A stretch of 50,114 nt of DNA from a virus. Positions 1-50,114 of this stretch are shown here, one piece after another. Below the pieces are notes generated by a model that worked only from the letters and a program-made list of their open reading frames with translations, did not search any database and had not been told where the DNA came from. Every line of letters begins with the position of its first letter. The first letter of the stretch is position 1. The stretch is from IMG/VR virus record IMGVR_UViG_3300043639_000041, positions 1 to 50,114 of that record. One strand, written 5' to 3'. The position numbers and the translations under genes were made by a program.

Positions 1-127
1 GCCCTGACGTGACCGCGCTGGTTGAGAAAGCCCTGGGGCGGATCAGGGCTTGCCGCACAACCTGGGACGTTGTCGCACTGGCGCGGGAACTGGCCAATGA
101 TCAGGCGGCGATGGTGCCGCCGCCCCC
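1..127. repeat. Terminal direct repeat, left copy (contig closure)
   Basis: Bases 1-127 are identical to bases 49988-50114. A perfect 127-bp end overlap is what a de Bruijn assembler with k=127 leaves on a circular contig. It shows the molecule is complete and is circular, or linear with permuted/redundant ends. A true 127-bp phage direct terminal repeat cannot be excluded from sequence alone. The unique length is 49,987 bp. Confidence 0.93.
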
Positions 128-1559
128 ACCACCACCACCACCACCACCACCACCCCCGCCGCCGCCTCCCGAGCCCGAGCCCGAGCCCGACCAGGGCGCT
201 CCTGGTGACGACGCCAGCGACGACCAGGACGACCAGGGCGCTCCTGGTGACGACGCCAGCGACGACCAGGACGACCAGGGCGCTCCTGGTGACGACGCCA
301 GCGACGACCAGGACGACCAGGGCGCTCCTGGTGACGATGCCGAGCCCAACCAGGACGACCAGGGCGCTCCTGGTGACGATGCCGAGCCCAACCAGGACGA
401 CCAGGGCGCTCCTGGTGACGATGCCGAGCCCAACCAGGACGACCAGGGCGCTCATGGTGACGATGCCGAGCCCAACCAGGACGACCAGGGCGCTCATGGT
501 GACGATGCCGAGCCCGACCAGGGCGCTCCTGGTGACGATGCCAGCGACGACCAGGGCGCTCCTGGTGACGATGCCAGCGACGACCAGGACGACCAGGGCG
601 CCGCCCTGGGCAAGGTGCCTGGGGATGGCCACGGCGATGGCACGGGCGGCGCCGATCTGGACCTGGACGCGCCCGCGACGCTGGAAGACATGGTCCAGGG
701 CGTGCGGGACCGCACCATGGAAACCGCCGCCGTGGGCAATGGCCTTGTCGGGTATCGCAATGAACGCATGACCGTCGCCGCGCGGAACAATACCAACCGC
801 ATGGCCAGCGCATGGAACATGGCGTTACCGGGCCGCGCGATCCTGCACGGCCAGATATCGCGCTTGCTGGTTTCCATGGAACGGACATGGACGACCCACC
901 GCGAAACATCGGGCCGGATCGACCGCCGCGCCTTGGCTCGCCTGGATACGGGGGCGCCTGACGTTTTCTCGCAACGGCATGACCGCCCCGGCATGGATAC
1001 CGCGCTGGCCATCTTGATCGACCTGTCTGGCTCCATGTCCAACCGGATCGAAACCGCCCGGGTCGCGGCCTTCCATATCGCGACAGCGGCGGAGGACGCG
1101 GGCGCCAAGGTGGCCGTCTATGGGTTTTACACATCGGAGTTGAACGCCAACCGAGCCCATGACCCGCTTCCCGCCTCCCTCCTGGTGTCCATGATCCCCT
1201 TCGGCATGAGCCCCCGGGCGTGCTGTGACCGCATCGGCGTCCTGTCACCCCATCGGTCCACGCCACTGTCCCCCGCGATCCTTGGCGCCGCCGAAGACCT
1301 GCGGGAGCAGGTGGCGGACCGTCACATTCTCATGGTCCTGACCGATGGGGATTGCGACTTCGGCAACTCCACGGTGACCCAGGCTTGCCACGTCGCCGCC
1401 GCCTGGGGCGTGGAAACCGTGGGCATTGGCATTGACGCCATGAACGTGGTCCGCGCCTTTCCCGATGGCCACAGCGTCAACGTGGTTGACCTTGCCCAAC
1501 TTGGCACCACGGGCCTGGGCGTGCTTTGCGATATGTTGGAGGACGCCGCCGCCGGGTAG
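1..1559 (+). CDS. CobT-like metallopeptidase/VWA protein, C-terminal part (begins at 49429)
   Basis: This is the 3' part of the 705-aa protein. A GTG at base 9 could be mistaken for the start, but the frame is open back across the seam to 49429. In full-length numbering a run of 18 prolines lies near 226-243. It is followed by an acidic linker made of about ten 14- or 11-residue units (DQGAPGDDASDDQD and variants). The C-terminal ~240 residues form a von Willebrand A domain with the metal-binding MIDAS motif DLSGSMS from residue 527 and a later LTDGDCD loop. VWA domains of this class bind a MoxR/CobS-type AAA+ ring through the MIDAS metal, consistent with the neighbouring ATPase gene. The acidic linker before the VWA domain is also a CobT trait. 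Confidence 0.9.
   Translation, partial: PDVTALVEKALGRIRACRTTWDVVALARELANDQAAMVPPPPPPPPPPPPPPPPPPEPEPEPDQGAPGDDASDDQDDQGAPGDDASDDQDDQGAPGDDASDDQDDQGAPGDDAEPNQDDQGAPGDDAEPNQDDQGAPGDDAEPNQDDQGAHGDDAEPNQDDQGAHGDDAEPDQGAPGDDASDDQGAPGDDASDDQDDQGAALGKVPGDGHGDGTGGADLDLDAPATLEDMVQGVRDRTMETAAVGNGLVGYRNERMTVAARNNTNRMASAWNMALPGRAILHGQISRLLVSMERTWTTHRETSGRIDRRALARLDTGAPDVFSQRHDRPGMDTALAILIDLSGSMSNRIETARVAAFHIATAAEDAGAKVAVYGFYTSELNANRAHDPLPASLLVSMIPFGMSPRACCDRIGVLSPHRSTPLSPAILGAAEDLREQVADRHILMVLTDGDCDFGNSTVTQACHVAAAWGVETVGIGIDAMNVVRAFPDGHSVNVVDLAQLGTTGLGVLCDMLEDAAAG
189..600 (+). repeat. 42-bp/33-bp tandem repeats in the VWA gene linker
   Basis: About ten in-frame units start at 189, 231, 273, 315, 357, 399, 441, 483, 516 and 549, with a degenerate last unit at 591. 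Most are 42 bp; the units at 483 and 516 are 33 bp, having lost codons cleanly. The encoded unit is DQGA(P/H)GDDA followed by SDDQD or EPNQD. Near-identical neighbouring units imply recent expansion by slippage or recombination. The preceding CCACCACCACC tract (about 127-170) encodes the polyproline run. Confidence 0.95.
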
Positions 1560-1575
1560 CCTACGCCGAGCCTAC

Positions 1576-1600
1576 CGCCGCGCGGATCGTCCGCGCGGCG
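1576..1600 (+). other. Perfect 11-bp hairpin after the VWA gene
   Basis: The inverted repeat 1576-1586/1590-1600 has a three-base loop (TCG) and no mismatches. It lies between the VWA stop codon and the small membrane ORF and has no T tract. It is more likely an mRNA stability or attenuation structure than a terminator. Confidence 0.6.
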
Positions 1601-1625
1601 CCTCACTCCTGAAAGGAAACACCCC

Positions 1626-1745
1626 ATGGCCAGACTGGCCCCCGTCGTCGCTTTCGTCCTGGCCCTGTGGGCCATCCCGCGCCTGATCCCCGGGGACTGG
1701 CTGGATGGCCTTCCCCGGCTGGCGTGGTCGCTCATAATGCCCTGA
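1626..1745 (+). CDS. Small single-pass membrane protein (39 aa)
   Basis: ATG 1626 is preceded by AGGAA seven bases upstream, a good ribosome binding site. The product is 39 residues with one hydrophobic segment (about residues 4-21, LAPVVAFVLALWAIPRLI) and a short amphipathic tail with tryptophans. It is the last gene of the AAA+/VWA operon and a terminator follows it. Family not recognised; it could be a membrane anchor, a small lysis protein or an inhibitor. The close SD and position support reality, but short length limits certainty. Confidence 0.55.
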   Translation: MARLAPVVAFVLALWAIPRLIPGDWLDGLPRLAWSLIMP

Positions 1746-1751
1746 CCCGCC

Positions 1752-1990
1752 TGTCCCATCTGTCCCAACGACGCCCCCGAGCCCCCCGGCCCGGGGGCGT
1801 TTTCATGTCCATGGCCTGTCCAAGCCTGTCCCATCTGACCCATTTGCCTGTCCACGGCCTGTCCATGGCCTGTCCATGGCCTGTCCCTGGCCTGTCCAAG
1901 CCTGTCCATGGCCTGTCCAAGCCTGTCCCATCTGTCCCATTTGGCCCATTTGCCTGTCCCATCTGTCCCATTTGCCTGTCCCATCTGTCC
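1752..1990. repeat. TGTCC-motif array, convergent intergenic region
   Basis: About 18 copies of TGTCC occur in 239 bp on the + strand, most as GCCTGTCC spaced 10-20 bases apart, with interspersed CCATCTGTCCCATTTG units. Chance expectation for one 5-mer on one strand is about 0.25. ORFs can be drawn through it but their translations are low-complexity, so I call it non-coding. It may be a protein-binding array or an expanded minisatellite. Confidence 0.7.
1772..1803 (+). terminator. Rho-independent terminator of the AAA+/VWA operon
   Basis: The 8-bp stem CGCCCCCG (1772-1779) / CGGGGGCG (1792-1799) encloses a GC-rich loop and is followed by TTTT at 1800-1803. It lies 27 bases after the last + strand stop. 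The terminator at 5010-5046 has a similar layout, with the same GCGTTTTCAT 3' end. Confidence 0.75.
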
Positions 1991-2029
1991 CGCGCGACGC
2001 CGGGCGCGGCCCGCGCCGGGCGGCGGCAA

Positions 2030-2275
2030 GCGAAACCCCAAATGCGAAAACCCGGCCTGGGGCGCGGGCTTCGGGACCACGCACACCCCAAATACGAAAA
2101 CCCCAAATGCGAAACCCACAACAGGTTGTTGCCTAGACCCCCTCGCACTTTATCAAAACCTCTTTTATATGTATTTTCTCTCTCTCTCTTTCTCTCTTTC
2201 CCTCTCTCTCTTCTTCTTCTTCTTTTTCTCATGTCATGGATATGTAGAAAGAGAAGGGTTCCCTGTTTACATTCT
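2030..2275. other. Candidate replication origin: iterons and AT-rich pyrimidine tract
   Basis: Three copies of the 15-mer CCCCAAATRCGAAAA lie at 2036-2050, 2086-2100 and 2101-2115 (last base of the third differs). The second and third are exactly abutting, and a half-unit GCGAAA precedes the first. Next come a CAACA-GGT-TGTTG inverted repeat (2119-2131), an AT-rich stretch and an uninterrupted pyrimidine run at 2174-2230. This is the most AT-rich stretch I noticed in this GC-rich genome. It lies at the 3' end of the primase-helicase gene, between convergent operons. Iterons beside an easily melted tract are classical origin features; the initiator is not identified. Confidence 0.5.
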
Positions 2276-2282
2276 GTTGTGT

Positions 2283-4745
2283 TTAGGGCGTGAACGGCCC
2301 GCCCTGGGGCAAAAGGCTTTGGGCGCGGCGATTGTGCAGCTTGTCCCACTCGATCCCCAGGGCCGCGCCGGTCATTTTGTCGTAGGGGATCGTGGTGTCA
2401 CGATGCGCCCACACCACGCGCCGCCCGGCGTCTGTCTGGACCGGACCGCCCTGGTTCAGTCTTTGGCATCCCGCCTGGACCATGAGCCGCCCCATTCTCT
2501 CGGTCGTGGGAACCATGGTCTTGCGGGGCAAGCCTTGGTCACCCGAACGCAGCGCGGCTTCCACGAGGTCCACCAGTTCGTGCGCGGTCAGTAGATCATG
2601 CAATGCCAGCGGGTGGGGCGGCTTCAGGTCCAGCCGGTCATTCAGCCACGCCAGGACAGGCCCGCCGCTCAGCTTGATGAGATGCCGCTTGTTCTGGGTC
2701 ATCGGGGCGTGTCCCTGGACTTCCCCCAGCATGAGGGCTTCGTCCCAGTAGCGGATCAGGTATTCCACGACGGCGTCGTTGTTCGTGGCGCCCCAGGGCG
2801 AGGCCGCGCCGAACCACGCCGCCAGCTTCTGGTGCCGGTCCACCGTCCAGCCGGTGTCCGCCGTGTAAATGACCCAAATGCGCCTGTCGTCCTCGGGCAG
2901 CGTCATGGGCCGGTCCTCGTTCGACGTCATCACCAGCACGAACGCGTTGGCCGCGTTGATCGCGGTCATGTATTTCTGGTTCACCGCGTCGAACGCCCGC
3001 CCCGCGTCGCACATGCGCTTGATCGCCTGATACTGGTCATGATCAGTCGTGGTCCCCCGCGTGGTCCGCCGTACCTCGGGCATCAGCACCAGCCGGTTCA
3101 GCGCCCAGGGGTTGAACTCGGAATTGAACATGGCCTGGGATATGCTCAACGCCCGCTCCGGCCCCAGGACACTCACCAGGGGCGCCCAGATTTGCTCTTT
3201 GCCCGCGCCCTGGGGGCCAATGATCAGGGGGTTGTTGGCGGGTTTGATGTGAACCGCGCCCACGATCATCGCCATGTAGTTTCGCAGCCGCCGCAGGTTC
3301 TCGATCCCTTCGGGCGTGGGTCCCATGAGCGCTCCCGCCAGCGCCCACCAGTCGCTGGCCAGGACATACCGCTCCAGATCGGCGAGCGGGACATGCGCCA
3401 GAGGCCGGGGGATGTCCCGCCAGGTGTTCACGTAGCACCGGGACATGCCGTTGGTGATCGCCGTGAACACCAGGGGCTTGCCGGGCCACCACGTCCGGGC
3501 ATCCACGTCACGCGCCACGCTCGATCCCCGCGCCCAGGCGCTGGGCGTGATTTCCCGTCCCTTGGCGTCGGTGGGCAGCAGCCCGCGCAGCCGGGGCAAC
3601 CAAACCTTGTTCAGCGCCCGGTCGTTGAGCGTCGTGTCGTTGGTCAGGTCCAGCCAGCGGTCCTCGGTGGTCAGAAACACCACGCTCTCCATGAACGCCT
3701 TGATGGGGGGTAGGACCGGCGTCGCCTTGACGGGGCTGGGAGGCACCGTGGCCGGGTCCACCACGCCGAACGTCGATCCATGCGGGTCGAGGTCGTCCAG
3801 CCCCATCAGCCCGCCGCTGTCCTCCCGTATGAGTTCATCCATGCGGGTGCGGACGTCCGCCGGGTGCCGGTTGTCGCAATGCCCGTGCCAGCACCGGAAC
3901 CCACCACCCCGGAAGTAGGCCGTTCCCGTGTTCTCGGCGCCCGTGCCGGGTGTGTGTTCGTGGCTCCAGGGGCAGATGATATCCCAGGCCACCCCCTGCG
4001 AGGTCTGGCGCGGGCCGCCCAGGATGAGCCCCAGCCGCCACATCGCCTCCAGAACAGGGTCCCGTCCCTTGGTGTGTCCTGGGACAGGGGCGGGAACAGG
4101 ATCAGGCGCTGGCGAGCTGGCCGCCGGAGCTGGGCCACCAGAAGAAATCTTATCATCGGGCAAGGGACACGCCGCCTCCACCATTTCAGCCGTGATCGTC
4201 CGTTTCTCGGCGCCGGAGGCCGCCCAGTAAACGCTGGGGAACCCGTTGACCCCCAAATGCGCTTTGTTGTTGGTGCCCTCGGGGAGGCGCATGATCCGCA
4301 CCACGCCCGCCATCCCCGGGTCCTTGCCGCTGAAATGGTTCGCCACCACCCGTTTGAGCAATCGTTCAGCCCGTGTCCGGTCATAAATCCAGGGGTCCAG
4401 TCGGTAGCCCCATTGCTCGTTCAGGGGCGAGGTCCGCAGCCGGTAGGTGGGCTCGCCCAGCGCCGCCCTGATCTCTACCGGGTCGCCCTTGGGTCCCACG
4501 TCATCCAGCACCAACACACACAGGGCTTCGAACCCCGTCTTTCGCCGCTGCGCCGGGTCCTTCACCAGGGACACGCAAAAGTAGTTATTCAGTTTCGGGT
4601 CCAGCGGGAACGCGTCCCGGGCGGCGCGGGCTGGCCACCCCTTGGCCTTCAGATCGGCCACTGAACACACCGAAACCCGGTGCCAGTCGGCGCGGAACAA
4701 CAGGCGCAGAAACGCTTCGTTGGCGGATGGGACAGGCGTTGTCAT
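2283..4745 (-). CDS. Replicative primase-helicase (RepB-like primase / DUF5906 helicase)
   Basis: The product is 820 aa from ATG 4745; the frame is open further upstream but that part reads as low-complexity and lacks a credible start. The N-terminal third resembles RepB/AEP-type primases (VVRIMRLPEGTNNKAH near 150). A zinc-finger-like region follows, with a CP..H motif and CWHGHC. The C-terminal half is a superfamily 3-type ATPase with Walker A GPQGAGKE, a Walker B-like region LVLMPEV and a VMTSNED sensor. This matches phage DUF5906/VirE-type primase-helicases that prime and unwind at the fork beside a family A polymerase. It is the last gene of the - strand lysogeny/early operon and abuts the candidate origin. 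Exact primase subfamily is uncertain. Confidence 0.85.
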   Translation of the reverse strand: MTTPVPSANEAFLRLLFRADWHRVSVCSVADLKAKGWPARAARDAFPLDPKLNNYFCVSLVKDPAQRRKTGFEALCVLVLDDVGPKGDPVEIRAALGEPTYRLRTSPLNEQWGYRLDPWIYDRTRAERLLKRVVANHFSGKDPGMAGVVRIMRLPEGTNNKAHLGVNGFPSVYWAASGAEKRTITAEMVEAACPLPDDKISSGGPAPAASSPAPDPVPAPVPGHTKGRDPVLEAMWRLGLILGGPRQTSQGVAWDIICPWSHEHTPGTGAENTGTAYFRGGGFRCWHGHCDNRHPADVRTRMDELIREDSGGLMGLDDLDPHGSTFGVVDPATVPPSPVKATPVLPPIKAFMESVVFLTTEDRWLDLTNDTTLNDRALNKVWLPRLRGLLPTDAKGREITPSAWARGSSVARDVDARTWWPGKPLVFTAITNGMSRCYVNTWRDIPRPLAHVPLADLERYVLASDWWALAGALMGPTPEGIENLRRLRNYMAMIVGAVHIKPANNPLIIGPQGAGKEQIWAPLVSVLGPERALSISQAMFNSEFNPWALNRLVLMPEVRRTTRGTTTDHDQYQAIKRMCDAGRAFDAVNQKYMTAINAANAFVLVMTSNEDRPMTLPEDDRRIWVIYTADTGWTVDRHQKLAAWFGAASPWGATNNDAVVEYLIRYWDEALMLGEVQGHAPMTQNKRHLIKLSGGPVLAWLNDRLDLKPPHPLALHDLLTAHELVDLVEAALRSGDQGLPRKTMVPTTERMGRLMVQAGCQRLNQGGPVQTDAGRRVVWAHRDTTIPYDKMTGAALGIEWDKLHNRRAQSLLPQGGPFTP

Positions 4746-5049
4746 TGGGATAAGCGCATCGAAAGCGCCCCTCTGGTGGGTGGGATGAAACAGCACGGAC
4801 AACGTCCGGTGGGATCGCCGCGCGGCGAGGCTGTCCCCGCCAGGACAGGCTGTCAACCAGGACAGGACACCACATAGCCGTTGTATTCCACGGGGAACTT
4901 TCCTACCTTCCCTGGACTTCTGTCGGGCGGCGTTTCGAGAGCGACACGCCGCCGGGTAGGGAGTGAGGCCCACGGTGGGCGAGGCGCAGGGGTGTGCCTC
5001 GTTCAGCGAACGCCCGGTCCCCGGACCCCCGGGGCCGGGCGTTTTCATT
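4746..5049. other. 300-bp gap upstream of the primase gene
   Basis: No convincing gene was seen. The stretch has an 8-bp hairpin, GGCGGCGT (4926-4933) with ACGCCGCC (4946-4953), several TGTCC/GGACA motifs around 4830-4875, and a + oriented terminator at its right end. On the - strand it would be the untranslated leader of the primase gene. A short + strand RNA ending at the terminator is possible but unsupported by a promoter. Confidence 0.4.
5010..5046 (+). terminator. Rho-independent terminator (+ orientation)
   Basis: The stem ACGCCCGG (5010-5017) / CCGGGCGT (5035-5042) has an inner CCCC/GGGG extension and is followed by TTTTC. No + strand gene is evident just upstream. It may stop antisense transcription into the - strand operon or end a small RNA. 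Confidence 0.6.
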
Positions 5050-5301
5050 TCAGTGCTTCGGGATGTTCGTGAGCACGTCCTTTAACGCGCCGACGCCGAA
5101 CGCCTCCAGTTCCCGGGCCAGCTTCTGGGTGCCGCTTTCGAGCACCATCGCCAGCCCGGTCCCGGCGCCTAACACCAGCGCCAGCTTCAACAGGCTCAGT
5201 TCCCTGTCACTGGGCACACCGCCCACGCGGGCGATGCGCTCCAGGCGGCTCCAGGCTTCCTCGATGCTCCGCGCCCAGGGTGGCGGTAGGTCCTCGCTCA
5301 T
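5050..5301 (-). CDS. Hypothetical protein (83 aa)
   Basis: ATG 5301 overlaps the stop of the upstream gene by four bases (ATGA), a translational-coupling signature. It supports this start rather than the longer open frame. The product has an N-terminal amphipathic helix (RSIEEAWSRLERIARVGG) and a mildly hydrophobic central segment (LLKLALVLGAGTGLAMVL, about 37-54) that could be a membrane helix. Family not recognised. Confidence 0.65.
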   Translation of the reverse strand: MSEDLPPPWARSIEEAWSRLERIARVGGVPSDRELSLLKLALVLGAGTGLAMVLESGTQKLARELEAFGVGALKDVLTNIPKH

Positions 5302-5870
5302 GGAGCGAGGTATTCCATGAGTTCGTCGCGGATCGCGACCAACCATGCCTGTTCCGCGATGCTCGGCTCGTCGCCGAGATTGTTCAGGTTCTCTTCCATC
5401 AGCCGGATCATTTCGGCGGCGCCGATGTAGAACGCGTTGCGAAACACCCTGACGCCCGCCTTGGTCATGTCCTGGGGCAGGACATGCGCCCGGACCCGTT
5501 CCCAGCGTGCCGCCAGCGTGCTGCCCGGGCCGGTGGGCTTGCCCTGGTTGCGCAGCCTGTGCTCGCCCTCGGGTGGGTCGTTCCCGGGGCCGGGCGCCAC
5601 CCGGCCCTCGATGGTGTCGATCATCGCCCGCCAGACGGCGACCGCTTCCTCGGGTTTCAGTCTGTTCGACATGAACGCGGCCCTGCCGTGGTGGGTGGTG
5701 CCGAAGGGAAACACCAGCAGCGTGAAGCCCCATTCACGGTCATCCCCTTCCGCGTCGGCGTTGAACAGCTTGTCCAGCACCACACAGGCGAACTCCAGGC
5801 GGGCGGTCAGCATCGCCTCCTGGGTCGGGTTGGCGGGCTCGGTGAAACGAAAATGCGGAGGGGTCGCCAT
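5298..5870 (-). CDS. Hypothetical protein (190 aa)
   Basis: ATG 5870 has AGGAA eight bases upstream. The protein is soluble, with predicted mixed alpha/beta composition. Its N-terminal half contains WGFTLLVFPFGTTHHGRAAFMSN; the C-terminal half is helical. Similar short proteins occur in replication and regulation clusters of phages, but I cannot name a function. It is translationally coupled to the 83-aa gene downstream and sits 12 bases after the HTH gene, so it belongs to the same operon. Confidence 0.7.
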   Translation of the reverse strand: MATPPHFRFTEPANPTQEAMLTARLEFACVVLDKLFNADAEGDDREWGFTLLVFPFGTTHHGRAAFMSNRLKPEEAVAVWRAMIDTIEGRVAPGPGNDPPEGEHRLRNQGKPTGPGSTLAARWERVRAHVLPQDMTKAGVRVFRNAFYIGAAEMIRLMEENLNNLGDEPSIAEQAWLVAIRDELMEYLAP

Positions 5871-5882
5871 GACGGGTTCCTT

Positions 5883-6464
5883 TCAGCCGGTGGGCGGGGG
5901 ATCGGGTGGGGCGGGCAAAACCCCAAAGTCGAGCAGCCAGCGCACGAACTGGGCGCCTTTCTCCATCGGGTAGACGGTCTGCACCCAGATCGCCACGGTG
6001 CCGTCCGCGCGGGCCTCCATCCGGAACACGCCCGGGGCACCCCCCTCGCGCGGCGCCCTGGAGGCACCCTGGACGCCGTTGGCGGGCTGGGCGGTCACCA
6101 GCACCGGGCTCCGGGCCTCCAGCAGCGCCACGGCCCGGGCGGCGGGGCCGTTGGTCGTCTTGTGGGGGCTCCCCGGGGGACGTCCCGCCTTACCGCGCTT
6201 CGGCTTCCCCTTCCTCGGTTGCCCCCGGCTATCGTCGAGGCGGGCGCTGGCGATGGTCCCGGGGTCGATCCCCAGCACCTTGGCCAGCGCCCGGGCGTTC
6301 TCCCGGGATACGCTATGATAGCCTTTCGACCACAGATGCAGGGTCGCCGGGGACTTGCCGATCCGCCTGGCGATCTCGGGGATGGTTCCCGGGTAGGCCG
6401 CGATGGCCTGTCGGAGCACCTGGGCGGTCGCCTGAAGGTGGTCCTTTCGCGTCGCGCTCGGCAT
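5883..6464 (-). CDS. XRE-type HTH regulator with C-terminal domain (193 aa)
   Basis: Residues about 15-70 form a lambda-repressor-like helix-turn-helix (IPEIARRIGKSPATLHLWSKG, then SRENARALAKVLGIDP). A basic linker near 78-100 (RGQPRKGKPKRGKAGRPPG) may add DNA contacts. The C-terminal ~60 residues are unassigned. ATG 6464 overlaps the stop of the upstream gene (TGATG). The gene is in the lysogeny operon but separate from the main repressor, so it could be a second regulator of replication or integration genes. DNA-binding role confident; target unknown. Confidence 0.75.
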   Translation of the reverse strand: MPSATRKDHLQATAQVLRQAIAAYPGTIPEIARRIGKSPATLHLWSKGYHSVSRENARALAKVLGIDPGTIASARLDDSRGQPRKGKPKRGKAGRPPGSPHKTTNGPAARAVALLEARSPVLVTAQPANGVQGASRAPREGGAPGVFRMEARADGTVAIWVQTVYPMEKGAQFVRWLLDFGVLPAPPDPPPTG

Positions 6465-6844
6465 CAGTGAACAACCGGCGCGGCGTGGTCATGCTTCGTG
6501 TCCTGGGACACGGGACGGGCGCTGGCCGCGCGGCGTTTGGCCCGCGTCGCGCGGGCCTTGTTCGCCGCGATGTCGTTCTTGCGTTCGAACATCGTGTTGC
6601 GGGCGGCGACCACGGGCGGCGCCATTCGTCTGACCACGCGATAGTAAGCATCCCGGTAGGCGGCGCTCATCGAGCGAAAGGGTCCCGCTTCGCGCGGTCC
6701 CAGCGCCCAGTAATATCCCGAGAATACCAGGGGCTCGTCCTTGTCCCGCTCTGTCGCCCACAATCGCGTGGCCTGGAAACTCACATAGAAAACCTTGATC
6801 TTCGCCTCTTCGACCGCGTTGACCAAACTGTTAGATAACCACAT
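6464..6844 (-). CDS. Hypothetical protein (126 aa)
   Basis: ATG 6844 has a strong AGGAGG eight bases upstream and overlaps the integrase stop by 14 bp. The N-terminal ~75 residues look globular (KIKVFYVSFQATRLW near 15-29; FSGYYWALGP). The C-terminus is highly basic and alanine-rich (KARATRAKRRAAS), suggesting nucleic-acid contact. No family recognised. Its place between integrase and the HTH gene suggests a lysogeny or superinfection role. Confidence 0.7.
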   Translation of the reverse strand: MWLSNSLVNAVEEAKIKVFYVSFQATRLWATERDKDEPLVFSGYYWALGPREAGPFRSMSAAYRDAYYRVVRRMAPPVVAARNTMFERKNDIAANKARATRAKRRAASARPVSQDTKHDHAAPVVH

Positions 6845-8027
6845 GCGTTTGTCCTCCTGGGGTCATGGTTGAAGGCGCCATGTAACGCCGCATGGCCTCG
6901 CGGGTGTCGTCGGTCACCAGATGCAAATATATCCGGGTGATCGTTTCGGGGGTGTCCGCCATGATCCGCGCCACCAGCGCGATGGGCATCCCGCGTTTCA
7001 AAGCGAAGGTAGCCCAGGAGTGGCGGAACACATGCGGCGTCAGGCCGGGGATACCCACTTGCTCGCGGAGGGTGTCGATGCCGCGAAGGATGCGCACGCT
7101 GTCGAACACCTTGCCGGTGGGGTTGGCACCGGCCAGCGCGCGAGCGTGTTTGAGGATGGGAAGCAAACGATCCGACACGGGAACAACCGCCGCCTTCTTG
7201 TTCGCCACCTGCCGTTCCGGGCGGCGAAAGTCCATCGTTTCCATTCCGGGGGTCATGTCCACGCGCTCCCAGGTGAGCGCCAGGATCGCGTCGCGCCGTT
7301 GCGCGCTGTCGGCGGCGATGCAGACGAACAGCGCGGTCCGCGTGTCCACCCGGTCGGGTCGCGTTGGCCCGCCCTGAAGAAAGCGTTTCGCCGCCGTCTC
7401 GAATACCAGCGCGTCCTGTTCCGGGGTCAATACGAATTGCCGGGGCGCGCCGAACGCGGGCAAGCGATACGAAGGCGCTGATCCCGCCGGGATCAGCTTC
7501 ACCTTGACGCCATGGCGCAGCACCGTGAGCACCGCGCTGAGTTTGGATCGCTGGGTGCCTTGCTTGTAGCCTTTGGCGATCAGGTGGTCGTGATAGTCAC
7601 GTAACCGTTCCTCGGTGATCGACACCGCCAGATCGTGTTCGAAAAACCGGATGGCGGGCGCGAGCATGACATGCTGCGTGCGGGTGAACCTGTCCCGGGA
7701 CACGTCTTTCAAATAGCTTTCGGCGAGGTCCGGGAAACTTAACCCTCGTGTGTGGCTTTGCGCTTGGATGGGTGTCAGCTTTTGCGCTTTCCAGGCGTGC
7801 AAGCGCTCGTTGGCTTCGCCTCGGTCAAGCGTGAAGCACGCTTGTTGCGCGGTTCGATAAGTGGTCGATCCGTCCATCGCCGTGATGATGTCGGTGTAGA
7901 AGATGACCCAGCGTCCCGTGGGTTTCTGTCCAAGATATGCCGTTCGAACCGTCCACTCGATGGGGCTTTCACCGGGCAGTCGTTGGGCGCGGGCGGGTTT
8001 CGCTTGTGCAATTTTGTGGAGAGCCAC
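6831..8027 (-). CDS. int: Tyrosine integrase (398 aa)
   Basis: This is a phage integrase-family recombinase. An SAM-like core-binding domain lies at about 95-175 and the catalytic domain at 200-390. Catalytic residues visible are R244 (SAQRRDAILALTW), K277/K278, H332 and R335 (HVFRHSW), and the nucleophile Y367 (TITRIYLHL). The second box-III histidine, usually in an LGH motif, is replaced by D358 (MAD). The start is GTG 8027, with GAGGA upstream at about 8-9 bases. The N-terminal 253 bp overlap the excisionase ORF in another frame. Establishes that the phage is temperate; attP was not located. Confidence 0.93.
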   Translation of the reverse strand: MALHKIAQAKPARAQRLPGESPIEWTVRTAYLGQKPTGRWVIFYTDIITAMDGSTTYRTAQQACFTLDRGEANERLHAWKAQKLTPIQAQSHTRGLSFPDLAESYLKDVSRDRFTRTQHVMLAPAIRFFEHDLAVSITEERLRDYHDHLIAKGYKQGTQRSKLSAVLTVLRHGVKVKLIPAGSAPSYRLPAFGAPRQFVLTPEQDALVFETAAKRFLQGGPTRPDRVDTRTALFVCIAADSAQRRDAILALTWERVDMTPGMETMDFRRPERQVANKKAAVVPVSDRLLPILKHARALAGANPTGKVFDSVRILRGIDTLREQVGIPGLTPHVFRHSWATFALKRGMPIALVARIMADTPETITRIYLHLVTDDTREAMRRYMAPSTMTPGGQTHVVI

Positions 8028-8167
8028 TTGTCGATTTCCTCACGGGGAATGAGCACGGGACGACCGGGCAGATAAGCAAGCTGCCCGGTCCTGCGTAAGT
8101 GTTGAATTTTAGACAGCCCACATCGAAGCAGGATGCCCGCTTCGGCCTGGGTGATCAGGTCGATCAC
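7775..8167 (-). CDS. Excisionase-like HTH protein (130 aa)
   Basis: GTG 8167 overlaps the repressor stop (GTGA). Residues 1-55 form a MerR/HTH_17-type winged helix typical of excisionases: LITQAEAGILLRCGLSKIQ, then PGRPVLIPREEIDKWL. Excisionases bend DNA at att sites and set integrase directionality. The remaining ~75 residues are read from the segment overlapping the integrase 5' end. They are low-complexity, so they may be a non-conserved extension. Position directly before int supports the call. Confidence 0.75.
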   Translation of the reverse strand: MIDLITQAEAGILLRCGLSKIQHLRRTGQLAYLPGRPVLIPREEIDKWLSTKLHKRNPPAPNDCPVKAPSSGRFERHILDRNPRDAGSSSTPTSSRRWTDRPLIEPRNKRASRLTEAKPTSACTPGKRKS

Positions 8168-8799
8168 GCGGCCTCGTCCGGGGGGTCGGATGGCGTGTCG
8201 ATCAGGATATGCTTACGCAAGAACTCCAGCAGCGCGAAGCCCCGTTCCATATCAAGTTCTTTGTTGAACATGATGAACACGCGGTTGGGGTTGCGGATTT
8301 GAAACGACAGCACGCCTTCCAGTTTCGGGTCATAGTTCGGTGACACGATGGGGGGCGATGTGGGCGCCACCGGGCGCGCCGACTGGGTGCGGTCCGCCTT
8401 GGTCATGTCCGCCGCCAGGTCTTCGGGTTGGAGGTCGAGCACGCCGCACAACTTGATGATGTTCTCGGGGCTGGGGTGCGTGCTGCCCGACAGGTAATGC
8501 GTCATCCTGTCCCTGCCCTTGGCGACTTTGTTGCCCGCCGGGTTTGTCGTCTCCCCCCACATGGCGCGGGCCACGTCGCTGGCGGTCATCTGTTTTTTGA
8601 TCATGGCGCGGACAAGGTTCTCCCGGAACTTCTCAAGCTCGGGGCGGGCGGGAATGAGCGCGGGTTCGAACCCGGCGCGGCCCGCGCCTCGCCGGGGCGG
8701 CACCAGTAACGGCGTTGATTGTTCTCTGTTCGTGTCGGGGGATATCGGCACGGCGCCGCCCCCATGATGCTTACGGGTTGGAGCGAATGTGGATGACAT
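8164..8799 (-). CDS. Prophage repressor, XRE-type HTH (211 aa)
   Basis: I chose ATG 8799 because GGAG lies eight bases upstream; the open frame extends further to 8880 without an SD. The disordered N-terminus precedes an HTH domain (TASDVARAMWGETTNPAGNKVAKGRDRMTHYLSG, split across about 70-105) followed by SPENIIKLCGVLDL. The C-terminal part (about 145-205) may serve oligomerisation. It is the first gene of the - strand lysogeny operon and is divergent from a Cro-like gene across a palindrome-rich region, the standard CI/Cro arrangement. No S24 peptidase motif seen, so SOS self-cleavage is not indicated. Confidence 0.82.
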   Translation of the reverse strand: MSSTFAPTRKHHGGGAVPISPDTNREQSTPLLVPPRRGAGRAGFEPALIPARPELEKFRENLVRAMIKKQMTASDVARAMWGETTNPAGNKVAKGRDRMTHYLSGSTHPSPENIIKLCGVLDLQPEDLAADMTKADRTQSARPVAPTSPPIVSPNYDPKLEGVLSFQIRNPNRVFIMFNKELDMERGFALLEFLRKHILIDTPSDPPDEAA

Positions 8800-8881
8800 G
8801 AGTGAGACTCCCATGATGGGGTTCAGAGCCCGGCGCGACTCGGCTCCGGGAGGGGGTGGTAGAGCACGCATCCCCTCCAAG

Positions 8882-8896
8882 ACAACAACTTGTTGT
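8882..8896. promoter_or_regulatory. Operator-like palindrome ACAACAA-C-TTGTTGT
   Basis: A perfect 7-bp inverted repeat around one base sits exactly between the -35 and -10 of the putative repressor promoter, as expected for autoregulation. A related CAACA-GGT-TGTTG lies in the origin region at 2119-2131. Confidence 0.6.
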
Positions 8897-8973
8897 GTAT
8901 GTCAACCAAAACCAACACAGCCATGGCACGGATCGCGTTATCAATGTATGAGGGTCCCCGTGATGAGTTGTCA

Positions 8974-9004
8974 TACATCTTGTCGTGTAACACCACAAGA
9001 TGTA
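8974..9004. promoter_or_regulatory. 31-bp near-perfect palindrome upstream of the Cro-like gene
   Basis: The arms TACATCTTGTCGTGT and ACACCACAAGATGTA pair over 15 positions around a central A with one C-C mismatch. It is a second operator candidate, or a leader hairpin in the early transcript. It partly overlaps the alternative inverted repeat ATGTATGA/TCATACAT (8944-8951, 8971-8978), so two folds would compete in RNA. Confidence 0.6.
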
Positions 9005-9099
9005 AGGCTGTCCCCCTGTCGCCCGCCGGACAAATGTGCGGTCCCCGACAGACACGGATGGCTTGTCCCAAAAACGTCGAACGGGAAAGAGAACGAGAA

Positions 9100-9366
9100 A
9101 TGCTGGTGCTCGATGTGCCTTACATATTTCGTGTCGCGGGCGGGCCGGTCGGCCTCCTGGGCCTGTTGAAAGATGTGTATCCGGACACGAAACTCAATTA
9201 CGCGACCGTCCAGATGTGGGGCCAGCGCGCGGCGATCCCCGGCGCGTGGGTGGCGCCTGTCCTCTGCGCGTTGAGTGGACAAGGGTTCGCGCTTGGTCAA
9301 CTCGTGGTGGATGACAGCGACCCGTTCGGCCCTCCACCGAGACGCCATGCCCTGGCCACCGCCTGA
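9100..9366 (+). CDS. Cro/YdaS-like regulator (88 aa)
   Basis: ATG 9100 opens a short ORF with purine-rich GAGAACGAG upstream. The region YATVQMWGQRAAIPGAWVAP (about 34-53) fits the recognition-helix pattern of Cro/YdaS proteins (VxxWxxRxxIPxxW). First gene of the + early operon, divergent from the repressor. Probably an anti-repressor or early-gene switch. Stop overlaps the next start (TGATG). Confidence 0.7.
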   Translation: MLVLDVPYIFRVAGGPVGLLGLLKDVYPDTKLNYATVQMWGQRAAIPGAWVAPVLCALSGQGFALGQLVVDDSDPFGPPPRRHALATA

Positions 9367-9842
9367 TGCGTGTCCTGGGGGCGGACCCCGGGCTGGATGG
9401 CGCCCTGGGGTTGGTGGAGACATCCCTGGACGTTGTCCTCGCCCGGGACATGCCCGTCGCGAAGTCCGGGACCGGACAGCGCCGTGAAATAGTGCCCACG
9501 TTGCTCGCGGAGTTGATCAAGAGCTGGCGCCCGGACGCGGCGTTCGTGGAGAAAGTCCACGCCATGCCCAAACAGGGCGTTTCGTCGGTGTTCACGTTCG
9601 GGTTGGGCTACGGGACACTGTTGGGCGTGCTGTCCGCGCTGGAGGTCCCGTTGATCCTGGTCACCCCCAACACCTGGAAACGCGCCATGGGCCTGGGCGC
9701 CGACAAATCAGGCTCGCGGGCCATGGCGATGCGGCTGTTCCCGCGTGACGCCGGGCTGTTCCAGCAAGTGAAGGACGATGGCCGGGCGGAAGCCGTGCTG
9801 ATCGCGTGGTGGGGGCTGCGTCAGTGTCCGCCCGAAAATTAA
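9366..9842 (+). CDS. RuvC-like Holliday junction resolvase (158 aa)
   Basis: Its fold signature matches the RuvC/RNase H-like crossover endonuclease family: D7 in GADPGLDG, E62 in FVEKVHAMPKQG, and the C-terminal acidic pair D138/E142 in KDDGRAEAVLIA. The central NTWKRAMG is also typical of phage RuvC-like proteins. It would resolve branched replication or recombination intermediates before packaging. Length agrees with the family (150-190 aa). Start is coupled to the Cro-like gene. Confidence 0.85.
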   Translation: MRVLGADPGLDGALGLVETSLDVVLARDMPVAKSGTGQRREIVPTLLAELIKSWRPDAAFVEKVHAMPKQGVSSVFTFGLGYGTLLGVLSALEVPLILVTPNTWKRAMGLGADKSGSRAMAMRLFPRDAGLFQQVKDDGRAEAVLIAWWGLRQCPPEN

Positions 9843-9853
9843 CACAACAAGGC

Positions 9854-9881
9854 TTGACACGGGACAGGACAGGCGTAGTGT
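9854..9881 (+). promoter_or_regulatory. Candidate sigma70-type promoter before the SNF2 gene
   Basis: TTGACA at 9854-9859, a 16-bp spacer, then TAGTGT at 9876-9881. It is in the 96-bp gap after the resolvase gene and 58 bp upstream of the SNF2 start. The -35 is perfect and the -10 weak. Confidence 0.45.
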
Positions 9882-9938
9882 CCCGCCCAACACGCCGCAC
9901 CGCTCGCCCCTCTTCCCCCTTCTGGTTGGGATCGTCAC

Positions 9939-11393
9939 ATGGACGCCACGCCCACTAATCCGGGACTTTTTAGTGAGGCCCGGGATTACCAGACCGAGGG
10001 AGCACGGTTCGCGCTGTCTGTCCTGTCCGGGGACAACACGGACAACCCAAACCACTACAAAGCCGTGATGCTGGCCGACGATCCGGGCCTGGGTAAGAGC
10101 CTGGAGGCCCTGATGGTCGCGGACGGGCTCGATGCCCAGCGCATCCTGATCGTGAGCCCGGCGGTGGCGCGTGTCGCGTGGCCCATCCTGATCAAGAAGC
10201 ACGCGCTCCCTTGGATCGACCGGCTATGGATGCCCGCCTTCGTGGAGACACCGGGACCGCGTTTGGATCAACCCAATATCCTCGTGATCCTGACCTACGA
10301 TTTCTTCAGTCAGCCGCGCATCGCCAAACTCTGGATGCCCCGGCTGCGCGCCCGGCGCTGGGATTTGCTTGTCCTGGACGAGGCGCACTACCTCAAGGGC
10401 GAGTCCAACCGCACGCTGAACATCTATGGGACCGACAAGGCGCCCGGCCTGGAGGCCGAGGCGGATCGCGTGCTCTTGCTGACGGGCACACCCTGCCCGA
10501 ACCACGCCGCCGAGTTGTTCCCGCACTATTCGACGTTCTGGAAGGAACTGCTCCAGCACAACAACAAGCCGTTGGGTCAGACGGACTTCGAAGAGCGCTA
10601 CACCAAATACACGGACGGCCCCTGGGGGCGGCAAATTCAGGGTTCCCAGGGACAGGACACGCTGCGCCGGGCGTTCGCGCCCGTGATCCTGCGCCGCCGC
10701 CGGGCCGATGTGCTGAAGGATTTACCGCCCCTGACCGTGCAGGACGTGCCGCTGTCCACGTTGGGTAAGCCCTTGTCGATCCCGCATGAAGTGCGTGGGA
10801 TGCACGATCTGCTGATGGCCGTGCCCGCCCAGGATTTGCTGAAGGTGCTCACCGAGAGCGTCGTGTCGCTGGCGGCGTTGCGCCGCCTCCTGGGCGCCGC
10901 CAAGGCATGGCCCGCCGCCGAGTGGGTGCGCGAACGCCTCACAATTGGGGTGGACAAAATCATCGTGTTCGCCTGGCACATCGTCGTGATCGAGCAACTG
11001 GAGGACTTGCTCCATGATTTCTCGCCCGTGGTGATCGCCGGGGACACGAAGGAGTCCGACCGGGCGGCGGCGGTCGAGCGGTTCCAGAACGACCCCACCT
11101 GCCGCGTGTTCATCGGTCAGACCCGCGCCGCCGGGACCGCCATCACGCTGACCGCCGCCAGTGAGGTCGCGGTGGTCGAGCCGTCCTGGACCCCCAGTGA
11201 CAACGAACAGGCCATCGCCCGGGCGTGGCGCATGGGACAGACAAACCCAGTACTCGCCAGCTTCCTTTATTTGCCGGGCTCGCTCGATCAAAGGATCATG
11301 CGAGCATTTCGCCGTAAAGCTGAACAACTCATTTGGCTTTTCAAAGCGCCGTTCAAAACGATGGATAGTCCAGCAGCAAATGTCCAAGAGTAA
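9939..11393 (+). CDS. SNF2-family DNA helicase/translocase (484 aa)
   Basis: Two-domain SF2 ATPase. Q-like RDYQTEGARF (15-24), Walker A PGLGKS (49-54), DEAH box at 147-150 (LLVLDEAHYLKG), motif III LTGTP (181-185). C-terminal RecA domain has motif V QTRAAGTAITLTAAS and motif VI QAIARAWRMGQ. Compact SNF2 proteins of this size, resembling the SMARCAL1-like core, are common in phage replication clusters with family A polymerase, DUF2800 and DUF2815. Likely role: fork remodelling or annealing at replication/recombination intermediates. ATG 9939 has only a weak SD. Confidence 0.92.
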   Translation: MDATPTNPGLFSEARDYQTEGARFALSVLSGDNTDNPNHYKAVMLADDPGLGKSLEALMVADGLDAQRILIVSPAVARVAWPILIKKHALPWIDRLWMPAFVETPGPRLDQPNILVILTYDFFSQPRIAKLWMPRLRARRWDLLVLDEAHYLKGESNRTLNIYGTDKAPGLEAEADRVLLLTGTPCPNHAAELFPHYSTFWKELLQHNNKPLGQTDFEERYTKYTDGPWGRQIQGSQGQDTLRRAFAPVILRRRRADVLKDLPPLTVQDVPLSTLGKPLSIPHEVRGMHDLLMAVPAQDLLKVLTESVVSLAALRRLLGAAKAWPAAEWVRERLTIGVDKIIVFAWHIVVIEQLEDLLHDFSPVVIAGDTKESDRAAAVERFQNDPTCRVFIGQTRAAGTAITLTAASEVAVVEPSWTPSDNEQAIARAWRMGQTNPVLASFLYLPGSLDQRIMRAFRRKAEQLIWLFKAPFKTMDSPAANVQE

Positions 11394-11408
11394 AAAGGAA
11401 CGCATGTC

Positions 11409-12098
11409 ATGCCGTCGCCTAAAATCAAGGTCATTTTCGAAGTAATGGCCGATAATCTCGCTGACGTCGCCGACACCATGGGAGAGTTCCTGAAAACCGC
11501 TCACACCCAGGGCGTCCATGTGGAAACGCGGGTGCCCGCCGACACCGCCCCCCGGCGCGATCCGCCCGCCGAGGATGATCCCTTGCTGGGGGGTGGCGCG
11601 CCGCCACCTGACGACAATGCTGGTACCCAGGCGGGCGCGGACATCCCCGCGCCGGAGGCCGGGAGGCGTGTCCGGGACAGGACAGCCGAACGCCGGGCGA
11701 AGAAAGAGCGCGAGGAAGCCGAGAACCGGGAACGCGAGGCCGCCCAGGCCGCCAAGGTCAAGGCGAACAAACCGAACGGCGCCGCCGACGCGACGCCACC
11801 CGATGACGATCCGCTCATGGGAAGCGACACCGCGTCGCATACCGATCCGTTCGATACGCCGATCCCGCCCGCCGACGCCCCGCCGGGCCGTACGCCGCAG
11901 CAGCTCATGGACGCGTCGATCATCATCCTGCGCCAATGTTATGGCGTCCCGGGCGGCATGGACGCGGTCAAGATCGTGCAAAAGGAGTTCAAGGTCGCCC
12001 AGTTCACCCAGGTGGAACTGGCCAAGGCCAGCGTGCTCTACAATCGGGCGCTGGGCGTGGCGAACGACCTGGGCGTCAAACTGCCGCCCGGAGTTTGA
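11409..12098 (+). CDS. Hypothetical early protein with disordered linker (229 aa)
   Basis: ATG 11409 has AGGAA nine bases upstream. A small N-terminal domain (1-40, PKIKVIFEVMADNLADVADTM) is followed by a long proline/acid-rich linker. A charged helix follows at about 85-120 (ERRAKKEREEAENREREAA), then a conserved-looking C-terminal domain (about 165-225, RTPQQLMDASIIILRQCYG...). The position between SNF2 and the Fe-S nuclease suggests a replication/recombination accessory protein. Family not recognised. Confidence 0.65.
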   Translation: MPSPKIKVIFEVMADNLADVADTMGEFLKTAHTQGVHVETRVPADTAPRRDPPAEDDPLLGGGAPPPDDNAGTQAGADIPAPEAGRRVRDRTAERRAKKEREEAENREREAAQAAKVKANKPNGAADATPPDDDPLMGSDTASHTDPFDTPIPPADAPPGRTPQQLMDASIIILRQCYGVPGGMDAVKIVQKEFKVAQFTQVELAKASVLYNRALGVANDLGVKLPPGV

Positions 12099-12101
12099 GC
12101 C

Positions 12102-13298
12102 ATGGACGGATGGGACATGGACCGGGATTTCCTGCCGCCGCACTCCGATCTGGGTGCGTCGGCGATGGAACGCTGGTCGCATTGCCCAGCGAGCTTTGGC
12201 CTGTCGCAGCGCGAACGCCACCGGATGCCGACGATCCACGCCGCCACCGGGACCATCGCCCACGAACTGGTCGAGGAAGTGCTGAAGGCGGCGCTCCAGG
12301 GCGATGATCCGCTGACCCACCTTCAGGCGGTCGAGGGTAAGACGTTCACGACCGATGGCCACGCCGTCACCGTGGATACGACGATGATGGACGGCGTGAT
12401 GATGATGATCGGTTACCTGTCCCAGCGCTCGCGTGAACTGGGCGTGAAACCGTTGGTCGAGCAAACCGTGTTCGTGGATGGTTACTTTCCGCCCGGCGAA
12501 CCGCCGCCGGTCCGCATGTTTGGCCGCGCCGACACGCAGTTTCGCACCCGTGAGTTGCTGGAGATCGTGGACTACAAGAACGGCGGCGGCGTTTGGGTGA
12601 AGGTCGCGGATAACCCCCAGCTTCTGTTCTACGCGGCGGGCGCCCTGGCGGCGCTGGCGGCGGCGGGCGAAACCGAACCGCCCCGCGTCAGGCTCACCGT
12701 CGTGCAGCCGAACATCCGTTCCACCGAGAAAATCCGCAGCTATGACCTGACGGGTTTGGACGTGGTGATGTGGGTGCATGAGAACATGATCCCGGCGGTG
12801 CGCGCGTGCGAGAGCCCCACCGCTCCCTACGCCAAGGGCGACTGGTGCCGCTTCTGTCCCGTGGCCCACGCCTGTCCCGAGTTGCTGAAGGACGCCCAGA
12901 TCGCCGCCCGCCTCCAGTTCGATGACAGCGCGGAGGCCGATGTGATCGCGGATCGGCTGAGCATCGCCGAGAACGCCGTCCTGTGGGCCGACGCCATGCG
13001 TGGTTTCGCGTTGGAGCGCATCAAGGACGGGCTGCGTGTCCCGGGCTGGGGCGCGGCCCCTACCCGCCCGCGCCGCCAGTGGACCGACGAACATTCGGTG
13101 GGCCGGATACTCGCCGCCAACGGCATCGAGCCGTGGGAAACCAAACTCAGTTCACCCGCCCAGATCGAGAAGCGCGCGGGCAAGAACTCATCCGCGTGGC
13201 GGCTGGTCGAGCCCTACGTGGAAAGCAAGTCGTCGGGTGTTCGCCTGTCCCGGACAGGCAATGACGATAGTGACTTGTTCGAAATGATCGAACCATGA
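12102..13298 (+). CDS. PD-(D/E)XK exonuclease with Fe-S cluster (DUF2800-like, 398 aa)
   Basis: RecB/Cas4-type nuclease core: HELVEE (54-59), D144 in FGRADTQF, D157 and K159 in LEIVDYKNGGG. Four cysteines, C28 plus C249, C252 and C258 (WCRFCPVAHAC), match the split Fe-S pattern of Cas4/AddB-like nucleases and DUF2800. It is expected to resect DNA ends to 3' or 5' single strands for recombination-dependent replication. Downstream genes encode an RHH protein and an SSB-like protein; no classical annealase is obvious. Start ATG 12102 lies three bases after the previous stop. Confidence 0.85.
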   Translation: MDGWDMDRDFLPPHSDLGASAMERWSHCPASFGLSQRERHRMPTIHAATGTIAHELVEEVLKAALQGDDPLTHLQAVEGKTFTTDGHAVTVDTTMMDGVMMMIGYLSQRSRELGVKPLVEQTVFVDGYFPPGEPPPVRMFGRADTQFRTRELLEIVDYKNGGGVWVKVADNPQLLFYAAGALAALAAAGETEPPRVRLTVVQPNIRSTEKIRSYDLTGLDVVMWVHENMIPAVRACESPTAPYAKGDWCRFCPVAHACPELLKDAQIAARLQFDDSAEADVIADRLSIAENAVLWADAMRGFALERIKDGLRVPGWGAAPTRPRRQWTDEHSVGRILAANGIEPWETKLSSPAQIEKRAGKNSSAWRLVEPYVESKSSGVRLSRTGNDDSDLFEMIEP

Positions 13299-13426
13299 TC
13301 CGCCGCCCCTTCACACTCAGACTACCGTCCTCCCTGGCGCGTCGCATTCGACGTTTGGCAAGGGCGGAAGGGATGTCCGTCAACGCGTGGATAAACCGCT
13401 GTCTGACCGGGCATGGAAGGGCTTGA
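13295..13426 (+). CDS. Ribbon-helix-helix (Arc-like) DNA-binding protein (43 aa)
   Basis: ATG 13295 overlaps the nuclease stop (ATGA). The 43-residue product reads FTLRLPSSLARRIRRLA then EGMSVNAWINRCL, the beta-strand plus two-helix pattern of Arc/MetJ-type repressors. No free-standing toxin partner is next to it, so a phage transcription regulator is more likely than an antitoxin. Confidence 0.7.
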   Translation: MIRRPFTLRLPSSLARRIRRLARAEGMSVNAWINRCLTGHGRA

Positions 13427-13428
13427 CC

Positions 13429-13650
13429 ATGGCTGATGGTAATTCATCAGGTTCCGAACAACTGGGCGACCGGCTGGCCTTTTTCGAAGAACTATACGCC
13501 GACGCCCAGACGACCACGCGGCTGTCCGCGTGGGACATGAAGTTCCTCGATAGCCTGAACGAGCGCGTGCTCGTCTACCGCGACCGGACATACGTTTCGG
13601 CCCGGCAACTTGAAGTTCTGAAGCGTATCGAAACGACCCTCTACGGCTAA
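13429..13650 (+). CDS. Small conserved-type phage protein (73 aa)
   Basis: ATG 13429 starts two bases after the RHH stop, with GGAAGGG upstream. Sequence RLSAWDMKFLDSLNERVLVYRDRTYVSARQ (about 31-60, shown here as a pattern) looks like a short helical protein seen in many phage early regions. Function unknown. Located between a nuclease/RHH pair and the SSB-like gene. Confidence 0.7.
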   Translation: MADGNSSGSEQLGDRLAFFEELYADAQTTTRLSAWDMKFLDSLNERVLVYRDRTYVSARQLEVLKRIETTLYG

Positions 13651-13699
13651 ACGCCACCCTGGCTTAACCGTTATCACCCTGAAACAATGGAGCTATACC

Positions 13700-14299
13700 A
13701 TGGCTGTTCGCACGCCCATCGGGCTGCTGTCCTATCCGCATGTGTTCGCCGCTCGCCCGGCGGCACCCGGCGCTGAGCCCCGCTTTAGCTGCGCCCTGCT
13801 GTTCGACAAGACAGCCCAGGCCGATCCCGCCTTCATGGAGCTGCGCAAGGCGGTCGGCGCCGCCATTGATGATTTCTTCGGCGCTGGCAAGTCCCAGGAC
13901 CGGGAGTTCGTGCGCGGCATCCGCAGCCCGTTCCGCCGTACCAGCACCAAGAAAGCCAAGGGCTACGCGGAGATGGTGGACGGGATTTTCATTCAGCCGT
14001 GGTCGAAAGACCGGCCCGGCGTGGTGGATGCTCGTGTCCAGGACATCACCGTCCCCGGCGACGTGTGGCCGGGACAGATGGCCCGGGCGACCGTGCGTGC
14101 TTTTGGTTACGACGTGTCGGGCAACAAAGGCGTGAGCTTCAACCTCAACAACCTGCAAATTTGCAGGACCGATGGCCCCCGGCTGGATGATCGCAAGACC
14201 GCCAATCAGGACTTCGATCCCTACGGCGATCCCATGGGCGGGCCGGGCGGCGGCGATGACGACGATGAGCCCCCGTTCTGGTTGGACTGGGCGGCATGA
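13700..14299 (+). CDS. Single-stranded DNA-binding protein, DUF2815-like (199 aa)
   Basis: ATG 13700 has GGAG eight bases upstream. The sequence has DUF2815 hallmarks: RTPIGLLSYPHVFAARPA at the N-terminus, FSCALLFDK, a central PGVVDARVQDITVPGDVWPGQ and GVSFNLNNLQIC. The OB-fold body ends in a flexible glycine/acid-rich tail (GGGDDDDEPPFWLDW), which in SSBs recruits partner proteins. DUF2815 is known as a phage SSB. Neighbours (nuclease, polymerase, SNF2) fit a replication/recombination set. Confidence 0.85.
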   Translation: MAVRTPIGLLSYPHVFAARPAAPGAEPRFSCALLFDKTAQADPAFMELRKAVGAAIDDFFGAGKSQDREFVRGIRSPFRRTSTKKAKGYAEMVDGIFIQPWSKDRPGVVDARVQDITVPGDVWPGQMARATVRAFGYDVSGNKGVSFNLNNLQICRTDGPRLDDRKTANQDFDPYGDPMGGPGGGDDDDEPPFWLDWAA

Positions 14300-14406
14300 T
14301 CATGCGCCGGGCACCGCACCGGGACACCGTGCTGACGGTGTTCAGCACGGCGGCGTTCGTCGTCGCCGCGACGGTGTTGCTCCTGGTCCTGGTTGGCTTG
14401 CCGTGA
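14296..14406 (+). CDS. Tiny membrane protein (36 aa)
   Basis: ATG 14296 overlaps the SSB stop (ATGA); the end overlaps the next GTG start. Short basic N-terminus (MIMRRAPHRD) followed by one hydrophobic helix (about 13-35, VFSTAAFVVAATVLLLVLV). Gene overlaps at both ends support real translation. Function unknown. Confidence 0.5.
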   Translation: MIMRRAPHRDTVLTVFSTAAFVVAATVLLLVLVGLP

Positions 14407-14882
14407 AAACCCGGACCAAGCGGAGCCCCCAGGCCAAGGGCGGGCTGGCGCGAGCCCGTAACATGACCGCCGCCCAGCGGTCGGAGCAGGCCAGCGCCGC
14501 CGCCCGGGCGCGCTGGGACAAGGCACCGGGGCCGGTGGCCCAGGTGCTCGACGCGCCGATCTCGGAGGCGCCGCCGCCCCCAGCTCCGGCACCGGAGCCA
14601 GCCCCCGTCGTGCAGCAGCTCCTGGACGAAGATGGCGCGCCGCAACGTCCCCGGACACGGGATGAATTTCTCGCCGAGTTCCTGAACCTGACCCGGTGCA
14701 TCGACAACGTGCTGGTGGCGCATCACGGGCTGCGCCAGTCGCTGAAGGCGCCGCATCCACCGTTCCATGTCTCGATGACGGCGGCGCTGAAACATTACGG
14801 CCCCGGGCCGGTGTTTCATCTTTGGTGTGAATGTAAAGCGGTGGAGGAACTGAGACTGGCCTGGACCGGCAAGCCCACCTGA
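14403..14882 (+). CDS. Hypothetical protein (159 aa)
   Basis: Start taken as GTG 14403, overlapping the preceding stop; the frame is open further upstream only as a shadow of the SSB gene. Basic N-terminus with NMTAAQRSEQASAAARARW, a proline/alanine linker (about 55-70) and a C-terminal helical domain (DEFLAEFLNLTRCIDNVLV). No family recognised. In the polymerase operon. Confidence 0.6.
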   Translation: MKTRTKRSPQAKGGLARARNMTAAQRSEQASAAARARWDKAPGPVAQVLDAPISEAPPPPAPAPEPAPVVQQLLDEDGAPQRPRTRDEFLAEFLNLTRCIDNVLVAHHGLRQSLKAPHPPFHVSMTAALKHYGPGPVFHLWCECKAVEELRLAWTGKPT

Positions 14883-14894
14883 CCGGAGGACGCC

Positions 14895-15134
14895 ATGGGG
14901 GTTTTAACACAAGAAGAGCGCCGACAGTTGCGGACCTTGTCTCTCTATGAGGACCTGGTTCTGAAGTCTTTGAGCTTGTTTTTGAGTGAACAACTGGCGT
15001 GTAAGGGTTTCGCCATAGAGGAAGATTTACTGTTGGATTTGCTGACGCGTTTTGTTCCGGCATTGAATGACGCGGTCACGGATGATTGGCTTGACGACCA
15101 GTTTCCGGGACGGGTGAAGCGCCGGGCGGACTAA
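14895..15134 (+). CDS. Hypothetical acidic helical protein (79 aa)
   Basis: Strong SD GGAGG five bases before ATG 14895. The helix-rich product (LTQEERRQLRTLSLYEDLVL) has low proline and no recognisable motif. Codon use is noticeably more AT-rich than its neighbours (TTG/TTT runs), which hints at separate acquisition. Its stop overlaps the polymerase start (TAATG), so polymerase translation may be coupled to it. Confidence 0.65.
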   Translation: MGVLTQEERRQLRTLSLYEDLVLKSLSLFLSEQLACKGFAIEEDLLLDLLTRFVPALNDAVTDDWLDDQFPGRVKRRAD

Positions 15135-17095
15135 TGACACGCGTTGTCCTGGACGTTGAAACCGCTTCGCTTGTCGATCTGCGCCAGACCGGCGTGCATG
15201 TTTACGCCGCCGATCCGTCCACGCGGGTCACGGTCCTTTGTTACGCCATCGACGCCGGGCCGATCCGCACCTGGACCGGCGGGCCATGCCCGGCTGATCT
15301 GTTCGCCGCCATCGCTTACGGCGCCACCGTGGTGGCGCATAATTACCTTTTCGAACTGAATATCTGGGCGGCGAAGCTCATCCCCCTGGGTTTCCCGGCG
15401 ATCATGCTCAAACAATGGTCCTGCACGATGGCCCGCGCCCTGGCGGCGGGGCTCCCGGCGGGACTGGAAATGGTGGGACACGCGCTCGGGCTGGCGATCC
15501 AGAAGGATGCCACCGCCCGGGACCTGATGCTCCGCTTCGCCCGGCCCCGCAGCCTGAACCCGCTGACGTGGTGGCACGAAACCGACATCGCCCGGTTCGC
15601 CCGGCTGGCCGCTTACTGCGCCCGGGACGTCGCCACCGAACGTGAACTGGACAAAGCGCTCCCCGAGTTATCCCCACGCGAGCGGGAGATTTTCGAAACT
15701 GATTACGAGATCAACACGCGCGGGATGCGGGTGAACCTCGTGCTGGTGGATAAGATGCACGCGCTCGGCGAGCACGAGAAACGCCGCCTCAACGGGCGCC
15801 TCGTGTCGATCACCAATGGCCGGGTCACCAGCGCCGCCCAGGTGGCCCGGCTGGTGGTCTGGCTGAACGATAACCGGATCGCCGTGCCGGTCACCCCGTC
15901 GCCCTACCCAGGGATGCCTGGGAAGCTCACCCTGGACCGGGAGGCCGTCACGGGCATGTTGCGCCGCCCCGGGCTCCCGGACCACGTCAGGGCGGCGCTG
16001 CGCTGCCGCCTGGACGCGTCGCGCAGTTCCACCGCCAAGCTCACCACCATTCGCCGGTCGGTGGACCAGGACCACCGTTTGAGGGGGACCACGCAATACT
16101 ACGGCGCCGGGCGGACCGGGCGCTGGGCCGGTCGGCGCTTTCAGCCGCAGAACCTGCCCCGGGGGACGATCAGCGACATCGGCACCGCCGTCAGCCTAAT
16201 CGAGGCCGGGGCGCCAGCGGAGGACCTGGAACTACTCTTCGAAGATAGCGCCATGGGGGTGCTGGCGTCGGCCTTGCGCTCGGTGATCGAGGCCGGGCCG
16301 GGTAACCTGTTGGTGGCGTGCGACCTGTCGCAGATCGAGGCGCGGGTCCTGGTCTGGCTGGCCGGGCAGGAGGACATGGTTGGGCTCTTCGCCCGGGGCG
16401 AAGATGTCTACACCTACACCGCTGGGCGGCTGGGATCGCCCAACCGCCAGTTCGGCAAGGTGCTTGTCCTGGCCTGTGGCTTTGGCATGGGTGCCGGGCG
16501 CTTCCAGGCCACCGCCGCCGGTTACGGCGTGTCCCTGTCCCTGGGCGAGGCGGATGACGCGGTCCAGGCGTGGCGGTCGGTGAACACCAAGGTCGTGGAC
16601 CTGTGGTGGGACCTGCATCGCACGGCGATGCGGGTGCTGTCGGGTCCCGTGGGCTCGCGCGACACGGTGCGCGGGCTGATCATCATCAACGCCCGGGACG
16701 GGATGCGGATCAAGCTCCCCAGCGGGAGGGACCTGATCTACCGCGACGCCCGGATCGTGCGCCACCCGGAGCACCGCCACCCCGAGATTGTCTACATGGG
16801 CGTGGAACAAGGCCGGTGGGTGGACGTCCGGACATGGCCCGGCAAGCTGGTCGAGAACATCGTCCAGGCCATCGCCCGGGACGTGATGTGCGAGAGCCTG
16901 ATCCTGGCGCATCGCCGCCGGGTGCCCGTGGTGGCGACCGTGCATGACGAACTGGTGGCCGAGATCGAGGCCAGCCGCGCCCAGGCGCTGCACGACTGGA
17001 TGACCTGGGCGATGTGCCGCCCGCTGGTCTGGGCGCCCGGCCTTCCGGTGGCCGCCGAGGCCCGCGTTGGACCCCGCTACCGCAAGGCCGCCTGA
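15134..17095 (+). CDS. Family A DNA polymerase with 3'-5' exonuclease domain (653 aa)
   Basis: N-terminal DnaQ-like proofreading exonuclease: DVET (D7, E9), AHNYLFELNIW, and CARDVATERELD. Polymerase motif A CDLSQIEAR (D397), motif B NRQFGKVLVLACGFGMG and motif C TVHDEL (D605/E606) are all intact. Length matches phage Pol I-like enzymes lacking the 5'-3' nuclease. This is the replicative polymerase; primase-helicase, SSB and SNF2 complete the module. TAATG overlap with the upstream gene sets the start. Confidence 0.95.
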   Translation: MTRVVLDVETASLVDLRQTGVHVYAADPSTRVTVLCYAIDAGPIRTWTGGPCPADLFAAIAYGATVVAHNYLFELNIWAAKLIPLGFPAIMLKQWSCTMARALAAGLPAGLEMVGHALGLAIQKDATARDLMLRFARPRSLNPLTWWHETDIARFARLAAYCARDVATERELDKALPELSPREREIFETDYEINTRGMRVNLVLVDKMHALGEHEKRRLNGRLVSITNGRVTSAAQVARLVVWLNDNRIAVPVTPSPYPGMPGKLTLDREAVTGMLRRPGLPDHVRAALRCRLDASRSSTAKLTTIRRSVDQDHRLRGTTQYYGAGRTGRWAGRRFQPQNLPRGTISDIGTAVSLIEAGAPAEDLELLFEDSAMGVLASALRSVIEAGPGNLLVACDLSQIEARVLVWLAGQEDMVGLFARGEDVYTYTAGRLGSPNRQFGKVLVLACGFGMGAGRFQATAAGYGVSLSLGEADDAVQAWRSVNTKVVDLWWDLHRTAMRVLSGPVGSRDTVRGLIIINARDGMRIKLPSGRDLIYRDARIVRHPEHRHPEIVYMGVEQGRWVDVRTWPGKLVENIVQAIARDVMCESLILAHRRRVPVVATVHDELVAEIEASRAQALHDWMTWAMCRPLVWAPGLPVAAEARVGPRYRKAA

Positions 17096-17256
17096 TGTTT
17101 GACAGGCTCTGCGCGGTGTGCCTGACAATCTTCACGCCGGGCATCCGGCACGAACGCTTCTACTGCTCAACGCTCTGCCGGAAAGCCAGCTATCGCATCC
17201 GGCGCGGCAACACGCTGAAACGGCTCAACAGGAAATTCGGAAGGAAGTCCCCATGA
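17095..17256 (+). CDS. Small zinc-finger protein (53 aa)
   Basis: ATG 17095 overlaps the polymerase stop (TGATG). Four cysteines C6-x2-C9 and C24-x3-C28 (CAVC, YCSTLC) predict one zinc knuckle. The C-terminus is strongly basic (RIRRGNTLKRLNRKFGRK). Probably nucleic-acid binding; function unknown. Confidence 0.65.
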   Translation: MFDRLCAVCLTIFTPGIRHERFYCSTLCRKASYRIRRGNTLKRLNRKFGRKSP

Positions 17257-17537
17257 ACCAGGTACTGATCGACCCCGGCGGGAGTGAACCGTTCCAGGAG
17301 GTTTTCATGTGGATCGGCCACTACGCGGACGGGACCGAGGGGATGCTGAGCGCCGATTTCGTCATACCCGTGGCGACCGGCGAACGTGTCACGCGGCACA
17401 TGCCGTTGATGTCGGCCCAGCGTGTCGCCGCCGCTGAAATGGCGCCCATCGCGCGGAACATCCAGTCCGCGTCCCAGCACGCGCCCAGGCGGATCGTGCG
17501 CGTGGAGTTGCGGCGTTTCGTGGCTGAAACAAACTAA
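17253..17537 (+). CDS. Hypothetical protein (94 aa)
   Basis: ATG 17253 overlaps the zinc-finger gene by four bases (ATGA). Beta-rich N-terminal half, with GHYADGTEGMLSADFVIPV, and a helical middle. No family recognised. Late in the early operon. Confidence 0.6.
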   Translation: MNQVLIDPGGSEPFQEVFMWIGHYADGTEGMLSADFVIPVATGERVTRHMPLMSAQRVAAAEMAPIARNIQSASQHAPRRIVRVELRRFVAETN

Positions 17538-17556
17538 CCCAGGAAAGGAAGCTCCC

Positions 17557-17955
17557 GTGTTCAACAATCGCCCCGTGAACGACAAGAACCTTCAGGACGG
17601 CATAGACGAGGTCAAGGCGATCATGGCCCGGCGCGGGCTGGCCGGGGCCTGTATGCTCATCGCGCCCGAAGAAACCGTTTGGACCTACGGGATGCACGCC
17701 CCCTGGTCGGCGATCCAGCCCGACGTCATGACGCCGCTCGGCTTCCGGATCAAGGCCAGTGAGGCCGTCGATGGTAAGGAAGGCGCCCACGCGCGGATCG
17801 AGGCGGCGGCCCACACGGTATGTCAGCTATCGGACTTTGGCGCCCAGACCATGGACTGGATGGAGCAACTGAAAATGATGATGCGCCGGGCGGGGATCGA
17901 CTTCGAACACACCCCCTTCGGCGGGCGTCCGGTGCCGCCTCTCACGTCCGGTTGA
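17557..17955 (+). CDS. Hypothetical protein (132 aa)
   Basis: GTG 17557 is chosen because AGGAAAGGAA lies just upstream. The mostly globular product contains GLAGACMLIAPEETVWTYG and a helical C-terminal part (TMDWMEQLKMMMRRAG). Last gene of the + operon. Family unknown. Confidence 0.65.
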   Translation: MFNNRPVNDKNLQDGIDEVKAIMARRGLAGACMLIAPEETVWTYGMHAPWSAIQPDVMTPLGFRIKASEAVDGKEGAHARIEAAAHTVCQLSDFGAQTMDWMEQLKMMMRRAGIDFEHTPFGGRPVPPLTSG

Positions 17956-18396
17956 GCGCTTGTGTTGTCCGGTGCCGAAAAGACTGCCGACTTTTACGCA
18001 CAAGCGGTCCAGCCCCGCCATGCTTGCACCCGGCGGCGGTTCGTTGCCAAACCCGGGTGTTTAGTGCCGAAAATCAGCGGTTATTTTCACCGGATAGGCC
18101 GACCAACACAGAGCGAAACAATGCAAGAAACAGTTGAAAAGGCCCTATTCCGCCCGCTTTTCGCTGCTTTATGTTGGTTTTCGTGTCCTTTTGGTCCGGT
18201 TCTGCCCAGACTTTTTTCTCGCTCGGAAATAGGTCATAACCCTCTGTAATCACGCCAATTTGTCTGTCCAGTCGTGTCCCGGGACTGCTGAAATTCGGCA
18301 CTGTTACGCAGTCGTTTCGCCGGGGCCTTGAAAGCACACATTATTTTCGTTGCCATCCCAGTTTTCGAGACCCAACAAGGCCGGACATGGTTGGCT
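17956..18396. other. 440-bp convergent intergenic region
   Basis: No gene is supported here. It is less GC-rich than the flanking genes. The decamer GTGCCGAAAA occurs at 17972-17981 and 18064-18073, and an inverted TTCGGCAC at 18294-18301. TTTTTT at 18208-18215 lacks an obvious strong stem. It separates the early (+) and late (-) operons, so it probably holds their 3' ends and terminators. No tRNA was seen. Confidence 0.5.
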
Positions 18397-21300
18397 TCAG
18401 TGAACCTTCTCAGGCGGCTTGCCATGGGTGGCGAACTCCCGGGCGCGGAACAGGGTGGCGGCACTGGTGCCAGCGACGGCGGCGCCCACCACGAGGGTCC
18501 GCATGGTGGGCGGCATGTTCTTGATCAGCGGCATCAGGATGTCGTCAATGGCGCCCGCCGTCGATGCCAGGACGCCGCCGCCAGCACCGCCCTTATCGGC
18601 CTTCGTCTCACCGCCGGGCGATGGCAGGGGTGGCAGATCGCCCAGGCCGGGCAAGGGTGGCAGCTCGCCCGGTTTGGGTGGTTTGGGCAGCTCGCTCCCC
18701 TTCGGCCCGGCGATGGCGGTGGTGATGCCTCGCGTGGCGGTGGTGGATGTGGCGGCGACCGACGCCCCCGCCAGCAACGTCGCCAGTGGTCCCCCCGCTG
18801 GAAGCCGCTGCATGAGCCATGTCATGGCGGTGAGCGCGGCGGGTTTGCCGCCGAGTTGCAACAGGGCGTGGATGCCATTGTAGACCCGCGTGTTGGTGCG
18901 GCTGTCGCCCGTGTAGACGTCCTTGACCATGTTCAGCACGTCGATGGCGTAGCGCAGTTCGCTGGCCAGGAACGGCCCGGACACGAGGTTGGAAAGATCG
19001 GACGTGTAGCGCAGCGAGTTCAGCGCTTGCATCCCGATTTCCAGGGGACCGTTGATGCCTGTCTGGGACACGACATAGTCCCAGAGCCAGGTTTTCAGGT
19101 CGCCCTCTTCGGCGTGCTTTTCCCAGGCGTCGTGGTTGAACAGGTAGGCCCGGGGGATGGCGAACAAGGCGGTGCCCGCCGTCAGCGCCAGGACTGAGAC
19201 GGCGGCGTGCATGAAATGGCGGAACTGGGCGCCTTTGGCCTCCCGCCATGCTTCGCCGTTGCTGGCGCCGCGCGCCTTGGCCCGGTCGTACTGGCGTTGC
19301 CCCTTGGCGCCGAACTTGTGGAACAGGGGCAGCACCGACTGGCGGAAGAACGTGTAGGGGAAGGACGTCAGCCCTAGCATCATGTTCCCGTAGGACGTTT
19401 TCATGGCGCCCATGGGCTTCTCGGCGGCGGTCGGGTTGGCGTTGAACCGATCCAGCATCCGCGTGGCGAGCACCTGATAAATCTCGCCTTCCGGCGTGGT
19501 GGCGATGGCGTCGGGCGTGGGCTGGCCGTCCGGGAACTGGCGCATCCACTCACGCATCCGGGCCATGTCCCGGTCCCGCATCCCCCACTCCCGCAACAGG
19601 CCCTTCATGTCATCCAGCTTGTCCAGTTCGGCTCGCGTCATGGGCTGGGTGGTGCCCTTCAGCTTGCTTTCCAACTGGTCGATCACGTCCAGCATGTGCG
19701 CCATGTGCTGGTTGCCCGCGCCCAGTGTCGCCGCCCGGATGTTGCGGATCACGGGGGACATGATCAGCTCGTAAAAGTTGTTCACGACGGTGCCAATCAT
19801 GGGCGTGCCGGAATAGTCGGAGCCCCGGTTCGCCATCGCCGCGCCCTGGAGCGGGTCGATGATGGCGCCGATCTGGCGGGCGATCAGCATCCGCTCGGCG
19901 GCGCTGGCGGTGTGAAACGCCTGTCCCATCAGGTTGGAGTAGGTGTTCAGCATCATGCGGAACGAACCGCCGTTCAGGACCGTGGCGGCGGGCTCGCCCA
20001 GCGCCGATATCGAGGCTCCGGACATGGTCATCAGCGCGCCCACGCCGGATATCGCGTTGGCGATTTCGGTGAACGCCTGGGCCTTTTCCCGCCCGGACCG
20101 GCCCGTGATGGTTTCCACCGCCTCCCTGAACCGCTTGACGTAAATGCCGTGCATCCCGGCGACCGTGGCCTGGCGCAGCAGTTCCTGGATGTCCCGCCCC
20201 TTGGGTCCGAAGACTTCGTGATAGGCCAGCTTGCGGGACGCCGCGTGCAGATACATCGGGATCGCCACCATCGGGTCGTTCACATACCAGTTCCGCAATA
20301 TCTGGTCGGCCTCGGGCGGTAGCGTGCGCTTGCGCAGGAACTCGGCGCGCGGCCCCAGGGTGATCAGGTCGTGCGGCTCGCCCAGGGTGATGCGGTGGTT
20401 CATGTGTTCGGCTTCGGCCCGGGCGATGGCCTGAAGCACCGCCTCGCCGTGGGTGTCGTGGATGTCCTGGTTCTCGGCCTCCAGCGTGTCCCGCCGGTCC
20501 ATCAGCTTCTGGGGATCGTGGGCGGTCGGGTTGGACGCGCCGCCGCTGGCCAGCTCGGCGTTGATCCGGTTGATCTCGCGGATGTTCCTGACGAGCTGGG
20601 ACATGGCGTCCTGGGCGGCCTGGGAAATGGGCAGGTTGTCCCGGACAGGCTCGCCCGTGTTCGTCCACCAGTGCGCCAGCCGCTGGGCGTCGGGCTCGCC
20701 CGCGTCGGCGAAGTCGTTTTCCTGCACGAGGCGGTTGATCCGCGTCATGTCGTCGATGAAAGCCGAAGGGTCGGACAGGATTTTCGCGTCATTCATCATG
20801 CGCGGGTAGTAGCCCTCCTTGGTGTGGCCGATGGGCAGGTTGGCTTTCGTCAGGCGGTCATAGGTGGCGTTGAAGATGTCCTGCCGGATCAACTGGGCGG
20901 CGCGGATGATCTTGTCCGGAATGGGCCGGGTCTGACCCTGTTTGGCGATGTCATGCCGGTCCAGCGGGAACACCTTGTCCCCGGTGGTCAACGTGTGGAC
21001 CAGTTCCTCTTTCTCGGCGGCGGTCATGCGCAACCGGCCCACTTTGTTGGTGAAACCGCCGTCGCGCATGATGTCGGCGAAACGGGCGACGTCCTTCTGG
21101 GCGTAGCGCCGGGCGCGCCCCTCGAATGTCTCGGCGATGTACTGGCCTTCGCCGTGCCGGTAGCCCAGGCGGTCGCGCAGCTCTCGCATCGGCGGGCGGG
21201 CGCCGGGCGGGATTTGCTCGATCCAGCGCTCCATGTTGCCCAGCGTGCTGTTCCAGTGCTCGGCCAGCCAGTTGGCCTGACGCACGCCCAGGCTTTGCCT

Positions 21301-24300
21301 GACGGCGGTGTTACCGCCCTGGAAGGTGAGCGGCGGCTCGATATTGGCCTCGGGGAACAGCAGGGACCCGTGTTCGTCGCTGAACAGGCTGGACCATTTG
21401 ATGGCCCGCATGTCCGCCTTGATCCGCGCCACCAGCCCGGGACCGATGTCGGGCGGGCGGGTATGGCCCGGCGGCAGGGTGTGCTGGTCGGACGGTGGCA
21501 ACGCCCCGGCGCCATGCAACGGCAGGATGCTGGCCCGCTCCAGCTCGGTGCGCAGATCGCCGAACGCCTGGAAGATGCGGACCCTGTCCTGGGCGTTGGG
21601 ATAGGCGGCCTTCAGGTAGGCGATGAGCTGGTTCTGGTAGCCCGCGTCGGACTTGACCACGCCCTCGGTGTGGGTCCCGGCGGCTTCCATCGCCCAGGCG
21701 GTGTAAGCCTCGCCCGCCCGGGCGAAGAGTTCGTGCGCGGAGGCGAAGTATTCCGGGTTCGGCATGTTGGCGGCGCTCAGCCGGAAGGGGCTGGGCGGGA
21801 TGTGTAGCCGGGACGAGGCGTTGTCCAGTTTGCGGATTTGCTCCCGGGCCAACAGGGCGCCCACCGTGGGCCGTCCCGTCGCCGGGTCGATCTTGGCGGC
21901 GGTCGTCTCCAGCGTGAGGCGGCGCAAACCCACTTCGCCGTCGCCATAAAAGATCGTGTTCAGCAGGTTGGCGAAACTGGCCTGGACCGGGTCGGCGGCG
22001 ATGAGCTGGTCATGCCGGGCGGCGTGGGTGAACAGGGTCGCCTTGTTCGGGTTATTGTTGAGCATGTCGCTCAGATACTGATCGACCGCGTGCCAGTGCT
22101 CGTGCGCGTAGCTGTTGGACCCGCCGGAAACGTGGATCGTCTTGGTGGCGGGGGCATACATGCCCATCCAGTGCGAGCCATTGAAGTTGCGCGGCACCAG
22201 CATGAGGTTCAGCCGCCCGTCCAGGGACAGGACAGCGTTCGGCCAGTTCATGGCGTGCGCCATGCCCTGCATGTTGTGGTGCATGTTGAGAAGCTGATCG
22301 CGGGTGATCCGGAGGTCCACGCCGGGGTCGATGATCACCCGCCCGAAGCTGTATTTATTTTGCAGCGCGCGAGACAGCATCTGGACCTGTTCGTCCAGCG
22401 GCTTGTTCATCGCCGTGCGCGGATCGACGCCGGTCCCGGCCAGGGCGTCGTGGTAGGCGTCCTGGTAGCGGGGCGCGCCCGGGCTATAGGCGATGTCCGC
22501 CATGGTGAGCGGTTCGCCCGGACCGGGAACCGGCGTCAGGGGTTTCGCCGGGATCGGCTTGTAACGGGTGGGCAGCGGGTGCCGTTCGCCCGGCGGGGTG
22601 GGCGCCCGGCGCTGGGGCCGGGCGGTGCCGCCGTAACGGGCCTCCAGTTCGGTGGGGTGGTCGGTGTCCAGGCCCAGATCGTCAGGCACGCTGACCTGGG
22701 TTTCGCCGCCCTGCCGGGTAGCCTCGGCCTTGATCCGGCTGATCGTCCGGAGCTGCGCCGGGGTGTAGGCGTCCACGTTGGTGCGGATGCCCACATGGTT
22801 GCCGTTGTAGACGCTGACCTCGGCGTAGTTATGCCCCGGGAAATCCTCCGCGAAATTCTGGTGCGTGATGTTGAAATCGTAGCGGCTCTCGCCCCTTTCG
22901 TGGAACACGTAGAGTCGCCCATCGGGGGCGATCACGCCGCTGATCTCGCCGCCCCGGTCGAGGTTTTCCAGGATCATGTCCTTGGGGCTGATCTGGTCGG
23001 CGGACCGGGCCAGTTCCCTGGGGATGCGTGTCTCGTGGTTCTGGGTGCGCGGATCGTCATCCCACCGGAGTGGGGTGCTTTCCAGCGTCGCCGGGGGTGG
23101 GGCCTCGTCAGCCAGGACGTTGACCTCTTTCCGGGGCGCGTAATTCAAGGGCTTCTTGCGTCCCTCCACCGTCGCCAGCACCGAAGCCAGCTTGTCCCGC
23201 TCGATGGAAATGACCTTCAGGTGTTCGCCCTTGGGGGTGCGGATCGTGTCGCCCGGTTTTAGGTCCCGCGCGTCCACGGTGCGGGTCGCGGGTGGGGCGG
23301 GTTTGGTGGCTTTGGTGGGTTTCGCCGGGGCTGGGACAGGCGCCGGGGCGGGCGCGGGTGTCGGCTCCACGGGATGCTCCACAGGTGCCGTGACGAGGCT
23401 CGGGCCTGGAGTTTCGGCTCCCCTGGCATAGGTCCGGGCGATGTCCTGCTTGTAGTTCATCGGCATCCCGACGCCGACGAATTCCCCCTTGGCGTCGTGC
23501 GCGAACACCCGCTGGTCGTTCTTGCTGTCCGCCGCCGTGATCGTGCCGTCCTTGCCCGCCGCCGCGTGCAGCGTGTCGTAGACCGGCTTCTGGAGCGTCA
23601 CATGCTTGCCGCTGGGCAGCGTGCCGATCACGATGCTTCGGCCATCGGTGTCGGTGACCGCGCGTTCCCAGGTGACCGGGTGGCGGTCCACGCCGGGCTT
23701 GATCGCGATGGCGCTGGTGAACGCCTCGGGCGGTAGCGTGCGGGTGACGGAGGTTTTCAGCTTCTCCACCTGCCGCGCGGCCTTGCCCAGCGTGCTTTCC
23801 CGGGTGATCGCGTTGCCGGTGCCCACCCACTGGTTGCCCGCCGGGTCGGTCAGGCGGACGACATTGGCGCCCTGGCCTCCCGCCGCCCCCATGGTGAACA
23901 CCTTACCCGCCGCTTTCGGCTCTGGGACCGGCGTTGTGCCCTCATTGTGGACACGCAGATCGACGGCTTCCTGGTGGGCTTTGACCGCCGCCTCGTGGCG
24001 TTCCCGCGATCCGGGCGGCGCCTTGATGAACATCGGCTTGGTGGGCGGGCCTTCAGCGTTGTCCAGGGCCGCGCCCGTCGTGGCCACGCGCTGTTTCAGC
24101 GCTTCGATCTTCTCTGGCGGCGCGTTGGTGCGGATCGCGTTGTCGAGCGCCCGGCGGGCCTTGTTCAGGTCGGCCTGGAGCAAGGTTTGCTCGCCTTCGG
24201 TGACCGGGCGCTTACCTGATGGGGCTGGTGCTGGCGGGCTCGCCGCCGCCGCCGGGGGCTCGGCTGGCGCCGGGGCCGGGGTCGGAGCGGGCGTGGGCTC

Positions 24301-26100
24301 CGCTGGGGGTGTCTCCACCGGGCGCTGGCTTTCCGCCACGCGCACCAGCCGGTCGCGCCATGTCTCGCCCGGTTTCAGGGGTTCCTTGCTGCTTGTCGAT
24401 AGCGCCGCTCGGTAGGCTTCGTCGGGCGCCTTCTCGGCGTCCAGGCGCGCCAGGGTCTGAGCGGCCCCGCTTTGTTCAGGTGGTGGAGGTGCCGGGGGCA
24501 CCTCCCCTTGGGTGCCGCCCGCCAGCGGCTGGGGTTCTGGTGTCGTTCCAGTTTCGGTCCCGGGCTGTTCACCCGGCGACGGAGTCGCGACCGGAGCGGG
24601 TGGAGTCGGGACCGGCGGCGTCAGCCCGCCTGGGGCTGGAGGTTGTCCTGGCTCGGGGACCACGGGCTCCGGGCCTGGTGCCACGGGAACAGCTCCAGTT
24701 GGACCGGCTGGGGCGGGGGTAACGGTTGGAGGCTCGGGGATCGTGGGGGCGACAGCCCCAGGAGCGACGGGGCCGGGGACGATAGGGGTGGGTTCTGTCG
24801 GTGCATTTTGGGGTGTTCCTGGTGAAGGGGTGGGTTCAACCGGGGCGGGCGGTGTCGGGGCGGCGGCGACGCCAGGAACCTCACGCCGCCACGGCGGGGC
24901 GACGGAAGCGGGCGGCGGTTCGACCGGCGCGGATGGCGGGTAGGGCTCGGGCTGGCCCGGCGTCACGGCGACCTCGCCGGGTCGCAGCATGTCGCCGAAG
25001 GGGGTGGGCTGGCGGGGGCCGGGGAGTTGGCCGGGACCGGGCGGCGGCGGCGGCGGGGGGCCAACGTCCAGCCCCGGACGGCGCAGGTAGTTCGATATGG
25101 CGGGACCGGCGTGCATGGCACCCATGGTGGCGCCGCCCGTGGCCACGTCCTGGAGATATCCTTCCAGCATGTCCTGGCCAGACGGGGCGGGCTGGCCGGT
25201 GACCGCCGGGGTGATCACGCCACGATGCACGGCGCCGATGGCGGGCTGGGTGCCGAAAGCGTGCAAGAGGAAATTGCTGATCGGCGCCTTGAACACTTTC
25301 AGCGCGAACAAGGGGGCGGTCGCCCCGGTCAGGGCACCGCTGGAGGCGGCGACACCGTAAGCCTCGTCCACCGCCTGATCGTGGTTCAGGCCGCGCTGGC
25401 GGGCCTGTTGGTAGGCGGGTGTGAGGTTCTGGGCGAAGTCCATCAGGCCGCCGCCCAGCGCGCCACCCGCCACGGCCCCCACAGCGGTCCCAGGGCCGGG
25501 GGCCACGGCGGTGCCCGCTTCCGCCCCGCCCAGTCCACCCAGCACCATGGAGGCCAGCGTGGGGGCGCCGTGGGCGAGCCCGTAGGCCATGCCGCCCATC
25601 GGGGTGCGCTGCACGGGCGCGGGGATGTTCTGGTTCGGATCGAGCGCATTGCCGGTGGCGAGCTGGCGTCCCTCCCGCATCACATCGACCAGGGCGTCGG
25701 TGATGCTCTGGGTGACCCCGGCGCGGGTGTCGGTGTCGGGTGCTGGCGCTCCCATCCCCTCGGTCTGTTCCGGGACCCCCGGCAAGCCCGCGTAGGCGCC
25801 GGGCTGGAACAGGGCGTCAGCCAGCCCGGGACCCGGGCTCGCCACCTGATCCTGGTATGGCCCCGGCAACGGCGTGGGCATCGGCGCTGGCGGCGCCTGG
25901 GGCGGTTCTGGCGCGGGCATGGGCGCCGGGGGTGTCTCGGGCGGGACCGGCGTCGGCATGGGTGTGGGCGCCGGGGCGGGCTGGGGCTCGGGCTGGGGTC
26001 GCGTCAGGGTTGGATAGGTCCAGCCGGTCAGCGGCTTCGCGGGTTCTTGTTCCTGGCGCGTCAGCGTCGGGTAGGTCCAGCCATCCAGGGGCGGCGGCAT
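18397..26100 (-). CDS. Giant internal virion / DNA-ejection protein (2567 aa)
   Basis: Last and largest gene of the late operon. Two copies of GWTYPTLTR near the N-terminus (about 7-36), then a very proline-rich region and glycine-rich hydrophobic stretches (about 165-220). A second proline-rich linker lies at about 340-570. A zincin motif HEHWH (1333-1337, SYAHEHWHAVDQYL) is followed by a long helical body, a hydrophobic segment near 2290-2315 (SVLALTAGTALFAIPRAYLF) and a C-terminal hydrophobic helix. Size, position after the transglycosylase and helical/membrane-active character match podovirus ejection proteins (T7 gp16-like role). Metallopeptidase domains are known in phage polyvalent proteins delivered with DNA. 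Whether the peptidase is active is unknown. Confidence 0.8.
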   Translation of the reverse strand: MPPPLDGWTYPTLTRQEQEPAKPLTGWTYPTLTRPQPEPQPAPAPTPMPTPVPPETPPAPMPAPEPPQAPPAPMPTPLPGPYQDQVASPGPGLADALFQPGAYAGLPGVPEQTEGMGAPAPDTDTRAGVTQSITDALVDVMREGRQLATGNALDPNQNIPAPVQRTPMGGMAYGLAHGAPTLASMVLGGLGGAEAGTAVAPGPGTAVGAVAGGALGGGLMDFAQNLTPAYQQARQRGLNHDQAVDEAYGVAASSGALTGATAPLFALKVFKAPISNFLLHAFGTQPAIGAVHRGVITPAVTGQPAPSGQDMLEGYLQDVATGGATMGAMHAGPAISNYLRRPGLDVGPPPPPPPGPGQLPGPRQPTPFGDMLRPGEVAVTPGQPEPYPPSAPVEPPPASVAPPWRREVPGVAAAPTPPAPVEPTPSPGTPQNAPTEPTPIVPGPVAPGAVAPTIPEPPTVTPAPAGPTGAVPVAPGPEPVVPEPGQPPAPGGLTPPVPTPPAPVATPSPGEQPGTETGTTPEPQPLAGGTQGEVPPAPPPPEQSGAAQTLARLDAEKAPDEAYRAALSTSSKEPLKPGETWRDRLVRVAESQRPVETPPAEPTPAPTPAPAPAEPPAAAASPPAPAPSGKRPVTEGEQTLLQADLNKARRALDNAIRTNAPPEKIEALKQRVATTGAALDNAEGPPTKPMFIKAPPGSRERHEAAVKAHQEAVDLRVHNEGTTPVPEPKAAGKVFTMGAAGGQGANVVRLTDPAGNQWVGTGNAITRESTLGKAARQVEKLKTSVTRTLPPEAFTSAIAIKPGVDRHPVTWERAVTDTDGRSIVIGTLPSGKHVTLQKPVYDTLHAAAGKDGTITAADSKNDQRVFAHDAKGEFVGVGMPMNYKQDIARTYARGAETPGPSLVTAPVEHPVEPTPAPAPAPVPAPAKPTKATKPAPPATRTVDARDLKPGDTIRTPKGEHLKVISIERDKLASVLATVEGRKKPLNYAPRKEVNVLADEAPPPATLESTPLRWDDDPRTQNHETRIPRELARSADQISPKDMILENLDRGGEISGVIAPDGRLYVFHERGESRYDFNITHQNFAEDFPGHNYAEVSVYNGNHVGIRTNVDAYTPAQLRTISRIKAEATRQGGETQVSVPDDLGLDTDHPTELEARYGGTARPQRRAPTPPGERHPLPTRYKPIPAKPLTPVPGPGEPLTMADIAYSPGAPRYQDAYHDALAGTGVDPRTAMNKPLDEQVQMLSRALQNKYSFGRVIIDPGVDLRITRDQLLNMHHNMQGMAHAMNWPNAVLSLDGRLNLMLVPRNFNGSHWMGMYAPATKTIHVSGGSNSYAHEHWHAVDQYLSDMLNNNPNKATLFTHAARHDQLIAADPVQASFANLLNTIFYGDGEVGLRRLTLETTAAKIDPATGRPTVGALLAREQIRKLDNASSRLHIPPSPFRLSAANMPNPEYFASAHELFARAGEAYTAWAMEAAGTHTEGVVKSDAGYQNQLIAYLKAAYPNAQDRVRIFQAFGDLRTELERASILPLHGAGALPPSDQHTLPPGHTRPPDIGPGLVARIKADMRAIKWSSLFSDEHGSLLFPEANIEPPLTFQGGNTAVRQSLGVRQANWLAEHWNSTLGNMERWIEQIPPGARPPMRELRDRLGYRHGEGQYIAETFEGRARRYAQKDVARFADIMRDGGFTNKVGRLRMTAAEKEELVHTLTTGDKVFPLDRHDIAKQGQTRPIPDKIIRAAQLIRQDIFNATYDRLTKANLPIGHTKEGYYPRMMNDAKILSDPSAFIDDMTRINRLVQENDFADAGEPDAQRLAHWWTNTGEPVRDNLPISQAAQDAMSQLVRNIREINRINAELASGGASNPTAHDPQKLMDRRDTLEAENQDIHDTHGEAVLQAIARAEAEHMNHRITLGEPHDLITLGPRAEFLRKRTLPPEADQILRNWYVNDPMVAIPMYLHAASRKLAYHEVFGPKGRDIQELLRQATVAGMHGIYVKRFREAVETITGRSGREKAQAFTEIANAISGVGALMTMSGASISALGEPAATVLNGGSFRMMLNTYSNLMGQAFHTASAAERMLIARQIGAIIDPLQGAAMANRGSDYSGTPMIGTVVNNFYELIMSPVIRNIRAATLGAGNQHMAHMLDVIDQLESKLKGTTQPMTRAELDKLDDMKGLLREWGMRDRDMARMREWMRQFPDGQPTPDAIATTPEGEIYQVLATRMLDRFNANPTAAEKPMGAMKTSYGNMMLGLTSFPYTFFRQSVLPLFHKFGAKGQRQYDRAKARGASNGEAWREAKGAQFRHFMHAAVSVLALTAGTALFAIPRAYLFNHDAWEKHAEEGDLKTWLWDYVVSQTGINGPLEIGMQALNSLRYTSDLSNLVSGPFLASELRYAIDVLNMVKDVYTGDSRTNTRVYNGIHALLQLGGKPAALTAMTWLMQRLPAGGPLATLLAGASVAATSTTATRGITTAIAGPKGSELPKPPKPGELPPLPGLGDLPPLPSPGGETKADKGGAGGGVLASTAGAIDDILMPLIKNMPPTMRTLVVGAAVAGTSAATLFRAREFATHGKPPEKVH

Positions 26101-26577
26101 CTAACCGGCCCCCAGTTGAGCGCGGATATAATCCAGCATCGACGTGGGTGCCGGGGGCGCCACGGGCGCGGCGTTCGGGATATCCAGTTGGACGCCAGGG
26201 TCCACCCGCTGGAAGTAGCGTTGTAACCCCTCTGGCCCGTGCATCTGGAGGTTGGTCGGCCCCGGTGCGAAACGCCAGCCGCCGTCCGGGGTGGGTTGCC
26301 ACGCGCCGCCCTGGTGGCCATCGGCTCCGTGATAGATGCTTTGATCGCTGAAACTGGGGTGGTTGGGTTTCTTGAAGGTGTCGGGCCAGTGAGCGTTGGC
26401 GCCTGATCGCCCGGCGCCGCCCAGGAAAGCCCCTTGCATGTCGTAGTCGTAGGTGTCCCGGGACATATCCCGCCCGGCTTGCTGTCCCTGGTCGCGTAGC
26501 CATGACTGGAAGAACGCTTCCGTCCCCGGGGGGAGAGGCGTGTTGTAGGCCCCGGTCATGTCCAGTGGGTCCGCCAT
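26101..26577 (-). CDS. Virion-associated protein with YDY/HWPDTFK motif (158 aa)
   Basis: The central DTYDYDMQGAFLGG...NAHWPDTFKKPNHPSFSDQS pattern (about 41-80) is one I know from many podovirus and siphovirus structural or ejection proteins, though the domain has no known activity. Immediately upstream of the giant protein and ending one base before it; downstream of the transglycosylase. Probably part of the ejection complex. Start ATG 26577 overlaps the transglycosylase stop. Confidence 0.65.
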   Translation of the reverse strand: MADPLDMTGAYNTPLPPGTEAFFQSWLRDQGQQAGRDMSRDTYDYDMQGAFLGGAGRSGANAHWPDTFKKPNHPSFSDQSIYHGADGHQGGAWQPTPDGGWRFAPGPTNLQMHGPEGLQRYFQRVDPGVQLDIPNAAPVAPPAPTSMLDYIRAQLGAG

Positions 26578-27125
26578 CAGGCGAACCCCTGGGCGCGTTT
26601 CGCCGTCATCGCGATGGCGTCAGCGAGGCTCGCGCCTTGTGTGTCCTCCACGGGCACCATGCTCCCGTCCGCCGCCGGTAGGGGTGGCGCTCCCCCCGGC
26701 GGCGGGATCGGCGGCACGGGCAACGGTCCACCGCCGCCGCCATCCGCCGATAGTGGACCGCCGCCGTTCTTGATGGCGGCGATGTAGTTTCGCGTCTCGG
26801 GAGGCGCGTTTTCCAAGCCATGTCTGGCAAGGTTGCCGGGTCCCCAGTTATACGCCGCGAGCGCGTGGTCGTAGTCGCCGAAATGGTTAAGGTTCTGGCG
26901 CAGATACTGAGCCGACGCGGGGATCGCCTGGGCCGGGTTCATCGGGTCGATGCCCAGGCCCTGGGCGGTCGCGGGCATGAACTGGGCGATGCCCGCCGCG
27001 CCCGATTTGTGGTTGATCGCGTTCGGGTTCAGGCCGCTCTCGCGGATCAGCAACCGGCGAAAGACGTCCGGGTCAAGGTTGTAGCGATGGGCTGATTGCC
27101 TGATCAGGTCATCGTAGTTGCTCAC
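26577..27125 (-). CDS. Virion-associated lytic transglycosylase (182 aa)
   Basis: Soluble lytic transglycosylase domain at residues 5-110: catalytic E29 in IRESGLNPNAINHKSG, AAGIAQFMPATAQ and AAYNWGPGN. It cleaves peptidoglycan glycan strands, letting the ejection complex cross the wall. The C-terminal third is proline/glycine linker plus a short helix. GTG 27125 overlaps the preceding stop (GTGA). No signal peptide, so a virion-carried enzyme rather than a secreted endolysin. Confidence 0.88.
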   Translation of the reverse strand: MSNYDDLIRQSAHRYNLDPDVFRRLLIRESGLNPNAINHKSGAAGIAQFMPATAQGLGIDPMNPAQAIPASAQYLRQNLNHFGDYDHALAAYNWGPGNLARHGLENAPPETRNYIAAIKNGGGPLSADGGGGGPLPVPPIPPPGGAPPLPAADGSMVPVEDTQGASLADAIAMTAKRAQGFA

Positions 27126-29152
27126 GGCGCGTAAACCTGCCCGGCGTGGACCACGCCCCGCTCACCGTTCGGCCCGGTGATCGGTGTCCCGTCCGGGACC
27201 GGCTTTCCATCGGGTCCGGGCGGCGCCGCGCCGATAGGTCGGCCCTTGGGTCCAGCGCCCGTCGCCGGGGGCGTTGGCGATGGTGGCGCGACCGCCGGGG
27301 CCACGGTGTTGACGAGGGGCGAGGGTCGCGGCCCGCCGCCGGGCCATGGCATGACCTGACCCTGGCTGTTGATGATGTTACCCTTCGCGTCCTTCCGCAG
27401 CATGATCAGCAGCCGGGGATCGTCACCGCCTGAAATCTTCGCGGTGTTGCCGATGCCCAGCCGGGCGGTGCCTTCCCGCGCTTCCTTGCTGTCCCGGGGG
27501 ATGACGCCTGTCTCCCGCATCATGTCCCAGGCGCGGGTCACGGCGGCGCCGGGGTCGTTGCGCATCTCGCCCCGTTGCAGGTAACGCGTCAGGGCGTCGT
27601 GATACGCCAGGGTGTCGGGGTCCGCCGTGGGCGTGTAGTGGGTGGTGTCCCACTGGAATGACCCGGACGGGATCGGGTAGAGGCTCTTCAGGTGCGCGTC
27701 GCTTATCTGGCGCATCCGCGCGTCCTGGTCCGGGTTGATCACCTGCTTGGGTATCCCGGCGAACTGACCCTGTTGCCACGCTCCGAAGATGGTATCCGCC
27801 AGCGGCTGGTCGCCCGCCGCCGCTGCCTGGATACCGCCCGCCATTGTCCGGGCGTTGGCCGCGTCGGTGGTCTGAGGCACTGGGGACACGGACGTGTTGT
27901 CCACGGTCTGGGCACCCCGCGTCACATAGGGCGACGGCGCGCCCTTGCCCGTCACGATGGTATGCGCCAGATCGGACTGCGTCGCCTCCATCATGTCGGG
28001 CCGCATCCGCAGTTGCGCCCGGGTCATCTGGATCGGCGCCGCGCCACCCTTGACGGGCACCGCGTAGACCATGTCCCCCTCACTGGCTGGGGCGCTGCCG
28101 GGGGCGGTGCCTTCGGTCGCGATCACGGGACCATTCGGTCCGTTGACCGTCATGGGTTTGCTGGCGGCGATGACGGCGGGGCTGTCGTAGGCGGGCTGAC
28201 CGGGCGCCGCGCCCTTGGTGGATACCATCGGACCATTCGGTCCCTTGACCACGTAAGGCTCAGCCGCCTGGGTGGCGGCGGCGCTGTCGTAGCCCGGCAT
28301 GTTCACCGCGTCGCGCCGACGCATCTTGGTCATCTGGCCGTTGACCTTCACGTCCACCAGTTCGTTGTCGTAGCTCTCACGGGTCTGGGTGCCCGTCTCC
28401 TTGGTGTTCCGTATCGTGTTTTCGCCCTGTAGGCGCGTGTTCGCCAACGTGGTGGTGTTGACCGTGCCCTGGCGGTAGGTGCTCTGATCCTCGCCATACA
28501 TCGCGGACGCGCCGAACCGGCCCAGCATGGTGTTCGCGGTGACCTTGTCGATCACGCCCCGGCTGACCGCCGTGTTGAGCGCGTTGCCCAGGAGCTGCCG
28601 CTGGACCTCGACGGGCCAGCCGGTCTGCGCCAGTTGGGTGGCATACATGGTCAGGTCCATGGGTGGCGCCGGGCTCCCATTGGCCTGGGCCGGTGGCGCG
28701 TTCTTAACCCCGCCGCCCTCCTGTTGGATGCTCCCCGGATGCAGCACGCCGCCCGTGGCCAGGGACGGATCGGGCGGCATGGGCTGGCCGTTGGTGCCCA
28801 GGCTGGGCTGTCCCACCACCGTCTGGGGCAGGGACTGTCCCGCCTGGGCGGGCGGCGGCGGCGGGGCGGCGGCGACAGGAGCGCGCTGGGCTCCAGCCAC
28901 CGTGCCCGCCAAGGGCGAAACCGGCTCGACATAGGCGGGCGGTGTCATTCCGCCGAGTGGGTTGGTGGGCAGACCCCATCGCGCGATGTTCTCTTTCCGC
29001 AGCCGTTGCGACTCGGCTTCGGCCTTCGCCTGTTCCGCGCCATACATGCCAGCCTTGGCGGCGTTGCTCGGATCGAGGGCCGACATGATGCCCCCGGCGA
29101 AAGCGTTGCCGCCCTGGTCCCACATCGGATTGCCGGTGGCGAATACCGCCAT
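27122..29152 (-). CDS. Internal virion protein (676 aa)
   Basis: ATG 29152 has GGAG nine bases upstream. The N-terminal helix (AKAGMYGAEQAKAEAESQRL) is followed by a low-complexity proline/alanine stretch. Two approximate repeats of VxGPNGPxxxTxGxAPG occur near 295-350. The C-terminal half is globular, with PVPQTTDAANARTMAGGIQ. Its place between two other internal proteins and the transglycosylase argues for a capsid-core/ejection component. Not recognised at family level. Confidence 0.65.
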   Translation of the reverse strand: MAVFATGNPMWDQGGNAFAGGIMSALDPSNAAKAGMYGAEQAKAEAESQRLRKENIARWGLPTNPLGGMTPPAYVEPVSPLAGTVAGAQRAPVAAAPPPPPAQAGQSLPQTVVGQPSLGTNGQPMPPDPSLATGGVLHPGSIQQEGGGVKNAPPAQANGSPAPPMDLTMYATQLAQTGWPVEVQRQLLGNALNTAVSRGVIDKVTANTMLGRFGASAMYGEDQSTYRQGTVNTTTLANTRLQGENTIRNTKETGTQTRESYDNELVDVKVNGQMTKMRRRDAVNMPGYDSAAATQAAEPYVVKGPNGPMVSTKGAAPGQPAYDSPAVIAASKPMTVNGPNGPVIATEGTAPGSAPASEGDMVYAVPVKGGAAPIQMTRAQLRMRPDMMEATQSDLAHTIVTGKGAPSPYVTRGAQTVDNTSVSPVPQTTDAANARTMAGGIQAAAAGDQPLADTIFGAWQQGQFAGIPKQVINPDQDARMRQISDAHLKSLYPIPSGSFQWDTTHYTPTADPDTLAYHDALTRYLQRGEMRNDPGAAVTRAWDMMRETGVIPRDSKEAREGTARLGIGNTAKISGGDDPRLLIMLRKDAKGNIINSQGQVMPWPGGGPRPSPLVNTVAPAVAPPSPTPPATGAGPKGRPIGAAPPGPDGKPVPDGTPITGPNGERGVVHAGQVYAP

Positions 29153-29164
29153 GTGCTGAACTCC

Positions 29165-30241
29165 TTATGCCGGGACGGTGGCGGTTTTCGGCCTGGGCAG
29201 GACATTCGGTCCGTAGAGCCCGGCGCCGTAGGCCCCCAGGTTGCCGATCCCCTGGATCAGCCCGGCCACCTGTTTCTGCCAGTCGGCGTCGGACGTGGCC
29301 TGTCGGGCGGTGTTGGCGGCGCGGGTGTCGGCATCGGACTGGCCCAGGTTCGCCGCGCCCGTGGTGTTGCCGAACGCCAGCCCGCTGTAGGTGTTCTCGC
29401 CCGCCGCCTTGGCCTGGATGGCGGTATCCTCGGCCCGCCCGTAATCAGTCGCGTGGGCGTAGGCGGTCTGCGACGGCAACAGCCGCACCGCCGATCCGCC
29501 CCTGAGTAGCGTGTCGGCGGTCTGGGCTGGCATGATGCCCGTTTGGTTGGCGGTGATCGCCTGTCCGGTGGTCACCATCGGCTGGCCGTACGACGCCACC
29601 CGGGCGATGTCGGCGCCATACTGGCGGATATTCGCCGCCGCGATCCCCATCCGCCGGGCGAACGCCTGTTTGGTCGCGGGATCGTTCGACGTGGTCATGG
29701 CGCCCGAACCGCTCGGATCGGTGGCCACGGGGCCGGTGGCGCCGGGGGCCTGGATCGTCGTCAGGGATGCCGCCTGATCGTCCTGGTAGCCGGTCTGAGA
29801 CTGGTCCAGGGCGGGACGGCTGGTGGCGGCCAGAAGGTCCCGGGCGCGCTGATCGCCCACGTCCCGGAGCTGGCTGGCGGTGTCGTTCTCCGCCCCCAGG
29901 ACGGTGTTCTGCCGCGTCAGGGCGGCGTCCCGGGCGGCATTGGTGGAGAGCGCCGATGTGGTGCGCGCGGCCAGTTCCCGCCGGGCGGTGTCGGCCTGGG
30001 CGTCGCTCTGGGCGCGGGTGGCGTTGATGCGCTGGTTGAACGCCAGATTTTGCGCTGCCATGGTGGCCGTGTTTTGGTCCCGGATGGCGTTCGCCGACTT
30101 TGTCGCCGCCGCGCTGCCCTGGGCGCCGCTGTAGATGCCGGTCGCCAGCGTCGTCCCCGCCGCTACCCAGGGCGCGGCAGCCGCGATGGCGGCGGCGGTG
30201 GAAGCGCCGACACCGGCACTGACAAGCAGGGCTTCACACAT
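29165..30241 (-). CDS. Internal virion protein (358 aa)
   Basis: ATG 30241 with AAGGAA upstream. Alanine-rich, hydrophobic N-terminal segment (about 12-40, GASTAAAIAAAAPWVAAGTT) then a long helical/coiled region with repeated QN/DQ patterns (about 50-160). Similar alanine-rich N-termini are typical of podovirus internal core proteins inserted in the inner membrane during ejection. Function inferred from position. Confidence 0.65.
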   Translation of the reverse strand: MCEALLVSAGVGASTAAAIAAAAPWVAAGTTLATGIYSGAQGSAAATKSANAIRDQNTATMAAQNLAFNQRINATRAQSDAQADTARRELAARTTSALSTNAARDAALTRQNTVLGAENDTASQLRDVGDQRARDLLAATSRPALDQSQTGYQDDQAASLTTIQAPGATGPVATDPSGSGAMTTSNDPATKQAFARRMGIAAANIRQYGADIARVASYGQPMVTTGQAITANQTGIMPAQTADTLLRGGSAVRLLPSQTAYAHATDYGRAEDTAIQAKAAGENTYSGLAFGNTTGAANLGQSDADTRAANTARQATSDADWQKQVAGLIQGIGNLGAYGAGLYGPNVLPRPKTATVPA

Positions 30242-30252
30242 GGCCGGGTTCC

Positions 30253-31182
30253 TTACTTAAAACCGCCGCTACTGGTGCCTGGGGGGTTCGCCGCCGCCGA
30301 ATAGCCTCTGTTGTAGGCGTAGCCCGTGTTGGCGGCGGCGTTGCCGCCCACGTAGGAGCCCACGCCGCCCAGGACATTGGCGAAGATGTTGGTCAGCGGG
30401 CTGACGGTGGGCACCCCACCCAGGCTGGAAATGGTGTCCCCGGCGGTGTTGGTGACCCCGGAAATCGCCTGTCGCTTGGTGTCCAGCCCGACGCTCACCG
30501 CCTGGTCGTTCACCCCGGCGACCGGCGGACCCACGCTTTCCGACGCGATCACCTGGCCCAGGAGGTTCTTCTTGGCGCCGCTGACATTACCCATGAGCGA
30601 GTTGGTGGCGTCGGTCGCGTTGGCGGTCTGCGCCGCCGTGGCGCGGCCCGAGTCCTCTTCCAACAGGCCCGCCTGATCCGCCGCCGTGGACGACGACCCC
30701 AGCCCCTGCCGGGCCAGCCCGAACGCCAGTTGCTTCTGGGCCAGTCCCTTCTGGTAATTGATGTCGTCGGTGGCCTTGGTCATGTAGTCCTTGGTGTATT
30801 GTTTGAAGTAATCAGGCGAGAATTTGGCGAACGCGTCGTCTATTTGCTTGCTGCCCTCGGACAGCAACTGGGCGCGGCCCGTGTCGTAACTGGTCTGCCG
30901 GGCGGCCTGTTCGTCAGCCTGTTGCTGGAGCTTGTCCTGGGCGGCTTTCTGGTCGGCCAGTTGCTTTTGGTTGAACGCATCCTGGTCCGCCGCGATCTGC
31001 CTCTGTTGGGCCAGTTGCGTGTCCGACGCGTCCTGCTGCGCCATCATCTGCCATTGCGCGTTCGTCCGCGCGCCCCGGTCCACATACTCCTGGGGTATCC
31101 CCGGATCGGACAGGAACACGCTCCCGTCCGACGCCTGGTAGCCCACCTGACGCGGACTGCTGCTGCCACTTTTGAAGCACAT
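30253..31182 (-). CDS. Internal virion protein with coiled coil (309 aa)
   Basis: ATG 31182. Strongly predicted coiled coil at about 55-110 (QQRQIAADQDAFNQKQLADQ onward), then FSPDYFKQYTKDYM and a glycine-rich C-terminus with two hydrophobic stretches. Virion/ejection protein by context. The first 269 bp lie under the 3' end of the GNAT-like ORF in another frame; composition and the coiled coil indicate this frame is the real one from 31182 on. Confidence 0.65.
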   Translation of the reverse strand: MCFKSGSSSPRQVGYQASDGSVFLSDPGIPQEYVDRGARTNAQWQMMAQQDASDTQLAQQRQIAADQDAFNQKQLADQKAAQDKLQQQADEQAARQTSYDTGRAQLLSEGSKQIDDAFAKFSPDYFKQYTKDYMTKATDDINYQKGLAQKQLAFGLARQGLGSSSTAADQAGLLEEDSGRATAAQTANATDATNSLMGNVSGAKKNLLGQVIASESVGPPVAGVNDQAVSVGLDTKRQAISGVTNTAGDTISSLGGVPTVSPLTNIFANVLGGVGSYVGGNAAANTGYAYNRGYSAAANPPGTSSGGFK

Positions 31183-31660
31183 CTTTCAACCTCCAGGCAT
31201 ACAGGACGAAATCCTCTTCGCCCCGGCCAAAGCCGCGCAGTAGTCCTTCCGCCACGCCGCCCAGCCGCTCGATGAAGCGCCGGTTGTCGGTGTTCTCGGC
31301 GAGCGCGTAGGCTTCCGCCCGATGCGCCCCGCCGTCGAGCATCAGGGGCAGGACACGCTCCAATGCGTCGCGGGTCAGGTCCTGGGCGATTTTCTTCCAG
31401 TCATCGGTCCCGAAGGCGCCCAGGACACACACGCCCGGGTGGCTCGGCGTGGCCCCGTTCATGGCGACCGGGACACCGTCCGCCCACCACACCGACCATG
31501 TCGGGTTGCCCGAAGCCGTCATCACGTCGGACACGAAAGTCTCGATATCTTCGTCCCAGCGGAGCGCGAATATCTCCCGCCGGTCGCGCTCGCGCAGCCC
31601 GTTGGCGATGTAGCGCACCGCCGTGACGTCCACGGGAAGGCGGAACACGCCGGGCGCCAT
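30914..31660 (-). CDS. GNAT-like internal virion protein (T7 gp13-like/DUF2833; 248 aa)
   Basis: ATG 31660 overlaps the stop of the nozzle gene (TAATG) and has GGGAG upstream. Residues 1-155 have an acyltransferase-like layout (FALRWDEDIETFVSDV, GNPTWSVWWADGVPVAMNG, VCVLGAFGTDDWKKIA, AYALAENTDNRRFIERLGG). DUF2833 proteins follow the tail nozzle gene in many podoviruses and include T7 internal protein A. The last ~88 residues overlap the next gene and look like out-of-frame translation (arginine/glycine/proline-rich). Confidence 0.72.
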   Translation of the reverse strand: MAPGVFRLPVDVTAVRYIANGLRERDRREIFALRWDEDIETFVSDVMTASGNPTWSVWWADGVPVAMNGATPSHPGVCVLGAFGTDDWKKIAQDLTRDALERVLPLMLDGGAHRAEAYALAENTDNRRFIERLGGVAEGLLRGFGRGEEDFVLYAWRLKDVLQKWQQQSASGGLPGVGRERVPVRSGDTPGVCGPGRADERAMADDGAAGRVGHATGPTEADRGGPGCVQPKATGRPESRPGQAPATG

Positions 31661-33081
31661 TATTTCGTGCTCCCTTCACGGATGTTCAGGTGGATCGCCG
31701 CCAGCACCGCCGGGCCGGGCGCCTCGTGGGTGAGTTCGATCCCCACATGCGTGCCGTAACCGGCGAAGGGGATCGACTGGAGGCCAAAGGTATTATCCTG
31801 GATGGTGGCGACGGGTTCGAACGCGTCCACGTTGTTCGGCAGCATCCCCATGCTCAGCGCCCATTGGCCCTGACACATCAGGTCCACACTTTGGATTTGC
31901 TTGCGCGTGGTGGGGTTTTCCAGGTCATGGTGAGGGGTCCTCACCGTGACTTTGCAACTGTCGTAAGTCTGGTTGTCGTTACCGCCGAACAGATACAAGC
32001 CTTGATCCGGGTTGTGACCCCGACAGAAAATACGGTTCTCCACGACGGCGAACTCGGTCACGTCAAAGCCGGGCAGGAACCGGCTCCAGGCGGTGATGTG
32101 CCCCGCCGGGAAATAACTCAGCACGTAGATCGCCCCGCCGATAGCCAGCCAGTAGCGCCCGGCGATGGGTTGCACGACACACTTGGCGTCCCCCGCCCCC
32201 GCTGGGCTGGTTCGTATGATGGCGGTCATAAGCGGGTCGATGGCGGACCCCACATCGGACACCGCCGCCGTGGTGGTCACTGTCTGGGATTTGAGACTGC
32301 GTATGCCGCTGTCCGACAGGAACAGGATGTCCCCCGTGCCAAACTGCGCCACGCTACGTGAAGCCACGGTGCCGATGCGTAAAAGTTGGACCTGGCTGTC
32401 CTTGGTCGGATCGGGATCAAGTGTCCACAACTGGCTCATCAAACGCGCGAAGACCACCATTTTATCGTAGAAAACTTCCAGGGATTTAACGTCTTCGCCA
32501 TCGGGATCATGCGTCGCGACGTTGATAAACCCAGCTCCGGGGTTGGTGACGTTCGCCGGGTCATTTTGCGCCGGGTCGTTCACCCCGGAAAAACGTAGAT
32601 ACCTACCATCCACGCGATACATCTTGGTTTTATAGGTTCGCGCGTAGATGCCTCGGGAGCCCGAGCCTCCGACTTCCGCCACGATGACACCGTTCCACCA
32701 AATCCAGGTCACGCCCGCCGCGTCCACGGCGATCACGTAAAAGCCCAGGTCGTAAGACTCCACGTCGATGATCTTGTAAGGCGCCGTACCGCCGACCGGC
32801 GCTGTCAGGTTATGCGTCACGATGGGGATAGCCGTGGTGCCCGGGTCAACCGCGCCCAGCCCCACGCCGAATACGTGTAAATTACTGCCCTGACCGAAAA
32901 TATACGTAGCCTCGGGCGGTAACGTGGTCGTCTTGACGAACGCCGGGCGTTTCTCGATCTCGCCGCCGGGGGTCAGCCACGCGTTGTCCAGGATGCGCAA
33001 CGATCCAGCGGGCGCGGTCAGCGCTGTCTTGCGGACATCCAGCCCCTCTTTGAAATCACTGATGGAGTAGACTTTACCCAC
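31660..33081 (-). CDS. Tail nozzle protein (T7 gp12-like tail tubular protein B; 473 aa)
   Basis: GTG 33081 start. The beta-propeller-like sequence begins SISDFKEGLDVRKTALTAPAG (starting near residue 6), the typical opening of podovirus nozzle/stabilisation proteins. It continues with repeated beta blades (DILFLSDSGIRSLK, GRYWLAIGGAIYVLSYFP). It follows the adaptor gene by five bases, the standard podovirus order. Forms the distal tail tube to which spikes attach. Confidence 0.82.
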   Translation of the reverse strand: MGKVYSISDFKEGLDVRKTALTAPAGSLRILDNAWLTPGGEIEKRPAFVKTTTLPPEATYIFGQGSNLHVFGVGLGAVDPGTTAIPIVTHNLTAPVGGTAPYKIIDVESYDLGFYVIAVDAAGVTWIWWNGVIVAEVGGSGSRGIYARTYKTKMYRVDGRYLRFSGVNDPAQNDPANVTNPGAGFINVATHDPDGEDVKSLEVFYDKMVVFARLMSQLWTLDPDPTKDSQVQLLRIGTVASRSVAQFGTGDILFLSDSGIRSLKSQTVTTTAAVSDVGSAIDPLMTAIIRTSPAGAGDAKCVVQPIAGRYWLAIGGAIYVLSYFPAGHITAWSRFLPGFDVTEFAVVENRIFCRGHNPDQGLYLFGGNDNQTYDSCKVTVRTPHHDLENPTTRKQIQSVDLMCQGQWALSMGMLPNNVDAFEPVATIQDNTFGLQSIPFAGYGTHVGIELTHEAPGPAVLAAIHLNIREGSTK

Positions 33082-33086
33082 ATCGT

Positions 33087-33836
33087 TCAGCCCGGCCCGG
33101 AGCCATAGCCCGGCGGGATGTAGTCCAGGCCCACCACGCCGGTATCAAATTCACCCATCGGCGCCCGGGCGTCGCCGCCGCCGCCGCCCATGACGAAGGG
33201 CTCACGCTTATGGCTGAACTGGCGCACGCGATGGCGGCGCATGAGTTCGTTGGCTTTTTGCATCTTTAGCGCGGCATCCTTGGCCTCGTCGCGGGCCAAC
33301 AGTTCGGCGGCGCAAAACATCACGATCAGATGATCCGGCAACGTCGCCTCGTCGGCGTCGTTGATCATCTTGGCGACGGTCTTCGTGCCACGCATCCGAA
33401 GGTGCCCGTGATGCACGTTCGCCGTGGCGTCGGGGATCGGCCAGACTTCGAACATGCCGCTGTCGGCGTTGTGCATCCAACGCCGGGGCGGCCAGGAAGT
33501 CTGGCCGTTATCGCTGTCGTAGAGTTTCAGCTCGCGCGGGCCGATGCCGTAAGTGACATTGGAAATCCACTGGTTCGTGTCCGAAATGAGCCAGAGTTTG
33601 GATATGTCCTCGAAGTCCAGATCAGTGGGGTAGATGTAGAACCGCTGTCCCGTGATCATGGGCGTGTCCCGGTCCACGATGAGCTGCGGCCAGTCGTAAT
33701 CCCGGTAAAGGTCCTGCTGCGTGCGGTTGAGATAGTAGAGTAGCGTGTCCCGGTCATTGATGCCGTGCGCGACATTGGTGGAGTGACCGATCTCGGCGCG
33801 CAGATCGGTCAGCATGTCGCGCAGTTGCTTACCCAC
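33087..33836 (-). CDS. Head-tail adaptor (T7 gp11-like tail tubular protein A; 249 aa)
   Basis: GTG 33836. Helical N-terminus LRDMLTDLRAEIGHS plus INDRDTLLYYLNRTQQDLYRDYDW, the signature of gp11/gp4-type adaptors that bind beneath the portal. The middle carries beta-rich GMFEVWPIPDATANVH. Start overlaps the 3' end of the upstream gene by eight bases. Order capsid-unknown-adaptor-nozzle supports the call. Confidence 0.82.
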   Translation of the reverse strand: MGKQLRDMLTDLRAEIGHSTNVAHGINDRDTLLYYLNRTQQDLYRDYDWPQLIVDRDTPMITGQRFYIYPTDLDFEDISKLWLISDTNQWISNVTYGIGPRELKLYDSDNGQTSWPPRRWMHNADSGMFEVWPIPDATANVHHGHLRMRGTKTVAKMINDADEATLPDHLIVMFCAAELLARDEAKDAALKMQKANELMRRHRVRQFSHKREPFVMGGGGGDARAPMGEFDTGVVGLDYIPPGYGSGPG

Positions 33837-34515
33837 GGTTCTTCACGGCCTGGCGCTGCACCGTTCCCGGCTTCAAAGCGCCGCCCGCGACGTCGGGCAG
33901 GTGATCGGCGGTGCGCGGCGCCGCCGTGCCCACGCCCTGATTGTTATGCCGGGCGCGGAACGAGGCGGTGTCGGGCAAATCCGGTTTGGCGCCGCCCGCC
34001 GTGGCCAGGACGTCCGCCAGCACGAAGGGATCGGCATCCTCTTCGTCGGCGGCGTGACCCGCGAGCGTGTCGATATCGACGCCCTCTGGTAAGGGCGGCG
34101 GCGGCTCTTCGCGATACTGGCTTACCACGCGCGGCATCGAGGCGGGCGTGGTGAACTGGTCGAGCGGTTTGATGATCGGGTCCGGGCTATCGGGGCGCGT
34201 CGGTCCCGGGACATGGATCGGCAGCATACAATTCGGGATCGTCCCGTCCGCCATGGGCAACCTCGCCGCCGCGCCGGGGAATACCTCCTGGAAATACTTG
34301 TCGCCGTAGATGATACGCAGCCGGTCGCGAACCTCTTGCTGGGTGGTGTCCCATTCACCCACGACATGAATATCGGTGATCGCCTCTTCGCCGTGGATAT
34401 GCTGGAGGATGATCAGTTCGGGGAAGACGATGGGGTTGCCCCGATGCCGCACGACGACCTGGTCCTGGTCGCCCGCGAGAGCGACGGCGCAGCGTAAAAG
34501 TTGGAAAGCGGGCAT
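33829..34515 (-). CDS. Structural-cluster hypothetical protein (228 aa)
   Basis: ATG 34515 is chosen for its GGAGG seven bases upstream; the frame extends 19 codons further without SD. The N-terminal ~110 residues appear conserved-like (PIVFPELIILQHIHGEEAITD, RDRLRIIYGDKYFQEVFPG). The rest is a proline/acid-rich tail. Lies between major capsid and adaptor, where a decoration or head-completion protein could be encoded. No family assigned. Confidence 0.65.
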   Translation of the reverse strand: MPAFQLLRCAVALAGDQDQVVVRHRGNPIVFPELIILQHIHGEEAITDIHVVGEWDTTQQEVRDRLRIIYGDKYFQEVFPGAAARLPMADGTIPNCMLPIHVPGPTRPDSPDPIIKPLDQFTTPASMPRVVSQYREEPPPPLPEGVDIDTLAGHAADEEDADPFVLADVLATAGGAKPDLPDTASFRARHNNQGVGTAAPRTADHLPDVAGGALKPGTVQRQAVKNRG

Positions 34516-34568
34516 GGGACAGCCTCCGGGTTCGCCGGGCGGGACACGCTGTCCCGCCCGTGCATTTG

Positions 34569-35651
34569 TCACGCGATGTCGTAAACGCCGGACCCGTTGA
34601 GCTGCTGCGCGACCATCTGTCCCGTGTGCGTCATGGATTTATACATGACGAACGAGTTGTAAGGCCGTGCCGGGGTAAACCGATGATCCCACTCGCCGTC
34701 CATCTTCATTAAGTAAATTTGGCGCGGGTCCCACCAGTAGAGGCGCTTATTTTTCCCCAAATCATCCAACGTGGGGTCGTACTCGATGATGGTGCCACCG
34801 GGGAGTTTCAGTTGGCCCATGGAGCCGTCCTGAGTTCCCGTGAAACCCGTCATCGAATAGTTACCGTTGGCGCGGAACTCGATCTCCATGGCCGAAATGA
34901 AATCGCTCCCGGCCAGTGCCTTGCTCGGTTTACCGCCGAAACGAATAAGCTGGCGGTATTCCTGCTGCAAGAACGTGATCAACGCGCCGCCGTTGGTCGG
35001 CGCGGACGTGATCACGCCCCTGCCTCCCGCCGCCCCGAACGCCGCCGTGGCCGCGCGATTGCGCCACCACGTATTGGTTCGGGCCAGACCTCCCGTGGTG
35101 CCAACCGCCGGGCTGTCCAGGATGATCGACTGCATCCCGGCCAGCGCCTTGGCATCGGCGACACCGTCGCCCCAAAGCAGGGCGTTCATGGTCCGCGCGT
35201 ATTGCTCGCCAAAGTCCTCCAGCTTGTCCTGAAGCAGGTTCACCAGGACGGTGACCTCCCGGTCGGAGTGGTTGGACATATCCGAACCGTTACCCATGTC
35301 ATCGGTGACACTGATGCCGTCGATCTTCAGCTCGGTGTGCGTCAGCGTCAGACCCAGGTGGTGTTCACGCCAGGGGTAGTTGGCGCGCTTAATGTTGGCC
35401 GGGGTATAGAACGACACCGTATCGTTGTGGGTGTAGCCCACGACTTTGTCGTTGACACCCGCCGCGCCGTAATCGCCCTTGACCGCGAGGGATATATTTC
35501 CCTTGCCACCGGGGAACGATTTGGAGCTGGCCTCGGCCCATTTGAGTAGCGGCTTGGCCTGGATCGACTGTTTGAACGTGTCTCCTTTGTTGAGGTAGAA
35601 ATCCAACGCGGCGTTGGCGATGTGTGCGAGTTCTCCGGCGGTGAAAGCCAT
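34569..35651 (-). CDS. Major capsid protein (360 aa)
   Basis: Sequence features of podovirus capsid proteins: long N-terminal helix (AHIANAALDFYLNKGDTFKQ), FPGGKGNISLAVKGDYG, conserved TELKIDGISVTDDMGN and a C-terminal ALAGSDFISAMEIEF/LYWWDPRQIYLMKMDGEW region. It comes directly after the scaffold-like gene and is about the length expected of an HK97-fold coat. Self-assembles into the icosahedral shell. Confidence 0.85.
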   Translation of the reverse strand: MAFTAGELAHIANAALDFYLNKGDTFKQSIQAKPLLKWAEASSKSFPGGKGNISLAVKGDYGAAGVNDKVVGYTHNDTVSFYTPANIKRANYPWREHHLGLTLTHTELKIDGISVTDDMGNGSDMSNHSDREVTVLVNLLQDKLEDFGEQYARTMNALLWGDGVADAKALAGMQSIILDSPAVGTTGGLARTNTWWRNRAATAAFGAAGGRGVITSAPTNGGALITFLQQEYRQLIRFGGKPSKALAGSDFISAMEIEFRANGNYSMTGFTGTQDGSMGQLKLPGGTIIEYDPTLDDLGKNKRLYWWDPRQIYLMKMDGEWDHRFTPARPYNSFVMYKSMTHTGQMVAQQLNGSGVYDIA

Positions 35652-35670
35652 TTCATGTGACCCATGTCGG

Positions 35671-36768
35671 TCACGACGCGCGCCTCATGTTCGCCAGCGC
35701 CATGATCGCGGCATCCTTCATGGACCTGGGTTCGGGGGCGGCACCGTGGGACGTGCCGTTAATGCCGGAGGGCGCCTGGCGCGTGGGCCGGGGCGTTGGT
35801 CGTGCCCTGGCGAATTGCGCGGTGGCGTCCTGGTAAGCGTCCTGCACGAGCTTCACGGCGTCGGCGGGTGTCCGGGGGACGCCACGCTCCTGCATGTAAG
35901 CCTGGGAAAAACGCTGCACGGCAACGGCTTTGAGGGCGTAGTCCGGGTCCCGCTTCCTGATACCGTCTTCCCAGTCGGCGACGGCGACGCGCACCGCTTC
36001 TATCGCGCGTCCCTGCTGTTCCTGGGTGCGCGCGGTTGTCTCATCGTTGGCGCGGCTCTCGGCCTGATTGGCCCTGAACCGTGTCGTGGTGAGTTCGCGT
36101 GCGGTGGCCTCGGTGATCAGCCCATCGTCAACCTGCTGCTGAAGGTCCGGGGGAAACCGGAGCCCAAGCGCTTCCTGGGCGGCTTGCACATACGGCATCA
36201 CGCCGTTGAGGAAGCCCTGGAAATCGCCCTTTCGCAGACTGGCGCCGACGCCCAACAGAAGATTGACATCTTCCGGGGCGAGCTGGTTTTCGCGCAGATA
36301 GCCCTGGAGTTGCCGATGCTGATCAAGCTCCGGTGTCAGGCGCTCCAGCGCCGTCCTGGCTTCGTCACGTTGGCCGAGTAACCGTTCGAACCGCTTGCGT
36401 GTCTCCGGTCGCAGTTTGCGGAGTTCGGCATCGGTCGGATCGGCTTCGGTTTGATTGGCATCAGGTGTTGGTGTCCCGGGGTCCGCCCCGGTGGTCCCAT
36501 CCGTGTCCGTGTCCTGTCCTCGTGTCGCGGCATCCTCGGTGGATGCGGGCGTTTCCTGGACTTTGACTACCGCGCGGACCGCCGCCAGCAGGCCGTCACG
36601 ATCAGACAGTGGGGTGTCGCCTGACGAGGGCGAGGGTTTGGCGTCGTCGCCTGACGAGGGCTGCGTTTCCGTCTGGTTGGGCGTGGTTTCAGTCGCGGTG
36701 GACGAGGCCGCGTCGCTGCCGTCCATGGCGTCGGTGAGCGTGGGGTTGGCGTCTTCAAATTCTGCCAC
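35671..36768 (-). CDS. Capsid scaffolding protein (365 aa)
   Basis: GTG 36768 with AGGA upstream. Acidic, Ser/Thr/Pro-rich N-terminal third, then a charged helical region (about 110-260: ELRKLRPETRKRFERLLGQR...), and a short basic C-terminus (ARARPTPRPTRQ...SMKDAAIMALANMRRAS) of the kind that binds coat protein. Between portal and major capsid, the standard scaffold position. Confidence 0.8.
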   Translation of the reverse strand: MAEFEDANPTLTDAMDGSDAASSTATETTPNQTETQPSSGDDAKPSPSSGDTPLSDRDGLLAAVRAVVKVQETPASTEDAATRGQDTDTDGTTGADPGTPTPDANQTEADPTDAELRKLRPETRKRFERLLGQRDEARTALERLTPELDQHRQLQGYLRENQLAPEDVNLLLGVGASLRKGDFQGFLNGVMPYVQAAQEALGLRFPPDLQQQVDDGLITEATARELTTTRFRANQAESRANDETTARTQEQQGRAIEAVRVAVADWEDGIRKRDPDYALKAVAVQRFSQAYMQERGVPRTPADAVKLVQDAYQDATAQFARARPTPRPTRQAPSGINGTSHGAAPEPRSMKDAAIMALANMRRAS

Positions 36769-36810
36769 GTTGCCGGTCCTGGCTGAAACCAGGATCGCTT
36801 ATGGCCCGTG

Positions 36811-36840
36811 TTGTGTTGTGTTGTCCAGTGCGTGCATGAT
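36811..36840 (+). promoter_or_regulatory. Possible moron promoter
   Basis: TTGTGT (36811-36816), 18-bp spacer, CATGAT (36835-36840), 37 bp before the moron start. Both boxes are imperfect. The upstream GTTGTGTTGTGTTGT stretch is a short direct repeat that might bind a regulator. Confidence 0.3.
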
Positions 36841-36876
36841 TTTTAGCGGGACATGCCTACCAACAGGAGCCGCCTC

Positions 36877-37104
36877 ATGAGCGAAACACCCACCCGCTTC
36901 ACGCCGCTGCCCCGGACACGGGAGATCATCCTGACCCCGGACTATGGTCCGGTCGCGACCCAGCTCATGGGTTACGCCGAACAGATGTTCAACGCGGCGG
37001 TGTACTGGACCGACCTGGGGAACGAGGACAGAGCCATCCAATGCCATCAGTCATCGGCGCTATACCTCCAGGCCGGGATGGCGGCGTTCCTGAACAAGGT
37101 TTGA
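36877..37104 (+). CDS. Moron: + strand ORF inside the late operon (75 aa)
   Basis: ATG 36877 has AGGAG eight bases upstream. It runs against the surrounding late genes, between scaffold and portal, and has its own terminator about 150 bp downstream. The product (TRFTPLPRTREIILTPDYGP, then helical AEQMFNAAVYWTDLGNEDRA) has no family I recognise. The autonomous layout is that of a moron expressed from the prophage, such as superinfection-exclusion or host-modifying genes. Function unknown. Confidence 0.7.
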   Translation: MSETPTRFTPLPRTREIILTPDYGPVATQLMGYAEQMFNAAVYWTDLGNEDRAIQCHQSSALYLQAGMAAFLNKV

Positions 37105-37252
37105 CCCGTTCCGGGGGAGCCGCCGTCCAGAAGTTACCCCCTGGACGGCAAACTCCTACCGCCGGATAATAGTGAGCTTGATCTTTACAATCACACGCAC
37201 CACTATCCGTGGCAGGAACCGCTGATGCTTCTCCATCAGTAGTTCCCTCCAG
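37105..37252 (+). other. Moron 3' untranslated region with hairpins
   Basis: Contains a 9-bp stem GCCGTCCAG (37122-37130) / CTGGACGGC (37141-37149), a looser pairing around GGATAATAGTG and CACTATCC, and TGATG/CATCA before the terminator. It could be a structured 3' UTR or small RNA; no tRNA cloverleaf can be folded. No protein supported. Confidence 0.4.
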
Positions 37253-37286
37253 AAAGCCCGTCAGGCCCATCCTGACGGGCTTTTTC
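37253..37286 (+). terminator. Rho-independent terminator after the moron
   Basis: 12-bp stem AAGCCCGTCAGG (37254-37265) / CCTGACGGGCTT (37271-37282) with loop CCCAT, then further Ts (37281-37285 all T). On the - strand the same stem is followed by TTTCT, so it may attenuate late transcription between portal and scaffold. Confidence 0.85.
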
Positions 37287-37311
37287 GTTATGAAGTGTTA
37301 TTCATGCCGGA

Positions 37312-39765
37312 TCAAGGCGTAGGCATCCCCTGTGACGAAGCACGCATCCGGGGCATTCCGCCGCCCGTGCCTGGACGATTGCCGTTGCGCCCGAACACCT
37401 GGAGGGGCGGGACACGCGGTCCCAGCCCGCCCGCCGTGGACGGTCCCTCCACGGCGTTGGTCAGCCCCTGGGGTCCCTGGGCGGACGGGTCCTGGGCTGG
37501 ATCGGCGGGACGGGGCGGTCCCTTGCCCGCGCCCTGCGGGGCGCCTTCGTCGGCCTCGCCGGGGGCCTGACCAGGACCGGGCTGGGGCGACGACATGAGC
37601 TGGTTCAGCGCCTCGATGCTGGGCATCCCCTCGGCGAAGGCATCGGTCAGATCGAGGTCGGCGCCCATGCGCTGGATGATCTGGCGCGCCAGCCACTCCG
37701 GGCTGATCCCCGGCACCCGCTGCAAGATGGGCGCGAGCTGCACGATGTTCTGCACGTCCTGGGCCTTGTTCGGCGCCCCATCGCCGCCCGCGTCAACCTC
37801 CAGGTAGACATTCTTGGCGATGGTCTGGCGGTCGATCTCGGGCCACACCGCGCCGGGTCCGACGATCTCTTTCACCACCTGGGCGGACACGTTGAGCATG
37901 AGGATTTCGCCGCCCGCCCGGGCCATGTCGGTCAGCATATCGTTCATGTCGTCGGTGACCGAACTGACGTCCGTGTGCTGGCTGAACTGGGCGACGCTGA
38001 CCTCGGTGGCGGTGGCGTTGCTCGTGGTGCCCTGATCGGCCTGATCGGAGCCCAGGACACGCAGCATGTCTTCGAAAGTCGGCGCGGTGTCGTAGACCGC
38101 CGGGTCGATGGGCGGGTTCTTCACCACCTGGAGCACGTCGTCGATCTTTTGGCCGGGCGCCAGGGCGTTCAACTCCAGGACAGCGTTCGCCGGATGCGTG
38201 CGGAGCTTGTCCTTGTCGGTTTCCTCCAGCACGCCCGCCGCCACCACGGTCTTGGGCCGGTTGGCCCGGCGGTGCTCACGTAGACCTTGCCGGGCGCGGT
38301 TCAGTTCAAGCTGCATGTCCCGGATCAGGTCGATATCGGACTGCGGGAAGAGCACGTTTTCGTCGTAGCCCTCGTTCAATACGAACGCGAACCAAGGATA
38401 AAACCGCGATATCTCGACATCCGGCGACGTGGGCTCCTGGAGAAAATCACAGTAGCCATCGCACACGACGTAAACCAGTCCATCCTTGCGGTGATAAATC
38501 TCCCAGACACACGCGTGTCCCTGGACACTGTCGCTGTCCCGCCCGCCCGCGTCGTAATGGCGGTTGACGACGCCCTCGTTCGTTTCGCCGTTGTCATCGT
38601 AAACCGCGTAGCCATGACCGATGTCCACGCCATAGACTTCCTGGATTTCATCGGGCGTGAGGATGTATTGCTGCGCCACCCAGTCGGAGCCCAGGAAGCC
38701 CCGGAGCGTGCGGCACTTCTTGTCCGGAATGATCGACGTGCTGTCCGGGTAATCGAAGCTCAGACCTTCGCGAACGATGAGCTGGGGCTCGGCCTGGAGC
38801 GCCTTGACGGCGAGGCCCAGGGCCTCGGCGTCGGCGCTATCGTGTTCGAACTCGCCGTCCGCCATGTCCTGGGCCAGCCGCTCGATGTTCGCCAGCCGCT
38901 CGCTCATGTCGGCGATACGCGCCTCGATGGCCGGGTCCATTTTCATCGCCCGTTGAAAGCCCAACTTGACATAACCCACGCTGGTGACGATGGCGCGCCG
39001 CACCGTCATTTTCATCATGGTTTTGAAACTATGGGTCTGCTCTTCGATGTTATATTGATACAAAATCTCCAGGGTGCGGGCGATCCGGTCCATGAGCTGG
39101 TCATACTGCTTGACCATCTGGACGTCCTGGAGGATCGCGTTGGCTTGCATGGCGCTTCGCATCCCCGCCGGTCCCGCCGTCAGCGCCTGTTGCATCCCCA
39201 TCTGGGCCTGTTGCAAGGACGCCATGCTCCCGTCCCAGACCGTGGCCATGATCTTGGGCCGGGATTTGGCCTTCACGGTGGGGTTCTGCGGATAGAGTTC
39301 CGCCGTGCGCTGGAGGACGTGACGCAGGGCGATGTTGGCCACGTAGCGTTCGTCCCGCTCGGCGTCGCGGCGGCGCTTGCGGCGGCGGCGGGTGTCGGTT
39401 TCCCACTGGTCGCCGTTGACGAAGCTCATGCTCGCCCGCATCCGCTCGAAAGCCGGTTTCCAGTATGTCCGCGCCTCACGCACCCGAGACTGCCAGCGCT
39501 TGACCAGCGCCTCCCGGGCCTCCCCGGGCTCTGGTGGCTTACGGGAAATGAGCTTCGCACTGGGATCGGTGTCGGTGATCGGCGGGGACATCATCCCCGG
39601 GGACGCCTCGTAAAGGCCCGGACCGGGCGGCGTGGTCATCGGCGGGGCTGGCCCTGGCGGGGGGAAGCCCGCACCGCCAGGGGCGCCTCCCAGGCCCGGG
39701 GTGTTTGGGGGCATCCCGGCGGCTGGAGGGGGTGAGCCGGGGTTCGGGGGAAGCATACCGCTCAT
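37312..39765 (-). CDS. Portal protein (817 aa)
   Basis: ATG 39765 follows GGGAGG by six bases and overlaps the TerL stop (TGATG). A GTG one codon upstream is less well placed. After a proline/glycine-rich N-terminus come RWQSRVREARTYWKPAFERM, then VNGDQWE and NIALRHVLQRTAELYPQNP. Further on are RDMQLELNRARQGLREHRR and a Pro/Gly C-terminal tail. This is the podovirus portal pattern. It forms the dodecameric DNA gateway with TerL during packaging. Long coiled stretch near 290-330 (ADMSERLANIERLAQDMADG) fits the barrel/stem helix. Confidence 0.88.
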   Translation of the reverse strand: MSGMLPPNPGSPPPAAGMPPNTPGLGGAPGGAGFPPPGPAPPMTTPPGPGLYEASPGMMSPPITDTDPSAKLISRKPPEPGEAREALVKRWQSRVREARTYWKPAFERMRASMSFVNGDQWETDTRRRRKRRRDAERDERYVANIALRHVLQRTAELYPQNPTVKAKSRPKIMATVWDGSMASLQQAQMGMQQALTAGPAGMRSAMQANAILQDVQMVKQYDQLMDRIARTLEILYQYNIEEQTHSFKTMMKMTVRRAIVTSVGYVKLGFQRAMKMDPAIEARIADMSERLANIERLAQDMADGEFEHDSADAEALGLAVKALQAEPQLIVREGLSFDYPDSTSIIPDKKCRTLRGFLGSDWVAQQYILTPDEIQEVYGVDIGHGYAVYDDNGETNEGVVNRHYDAGGRDSDSVQGHACVWEIYHRKDGLVYVVCDGYCDFLQEPTSPDVEISRFYPWFAFVLNEGYDENVLFPQSDIDLIRDMQLELNRARQGLREHRRANRPKTVVAAGVLEETDKDKLRTHPANAVLELNALAPGQKIDDVLQVVKNPPIDPAVYDTAPTFEDMLRVLGSDQADQGTTSNATATEVSVAQFSQHTDVSSVTDDMNDMLTDMARAGGEILMLNVSAQVVKEIVGPGAVWPEIDRQTIAKNVYLEVDAGGDGAPNKAQDVQNIVQLAPILQRVPGISPEWLARQIIQRMGADLDLTDAFAEGMPSIEALNQLMSSPQPGPGQAPGEADEGAPQGAGKGPPRPADPAQDPSAQGPQGLTNAVEGPSTAGGLGPRVPPLQVFGRNGNRPGTGGGMPRMRASSQGMPTP

Positions 39766-42143
39766 CACCAGCCTCCCTGACCGAAGCCCAGGCGAACGGA
39801 TTGCTCGGCCTGTTCGCGTTGCATTTTCATCCAGCCGAAGGTGCCTTCAGCCACTTCGGTCTGGCGGGCTTTGAAAGGCCCGGCGGTGACCTGAAGGGTG
39901 AGCCCCAACCCCACGTAGGCGAGCGTGTCCACGAAATCGTCGTGCGCATCAAAGGGGAATTTAAGCATCTGGTCCCGCGCGGCGGGCCACCACGCCGCCC
40001 GCTCGGGGAAGCGCACCTTGCCCATGGACATGCGACCCTGGATCGACTGGGCGCGGGTTTGCTTGTCGGCGATGGGCTGCATTTCGATGATCGAGCAAAA
40101 CGTCTTGGTTTCCATCATCCGCTTGCGCAGGAAAGGCCCGATGGACTTGCTGATGTGGCTGCGTTCAGCCCACCAAAAGACGGGTTTATGCGCCCGCATC
40201 ATGCGGATCATGCTTTCCACCGCCTGTTCCGCCGTGAGCATCCGCCAGACCAGATCGGGCAGGACCCAGATCGTGTTGTCCTCATCGACGCCGACGACCA
40301 GGAGACAGGTTTTATCGCTGTCCTGCTTCAGGCTGACCGCGTGATCGGAGGCGGCGTAAACCCGCAGGTTAGCGGGCAGCTCGGCGGGCCGGTAGGTCTG
40401 TATCCATTTGGCGCTGAAAAAAGCGCCGCCCGCCGGGCTGGGGCGGCCCTGGTAGAGAGCGCTAAAACCCCGGTTGTCGCGGCGCTGGAGCCCCAACAGG
40501 AAGTCCCGCCCGAACCGTCCGGGCCACAGCGGCTCGCCCTCTTTGCGCTTCAGCGGATCGGTGTCGGCGTCCATCGCCAGCGCGGGCATGTCGATGATGC
40601 GCCAGTCGGCGGCTTCCTCGGGATCGTAATAGCTGTTCGTCGGGTCGGTCAGCCTTCCGACCAGATCGTCCTGGTGCCATCTTGTATTGTGGCTTACCAG
40701 CCCGTTCGCTATGAAATTCGCGGTGCCTTCTACTTCAACATCAAAGACATACTCACACCCGGCGAACGTAATACTCGCGATTTCATCCAGCACAATCTCG
40801 TAAGTATCGAGCGGCCCGGAGCAATCGGTCTTCTGTTCGTCCGTAGCCAACCATGAGGTTGCAGTCGTTGCAAAGCAATCCTCTGACCCGCCCCGTGGCG
40901 TGATCGTGGTCAACGCATAATTTTCCGTTCCAATGCGCTCGGGTGTTGGCGCCGGATGGCAGCGCTCCACAGACAGCACAAACCCCGCCCTGGTCCACGA
41001 GTATAGCGTCATGCTCCGTGACTTCGATCCCGTATCGGTGTCGCAGGTGGGCGGCGCGGCGTGATCGTGGGTTATGCGAGGGGGACCGAACCCCCGTGGC
41101 CCATCGGGTCTGGCTGTAGTGTTCTCGGCACTCCCCCTTGCAACTAACCGGCTGTCCGCAGCCGTCACGCACACAGAGTTTCCCGCTCCAGGTGCCCTTA
41201 CGGACACGATCCGGTGCCCCGGGCGCAAGTCCCAAACCCTGACCCACTCTCTCGCTCCGTCGTTATCAACCAGGAATGGGTGCCGTTCGTTGGCTTTGAC
41301 CGTGCTGCCCGACGCCATCCTGATCGCGAACACGCAATCGGGCAGCGGTTGGCGTTTCCAGTTCTTAACCCTGGAGACCGAAACGCCGCCCGCTTCGTAA
41401 GTGGCGATCTGATCGCCGGGGCGGATATCGCTAAGGGGTCTTTCCGTGCCGTCCGCCATGAGGACAGGCGTGTCCCCGGTCATGCACTGAATGAGCATGA
41501 TCCGGCCCGTCTCGTCCATCAGGCGGGACGCGATGACCTGGGTGAACCACGTCCAAAGCGTGTCCCGGATCGTGGGTGAGTCGGCCTCGTGGCGATCTTT
41601 CAGGGGATCGTCGATGATCAGCACATCGCCGCCGCGCCCGGTGGTTGTCCCGCCCCGTCCCACGAAAGCCATGATGCCGCCCTGAAGGGTCTGGAGGCGA
41701 TCAGAGGCGAGGCTGTCGTCCTTCAGGACCACGTCCGGGAACACCTGGGCGAAGCCAGGCCCCAGCATGATATCACGCACCGCGCGGCCCACGTCCTGGC
41801 CGAATTTCTCGTTGTAGGTACCGAAAATCAGGCTCTTCTCGGGGTTCCGGCCCATATACCACGCCGGAAACATCTTAGACGCCAACTGGGTTTTACCGTG
41901 CCTCGGGGGGAGGCTGATGATCAGGCGTTTAATATTACCCTTTTCGAGTTCTTCCAGCCCGGCGCACATGATCCGGTGGAAGCGCTGGGCGTCGTAGCGG
42001 CTGAAATCGGGATCGGCGGCGTGTCCCGGGACAGGCATCATCAGACGGGTGAACGCCAACAGATCATCACGCGCGTCGATGGCGGCGATCAACCGCTTGA
42101 GCACCAACTCGTAACGCTGTTCGTCCCGGGTCATCAGGATCAT
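39765..42143 (-). CDS. terL: Terminase large subunit interrupted by an intein (792-aa precursor)
   Basis: ATG 42143 starts the terminase homology; the open frame upstream reads as a shadow of the neighbouring gene. Walker A LPPRHGKTQ (about 79-87), Walker B VLIIDDP (174-180), coupling motif IMLIQ interrupted at residue 219, continuing TRWHQDD. The C-terminal RNase H-like nuclease has YAASDHAVS, VVGVDEDN and the acidic motif DAHDDFVDTLAY. Residues 220-486 are an intein; splicing would leave a 525-aa TerL of normal length. It powers DNA packaging and cuts concatemers. No clear SD before 42143. Confidence 0.93.
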   Translation of the reverse strand: MILMTRDEQRYELVLKRLIAAIDARDDLLAFTRLMMPVPGHAADPDFSRYDAQRFHRIMCAGLEELEKGNIKRLIISLPPRHGKTQLASKMFPAWYMGRNPEKSLIFGTYNEKFGQDVGRAVRDIMLGPGFAQVFPDVVLKDDSLASDRLQTLQGGIMAFVGRGGTTTGRGGDVLIIDDPLKDRHEADSPTIRDTLWTWFTQVIASRLMDETGRIMLIQCMTGDTPVLMADGTERPLSDIRPGDQIATYEAGGVSVSRVKNWKRQPLPDCVFAIRMASGSTVKANERHPFLVDNDGAREWVRVWDLRPGHRIVSVRAPGAGNSVCVTAADSRLVARGSAENTTARPDGPRGFGPPRITHDHAAPPTCDTDTGSKSRSMTLYSWTRAGFVLSVERCHPAPTPERIGTENYALTTITPRGGSEDCFATTATSWLATDEQKTDCSGPLDTYEIVLDEIASITFAGCEYVFDVEVEGTANFIANGLVSHNTRWHQDDLVGRLTDPTNSYYDPEEAADWRIIDMPALAMDADTDPLKRKEGEPLWPGRFGRDFLLGLQRRDNRGFSALYQGRPSPAGGAFFSAKWIQTYRPAELPANLRVYAASDHAVSLKQDSDKTCLLVVGVDEDNTIWVLPDLVWRMLTAEQAVESMIRMMRAHKPVFWWAERSHISKSIGPFLRKRMMETKTFCSIIEMQPIADKQTRAQSIQGRMSMGKVRFPERAAWWPAARDQMLKFPFDAHDDFVDTLAYVGLGLTLQVTAGPFKARQTEVAEGTFGWMKMQREQAEQSVRLGFGQGGW
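40686..41486 (-). mobile_element. Intein in terminase large subunit (267 aa)
   Basis: Starts with Cys (block A CMTGDTPVLMADG, then LSDIRPGDQI) and ends with block F/G (YVFDVEVEGTANFIANGLVSHN split at 246-267) giving terminal His-Asn; the +1 extein residue is Thr. Block B is GSTVKANERHPFLV (about 60-73) with T62 and H69. The usual block F histidine is Asn. Insertion is at the invariant IMLIQ/TRWH motif between Walker B and the coupling helix, where deletion must be precise. The ~155 residues between splicing blocks (about 80-234) are not endonuclease-like in this frame; the endonuclease is encoded in the -1 frame. Confidence 0.92.
40783..41247 (-). CDS. Nested endonuclease VII-type HNH homing endonuclease (154 aa, -1 frame of the intein)
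   Basis: The same strand as terL but shifted by -1. The C-terminal half is a recombination endonuclease VII domain: zinc cysteines C90/C93 (CAVCG) and C126/C129 (LLCNDCN), HNH core VDHDHATGRVRGLL (112-125) and N130. An N-terminal zinc ribbon (CVRDGCGQPVSCKGECREHY, 25-44) is typical of homing HNH enzymes. In this frame TGA TAA lie five codons upstream of GTG 41247. CGGAG sits between them and the GTG, spaced seven bases, so independent initiation is likely. The stop falls just before intein block F. Probable role: cuts intein-less terL to drive homing. Confidence 0.88.
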   Translation of the reverse strand: MGQGLGLAPGAPDRVRKGTWSGKLCVRDGCGQPVSCKGECREHYSQTRWATGVRSPSHNPRSRRAAHLRHRYGIEVTEHDAILVDQGGVCAVCGALPSGANTRAHWNGKLCVDHDHATGRVRGLLCNDCNLMVGYGRTEDRLLRAARYLRDCAG

Positions 42144-42175
42144 GGCGTCGCCATCAGGCTTCGGTGCCCGCCCTG

Positions 42176-42547
42176 TCAGGTCAACGTGAACGCGGCGGTG
42201 GTGACCGGCGGACCGAAGAGCGTGGTCGCCGTCGCCGTGGCCGTTCCCGCCACCAGCGTGCCGCCCGCGAACGTCGCGGTCCAGGCGCCCGTGGCGAGAT
42301 CGGCGCTGACCACCTGGTTGCCTTTCACGGTGGCACTCTGGGTGAGCGTCACCCCCACCTGGACCGGCGGCGGGCAGCTTTGATCGACCAGAACCGTGCC
42401 CGTGACAGTGGTCACCGCCGCCGCCGCGTGGGTTGGGATCACGGCGACGGTGAGGGTTTGCGCGTTGCCCGAAGCGCAGTACTCCCGCCATGCCTGTTTG
42501 AGATAGCGAAACACCGAAAACGGGTGCGGCGCCGCCGCGACCGTCAT
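42176..42547 (-). CDS. Secreted-type or virion beta-rich hypothetical protein (123 aa)
   Basis: Short N-terminal helix (FSVFRYLKQAWREYCASG) then a Thr/Val/Ala-rich beta domain of about 85 residues (VTLTQSATVKGNQVVSAD...GAWTATFAGGTLVAGTATATAT) resembling an Ig-like/Big repeat. ATG 42547 overlaps the preceding stop (ATGA). Upstream of terL in the late operon; probably a minor virion or capsid-decorating protein. Confidence 0.6.
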   Translation of the reverse strand: MTVAAAPHPFSVFRYLKQAWREYCASGNAQTLTVAVIPTHAAAAVTTVTGTVLVDQSCPPPVQVGVTLTQSATVKGNQVVSADLATGAWTATFAGGTLVAGTATATATTLFGPPVTTAAFTLT

Positions 42548-43152
42548 GGGAACGCCTCGACGGTAACCTCGTTGGAGACGGGAGCCTCAGCCGATCCAGC
42601 GGCGTTGCTGGCGGTGACGACACAGGCATACGCGCGCCCCACGTCATCCGCCACGAGATCGTAAGTGCTCACGCCGGGGCCAACCTCCAGGCCATCCGCG
42701 ATCCAGAGATATGCATACTGATCCGGCACGTTTTCCCAGTTCCCCATGGTGCAAGCCAGCACCGCGCCGTCCTGGGACAGGTAGGGCACGTCGATGTTGA
42801 CGGGCGGCTCCGTGGCGGCCTCGGCCATGGGACCCGGGGCGGGCGGGCTGAGTTCGCCGTCCGTGATCACGCTGTCGATGGGGTCGCGCGGATCAGGCGG
42901 TTTGACGAAACTGTCCAGGTAATCCTCGGCGCTTTCCTGGCTGATATCAGCCATCCCCGCCGCCACGGGGTCACGCGGATCGGGCGGGGCGTGGAACGCG
43001 TCCAGGTAGGCCACGGTTTCGGCGTCCATGTTCGGATCGCCCTCCGGGACAGGGGGTGGCGCGTCGGACCAGCCAAACGGGACCTCGTAGGGCGGGTTGA
43101 CGACGGGGATGTCCGTGGTTTCCACCACGAACGGCGGCGGGCTGTCAGACAT
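42544..43152 (-). CDS. Virion protein with Ig-like domain (202 aa)
   Basis: GGGAG nine bases before ATG 43152. Proline/acid-rich N-terminal half with a duplicated segment: AYLDAFHAPPDPRDPVAAGM and YLDSFVKPPDPRDPIDSVI (about 48-100). The C-terminal ~85 residues form an Ig-like fold: MGNWENVPDQYAYLWIADG, then GRAYACVVTASNAAGS. Ig-like domains on phage particles bind surface polysaccharide weakly. Exact location unknown. Confidence 0.65.
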   Translation of the reverse strand: MSDSPPPFVVETTDIPVVNPPYEVPFGWSDAPPPVPEGDPNMDAETVAYLDAFHAPPDPRDPVAAGMADISQESAEDYLDSFVKPPDPRDPIDSVITDGELSPPAPGPMAEAATEPPVNIDVPYLSQDGAVLACTMGNWENVPDQYAYLWIADGLEVGPGVSTYDLVADDVGRAYACVVTASNAAGSAEAPVSNEVTVEAFP

Positions 43153-43167
43153 GGAATTTAACTCCCT

Positions 43168-43410
43168 TCAACGGACACGCATCCCCGCGCCCCCGGCGCA
43201 GGTCAGCAAATCGTAACAAAACCACACCAAAACGATCAGCACGAAAGCGATCAGGATGATGTTCAGCACCTGCATCACGACGCCGCCCGCAACCCCCAGC
43301 CAGCCCAGCACGATGGGCAGCACGAGGCGGAACACCGCGACGACCGCGCAGATCACGATCAGCCAGATCAGCAAATTGACGAACCACGCGGCGCTGAAAC
43401 ACATGGTCAT
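43168..43410 (-). CDS. Small membrane protein, holin candidate (80 aa)
   Basis: Two long hydrophobic segments (about 8-35 and 43-67: FVNLLIWLIVICAVVAVF and VVMQVLNIILIAFVLIVLVW) with short ends and a basic C-terminus, the size and layout of a class II holin. ATG 43410 overlaps the stop of the upstream membrane/coiled-coil gene. Adjacent to the tailspike, where many podoviruses keep lysis genes. Sequence family not recognised; holin is inferred. Confidence 0.55.
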   Translation of the reverse strand: MTMCFSAAWFVNLLIWLIVICAVVAVFRLVLPIVLGWLGVAGGVVMQVLNIILIAFVLIVLVWFCYDLLTCAGGAGMRVR

Positions 43411-43700
43411 TTTTCCCTTTTGATGCGCTCTTCAAGGCGCGCGACGCCTTCGCGCAGAGCGGCATCCGTCGTTTCCAGGCCACGCCTGACCTCGGTGACC
43501 GTCTTGCGGTTTTCATCCATCACGGTCCGCATCTGGCTGACCTCGGCCCGCAGGATATCCACGCGCCGCTCCAGATGATGGACGCTGGCGAACCATGACG
43601 CCGCCGCGATGACCGCACCCACGAGGGTGCCGGTGATGGCGAGGATCGCGGCGGCGAGGCCGATATTCGCCCGCAGCCACGATACGGCATCGTCTGCCAT
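43407..43700 (-). CDS. Membrane-anchored coiled-coil protein, lysis-cassette candidate (97 aa)
   Basis: One N-terminal transmembrane helix (about 12-38, IGLAAAILAITGTLVGAVIAAASW) followed by a coiled coil to the end (HLERRVDILRAEVSQMRTVM...LEERIKREK). This topology fits either an inner-membrane spanin or an auxiliary holin of the XhlA type. Coupled to the 80-aa holin candidate. No lipoprotein partner seen. Confidence 0.55.
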   Translation of the reverse strand: MADDAVSWLRANIGLAAAILAITGTLVGAVIAAASWFASVHHLERRVDILRAEVSQMRTVMDENRKTVTEVRRGLETTDAALREGVARLEERIKREK

Positions 43701-43726
43701 GGCATTCCCCGATCACTCCACCGCCA

Positions 43727-46489
43727 TCAATAGATCCGCCACGACGCGCCATCGCACCAAACCTTGACCGGCGTCGTTCCGCCAGCGGTTGGCGCGGCGT
43801 TCCAAACCGGGCTGGCGGTGTTGTCGGTGACGTAGGTCTTGTATCCCCGCAATCCAGCGGCGGCGGCGGGTAGCGTCGCGACCGTGAACGCCTTCGATCG
43901 GTAAAAATTGTTAAGGAAAATCGCCCCGCTACCCTTTGGGGTTATTTCGAGGCCGATATCCGTATCGGTGCCGAATGTTTGTATGGCTGGCGCGGAACCA
44001 GCTACCCGTCCAAAGACGGCTATATTGTTCCCCGCGCCAGAAGCCAGCACATTCAACGAACCCGTCAGGTTCAAACCAGCCTGGGCGACAAGCAAACCCG
44101 TGGCGGTAACGGCCCCGGAGCCCTTGGCCAGAAGATTGAGCCCGATATTGGTGTCACCGCCAAATGCTTGGACGGAGACGGAACCACCAAGAGCGGCACC
44201 ATTGAGGGCGAGGTTGTTCGCGCTTCCAGACGCGGGGGTCACATTGAATGAGCCCGCGACGTTCAGTCCGAGGTTGGCCTGAACCAGATTGGCGAATGAG
44301 TTGACCGCTCCCGTGGTGCCGGTTGTTTGGATCGACCCGGGACGTATCGCGCCAATGATATTCGTCGCGGTCGGGCCGGTGAGATCAGCATTGCCAAACA
44401 GATATTGCTGGTTGTTGTGCATGGTCACCATGAACGTATTGTTCGACCCCGCATCGACCACGCCATTGGTGTTGTTGATCAAATAAGTCCCGACAAACAA
44501 CATGAACTGCGTGCCCGCCGCGAGACGGATCGCGGTGCCACCGTTCTGATACGCCTGAATGAGATTGCCAGAATAAACATGGCCGACCCATTGCGGTCCC
44601 GCGACCGACAAACCGGTGATATTGGCGCTCGCGGTCGCCGGGCCATTCAGGATGTTCCCGATGAGCCGAATTTGGGTGCAATTCGTGAACGACAGATGCG
44701 CCGTGCTGTTTGGCAATACGCCACTAATCGCATCGAAATAGCAGTTCGTGAAACCAATCGCGCCCATGGCACCGGGTGCGGTGGCTACGAAAGATACCGC
44801 GCCGTGCAAATAAGAGCCGGTCCATTTGAACTCTTCATTGAACCCGGCGGTGCATGTGCATGTGACCGCCGTTCCGGTGTTGACCGTGCCGCAGTTATAA
44901 AATTGCAGCCCCTGCAAGTAGTTTCCGATTGAGTAACCAACCGCGCCGTCGATCAGATTGATATCGCTGAAAGAAATGGTCGCGCTATAGTCAGACGCAC
45001 CGCCAGCCACATAAATGCCGGTGCCCAGACCGGCCGCGCGCGTGCCCGGGACGTAAGTGGAACTAATGCGGCTGACCAAGGCCCCGCTCGGGGCTTGCGC
45101 CAAACTAAGGCCAATGGCCCACAACGATGTCGTGGAGCGCGAGACAAACATCAGATCATCGATGATCGCGGGCGGGGGTTGCGCGCCGGTTGGCGTCGCC
45201 GCGTTGACCGAGACGGCGATGCGCGTGGTCGATGCCGTCGCCCGCATGGAAAGCGTGAGACCAGATATGCCGAATTGCCCGGCATCGAAGCGACCGGTGG
45301 CCCCGGTTATATTGAAAGCGAAACCAGCCGCGTCGGCGTTCTGGGTGATCCTCACGACGGACGAACCCGCGCCGCGCACGAACACGCCTTGCGTGCCGCT
45401 TATACTGATTGGGATCGGCCCGCTGATCGCATAGTTTCCGCCCGGCACCCATATTTCCACCGGACGGTTCAGCGCGCGAGCGGCGGCGACCACGCGGTTA
45501 AACCCGTTGGTCGCGTCGGCATCAATCGGCAGGATATAATCCAGCAGGTTCAGGCTATCAGCCGCGCGATCCTGCGCCGACCGCGGCGTGCTGCCGCCGG
45601 TCGCGGTGTAGATCAGCGGACCCGTCATGCTGCCACCGCTCAGAGGCAGGAACCCGTTGAACGCCACCCAGGCCGTACCCGTCCAAATGAACATCTGATT
45701 TGACAGGGTGTCGTAGTATAGCGCACCCATGACCAGCGCGCCGCCGCCGGGCATCGCCGCCGGGGGGGCCGGGTGGGGTCCCAGGTAAAGCCCCGCGATA
45801 CTGGAGAACGCGATGACGGCCTGATTAGCCCACCAGCGGCTGGACCAGTGGTCGCCGGTCACGCCCATGACCGCCAAAATGTTGGGCGGTATCGTATCCG
45901 GCATGTGTTCAGCCCAGGCCATGCCGACATCGGCGTACGCCTGGGCGACGGCCTCGGAGCCGTCCGCGTGGTTGGCGGCGTTTTCCGCCCGGTCCGCGTC
46001 CGATGACGTGGACCGGGCATCGTCTTCCGCGCCCTTCGCCGCGCGCTCGCCCCGTTCGGTGAAAACGGCGGCATCACTGGCTTTTTGGTCCGCCCGGCTC
46101 GCGCTCGCCTCGCTCAGCGCCGCCGCCGCCGAAGCCGCCTGGACCGCGTTGAATGCCTGAGTAGTATAACTCCCGGCCTGTTCCACCATGGGTTGCAACG
46201 AAGCGACGGCATCGTCCGTGATATCGTCAAAAAGACCAGGGACAAACTGTTGTTTTCCAACGATACCCGGACGCAGCGTGCCGTCCGTGTTGAGGCTCGT
46301 GGCGGCCCAGTCAATCGTGTCGCCCAACACGACGTTCGTGCGGTCGAACTCCCCGTCCAGTCTGTCCCCTGGGGGCGGTGAAACCGGGTTGTTTACCTGG
46401 AAATCCGTGAACGAGAACTGCCTTACGGGTTCCACCGGCTGGGGCGCCAGTAACTCAGGCGCCAGGAGCGGTACAGGCTTTTTCGCCAT
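43727..46489 (-). CDS. Tailspike / tail fibre with beta-helix (920 aa)
   Basis: ATG 46489 with GAGGA nine bases upstream. N-terminal virion-binding part, then an alanine-rich coiled segment (about 105-185: AFNAVQAASAAAALSEASAS...). A small domain with ALYYDTLSNQMFIWTGTAWV comes next, then from about 300 a pectate-lyase-like right-handed beta-helix (VPGGNYAISGPI, GFAFNITG, ISGLTLSM). A C-terminal repeat region has tandem NIGLNLLAKGSGAV / DIGLEITPKGSGAI segments. Such proteins bind or degrade host surface polysaccharide; it is the main host-range determinant. Confidence 0.85.
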   Translation of the reverse strand: MAKKPVPLLAPELLAPQPVEPVRQFSFTDFQVNNPVSPPPGDRLDGEFDRTNVVLGDTIDWAATSLNTDGTLRPGIVGKQQFVPGLFDDITDDAVASLQPMVEQAGSYTTQAFNAVQAASAAAALSEASASRADQKASDAAVFTERGERAAKGAEDDARSTSSDADRAENAANHADGSEAVAQAYADVGMAWAEHMPDTIPPNILAVMGVTGDHWSSRWWANQAVIAFSSIAGLYLGPHPAPPAAMPGGGALVMGALYYDTLSNQMFIWTGTAWVAFNGFLPLSGGSMTGPLIYTATGGSTPRSAQDRAADSLNLLDYILPIDADATNGFNRVVAAARALNRPVEIWVPGGNYAISGPIPISISGTQGVFVRGAGSSVVRITQNADAAGFAFNITGATGRFDAGQFGISGLTLSMRATASTTRIAVSVNAATPTGAQPPPAIIDDLMFVSRSTTSLWAIGLSLAQAPSGALVSRISSTYVPGTRAAGLGTGIYVAGGASDYSATISFSDINLIDGAVGYSIGNYLQGLQFYNCGTVNTGTAVTCTCTAGFNEEFKWTGSYLHGAVSFVATAPGAMGAIGFTNCYFDAISGVLPNSTAHLSFTNCTQIRLIGNILNGPATASANITGLSVAGPQWVGHVYSGNLIQAYQNGGTAIRLAAGTQFMLFVGTYLINNTNGVVDAGSNNTFMVTMHNNQQYLFGNADLTGPTATNIIGAIRPGSIQTTGTTGAVNSFANLVQANLGLNVAGSFNVTPASGSANNLALNGAALGGSVSVQAFGGDTNIGLNLLAKGSGAVTATGLLVAQAGLNLTGSLNVLASGAGNNIAVFGRVAGSAPAIQTFGTDTDIGLEITPKGSGAIFLNNFYRSKAFTVATLPAAAAGLRGYKTYVTDNTASPVWNAAPTAGGTTPVKVWCDGASWRIY

Positions 46490-46517
46490 GGGCCAATGTC
46501 CTCGGTCGATTTCGCTC

Positions 46518-46613
46518 TTAGCGGTTTATGTTGGGCAACACCAGCCCCAGGGCCAGGAGCCCGACAAAGAGCGCACCCGGCACACCCGGAATAGTCCTGT
46601 TACCCGATGGCAC
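46518..46613 (-). CDS. Possible tiny membrane protein (31 aa)
   Basis: GTG 46613 to TAA 46518 would encode a peptide with one hydrophobic helix (VPGALFVGLLALGLVLPNI). It precedes the tailspike gene by 28 bp, as small hydrophobic ORFs do in some podoviruses. There is no convincing SD and its 5' end lies in a repeat, so it may not be translated. Confidence 0.25.
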   Translation of the reverse strand: MPSGNRTIPGVPGALFVGLLALGLVLPNINR

Positions 46614-46782
46614 CCGTTTTGCTGCCGATATGAAAGTTAGCCAACATCACGCGCCAAACCATTGTCTTTACGAGATAAAAGTTAAAAACACCAGCGTGTG
46701 GTGGCCCAAAGGGTGATGGCACCCGTTTTGCTGCCGATATGAAAGTTAAAAACACTGGCGTGTGGTGGCCCCAAGGGTGATG
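46606..46782. repeat. Mosaic direct repeats upstream of the tailspike gene
   Basis: A 34-bp unit (GATGGCACCCGTTTTGCTGC...AAAGTTA) is repeated exactly at 46606-46639 and 46715-46748. A second ~40-bp unit (AAAGTTAAAAACACYRGCGT...GGGTGATGG) occurs at about 46678-46719 and 46743-46782 with three differences. The units overlap so the second copy fuses both. No gene is supported across them. Late promoter/operator sites, or traces of a duplicated segment. Confidence 0.8.
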
Positions 46783-46794
46783 GGAAAATGCGCG

Positions 46795-46830
46795 CCGGGC
46801 GCGGACCCCCCGGGGGGCGGACGCGCCCGG
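46795..46830 (-). terminator. Strong GC hairpin, probable - strand terminator
   Basis: Outer 9-bp stem CCGGGCGCG (46795-46803) / CGCGCCCGG (46822-46830) around an inner CCCCCCGGGGGG palindrome. On the - strand it is followed after a short GC stretch by CATTTTCCC. It lies about 110 bp after the stop of the 101-aa gene and could end that short operon before the late promoter region. Confidence 0.55.
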
Positions 46831-46940
46831 GCCGGAGCCGCTTGTCCTGGCGTGTCCCGCCCCGTCCCAGTTCCTCTTGAACTGGTGCGAGTGTATGTCC
46901 CGCAACGGTTTGCGCGTGTTCTTGTGCCGATAAGTGCGCA

Positions 46941-47246
46941 CTAGCCCGGGCCGGGCGAGCACCGAGCCCGCAACCTTGCCAGTTCCGCCACCAGCCCCGC
47001 CCGGGTTAACTCGTCAACCGGGATCGCCGCGTCACGGTCCGGGCGGGACTGATGACGGCCTATTAAACCGTCCATTTCCGCCAATGTTCGAGCCGCCGCC
47101 GCCCTTGCCTGACCCGTCGCGCCCCGATCTGTCAAAAGTTCAGTCAGGGCCGCCCGCGCGGCCAAACCCTGTCCATTTCCGGGGACAACAACCGAACCTG
47201 TCCCGCCCCCTGTCCCGCGTTTCGGGGCTGTCCTGGGCCGCGTCAT
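46941..47246 (-). CDS. Small helical protein, possible terminase small subunit (101 aa)
   Basis: ATG 47246 overlaps the stop of the zinc-finger gene (ATGA); the longer open frame upstream is a shadow. After a basic, glycine-rich N-terminus, the stretch LTELLTDRGATGQARAAAARTLAEMDGLIGRHQ (about 35-67) has the helical pattern found in many short phage packaging or DNA-binding proteins. The end is LTRAGLVAELARLRARC. Terminase small subunit is a guess based on this pattern and on the lack of another candidate near terL. Confidence 0.6.
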   Translation of the reverse strand: MTRPRTAPKRGTGGGTGSVVVPGNGQGLAARAALTELLTDRGATGQARAAAARTLAEMDGLIGRHQSRPDRDAAIPVDELTRAGLVAELARLRARCSPGPG

Positions 47247-47665
47247 GCCCACCACCGGGGCGCCGCCCGAGTAGGACACGCCGCCGCTTCCCGGGCTTCC
47301 CGCCACAACCGAGCCCACGCGAGCGGCGCCGTTTCCTGGTGATCCCACGCGAGCACCAGGGCCAGCCGTATCGGCGCCCGCGCCTCCGTCCTGACCCAGC
47401 CCAGCGCTTGCCACAGTGGCAGGGCCAGAAGCCCCACGGGTATCAGCCCGCGCCGCTGCATCGCCGACAGGGCGTGCGACGCGACCCGCCCCGGACTGGG
47501 CTGGAGGACGTTGGCCCCCCGCGTATGCCAAACGCAATCAGGACGCCCCCGCATCGCGACCCGCCGACAGAGTCGGCAAAGCCGATGCCTGGGATCTCCG
47601 AACCGAACCGCCAGACTGAGCCCCCAGCGCTGTCCTGTCCCGTGTCCCGCGTGTCCCGGTTCCAT
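47243..47665 (-). CDS. Zinc-finger protein (140 aa)
   Basis: ATG 47665 has GGAGG six bases upstream. Zinc motif C30-x2-C33-x10-C44-x2-H47 (LCRLCRRVAMRGRPDCVWH) is followed by helical ALSAMQRRGLIPVGLLALPLW and WDHQETAPLAWARLWREA. The C-C-C-H layout with rG..C..H is common in small phage proteins encoded near packaging genes. DNA or RNA binding is inferred. It forms a two-gene operon with the 101-aa gene. Confidence 0.6.
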   Translation of the reverse strand: MEPGHAGHGTGQRWGLSLAVRFGDPRHRLCRLCRRVAMRGRPDCVWHTRGANVLQPSPGRVASHALSAMQRRGLIPVGLLALPLWQALGWVRTEARAPIRLALVLAWDHQETAPLAWARLWREAREAAACPTRAAPRWWA

Positions 47666-47689
47666 GTCCCGCCTCCATGTCCCATGTCC
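47631..47689. repeat. Second TGTCC array
   Basis: Seven TGTCC copies in 59 bp (47631, 47636, 47643, 47652, 47665, 47678, 47685) span the 5' end and ribosome binding site of the zinc-finger gene. On the circle this array and the 1752-1990 array bracket the AAA+/VWA operon. Confidence 0.7.
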
Positions 47690-47878
47690 CGCCCGATGCT
47701 AGGCGGGACGCCGCTCCGATGTCACGCCGGGCCGTTGCCCTGGACGGCGCGTAAACCCCCAGCACGCATAGCGTTTTGTGCTTGCTTGTCGTGTCGTGTT
47801 TCGTCAGTTTGCTGGGACGTGCCTTGCCTTGCCTAAAGCCTCACCCCAGCGAAACACCCCACGACAGGAAGCAAACAC
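47666..47878. promoter_or_regulatory. Divergent promoter region: zinc-finger operon (-) / AAA+ operon (+)
   Basis: 213 bp without a gene. It holds a weak inverted repeat AGCAC/GTGCT (47761-47782), TGT-rich direct repeats (GTCGTGTCGTGTTTCGTC) and GCCTT triplets (47821-47832). AGGAA lies eight bases before ATG 47879. No consensus promoter can be drawn with confidence on either strand; transcription in both directions must nevertheless start here or just upstream. Confidence 0.5.
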
Positions 47879-49426
47879 ATGGCTACTCCAACCCCCGGCG
47901 CCCAACGGCGCCAGAACCTGCGGGACGCGTTGCGCCGCGCCTTCACGACCCCAGGCATGGCCCTCGTCAAGGTTACCGCCGCCCAGGCCATCATCGGTTC
48001 CGACCCGATCAACAACCTAAGCATCGCCCGCCTGGAGGACGCGTTGCGCGCCTTCGGCATCGACCCCGCCACGCTGACCGGAGCACCCGCCACCATGCCC
48101 AGCACGAGCCCGCCCGACGACGACCAGGACGATGGTCTGATCCCGCCCCCCGACGACCGGACACACGACCCCGCCGATAGCGCCGTTGACGATGCCAGCG
48201 ACGACGCCGCTCGCGCCGCCGCCGAGTCGGCGGCGATTGAAGCCCAGCTTGGCGCGTTGCGGGCTGAGATAACCCAGGGCGGTTTCGCCGCCTTCGATGA
48301 CAAGCTACGCGAGCTGGTCATCGCCGCTCGCAAGCCGCCGGTCATCGTGCATGTCCCGGTTGAGGTTCCCGCCGTGACTGACATTGATCGGACGACGACC
48401 CAGGCGGCGCCCACGGCGCGGACCGTGACATGGAAACAGGCGTTCAGCGTCAAGGGCGCCCTGGGAGCCGAAACCTGCACGGTATGGGACGGCGCCCACC
48501 CCGACACGCCCAGCTTTCACCCCGGCTATGTCTGGCCGGATCAAACCGTGGTCGCGCTCACCCAAATGAAGCGCAAGCGTAACGTATATCTGTTTGGTCC
48601 CGCTGGCGCCGGTAAAACCGAGTTCGCTCAGCAAATCGCCGCGCGCCTGGGGCGTCCCTTTGTTTTGATCTCGTGTGACGCCAGTACGGACGCCGCCACG
48701 CTGGTGGGCATGACCGTTCCGGATAAAGCCGGGGGTGTGACGTTCCAACCGGGTCAGCTTGTCAGGGCCATTCAAACCCCGGGCGCCGTCATTTGCATTG
48801 ACGAGCCCAGCATTGCCCGCCCTGGGGCTTTGTTTGTGTTTCAGAATGTTTTGACGCCGAACCGGGCGCTGTTCATTCAGGAGACAGGGCAACGGATCAA
48901 GGTGGCGTCGGGCGTTTCTTTCATCGCGACCGATAACACCAATGGCACGGGCGGCGGCGCGCGTAAGGGCTTCCATGGGACACAACCGTTGAACGCCGCC
49001 ACGCTGGATCGTTTTGGCGTGCGTATTCGCCTGACGTGGCTGGACGCGCCGGTTGAGGCGAAACTCATCGCCAACGCGGTATCGGGCTGCACCATCGAAC
49101 TGGCCACGCTCCTGGTCCAGGCCGCGACGACCACGCGACAGGCGGCGGGTAACCAGGTGTTGACCGAGGGCATTGGCCTTCGGCGCCTGTTCTCCTGGGC
49201 TGAGTTGCTGGTTGATGGGATCGACCCGGAAACCGCCTTCCAGTCGGCGATTGAAAATTGCGTCCCTGAAACGGAACGCGAGGCGTTGCGTCAACAATGC
49301 GTGCTGAGTATCGACCGCGACCAGGTGCGCAGGGCTCTTAACCCCCAGGCGGCGCCCGACCTGCCGCCGCCTTCCATGTCCCGCGCCGCCGCTGACTTCG
49401 ACGCCGTATCCTTCAAGGGGTTTTGA
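47879..49426 (+). CDS. MoxR/CobS-like AAA+ ATPase (515 aa)
   Basis: ATG 47879 with AGGAA eight bases upstream. N-terminal ~190 residues are helical with an acidic proline-rich linker (about 75-105). The AAA+ core has Walker A GPAGAGKTE (240-248), the CobS/MoxR-type GxxxxxxGMTVPDKAGG insertion, Walker B VICIDEPS (D308/E309), sensor FIATDNTNG and arginine-finger region ATLDRFGVRI. The stop is two bases before the HExxH/VWA gene. In the characterised CobS-CobT and MoxR-VWA pairs the AAA+ ring remodels a target recruited by the MIDAS domain. Substrate here unknown. Confidence 0.9.
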   Translation: MATPTPGAQRRQNLRDALRRAFTTPGMALVKVTAAQAIIGSDPINNLSIARLEDALRAFGIDPATLTGAPATMPSTSPPDDDQDDGLIPPPDDRTHDPADSAVDDASDDAARAAAESAAIEAQLGALRAEITQGGFAAFDDKLRELVIAARKPPVIVHVPVEVPAVTDIDRTTTQAAPTARTVTWKQAFSVKGALGAETCTVWDGAHPDTPSFHPGYVWPDQTVVALTQMKRKRNVYLFGPAGAGKTEFAQQIAARLGRPFVLISCDASTDAATLVGMTVPDKAGGVTFQPGQLVRAIQTPGAVICIDEPSIARPGALFVFQNVLTPNRALFIQETGQRIKVASGVSFIATDNTNGTGGGARKGFHGTQPLNAATLDRFGVRIRLTWLDAPVEAKLIANAVSGCTIELATLLVQAATTTRQAAGNQVLTEGIGLRRLFSWAELLVDGIDPETAFQSAIENCVPETEREALRQQCVLSIDRDQVRRALNPQAAPDLPPPSMSRAAADFDAVSFKGF

Positions 49427-49428
49427 CC

Positions 49429-50114
49429 ATGTCCGCGACCATTTACCTGGAAGTAACCCGCGCCGCCGAAGAAACCGTGACCAAGCTACTGGCCCAACGG
49501 GGCGCCCGCCCCGGTAGGCCCTATGAGGTTCGTATCACGGGCAAGGGCGGTAGCACGGCCAGCGTTGACCTGACCGGCAACGTGGTGACGGTGAACATGC
49601 CCACCATGCCAGCCCACGCCCCCCTGGGGCGTGGCGAGGCGGATCGTCTGGTTGGGTTTATCGCGCATGAGGTTTTGCATGTGCTGCATACCGATTTCAG
49701 CGCGTGGCAAACCGCCGTGCGGTGCGGGTCGCGTGTCCAGAACTGGACCAATGCCCTGGAAGACGTGAGGATTGAGCACAAGGAGATCAGGGCGGGACAC
49801 TTTCCCGCCCTGCGCTCGCTTCTGGCGTCCCTCATGGACCACCAGCATTACAAGGCACTGGTCAAATCCAAGGACGTCCGGGTTATCGGCTCCGACCTGC
49901 GGGACGCGTCCTATTGCGCCGCCGTCCTGGGTCGCGTGGCCAACAAATACGATGTTCCAACGGCGCGGACATTGCGGGCCGGTATGAGCCCTGACGTGAC
50001 CGCGCTGGTTGAGAAAGCCCTGGGGCGGATCAGGGCTTGCCGCACAACCTGGGACGTTGTCGCACTGGCGCGGGAACTGGCCAATGATCAGGCGGCGATG
50101 GTGCCGCCGCCCCC
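49429..50114 (+). CDS. CobT-like metallopeptidase/VWA protein, N-terminal part (continues at base 1)
   Basis: This is the 5' part of a gene split by the contig ends. Joined at the seam it encodes 705 residues (49429-49987 plus 1-1559). ATG 49429 follows the stop of the AAA+ gene by two bases. The N-terminal ~190 residues contain a zincin motif, HEVLH, at 80-84. A conserved NALEDVRIE stretch at about 108-116 probably supplies the third zinc ligand. This arrangement is known from CobT-like and DUF2201-type VWA proteins, which work with a MoxR/CobS AAA+ partner; here that partner is the gene immediately upstream, implying translational coupling and a complex. A role in cobalt chelation is unlikely for a phage without other cobalamin genes. 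A chaperone-like or peptidase remodelling role is inferred. Substrate unknown. Confidence 0.88.
   Translation, partial: MSATIYLEVTRAAEETVTKLLAQRGARPGRPYEVRITGKGGSTASVDLTGNVVTVNMPTMPAHAPLGRGEADRLVGFIAHEVLHVLHTDFSAWQTAVRCGSRVQNWTNALEDVRIEHKEIRAGHFPALRSLLASLMDHQHYKALVKSKDVRVIGSDLRDASYCAAVLGRVANKYDVPTARTLRAGMSPDVTALVEKALGRIRACRTTWDVVALARELANDQAAMVPPP
49988..50114. repeat. Terminal direct repeat, right copy
   Basis: This is an exact copy of bases 1-127. Reading through the seam keeps the VWA-protein frame open: the codon frame starting at 49429 continues into the frame of the gene fragment ending at 1559. That supports joining the two ends. Confidence 0.93.

Follow-up and report, generated by a model that had tools for sequence, protein, structure and literature searches.

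The window analysed here is the whole 50,114-nt stretch of IMG/VR virus record IMGVR_UViG_3300043639_000041. Its minus strand carries a gene for the large terminase subunit (TerL), into which an insert of 801 nt is placed between Gln and Thr (IQ/TRWH); the insert is free of stops in the TerL frame, and intact empty alleles exist in relatives. Within the insert two reading frames are in use, that of an intein continuous with TerL and that of an EndoVII-type HNH nuclease gene, whose frame lies one base before the intein codons and is therefore the -1 frame (Table 1). A sequence-only reading of this stretch had proposed that the TerL frame remains open across a 267-aa intein and that a complete 154-aa endonuclease VII ORF, introduced by TGA TAA, CGGAG and, at normal spacing, GTG, lies in the -1 frame and finishes just ahead of block F. 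The coordinates and the openness of the frame hold, the nuclease assignment is borne out by Pfam, the upstream signals are present in the sequence as described, and 99 nt of the intein remain beyond the end of the ORF. Away from this locus, two genes judged by eye lie near the ends of the window: the one on the left (9-1559) is VWA-like and contains a repetitive acidic stretch (GDDASDDQDDQGAP), and the one on the right (47879-49426) is AAA+ ATPase-like; in a circular genome the two may belong to a single cluster.

Table 1. Features of the terL gene, its intein and the overlapping nuclease gene (positions in the 50,114-nt window)
Feature	Position	Strand	Evidence or remark
terL gene	39765..42143	-	PHROG 38 terminase large subunit E=5e-98; Terminase_6N, Terminase_6C
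terL start ATG, likely	42141-42143	-	placed by homology and frame; ORF itself extends to 42647
N-extein of TerL	41487-42143	-	
C-extein of TerL	39765-40685	-	
Intein, 267 aa	40686..41486	-	Pfam Intein_splicing E=6.6e-15; NCBIfam intein N- and C-terminal regions
N-splicing domain, intein residues 1-98 (Cys1, block B NxxH)	41193..41486	-	pLDDT 90-98
C-splicing domain, residues 226-267 (block F, block G His-Asn, then Thr+1)	40686..40811	-	high pLDDT
Intein-frame loop, residues 101-222, predicted disordered	40821..41186	-	pLDDT ~35; omega 0.88
EndoVII-type HNH nuclease gene, 154 aa, -1 frame, stop codon included	40783..41247	-	Pfam Endonuclease_7 E=2e-17
Nuclease start GTG	41245-41247	-	
Shine-Dalgarno-like GGAG, 7-nt gap to GTG	41255..41258	-	
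Upstream -1-frame stop TAA (TGATAA in DNA)	41263..41265	-	
Putative zinc finger, nuclease N-terminus (C25, C30, C40, H43)	41119..41175	-	zinc binding presumed
Catalytic beta-beta-alpha-Me core: C90xxC93, D113-H114-x-H116, C126xxC129-N130	40858..40980	-	invariant in 44 sequences

The residues that mark a splicing-competent intein are all in place, namely Cys1, the block B His, the penultimate His, the terminal Asn and a Thr at +1, and in an alignment of 44 intein sequences C1, N66, H69 and N267 are invariant while H266 is found in at least 90%. A HINT fold is indicated by the Pfam Intein_splicing match, by matches of its sequence profile to solved inteins (best 4o1r, 4.9e-17) and by an AlphaFold model, in which the two intein ends form a confident, beta-rich and complete splicing fold and about 120 disordered residues lie over the nuclease gene; the loop of residues 101-222 is the intein-frame reading of that gene. 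The fold and the motifs suggest that the insert acts as a self-splicing intein. A group I intron was rejected, as no Rfam intron family was matched over 39700-42700 even at E≤1.

The product of the -1 frame belongs by its sequence to the EndoVII or beta-beta-alpha-Me nucleases, with two zinc CxxC pairs and a DHxH...N catalytic core. Its sequence profile matches T4 EndoVII (1e7d, E=1.1e-5), its AlphaFold model is well folded (pLDDT 87), and the best solved-structure matches in Foldseek are Hpy99I and T4 EndoVII, with high probability and modest E-values. Like T4 endonuclease VII and the EndoVII-type homing genes of phages, the protein has the zinc CxxC / DHxH / CxxCN core, but it differs from them in one or more additional putative zinc fingers at the N-terminus, where C25, C30 and C40 are invariant and H43 occurs in at least 90% of 44 sequences, and in being overprinted on an intein, annotated phage EndoVII genes being separate genes. 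In one relative (L071:3719-4426) the nuclease has a further N-terminal zinc-finger-like segment, apparently duplicated, and the intein frame is open there too.

Searching IMG/VR with the nuclease returned 187 relatives; 80 of these loci were retrieved, and in every one the nuclease overlaps an intein in its -1 frame, with TerL exteins recognised beside nearly all of them. The intein protein used as a query of IMG/VR gave no match, because several of the exact peptide patterns fall in the fast-drifting loop; an alignment of 18 rows (A1), in which the L016 row differs from its locus by two residues, served as a search query only. An intein-domain search added viral contigs and genome contigs titled Bradyrhizobium, Nonomuraea, Mycolicibacterium, Gallionellaceae, Anaerolineae and others, and the same arrangement was found separately in a Streptomyces anulatus plasmid terminase. 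The first set of complete inteins, 85 including the window and five sequenced phages (Gordonia phages Affeca and Vivi2; Mycobacterium phages Phlyer, Vincenzo and phi1_186018), is uniform: each is divisible by 3 in length, stays free of stops in the intein frame and carries the nuclease in the -1 frame. Routine disruption of the -1 ORF in homologues, which the sequence-only reading had named as the outcome that would speak against it, was not found. Among 115 distinct inteins from all sets, 113 have an intact nuclease that begins at the conserved start, finishes shortly ahead of block F and contains the catalytic motif, these sequences being related and the counts thus not fully independent; the two exceptions, L169, whose intein length is not divisible by 3, and L178, look broken. 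Since more than 100 related phages and prophages keep it, the arrangement is real and widespread.

Selection was measured from isolated differences in 75 pairs, each scored by its effect on both frames. This comparison of rates in the two frames across homologues, which had been put forward as a check, reveals that constraint switches frame along the element. The intein frame is under constraint upstream of the nuclease (omega ~0.05), both frames are over the first 18 nuclease codons, and in the middle constraint acts on the nuclease frame (dNN/dSN 0.04) and is absent from the intein frame (dNN/dNS 0.88, bootstrap 0.75-1.08); past the nuclease stop the intein frame is again constrained (0.01-0.05). 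When the nuclease codons of 50 sequences were shuffled synonymously, 1.34 intein-frame stops per sequence were expected (~67 over the 50 sequences) and none is observed, while the third frame is never open and has 12.6 stops per sequence against 12.0 expected. The middle drifts yet stays stop-free, and therefore this part of the intein is a loop in which little about the sequence matters except that it remains open. The proposal that one DNA segment is both an intein linker and a separate nuclease gene with its own start is thus supported by conservation and by frame-specific selection.

Signals for a separate start are conserved as well. In all 50 non-redundant inteins a start codon (ATG in 39, GTG in 11) is found between +233 and +239 of the intein. 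It uses the base that precedes an invariant Trp codon, and this base is a purine in 26 of the 26 cases in which the intein frame permits a pyrimidine, where a fraction of 0.53 is expected. A Shine-Dalgarno core of at least 4 nt precedes the start in 76%, compared to 20% at control positions, with a spacing peak at 7 nt. All 85 complete inteins have an upstream -1 stop inside the N-splicing domain, and in L043, L050, L052, L060, L064, L065 and L069 the stop directly precedes the start (taaATG or tgaATG). Most mini-inteins that have no nuclease show a similar start and Shine-Dalgarno-like sequence, so that inheritance or coding in the intein frame may account for part of the signal; these minis do not discriminate, and therefore we rely on the informative third positions and on the within-gene controls. 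Because the start and Shine-Dalgarno are conserved and -1 stops lie upstream, internal initiation appears to be the best-supported route of expression. The same conservation of start and Shine-Dalgarno suggests that expression of the nuclease is decoupled from splicing.

The distribution of the element is sporadic. The Gln/Thr junction is contiguous, and hence empty, in 75 of 79 informative TerL relatives, which are up to 89% identical, and is occupied in 4; one further TerL locus did not reach the junction and was left out of the 79. Identities of host gene and element are inverted in many pairs: the window and L302 share 89% in TerL and 50% in the nuclease, the window and L004 39% and 67%, Affeca and Vivi2 98% and 49%, and L018 and L020 35% and 89%, respectively. 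AU topology tests on the short nuclease were mostly non-significant, with one rejection (L049 with L051, p=0.0007), and therefore the case for mobility rests on the identity inversions and the empty sites. Mini-inteins flanked by TerL exteins and devoid of the nuclease also exist; several are deletion derivatives of nuclease-bearing inteins, and L094, L099, L101 and L102 retain -1-frame nuclease fragments left after deletions that kept the intein frame. Empty sites, discordant similarity and deleted remnants are marks of homing, and the pattern matches a homing cycle in which the nuclease would be dispensable to the host. Sporadic presence and a history discordant with the host gene, read together with tree tests that are mostly non-significant, are what a homing endonuclease would leave. 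It is plausible that a mini-intein was invaded by a free-standing gene; alternatively, the frames may have diverged later.

Taken together, we favour the reading that the TerL insert is an intein carrying an overprinted, separately started homing gene, with a probability of roughly 0.83. That paired-indel assembly or sequencing errors shifted a nuclease that is really in frame, or that the -1 ORF is a relic, has nothing in its favour beyond the broken-looking L169 and L178. Against it stand strong purifying selection on the -1 frame and an offset that is identical in 113 distinct intact sequences, which come from independent assemblies, phage isolates among them; we reject it as having a negligible chance of being right, since the arrangement recurs, and its recurrence in independently sequenced phages excludes the paired-indel error of which the sequence-only reading had warned. 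Programmed -1 frameshifting, by which terL ribosomes would make a fusion of TerL-N, intein-N and nuclease, has in its favour that the offset is -1, the commonest kind of programmed frameshift, and is identical in every relative. However, the upstream -1 stops found in every complete relative disfavour it, several of them standing directly before the start, so that no shift could take place ahead of the gene, and a conserved start codon and Shine-Dalgarno also speak against it, so we regard it as unlikely.

The nuclease could instead be a domesticated packaging or Holliday-junction factor kept for the benefit of the phage. Its location in the terminase gene and its likeness to EndoVII fit this idea, as does the statement in PMC4422536 that HNH proteins next to terminases act in packaging (Kala et al. 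2014, cited therein). The absence of the element from 75 of 79 TerL relatives, the persistence of mini-inteins from which the nuclease is gone and the discordance between the histories of element and host gene argue against such a role, which we consider unlikely. Other known architectures do not describe the locus either: the nuclease lies in the -1 frame in every relative and is thus no conventional in-frame homing domain, terL is one continuous frame and not a split intein with an intervening nuclease gene, and the insert holds a full splicing domain, which sets it apart from a hidden HNH insertion of the ShiLan type.

For an intein with an overprinted homing gene we propose the following course of events. 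Ribosomes translating terL in frame would produce TerL-N, intein and TerL-C as one chain, in which the intein ends would fold into the splicing domain and the middle encoded by the nuclease gene would form a disordered loop; judging from fold and motifs, the intein would then excise itself and join TerL. Other ribosomes would start at the internal Shine-Dalgarno and ATG or GTG in the N-splicing domain, as the conservation of these signals suggests, and make the -1-frame nuclease. During co-infection the nuclease may cut an intein-less terL at or near the Gln/Thr junction, a step proposed from the sporadic presence and discordant histories, and repair would then copy the whole element into the cut allele. 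Where the nuclease is lost by deletion, a mini-intein could persist because the intein frame is kept, and such remnants are seen.

In canonical inteins the nuclease is usually encoded in frame and belongs to the protein that is spliced out. The TerL element resembles canonical LAGLIDADG or HNH inteins in its splicing fold, in having an insertion at the usual position of the homing domain and in its sporadic presence at one conserved site; unlike them, its in-frame loop is unconstrained and the nuclease would be a separate -1 product. The 'fractured genes' of Dassa et al. 2009 are reportedly split inteins whose two halves are separated by a free-standing nuclease gene. They share with the present case a free-standing homing gene at the intein centre, but they split the host gene, whereas the TerL intein is contiguous and its frame open across the nuclease gene.

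A precedent is known from brucellaphages, for which an out-of-frame putative HNH gene attributed to an intein in the middle of the large terminase gene was noted in 2015 (PMC4422536). That account consists of a few sentences on near-identical phages, free of frame-wise selection, start-site or homologue analysis. The ShiLan domain and Pacc40 (PMC11855218, 2025) are similar in having an HNH in another frame, an open host frame, a GTG start, a sporadic distribution and homing as the suggested explanation. The ShiLan domain, however, lacks a splicing domain, shows no detectable ribosome-binding site and resides in a DNA methylase gene, unlike the TerL element with its full intein, Shine-Dalgarno and terminase host. 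PMC11855218 cites a preprint on non-canonical actinobacteriophage inteins (bioRxiv 10.1101/2025.01.02.630785), which may overlap with the present findings. Given the brucellaphage and ShiLan precedents, the novelty here is therefore a broadly conserved class with frame-resolved selection and not a first sighting.

At least two other HNH families occur out of frame in TerL inserts. A PHROG 1271 HNH is found in the +1 frame of a second TerL intein, located before LLIDDP in L007:1727-2710 and also in L059:906-1910, so that in L007 and in L059 a single terL holds two inteins, each with an out-of-frame nuclease of its own; this intein is present in ten viral contig records, the query's own included (also L321-L329). 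PHROG 1271 HNH relatives lie in the +1 frame of terL in Gordonia phage Clown (L310) and Synechococcus phage S-EIVl (L311), in whose inserts no splicing motif was seen with the pattern used. A PHROG 3377 HNH occupies the +1 frame of another terL insert in six contigs (L057:648-1376, the query, and L313-L317); the host-frame insert has no Pfam intein match, and the ends of the L057 insert are block-like and intein-like by eye only (FFADGVLTHN). LAGLIDADG-like inteins at yet another TerL site (L015, L037, L074, L080 and L141) are in frame.

Further inserts were seen on other contigs. L182, a contig assigned to a Berkelbacteria MAG and identical in sequence to IMG/VR record L319, has a second intein (3960-4967) with an HNH_3 nuclease in the -1 frame (4064-4921), and a search for relatives of this nuclease found only its own copy. 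In L188:467-1396 (Thaumarchaeota MAG) an intein-like insert has a C2H2 zinc-finger HNH ORF in the +1 frame (687-1382), the host gene being probably a helicase to judge from the flanking IIDE and CHHLPAES. A gene annotated as a DNA helicase in Gordonia phage Squiddly has an EndoVII-type gene in its -1 frame (L088:2246-2782), which resembles the ShiLan and Pacc40 insertions, with no intein splicing domain noticed. We think it reasonably probable that overprinted inteins are a recurrent class, in which unrelated HNH families came to lie, in -1 and +1 and independently, over open intein loops and were missed by annotation.

The arrangement described here is a conserved way for a selfish element to hold two products on one stretch of DNA, in which the loop of the host frame need only be stop-free and out of the way and the nuclease would be started independently, which would separate nuclease dosage from splicing. 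It is also a naturally occurring, long-lived case of overprinting in which the switch of selection between frames can be measured. For inteins described as having no homing nuclease, our findings suggest that the other frames should be read again, and the sequenced phages of laboratory hosts (Phlyer, Vincenzo, Affeca, Vivi2 and Clown) make the arrangement testable.
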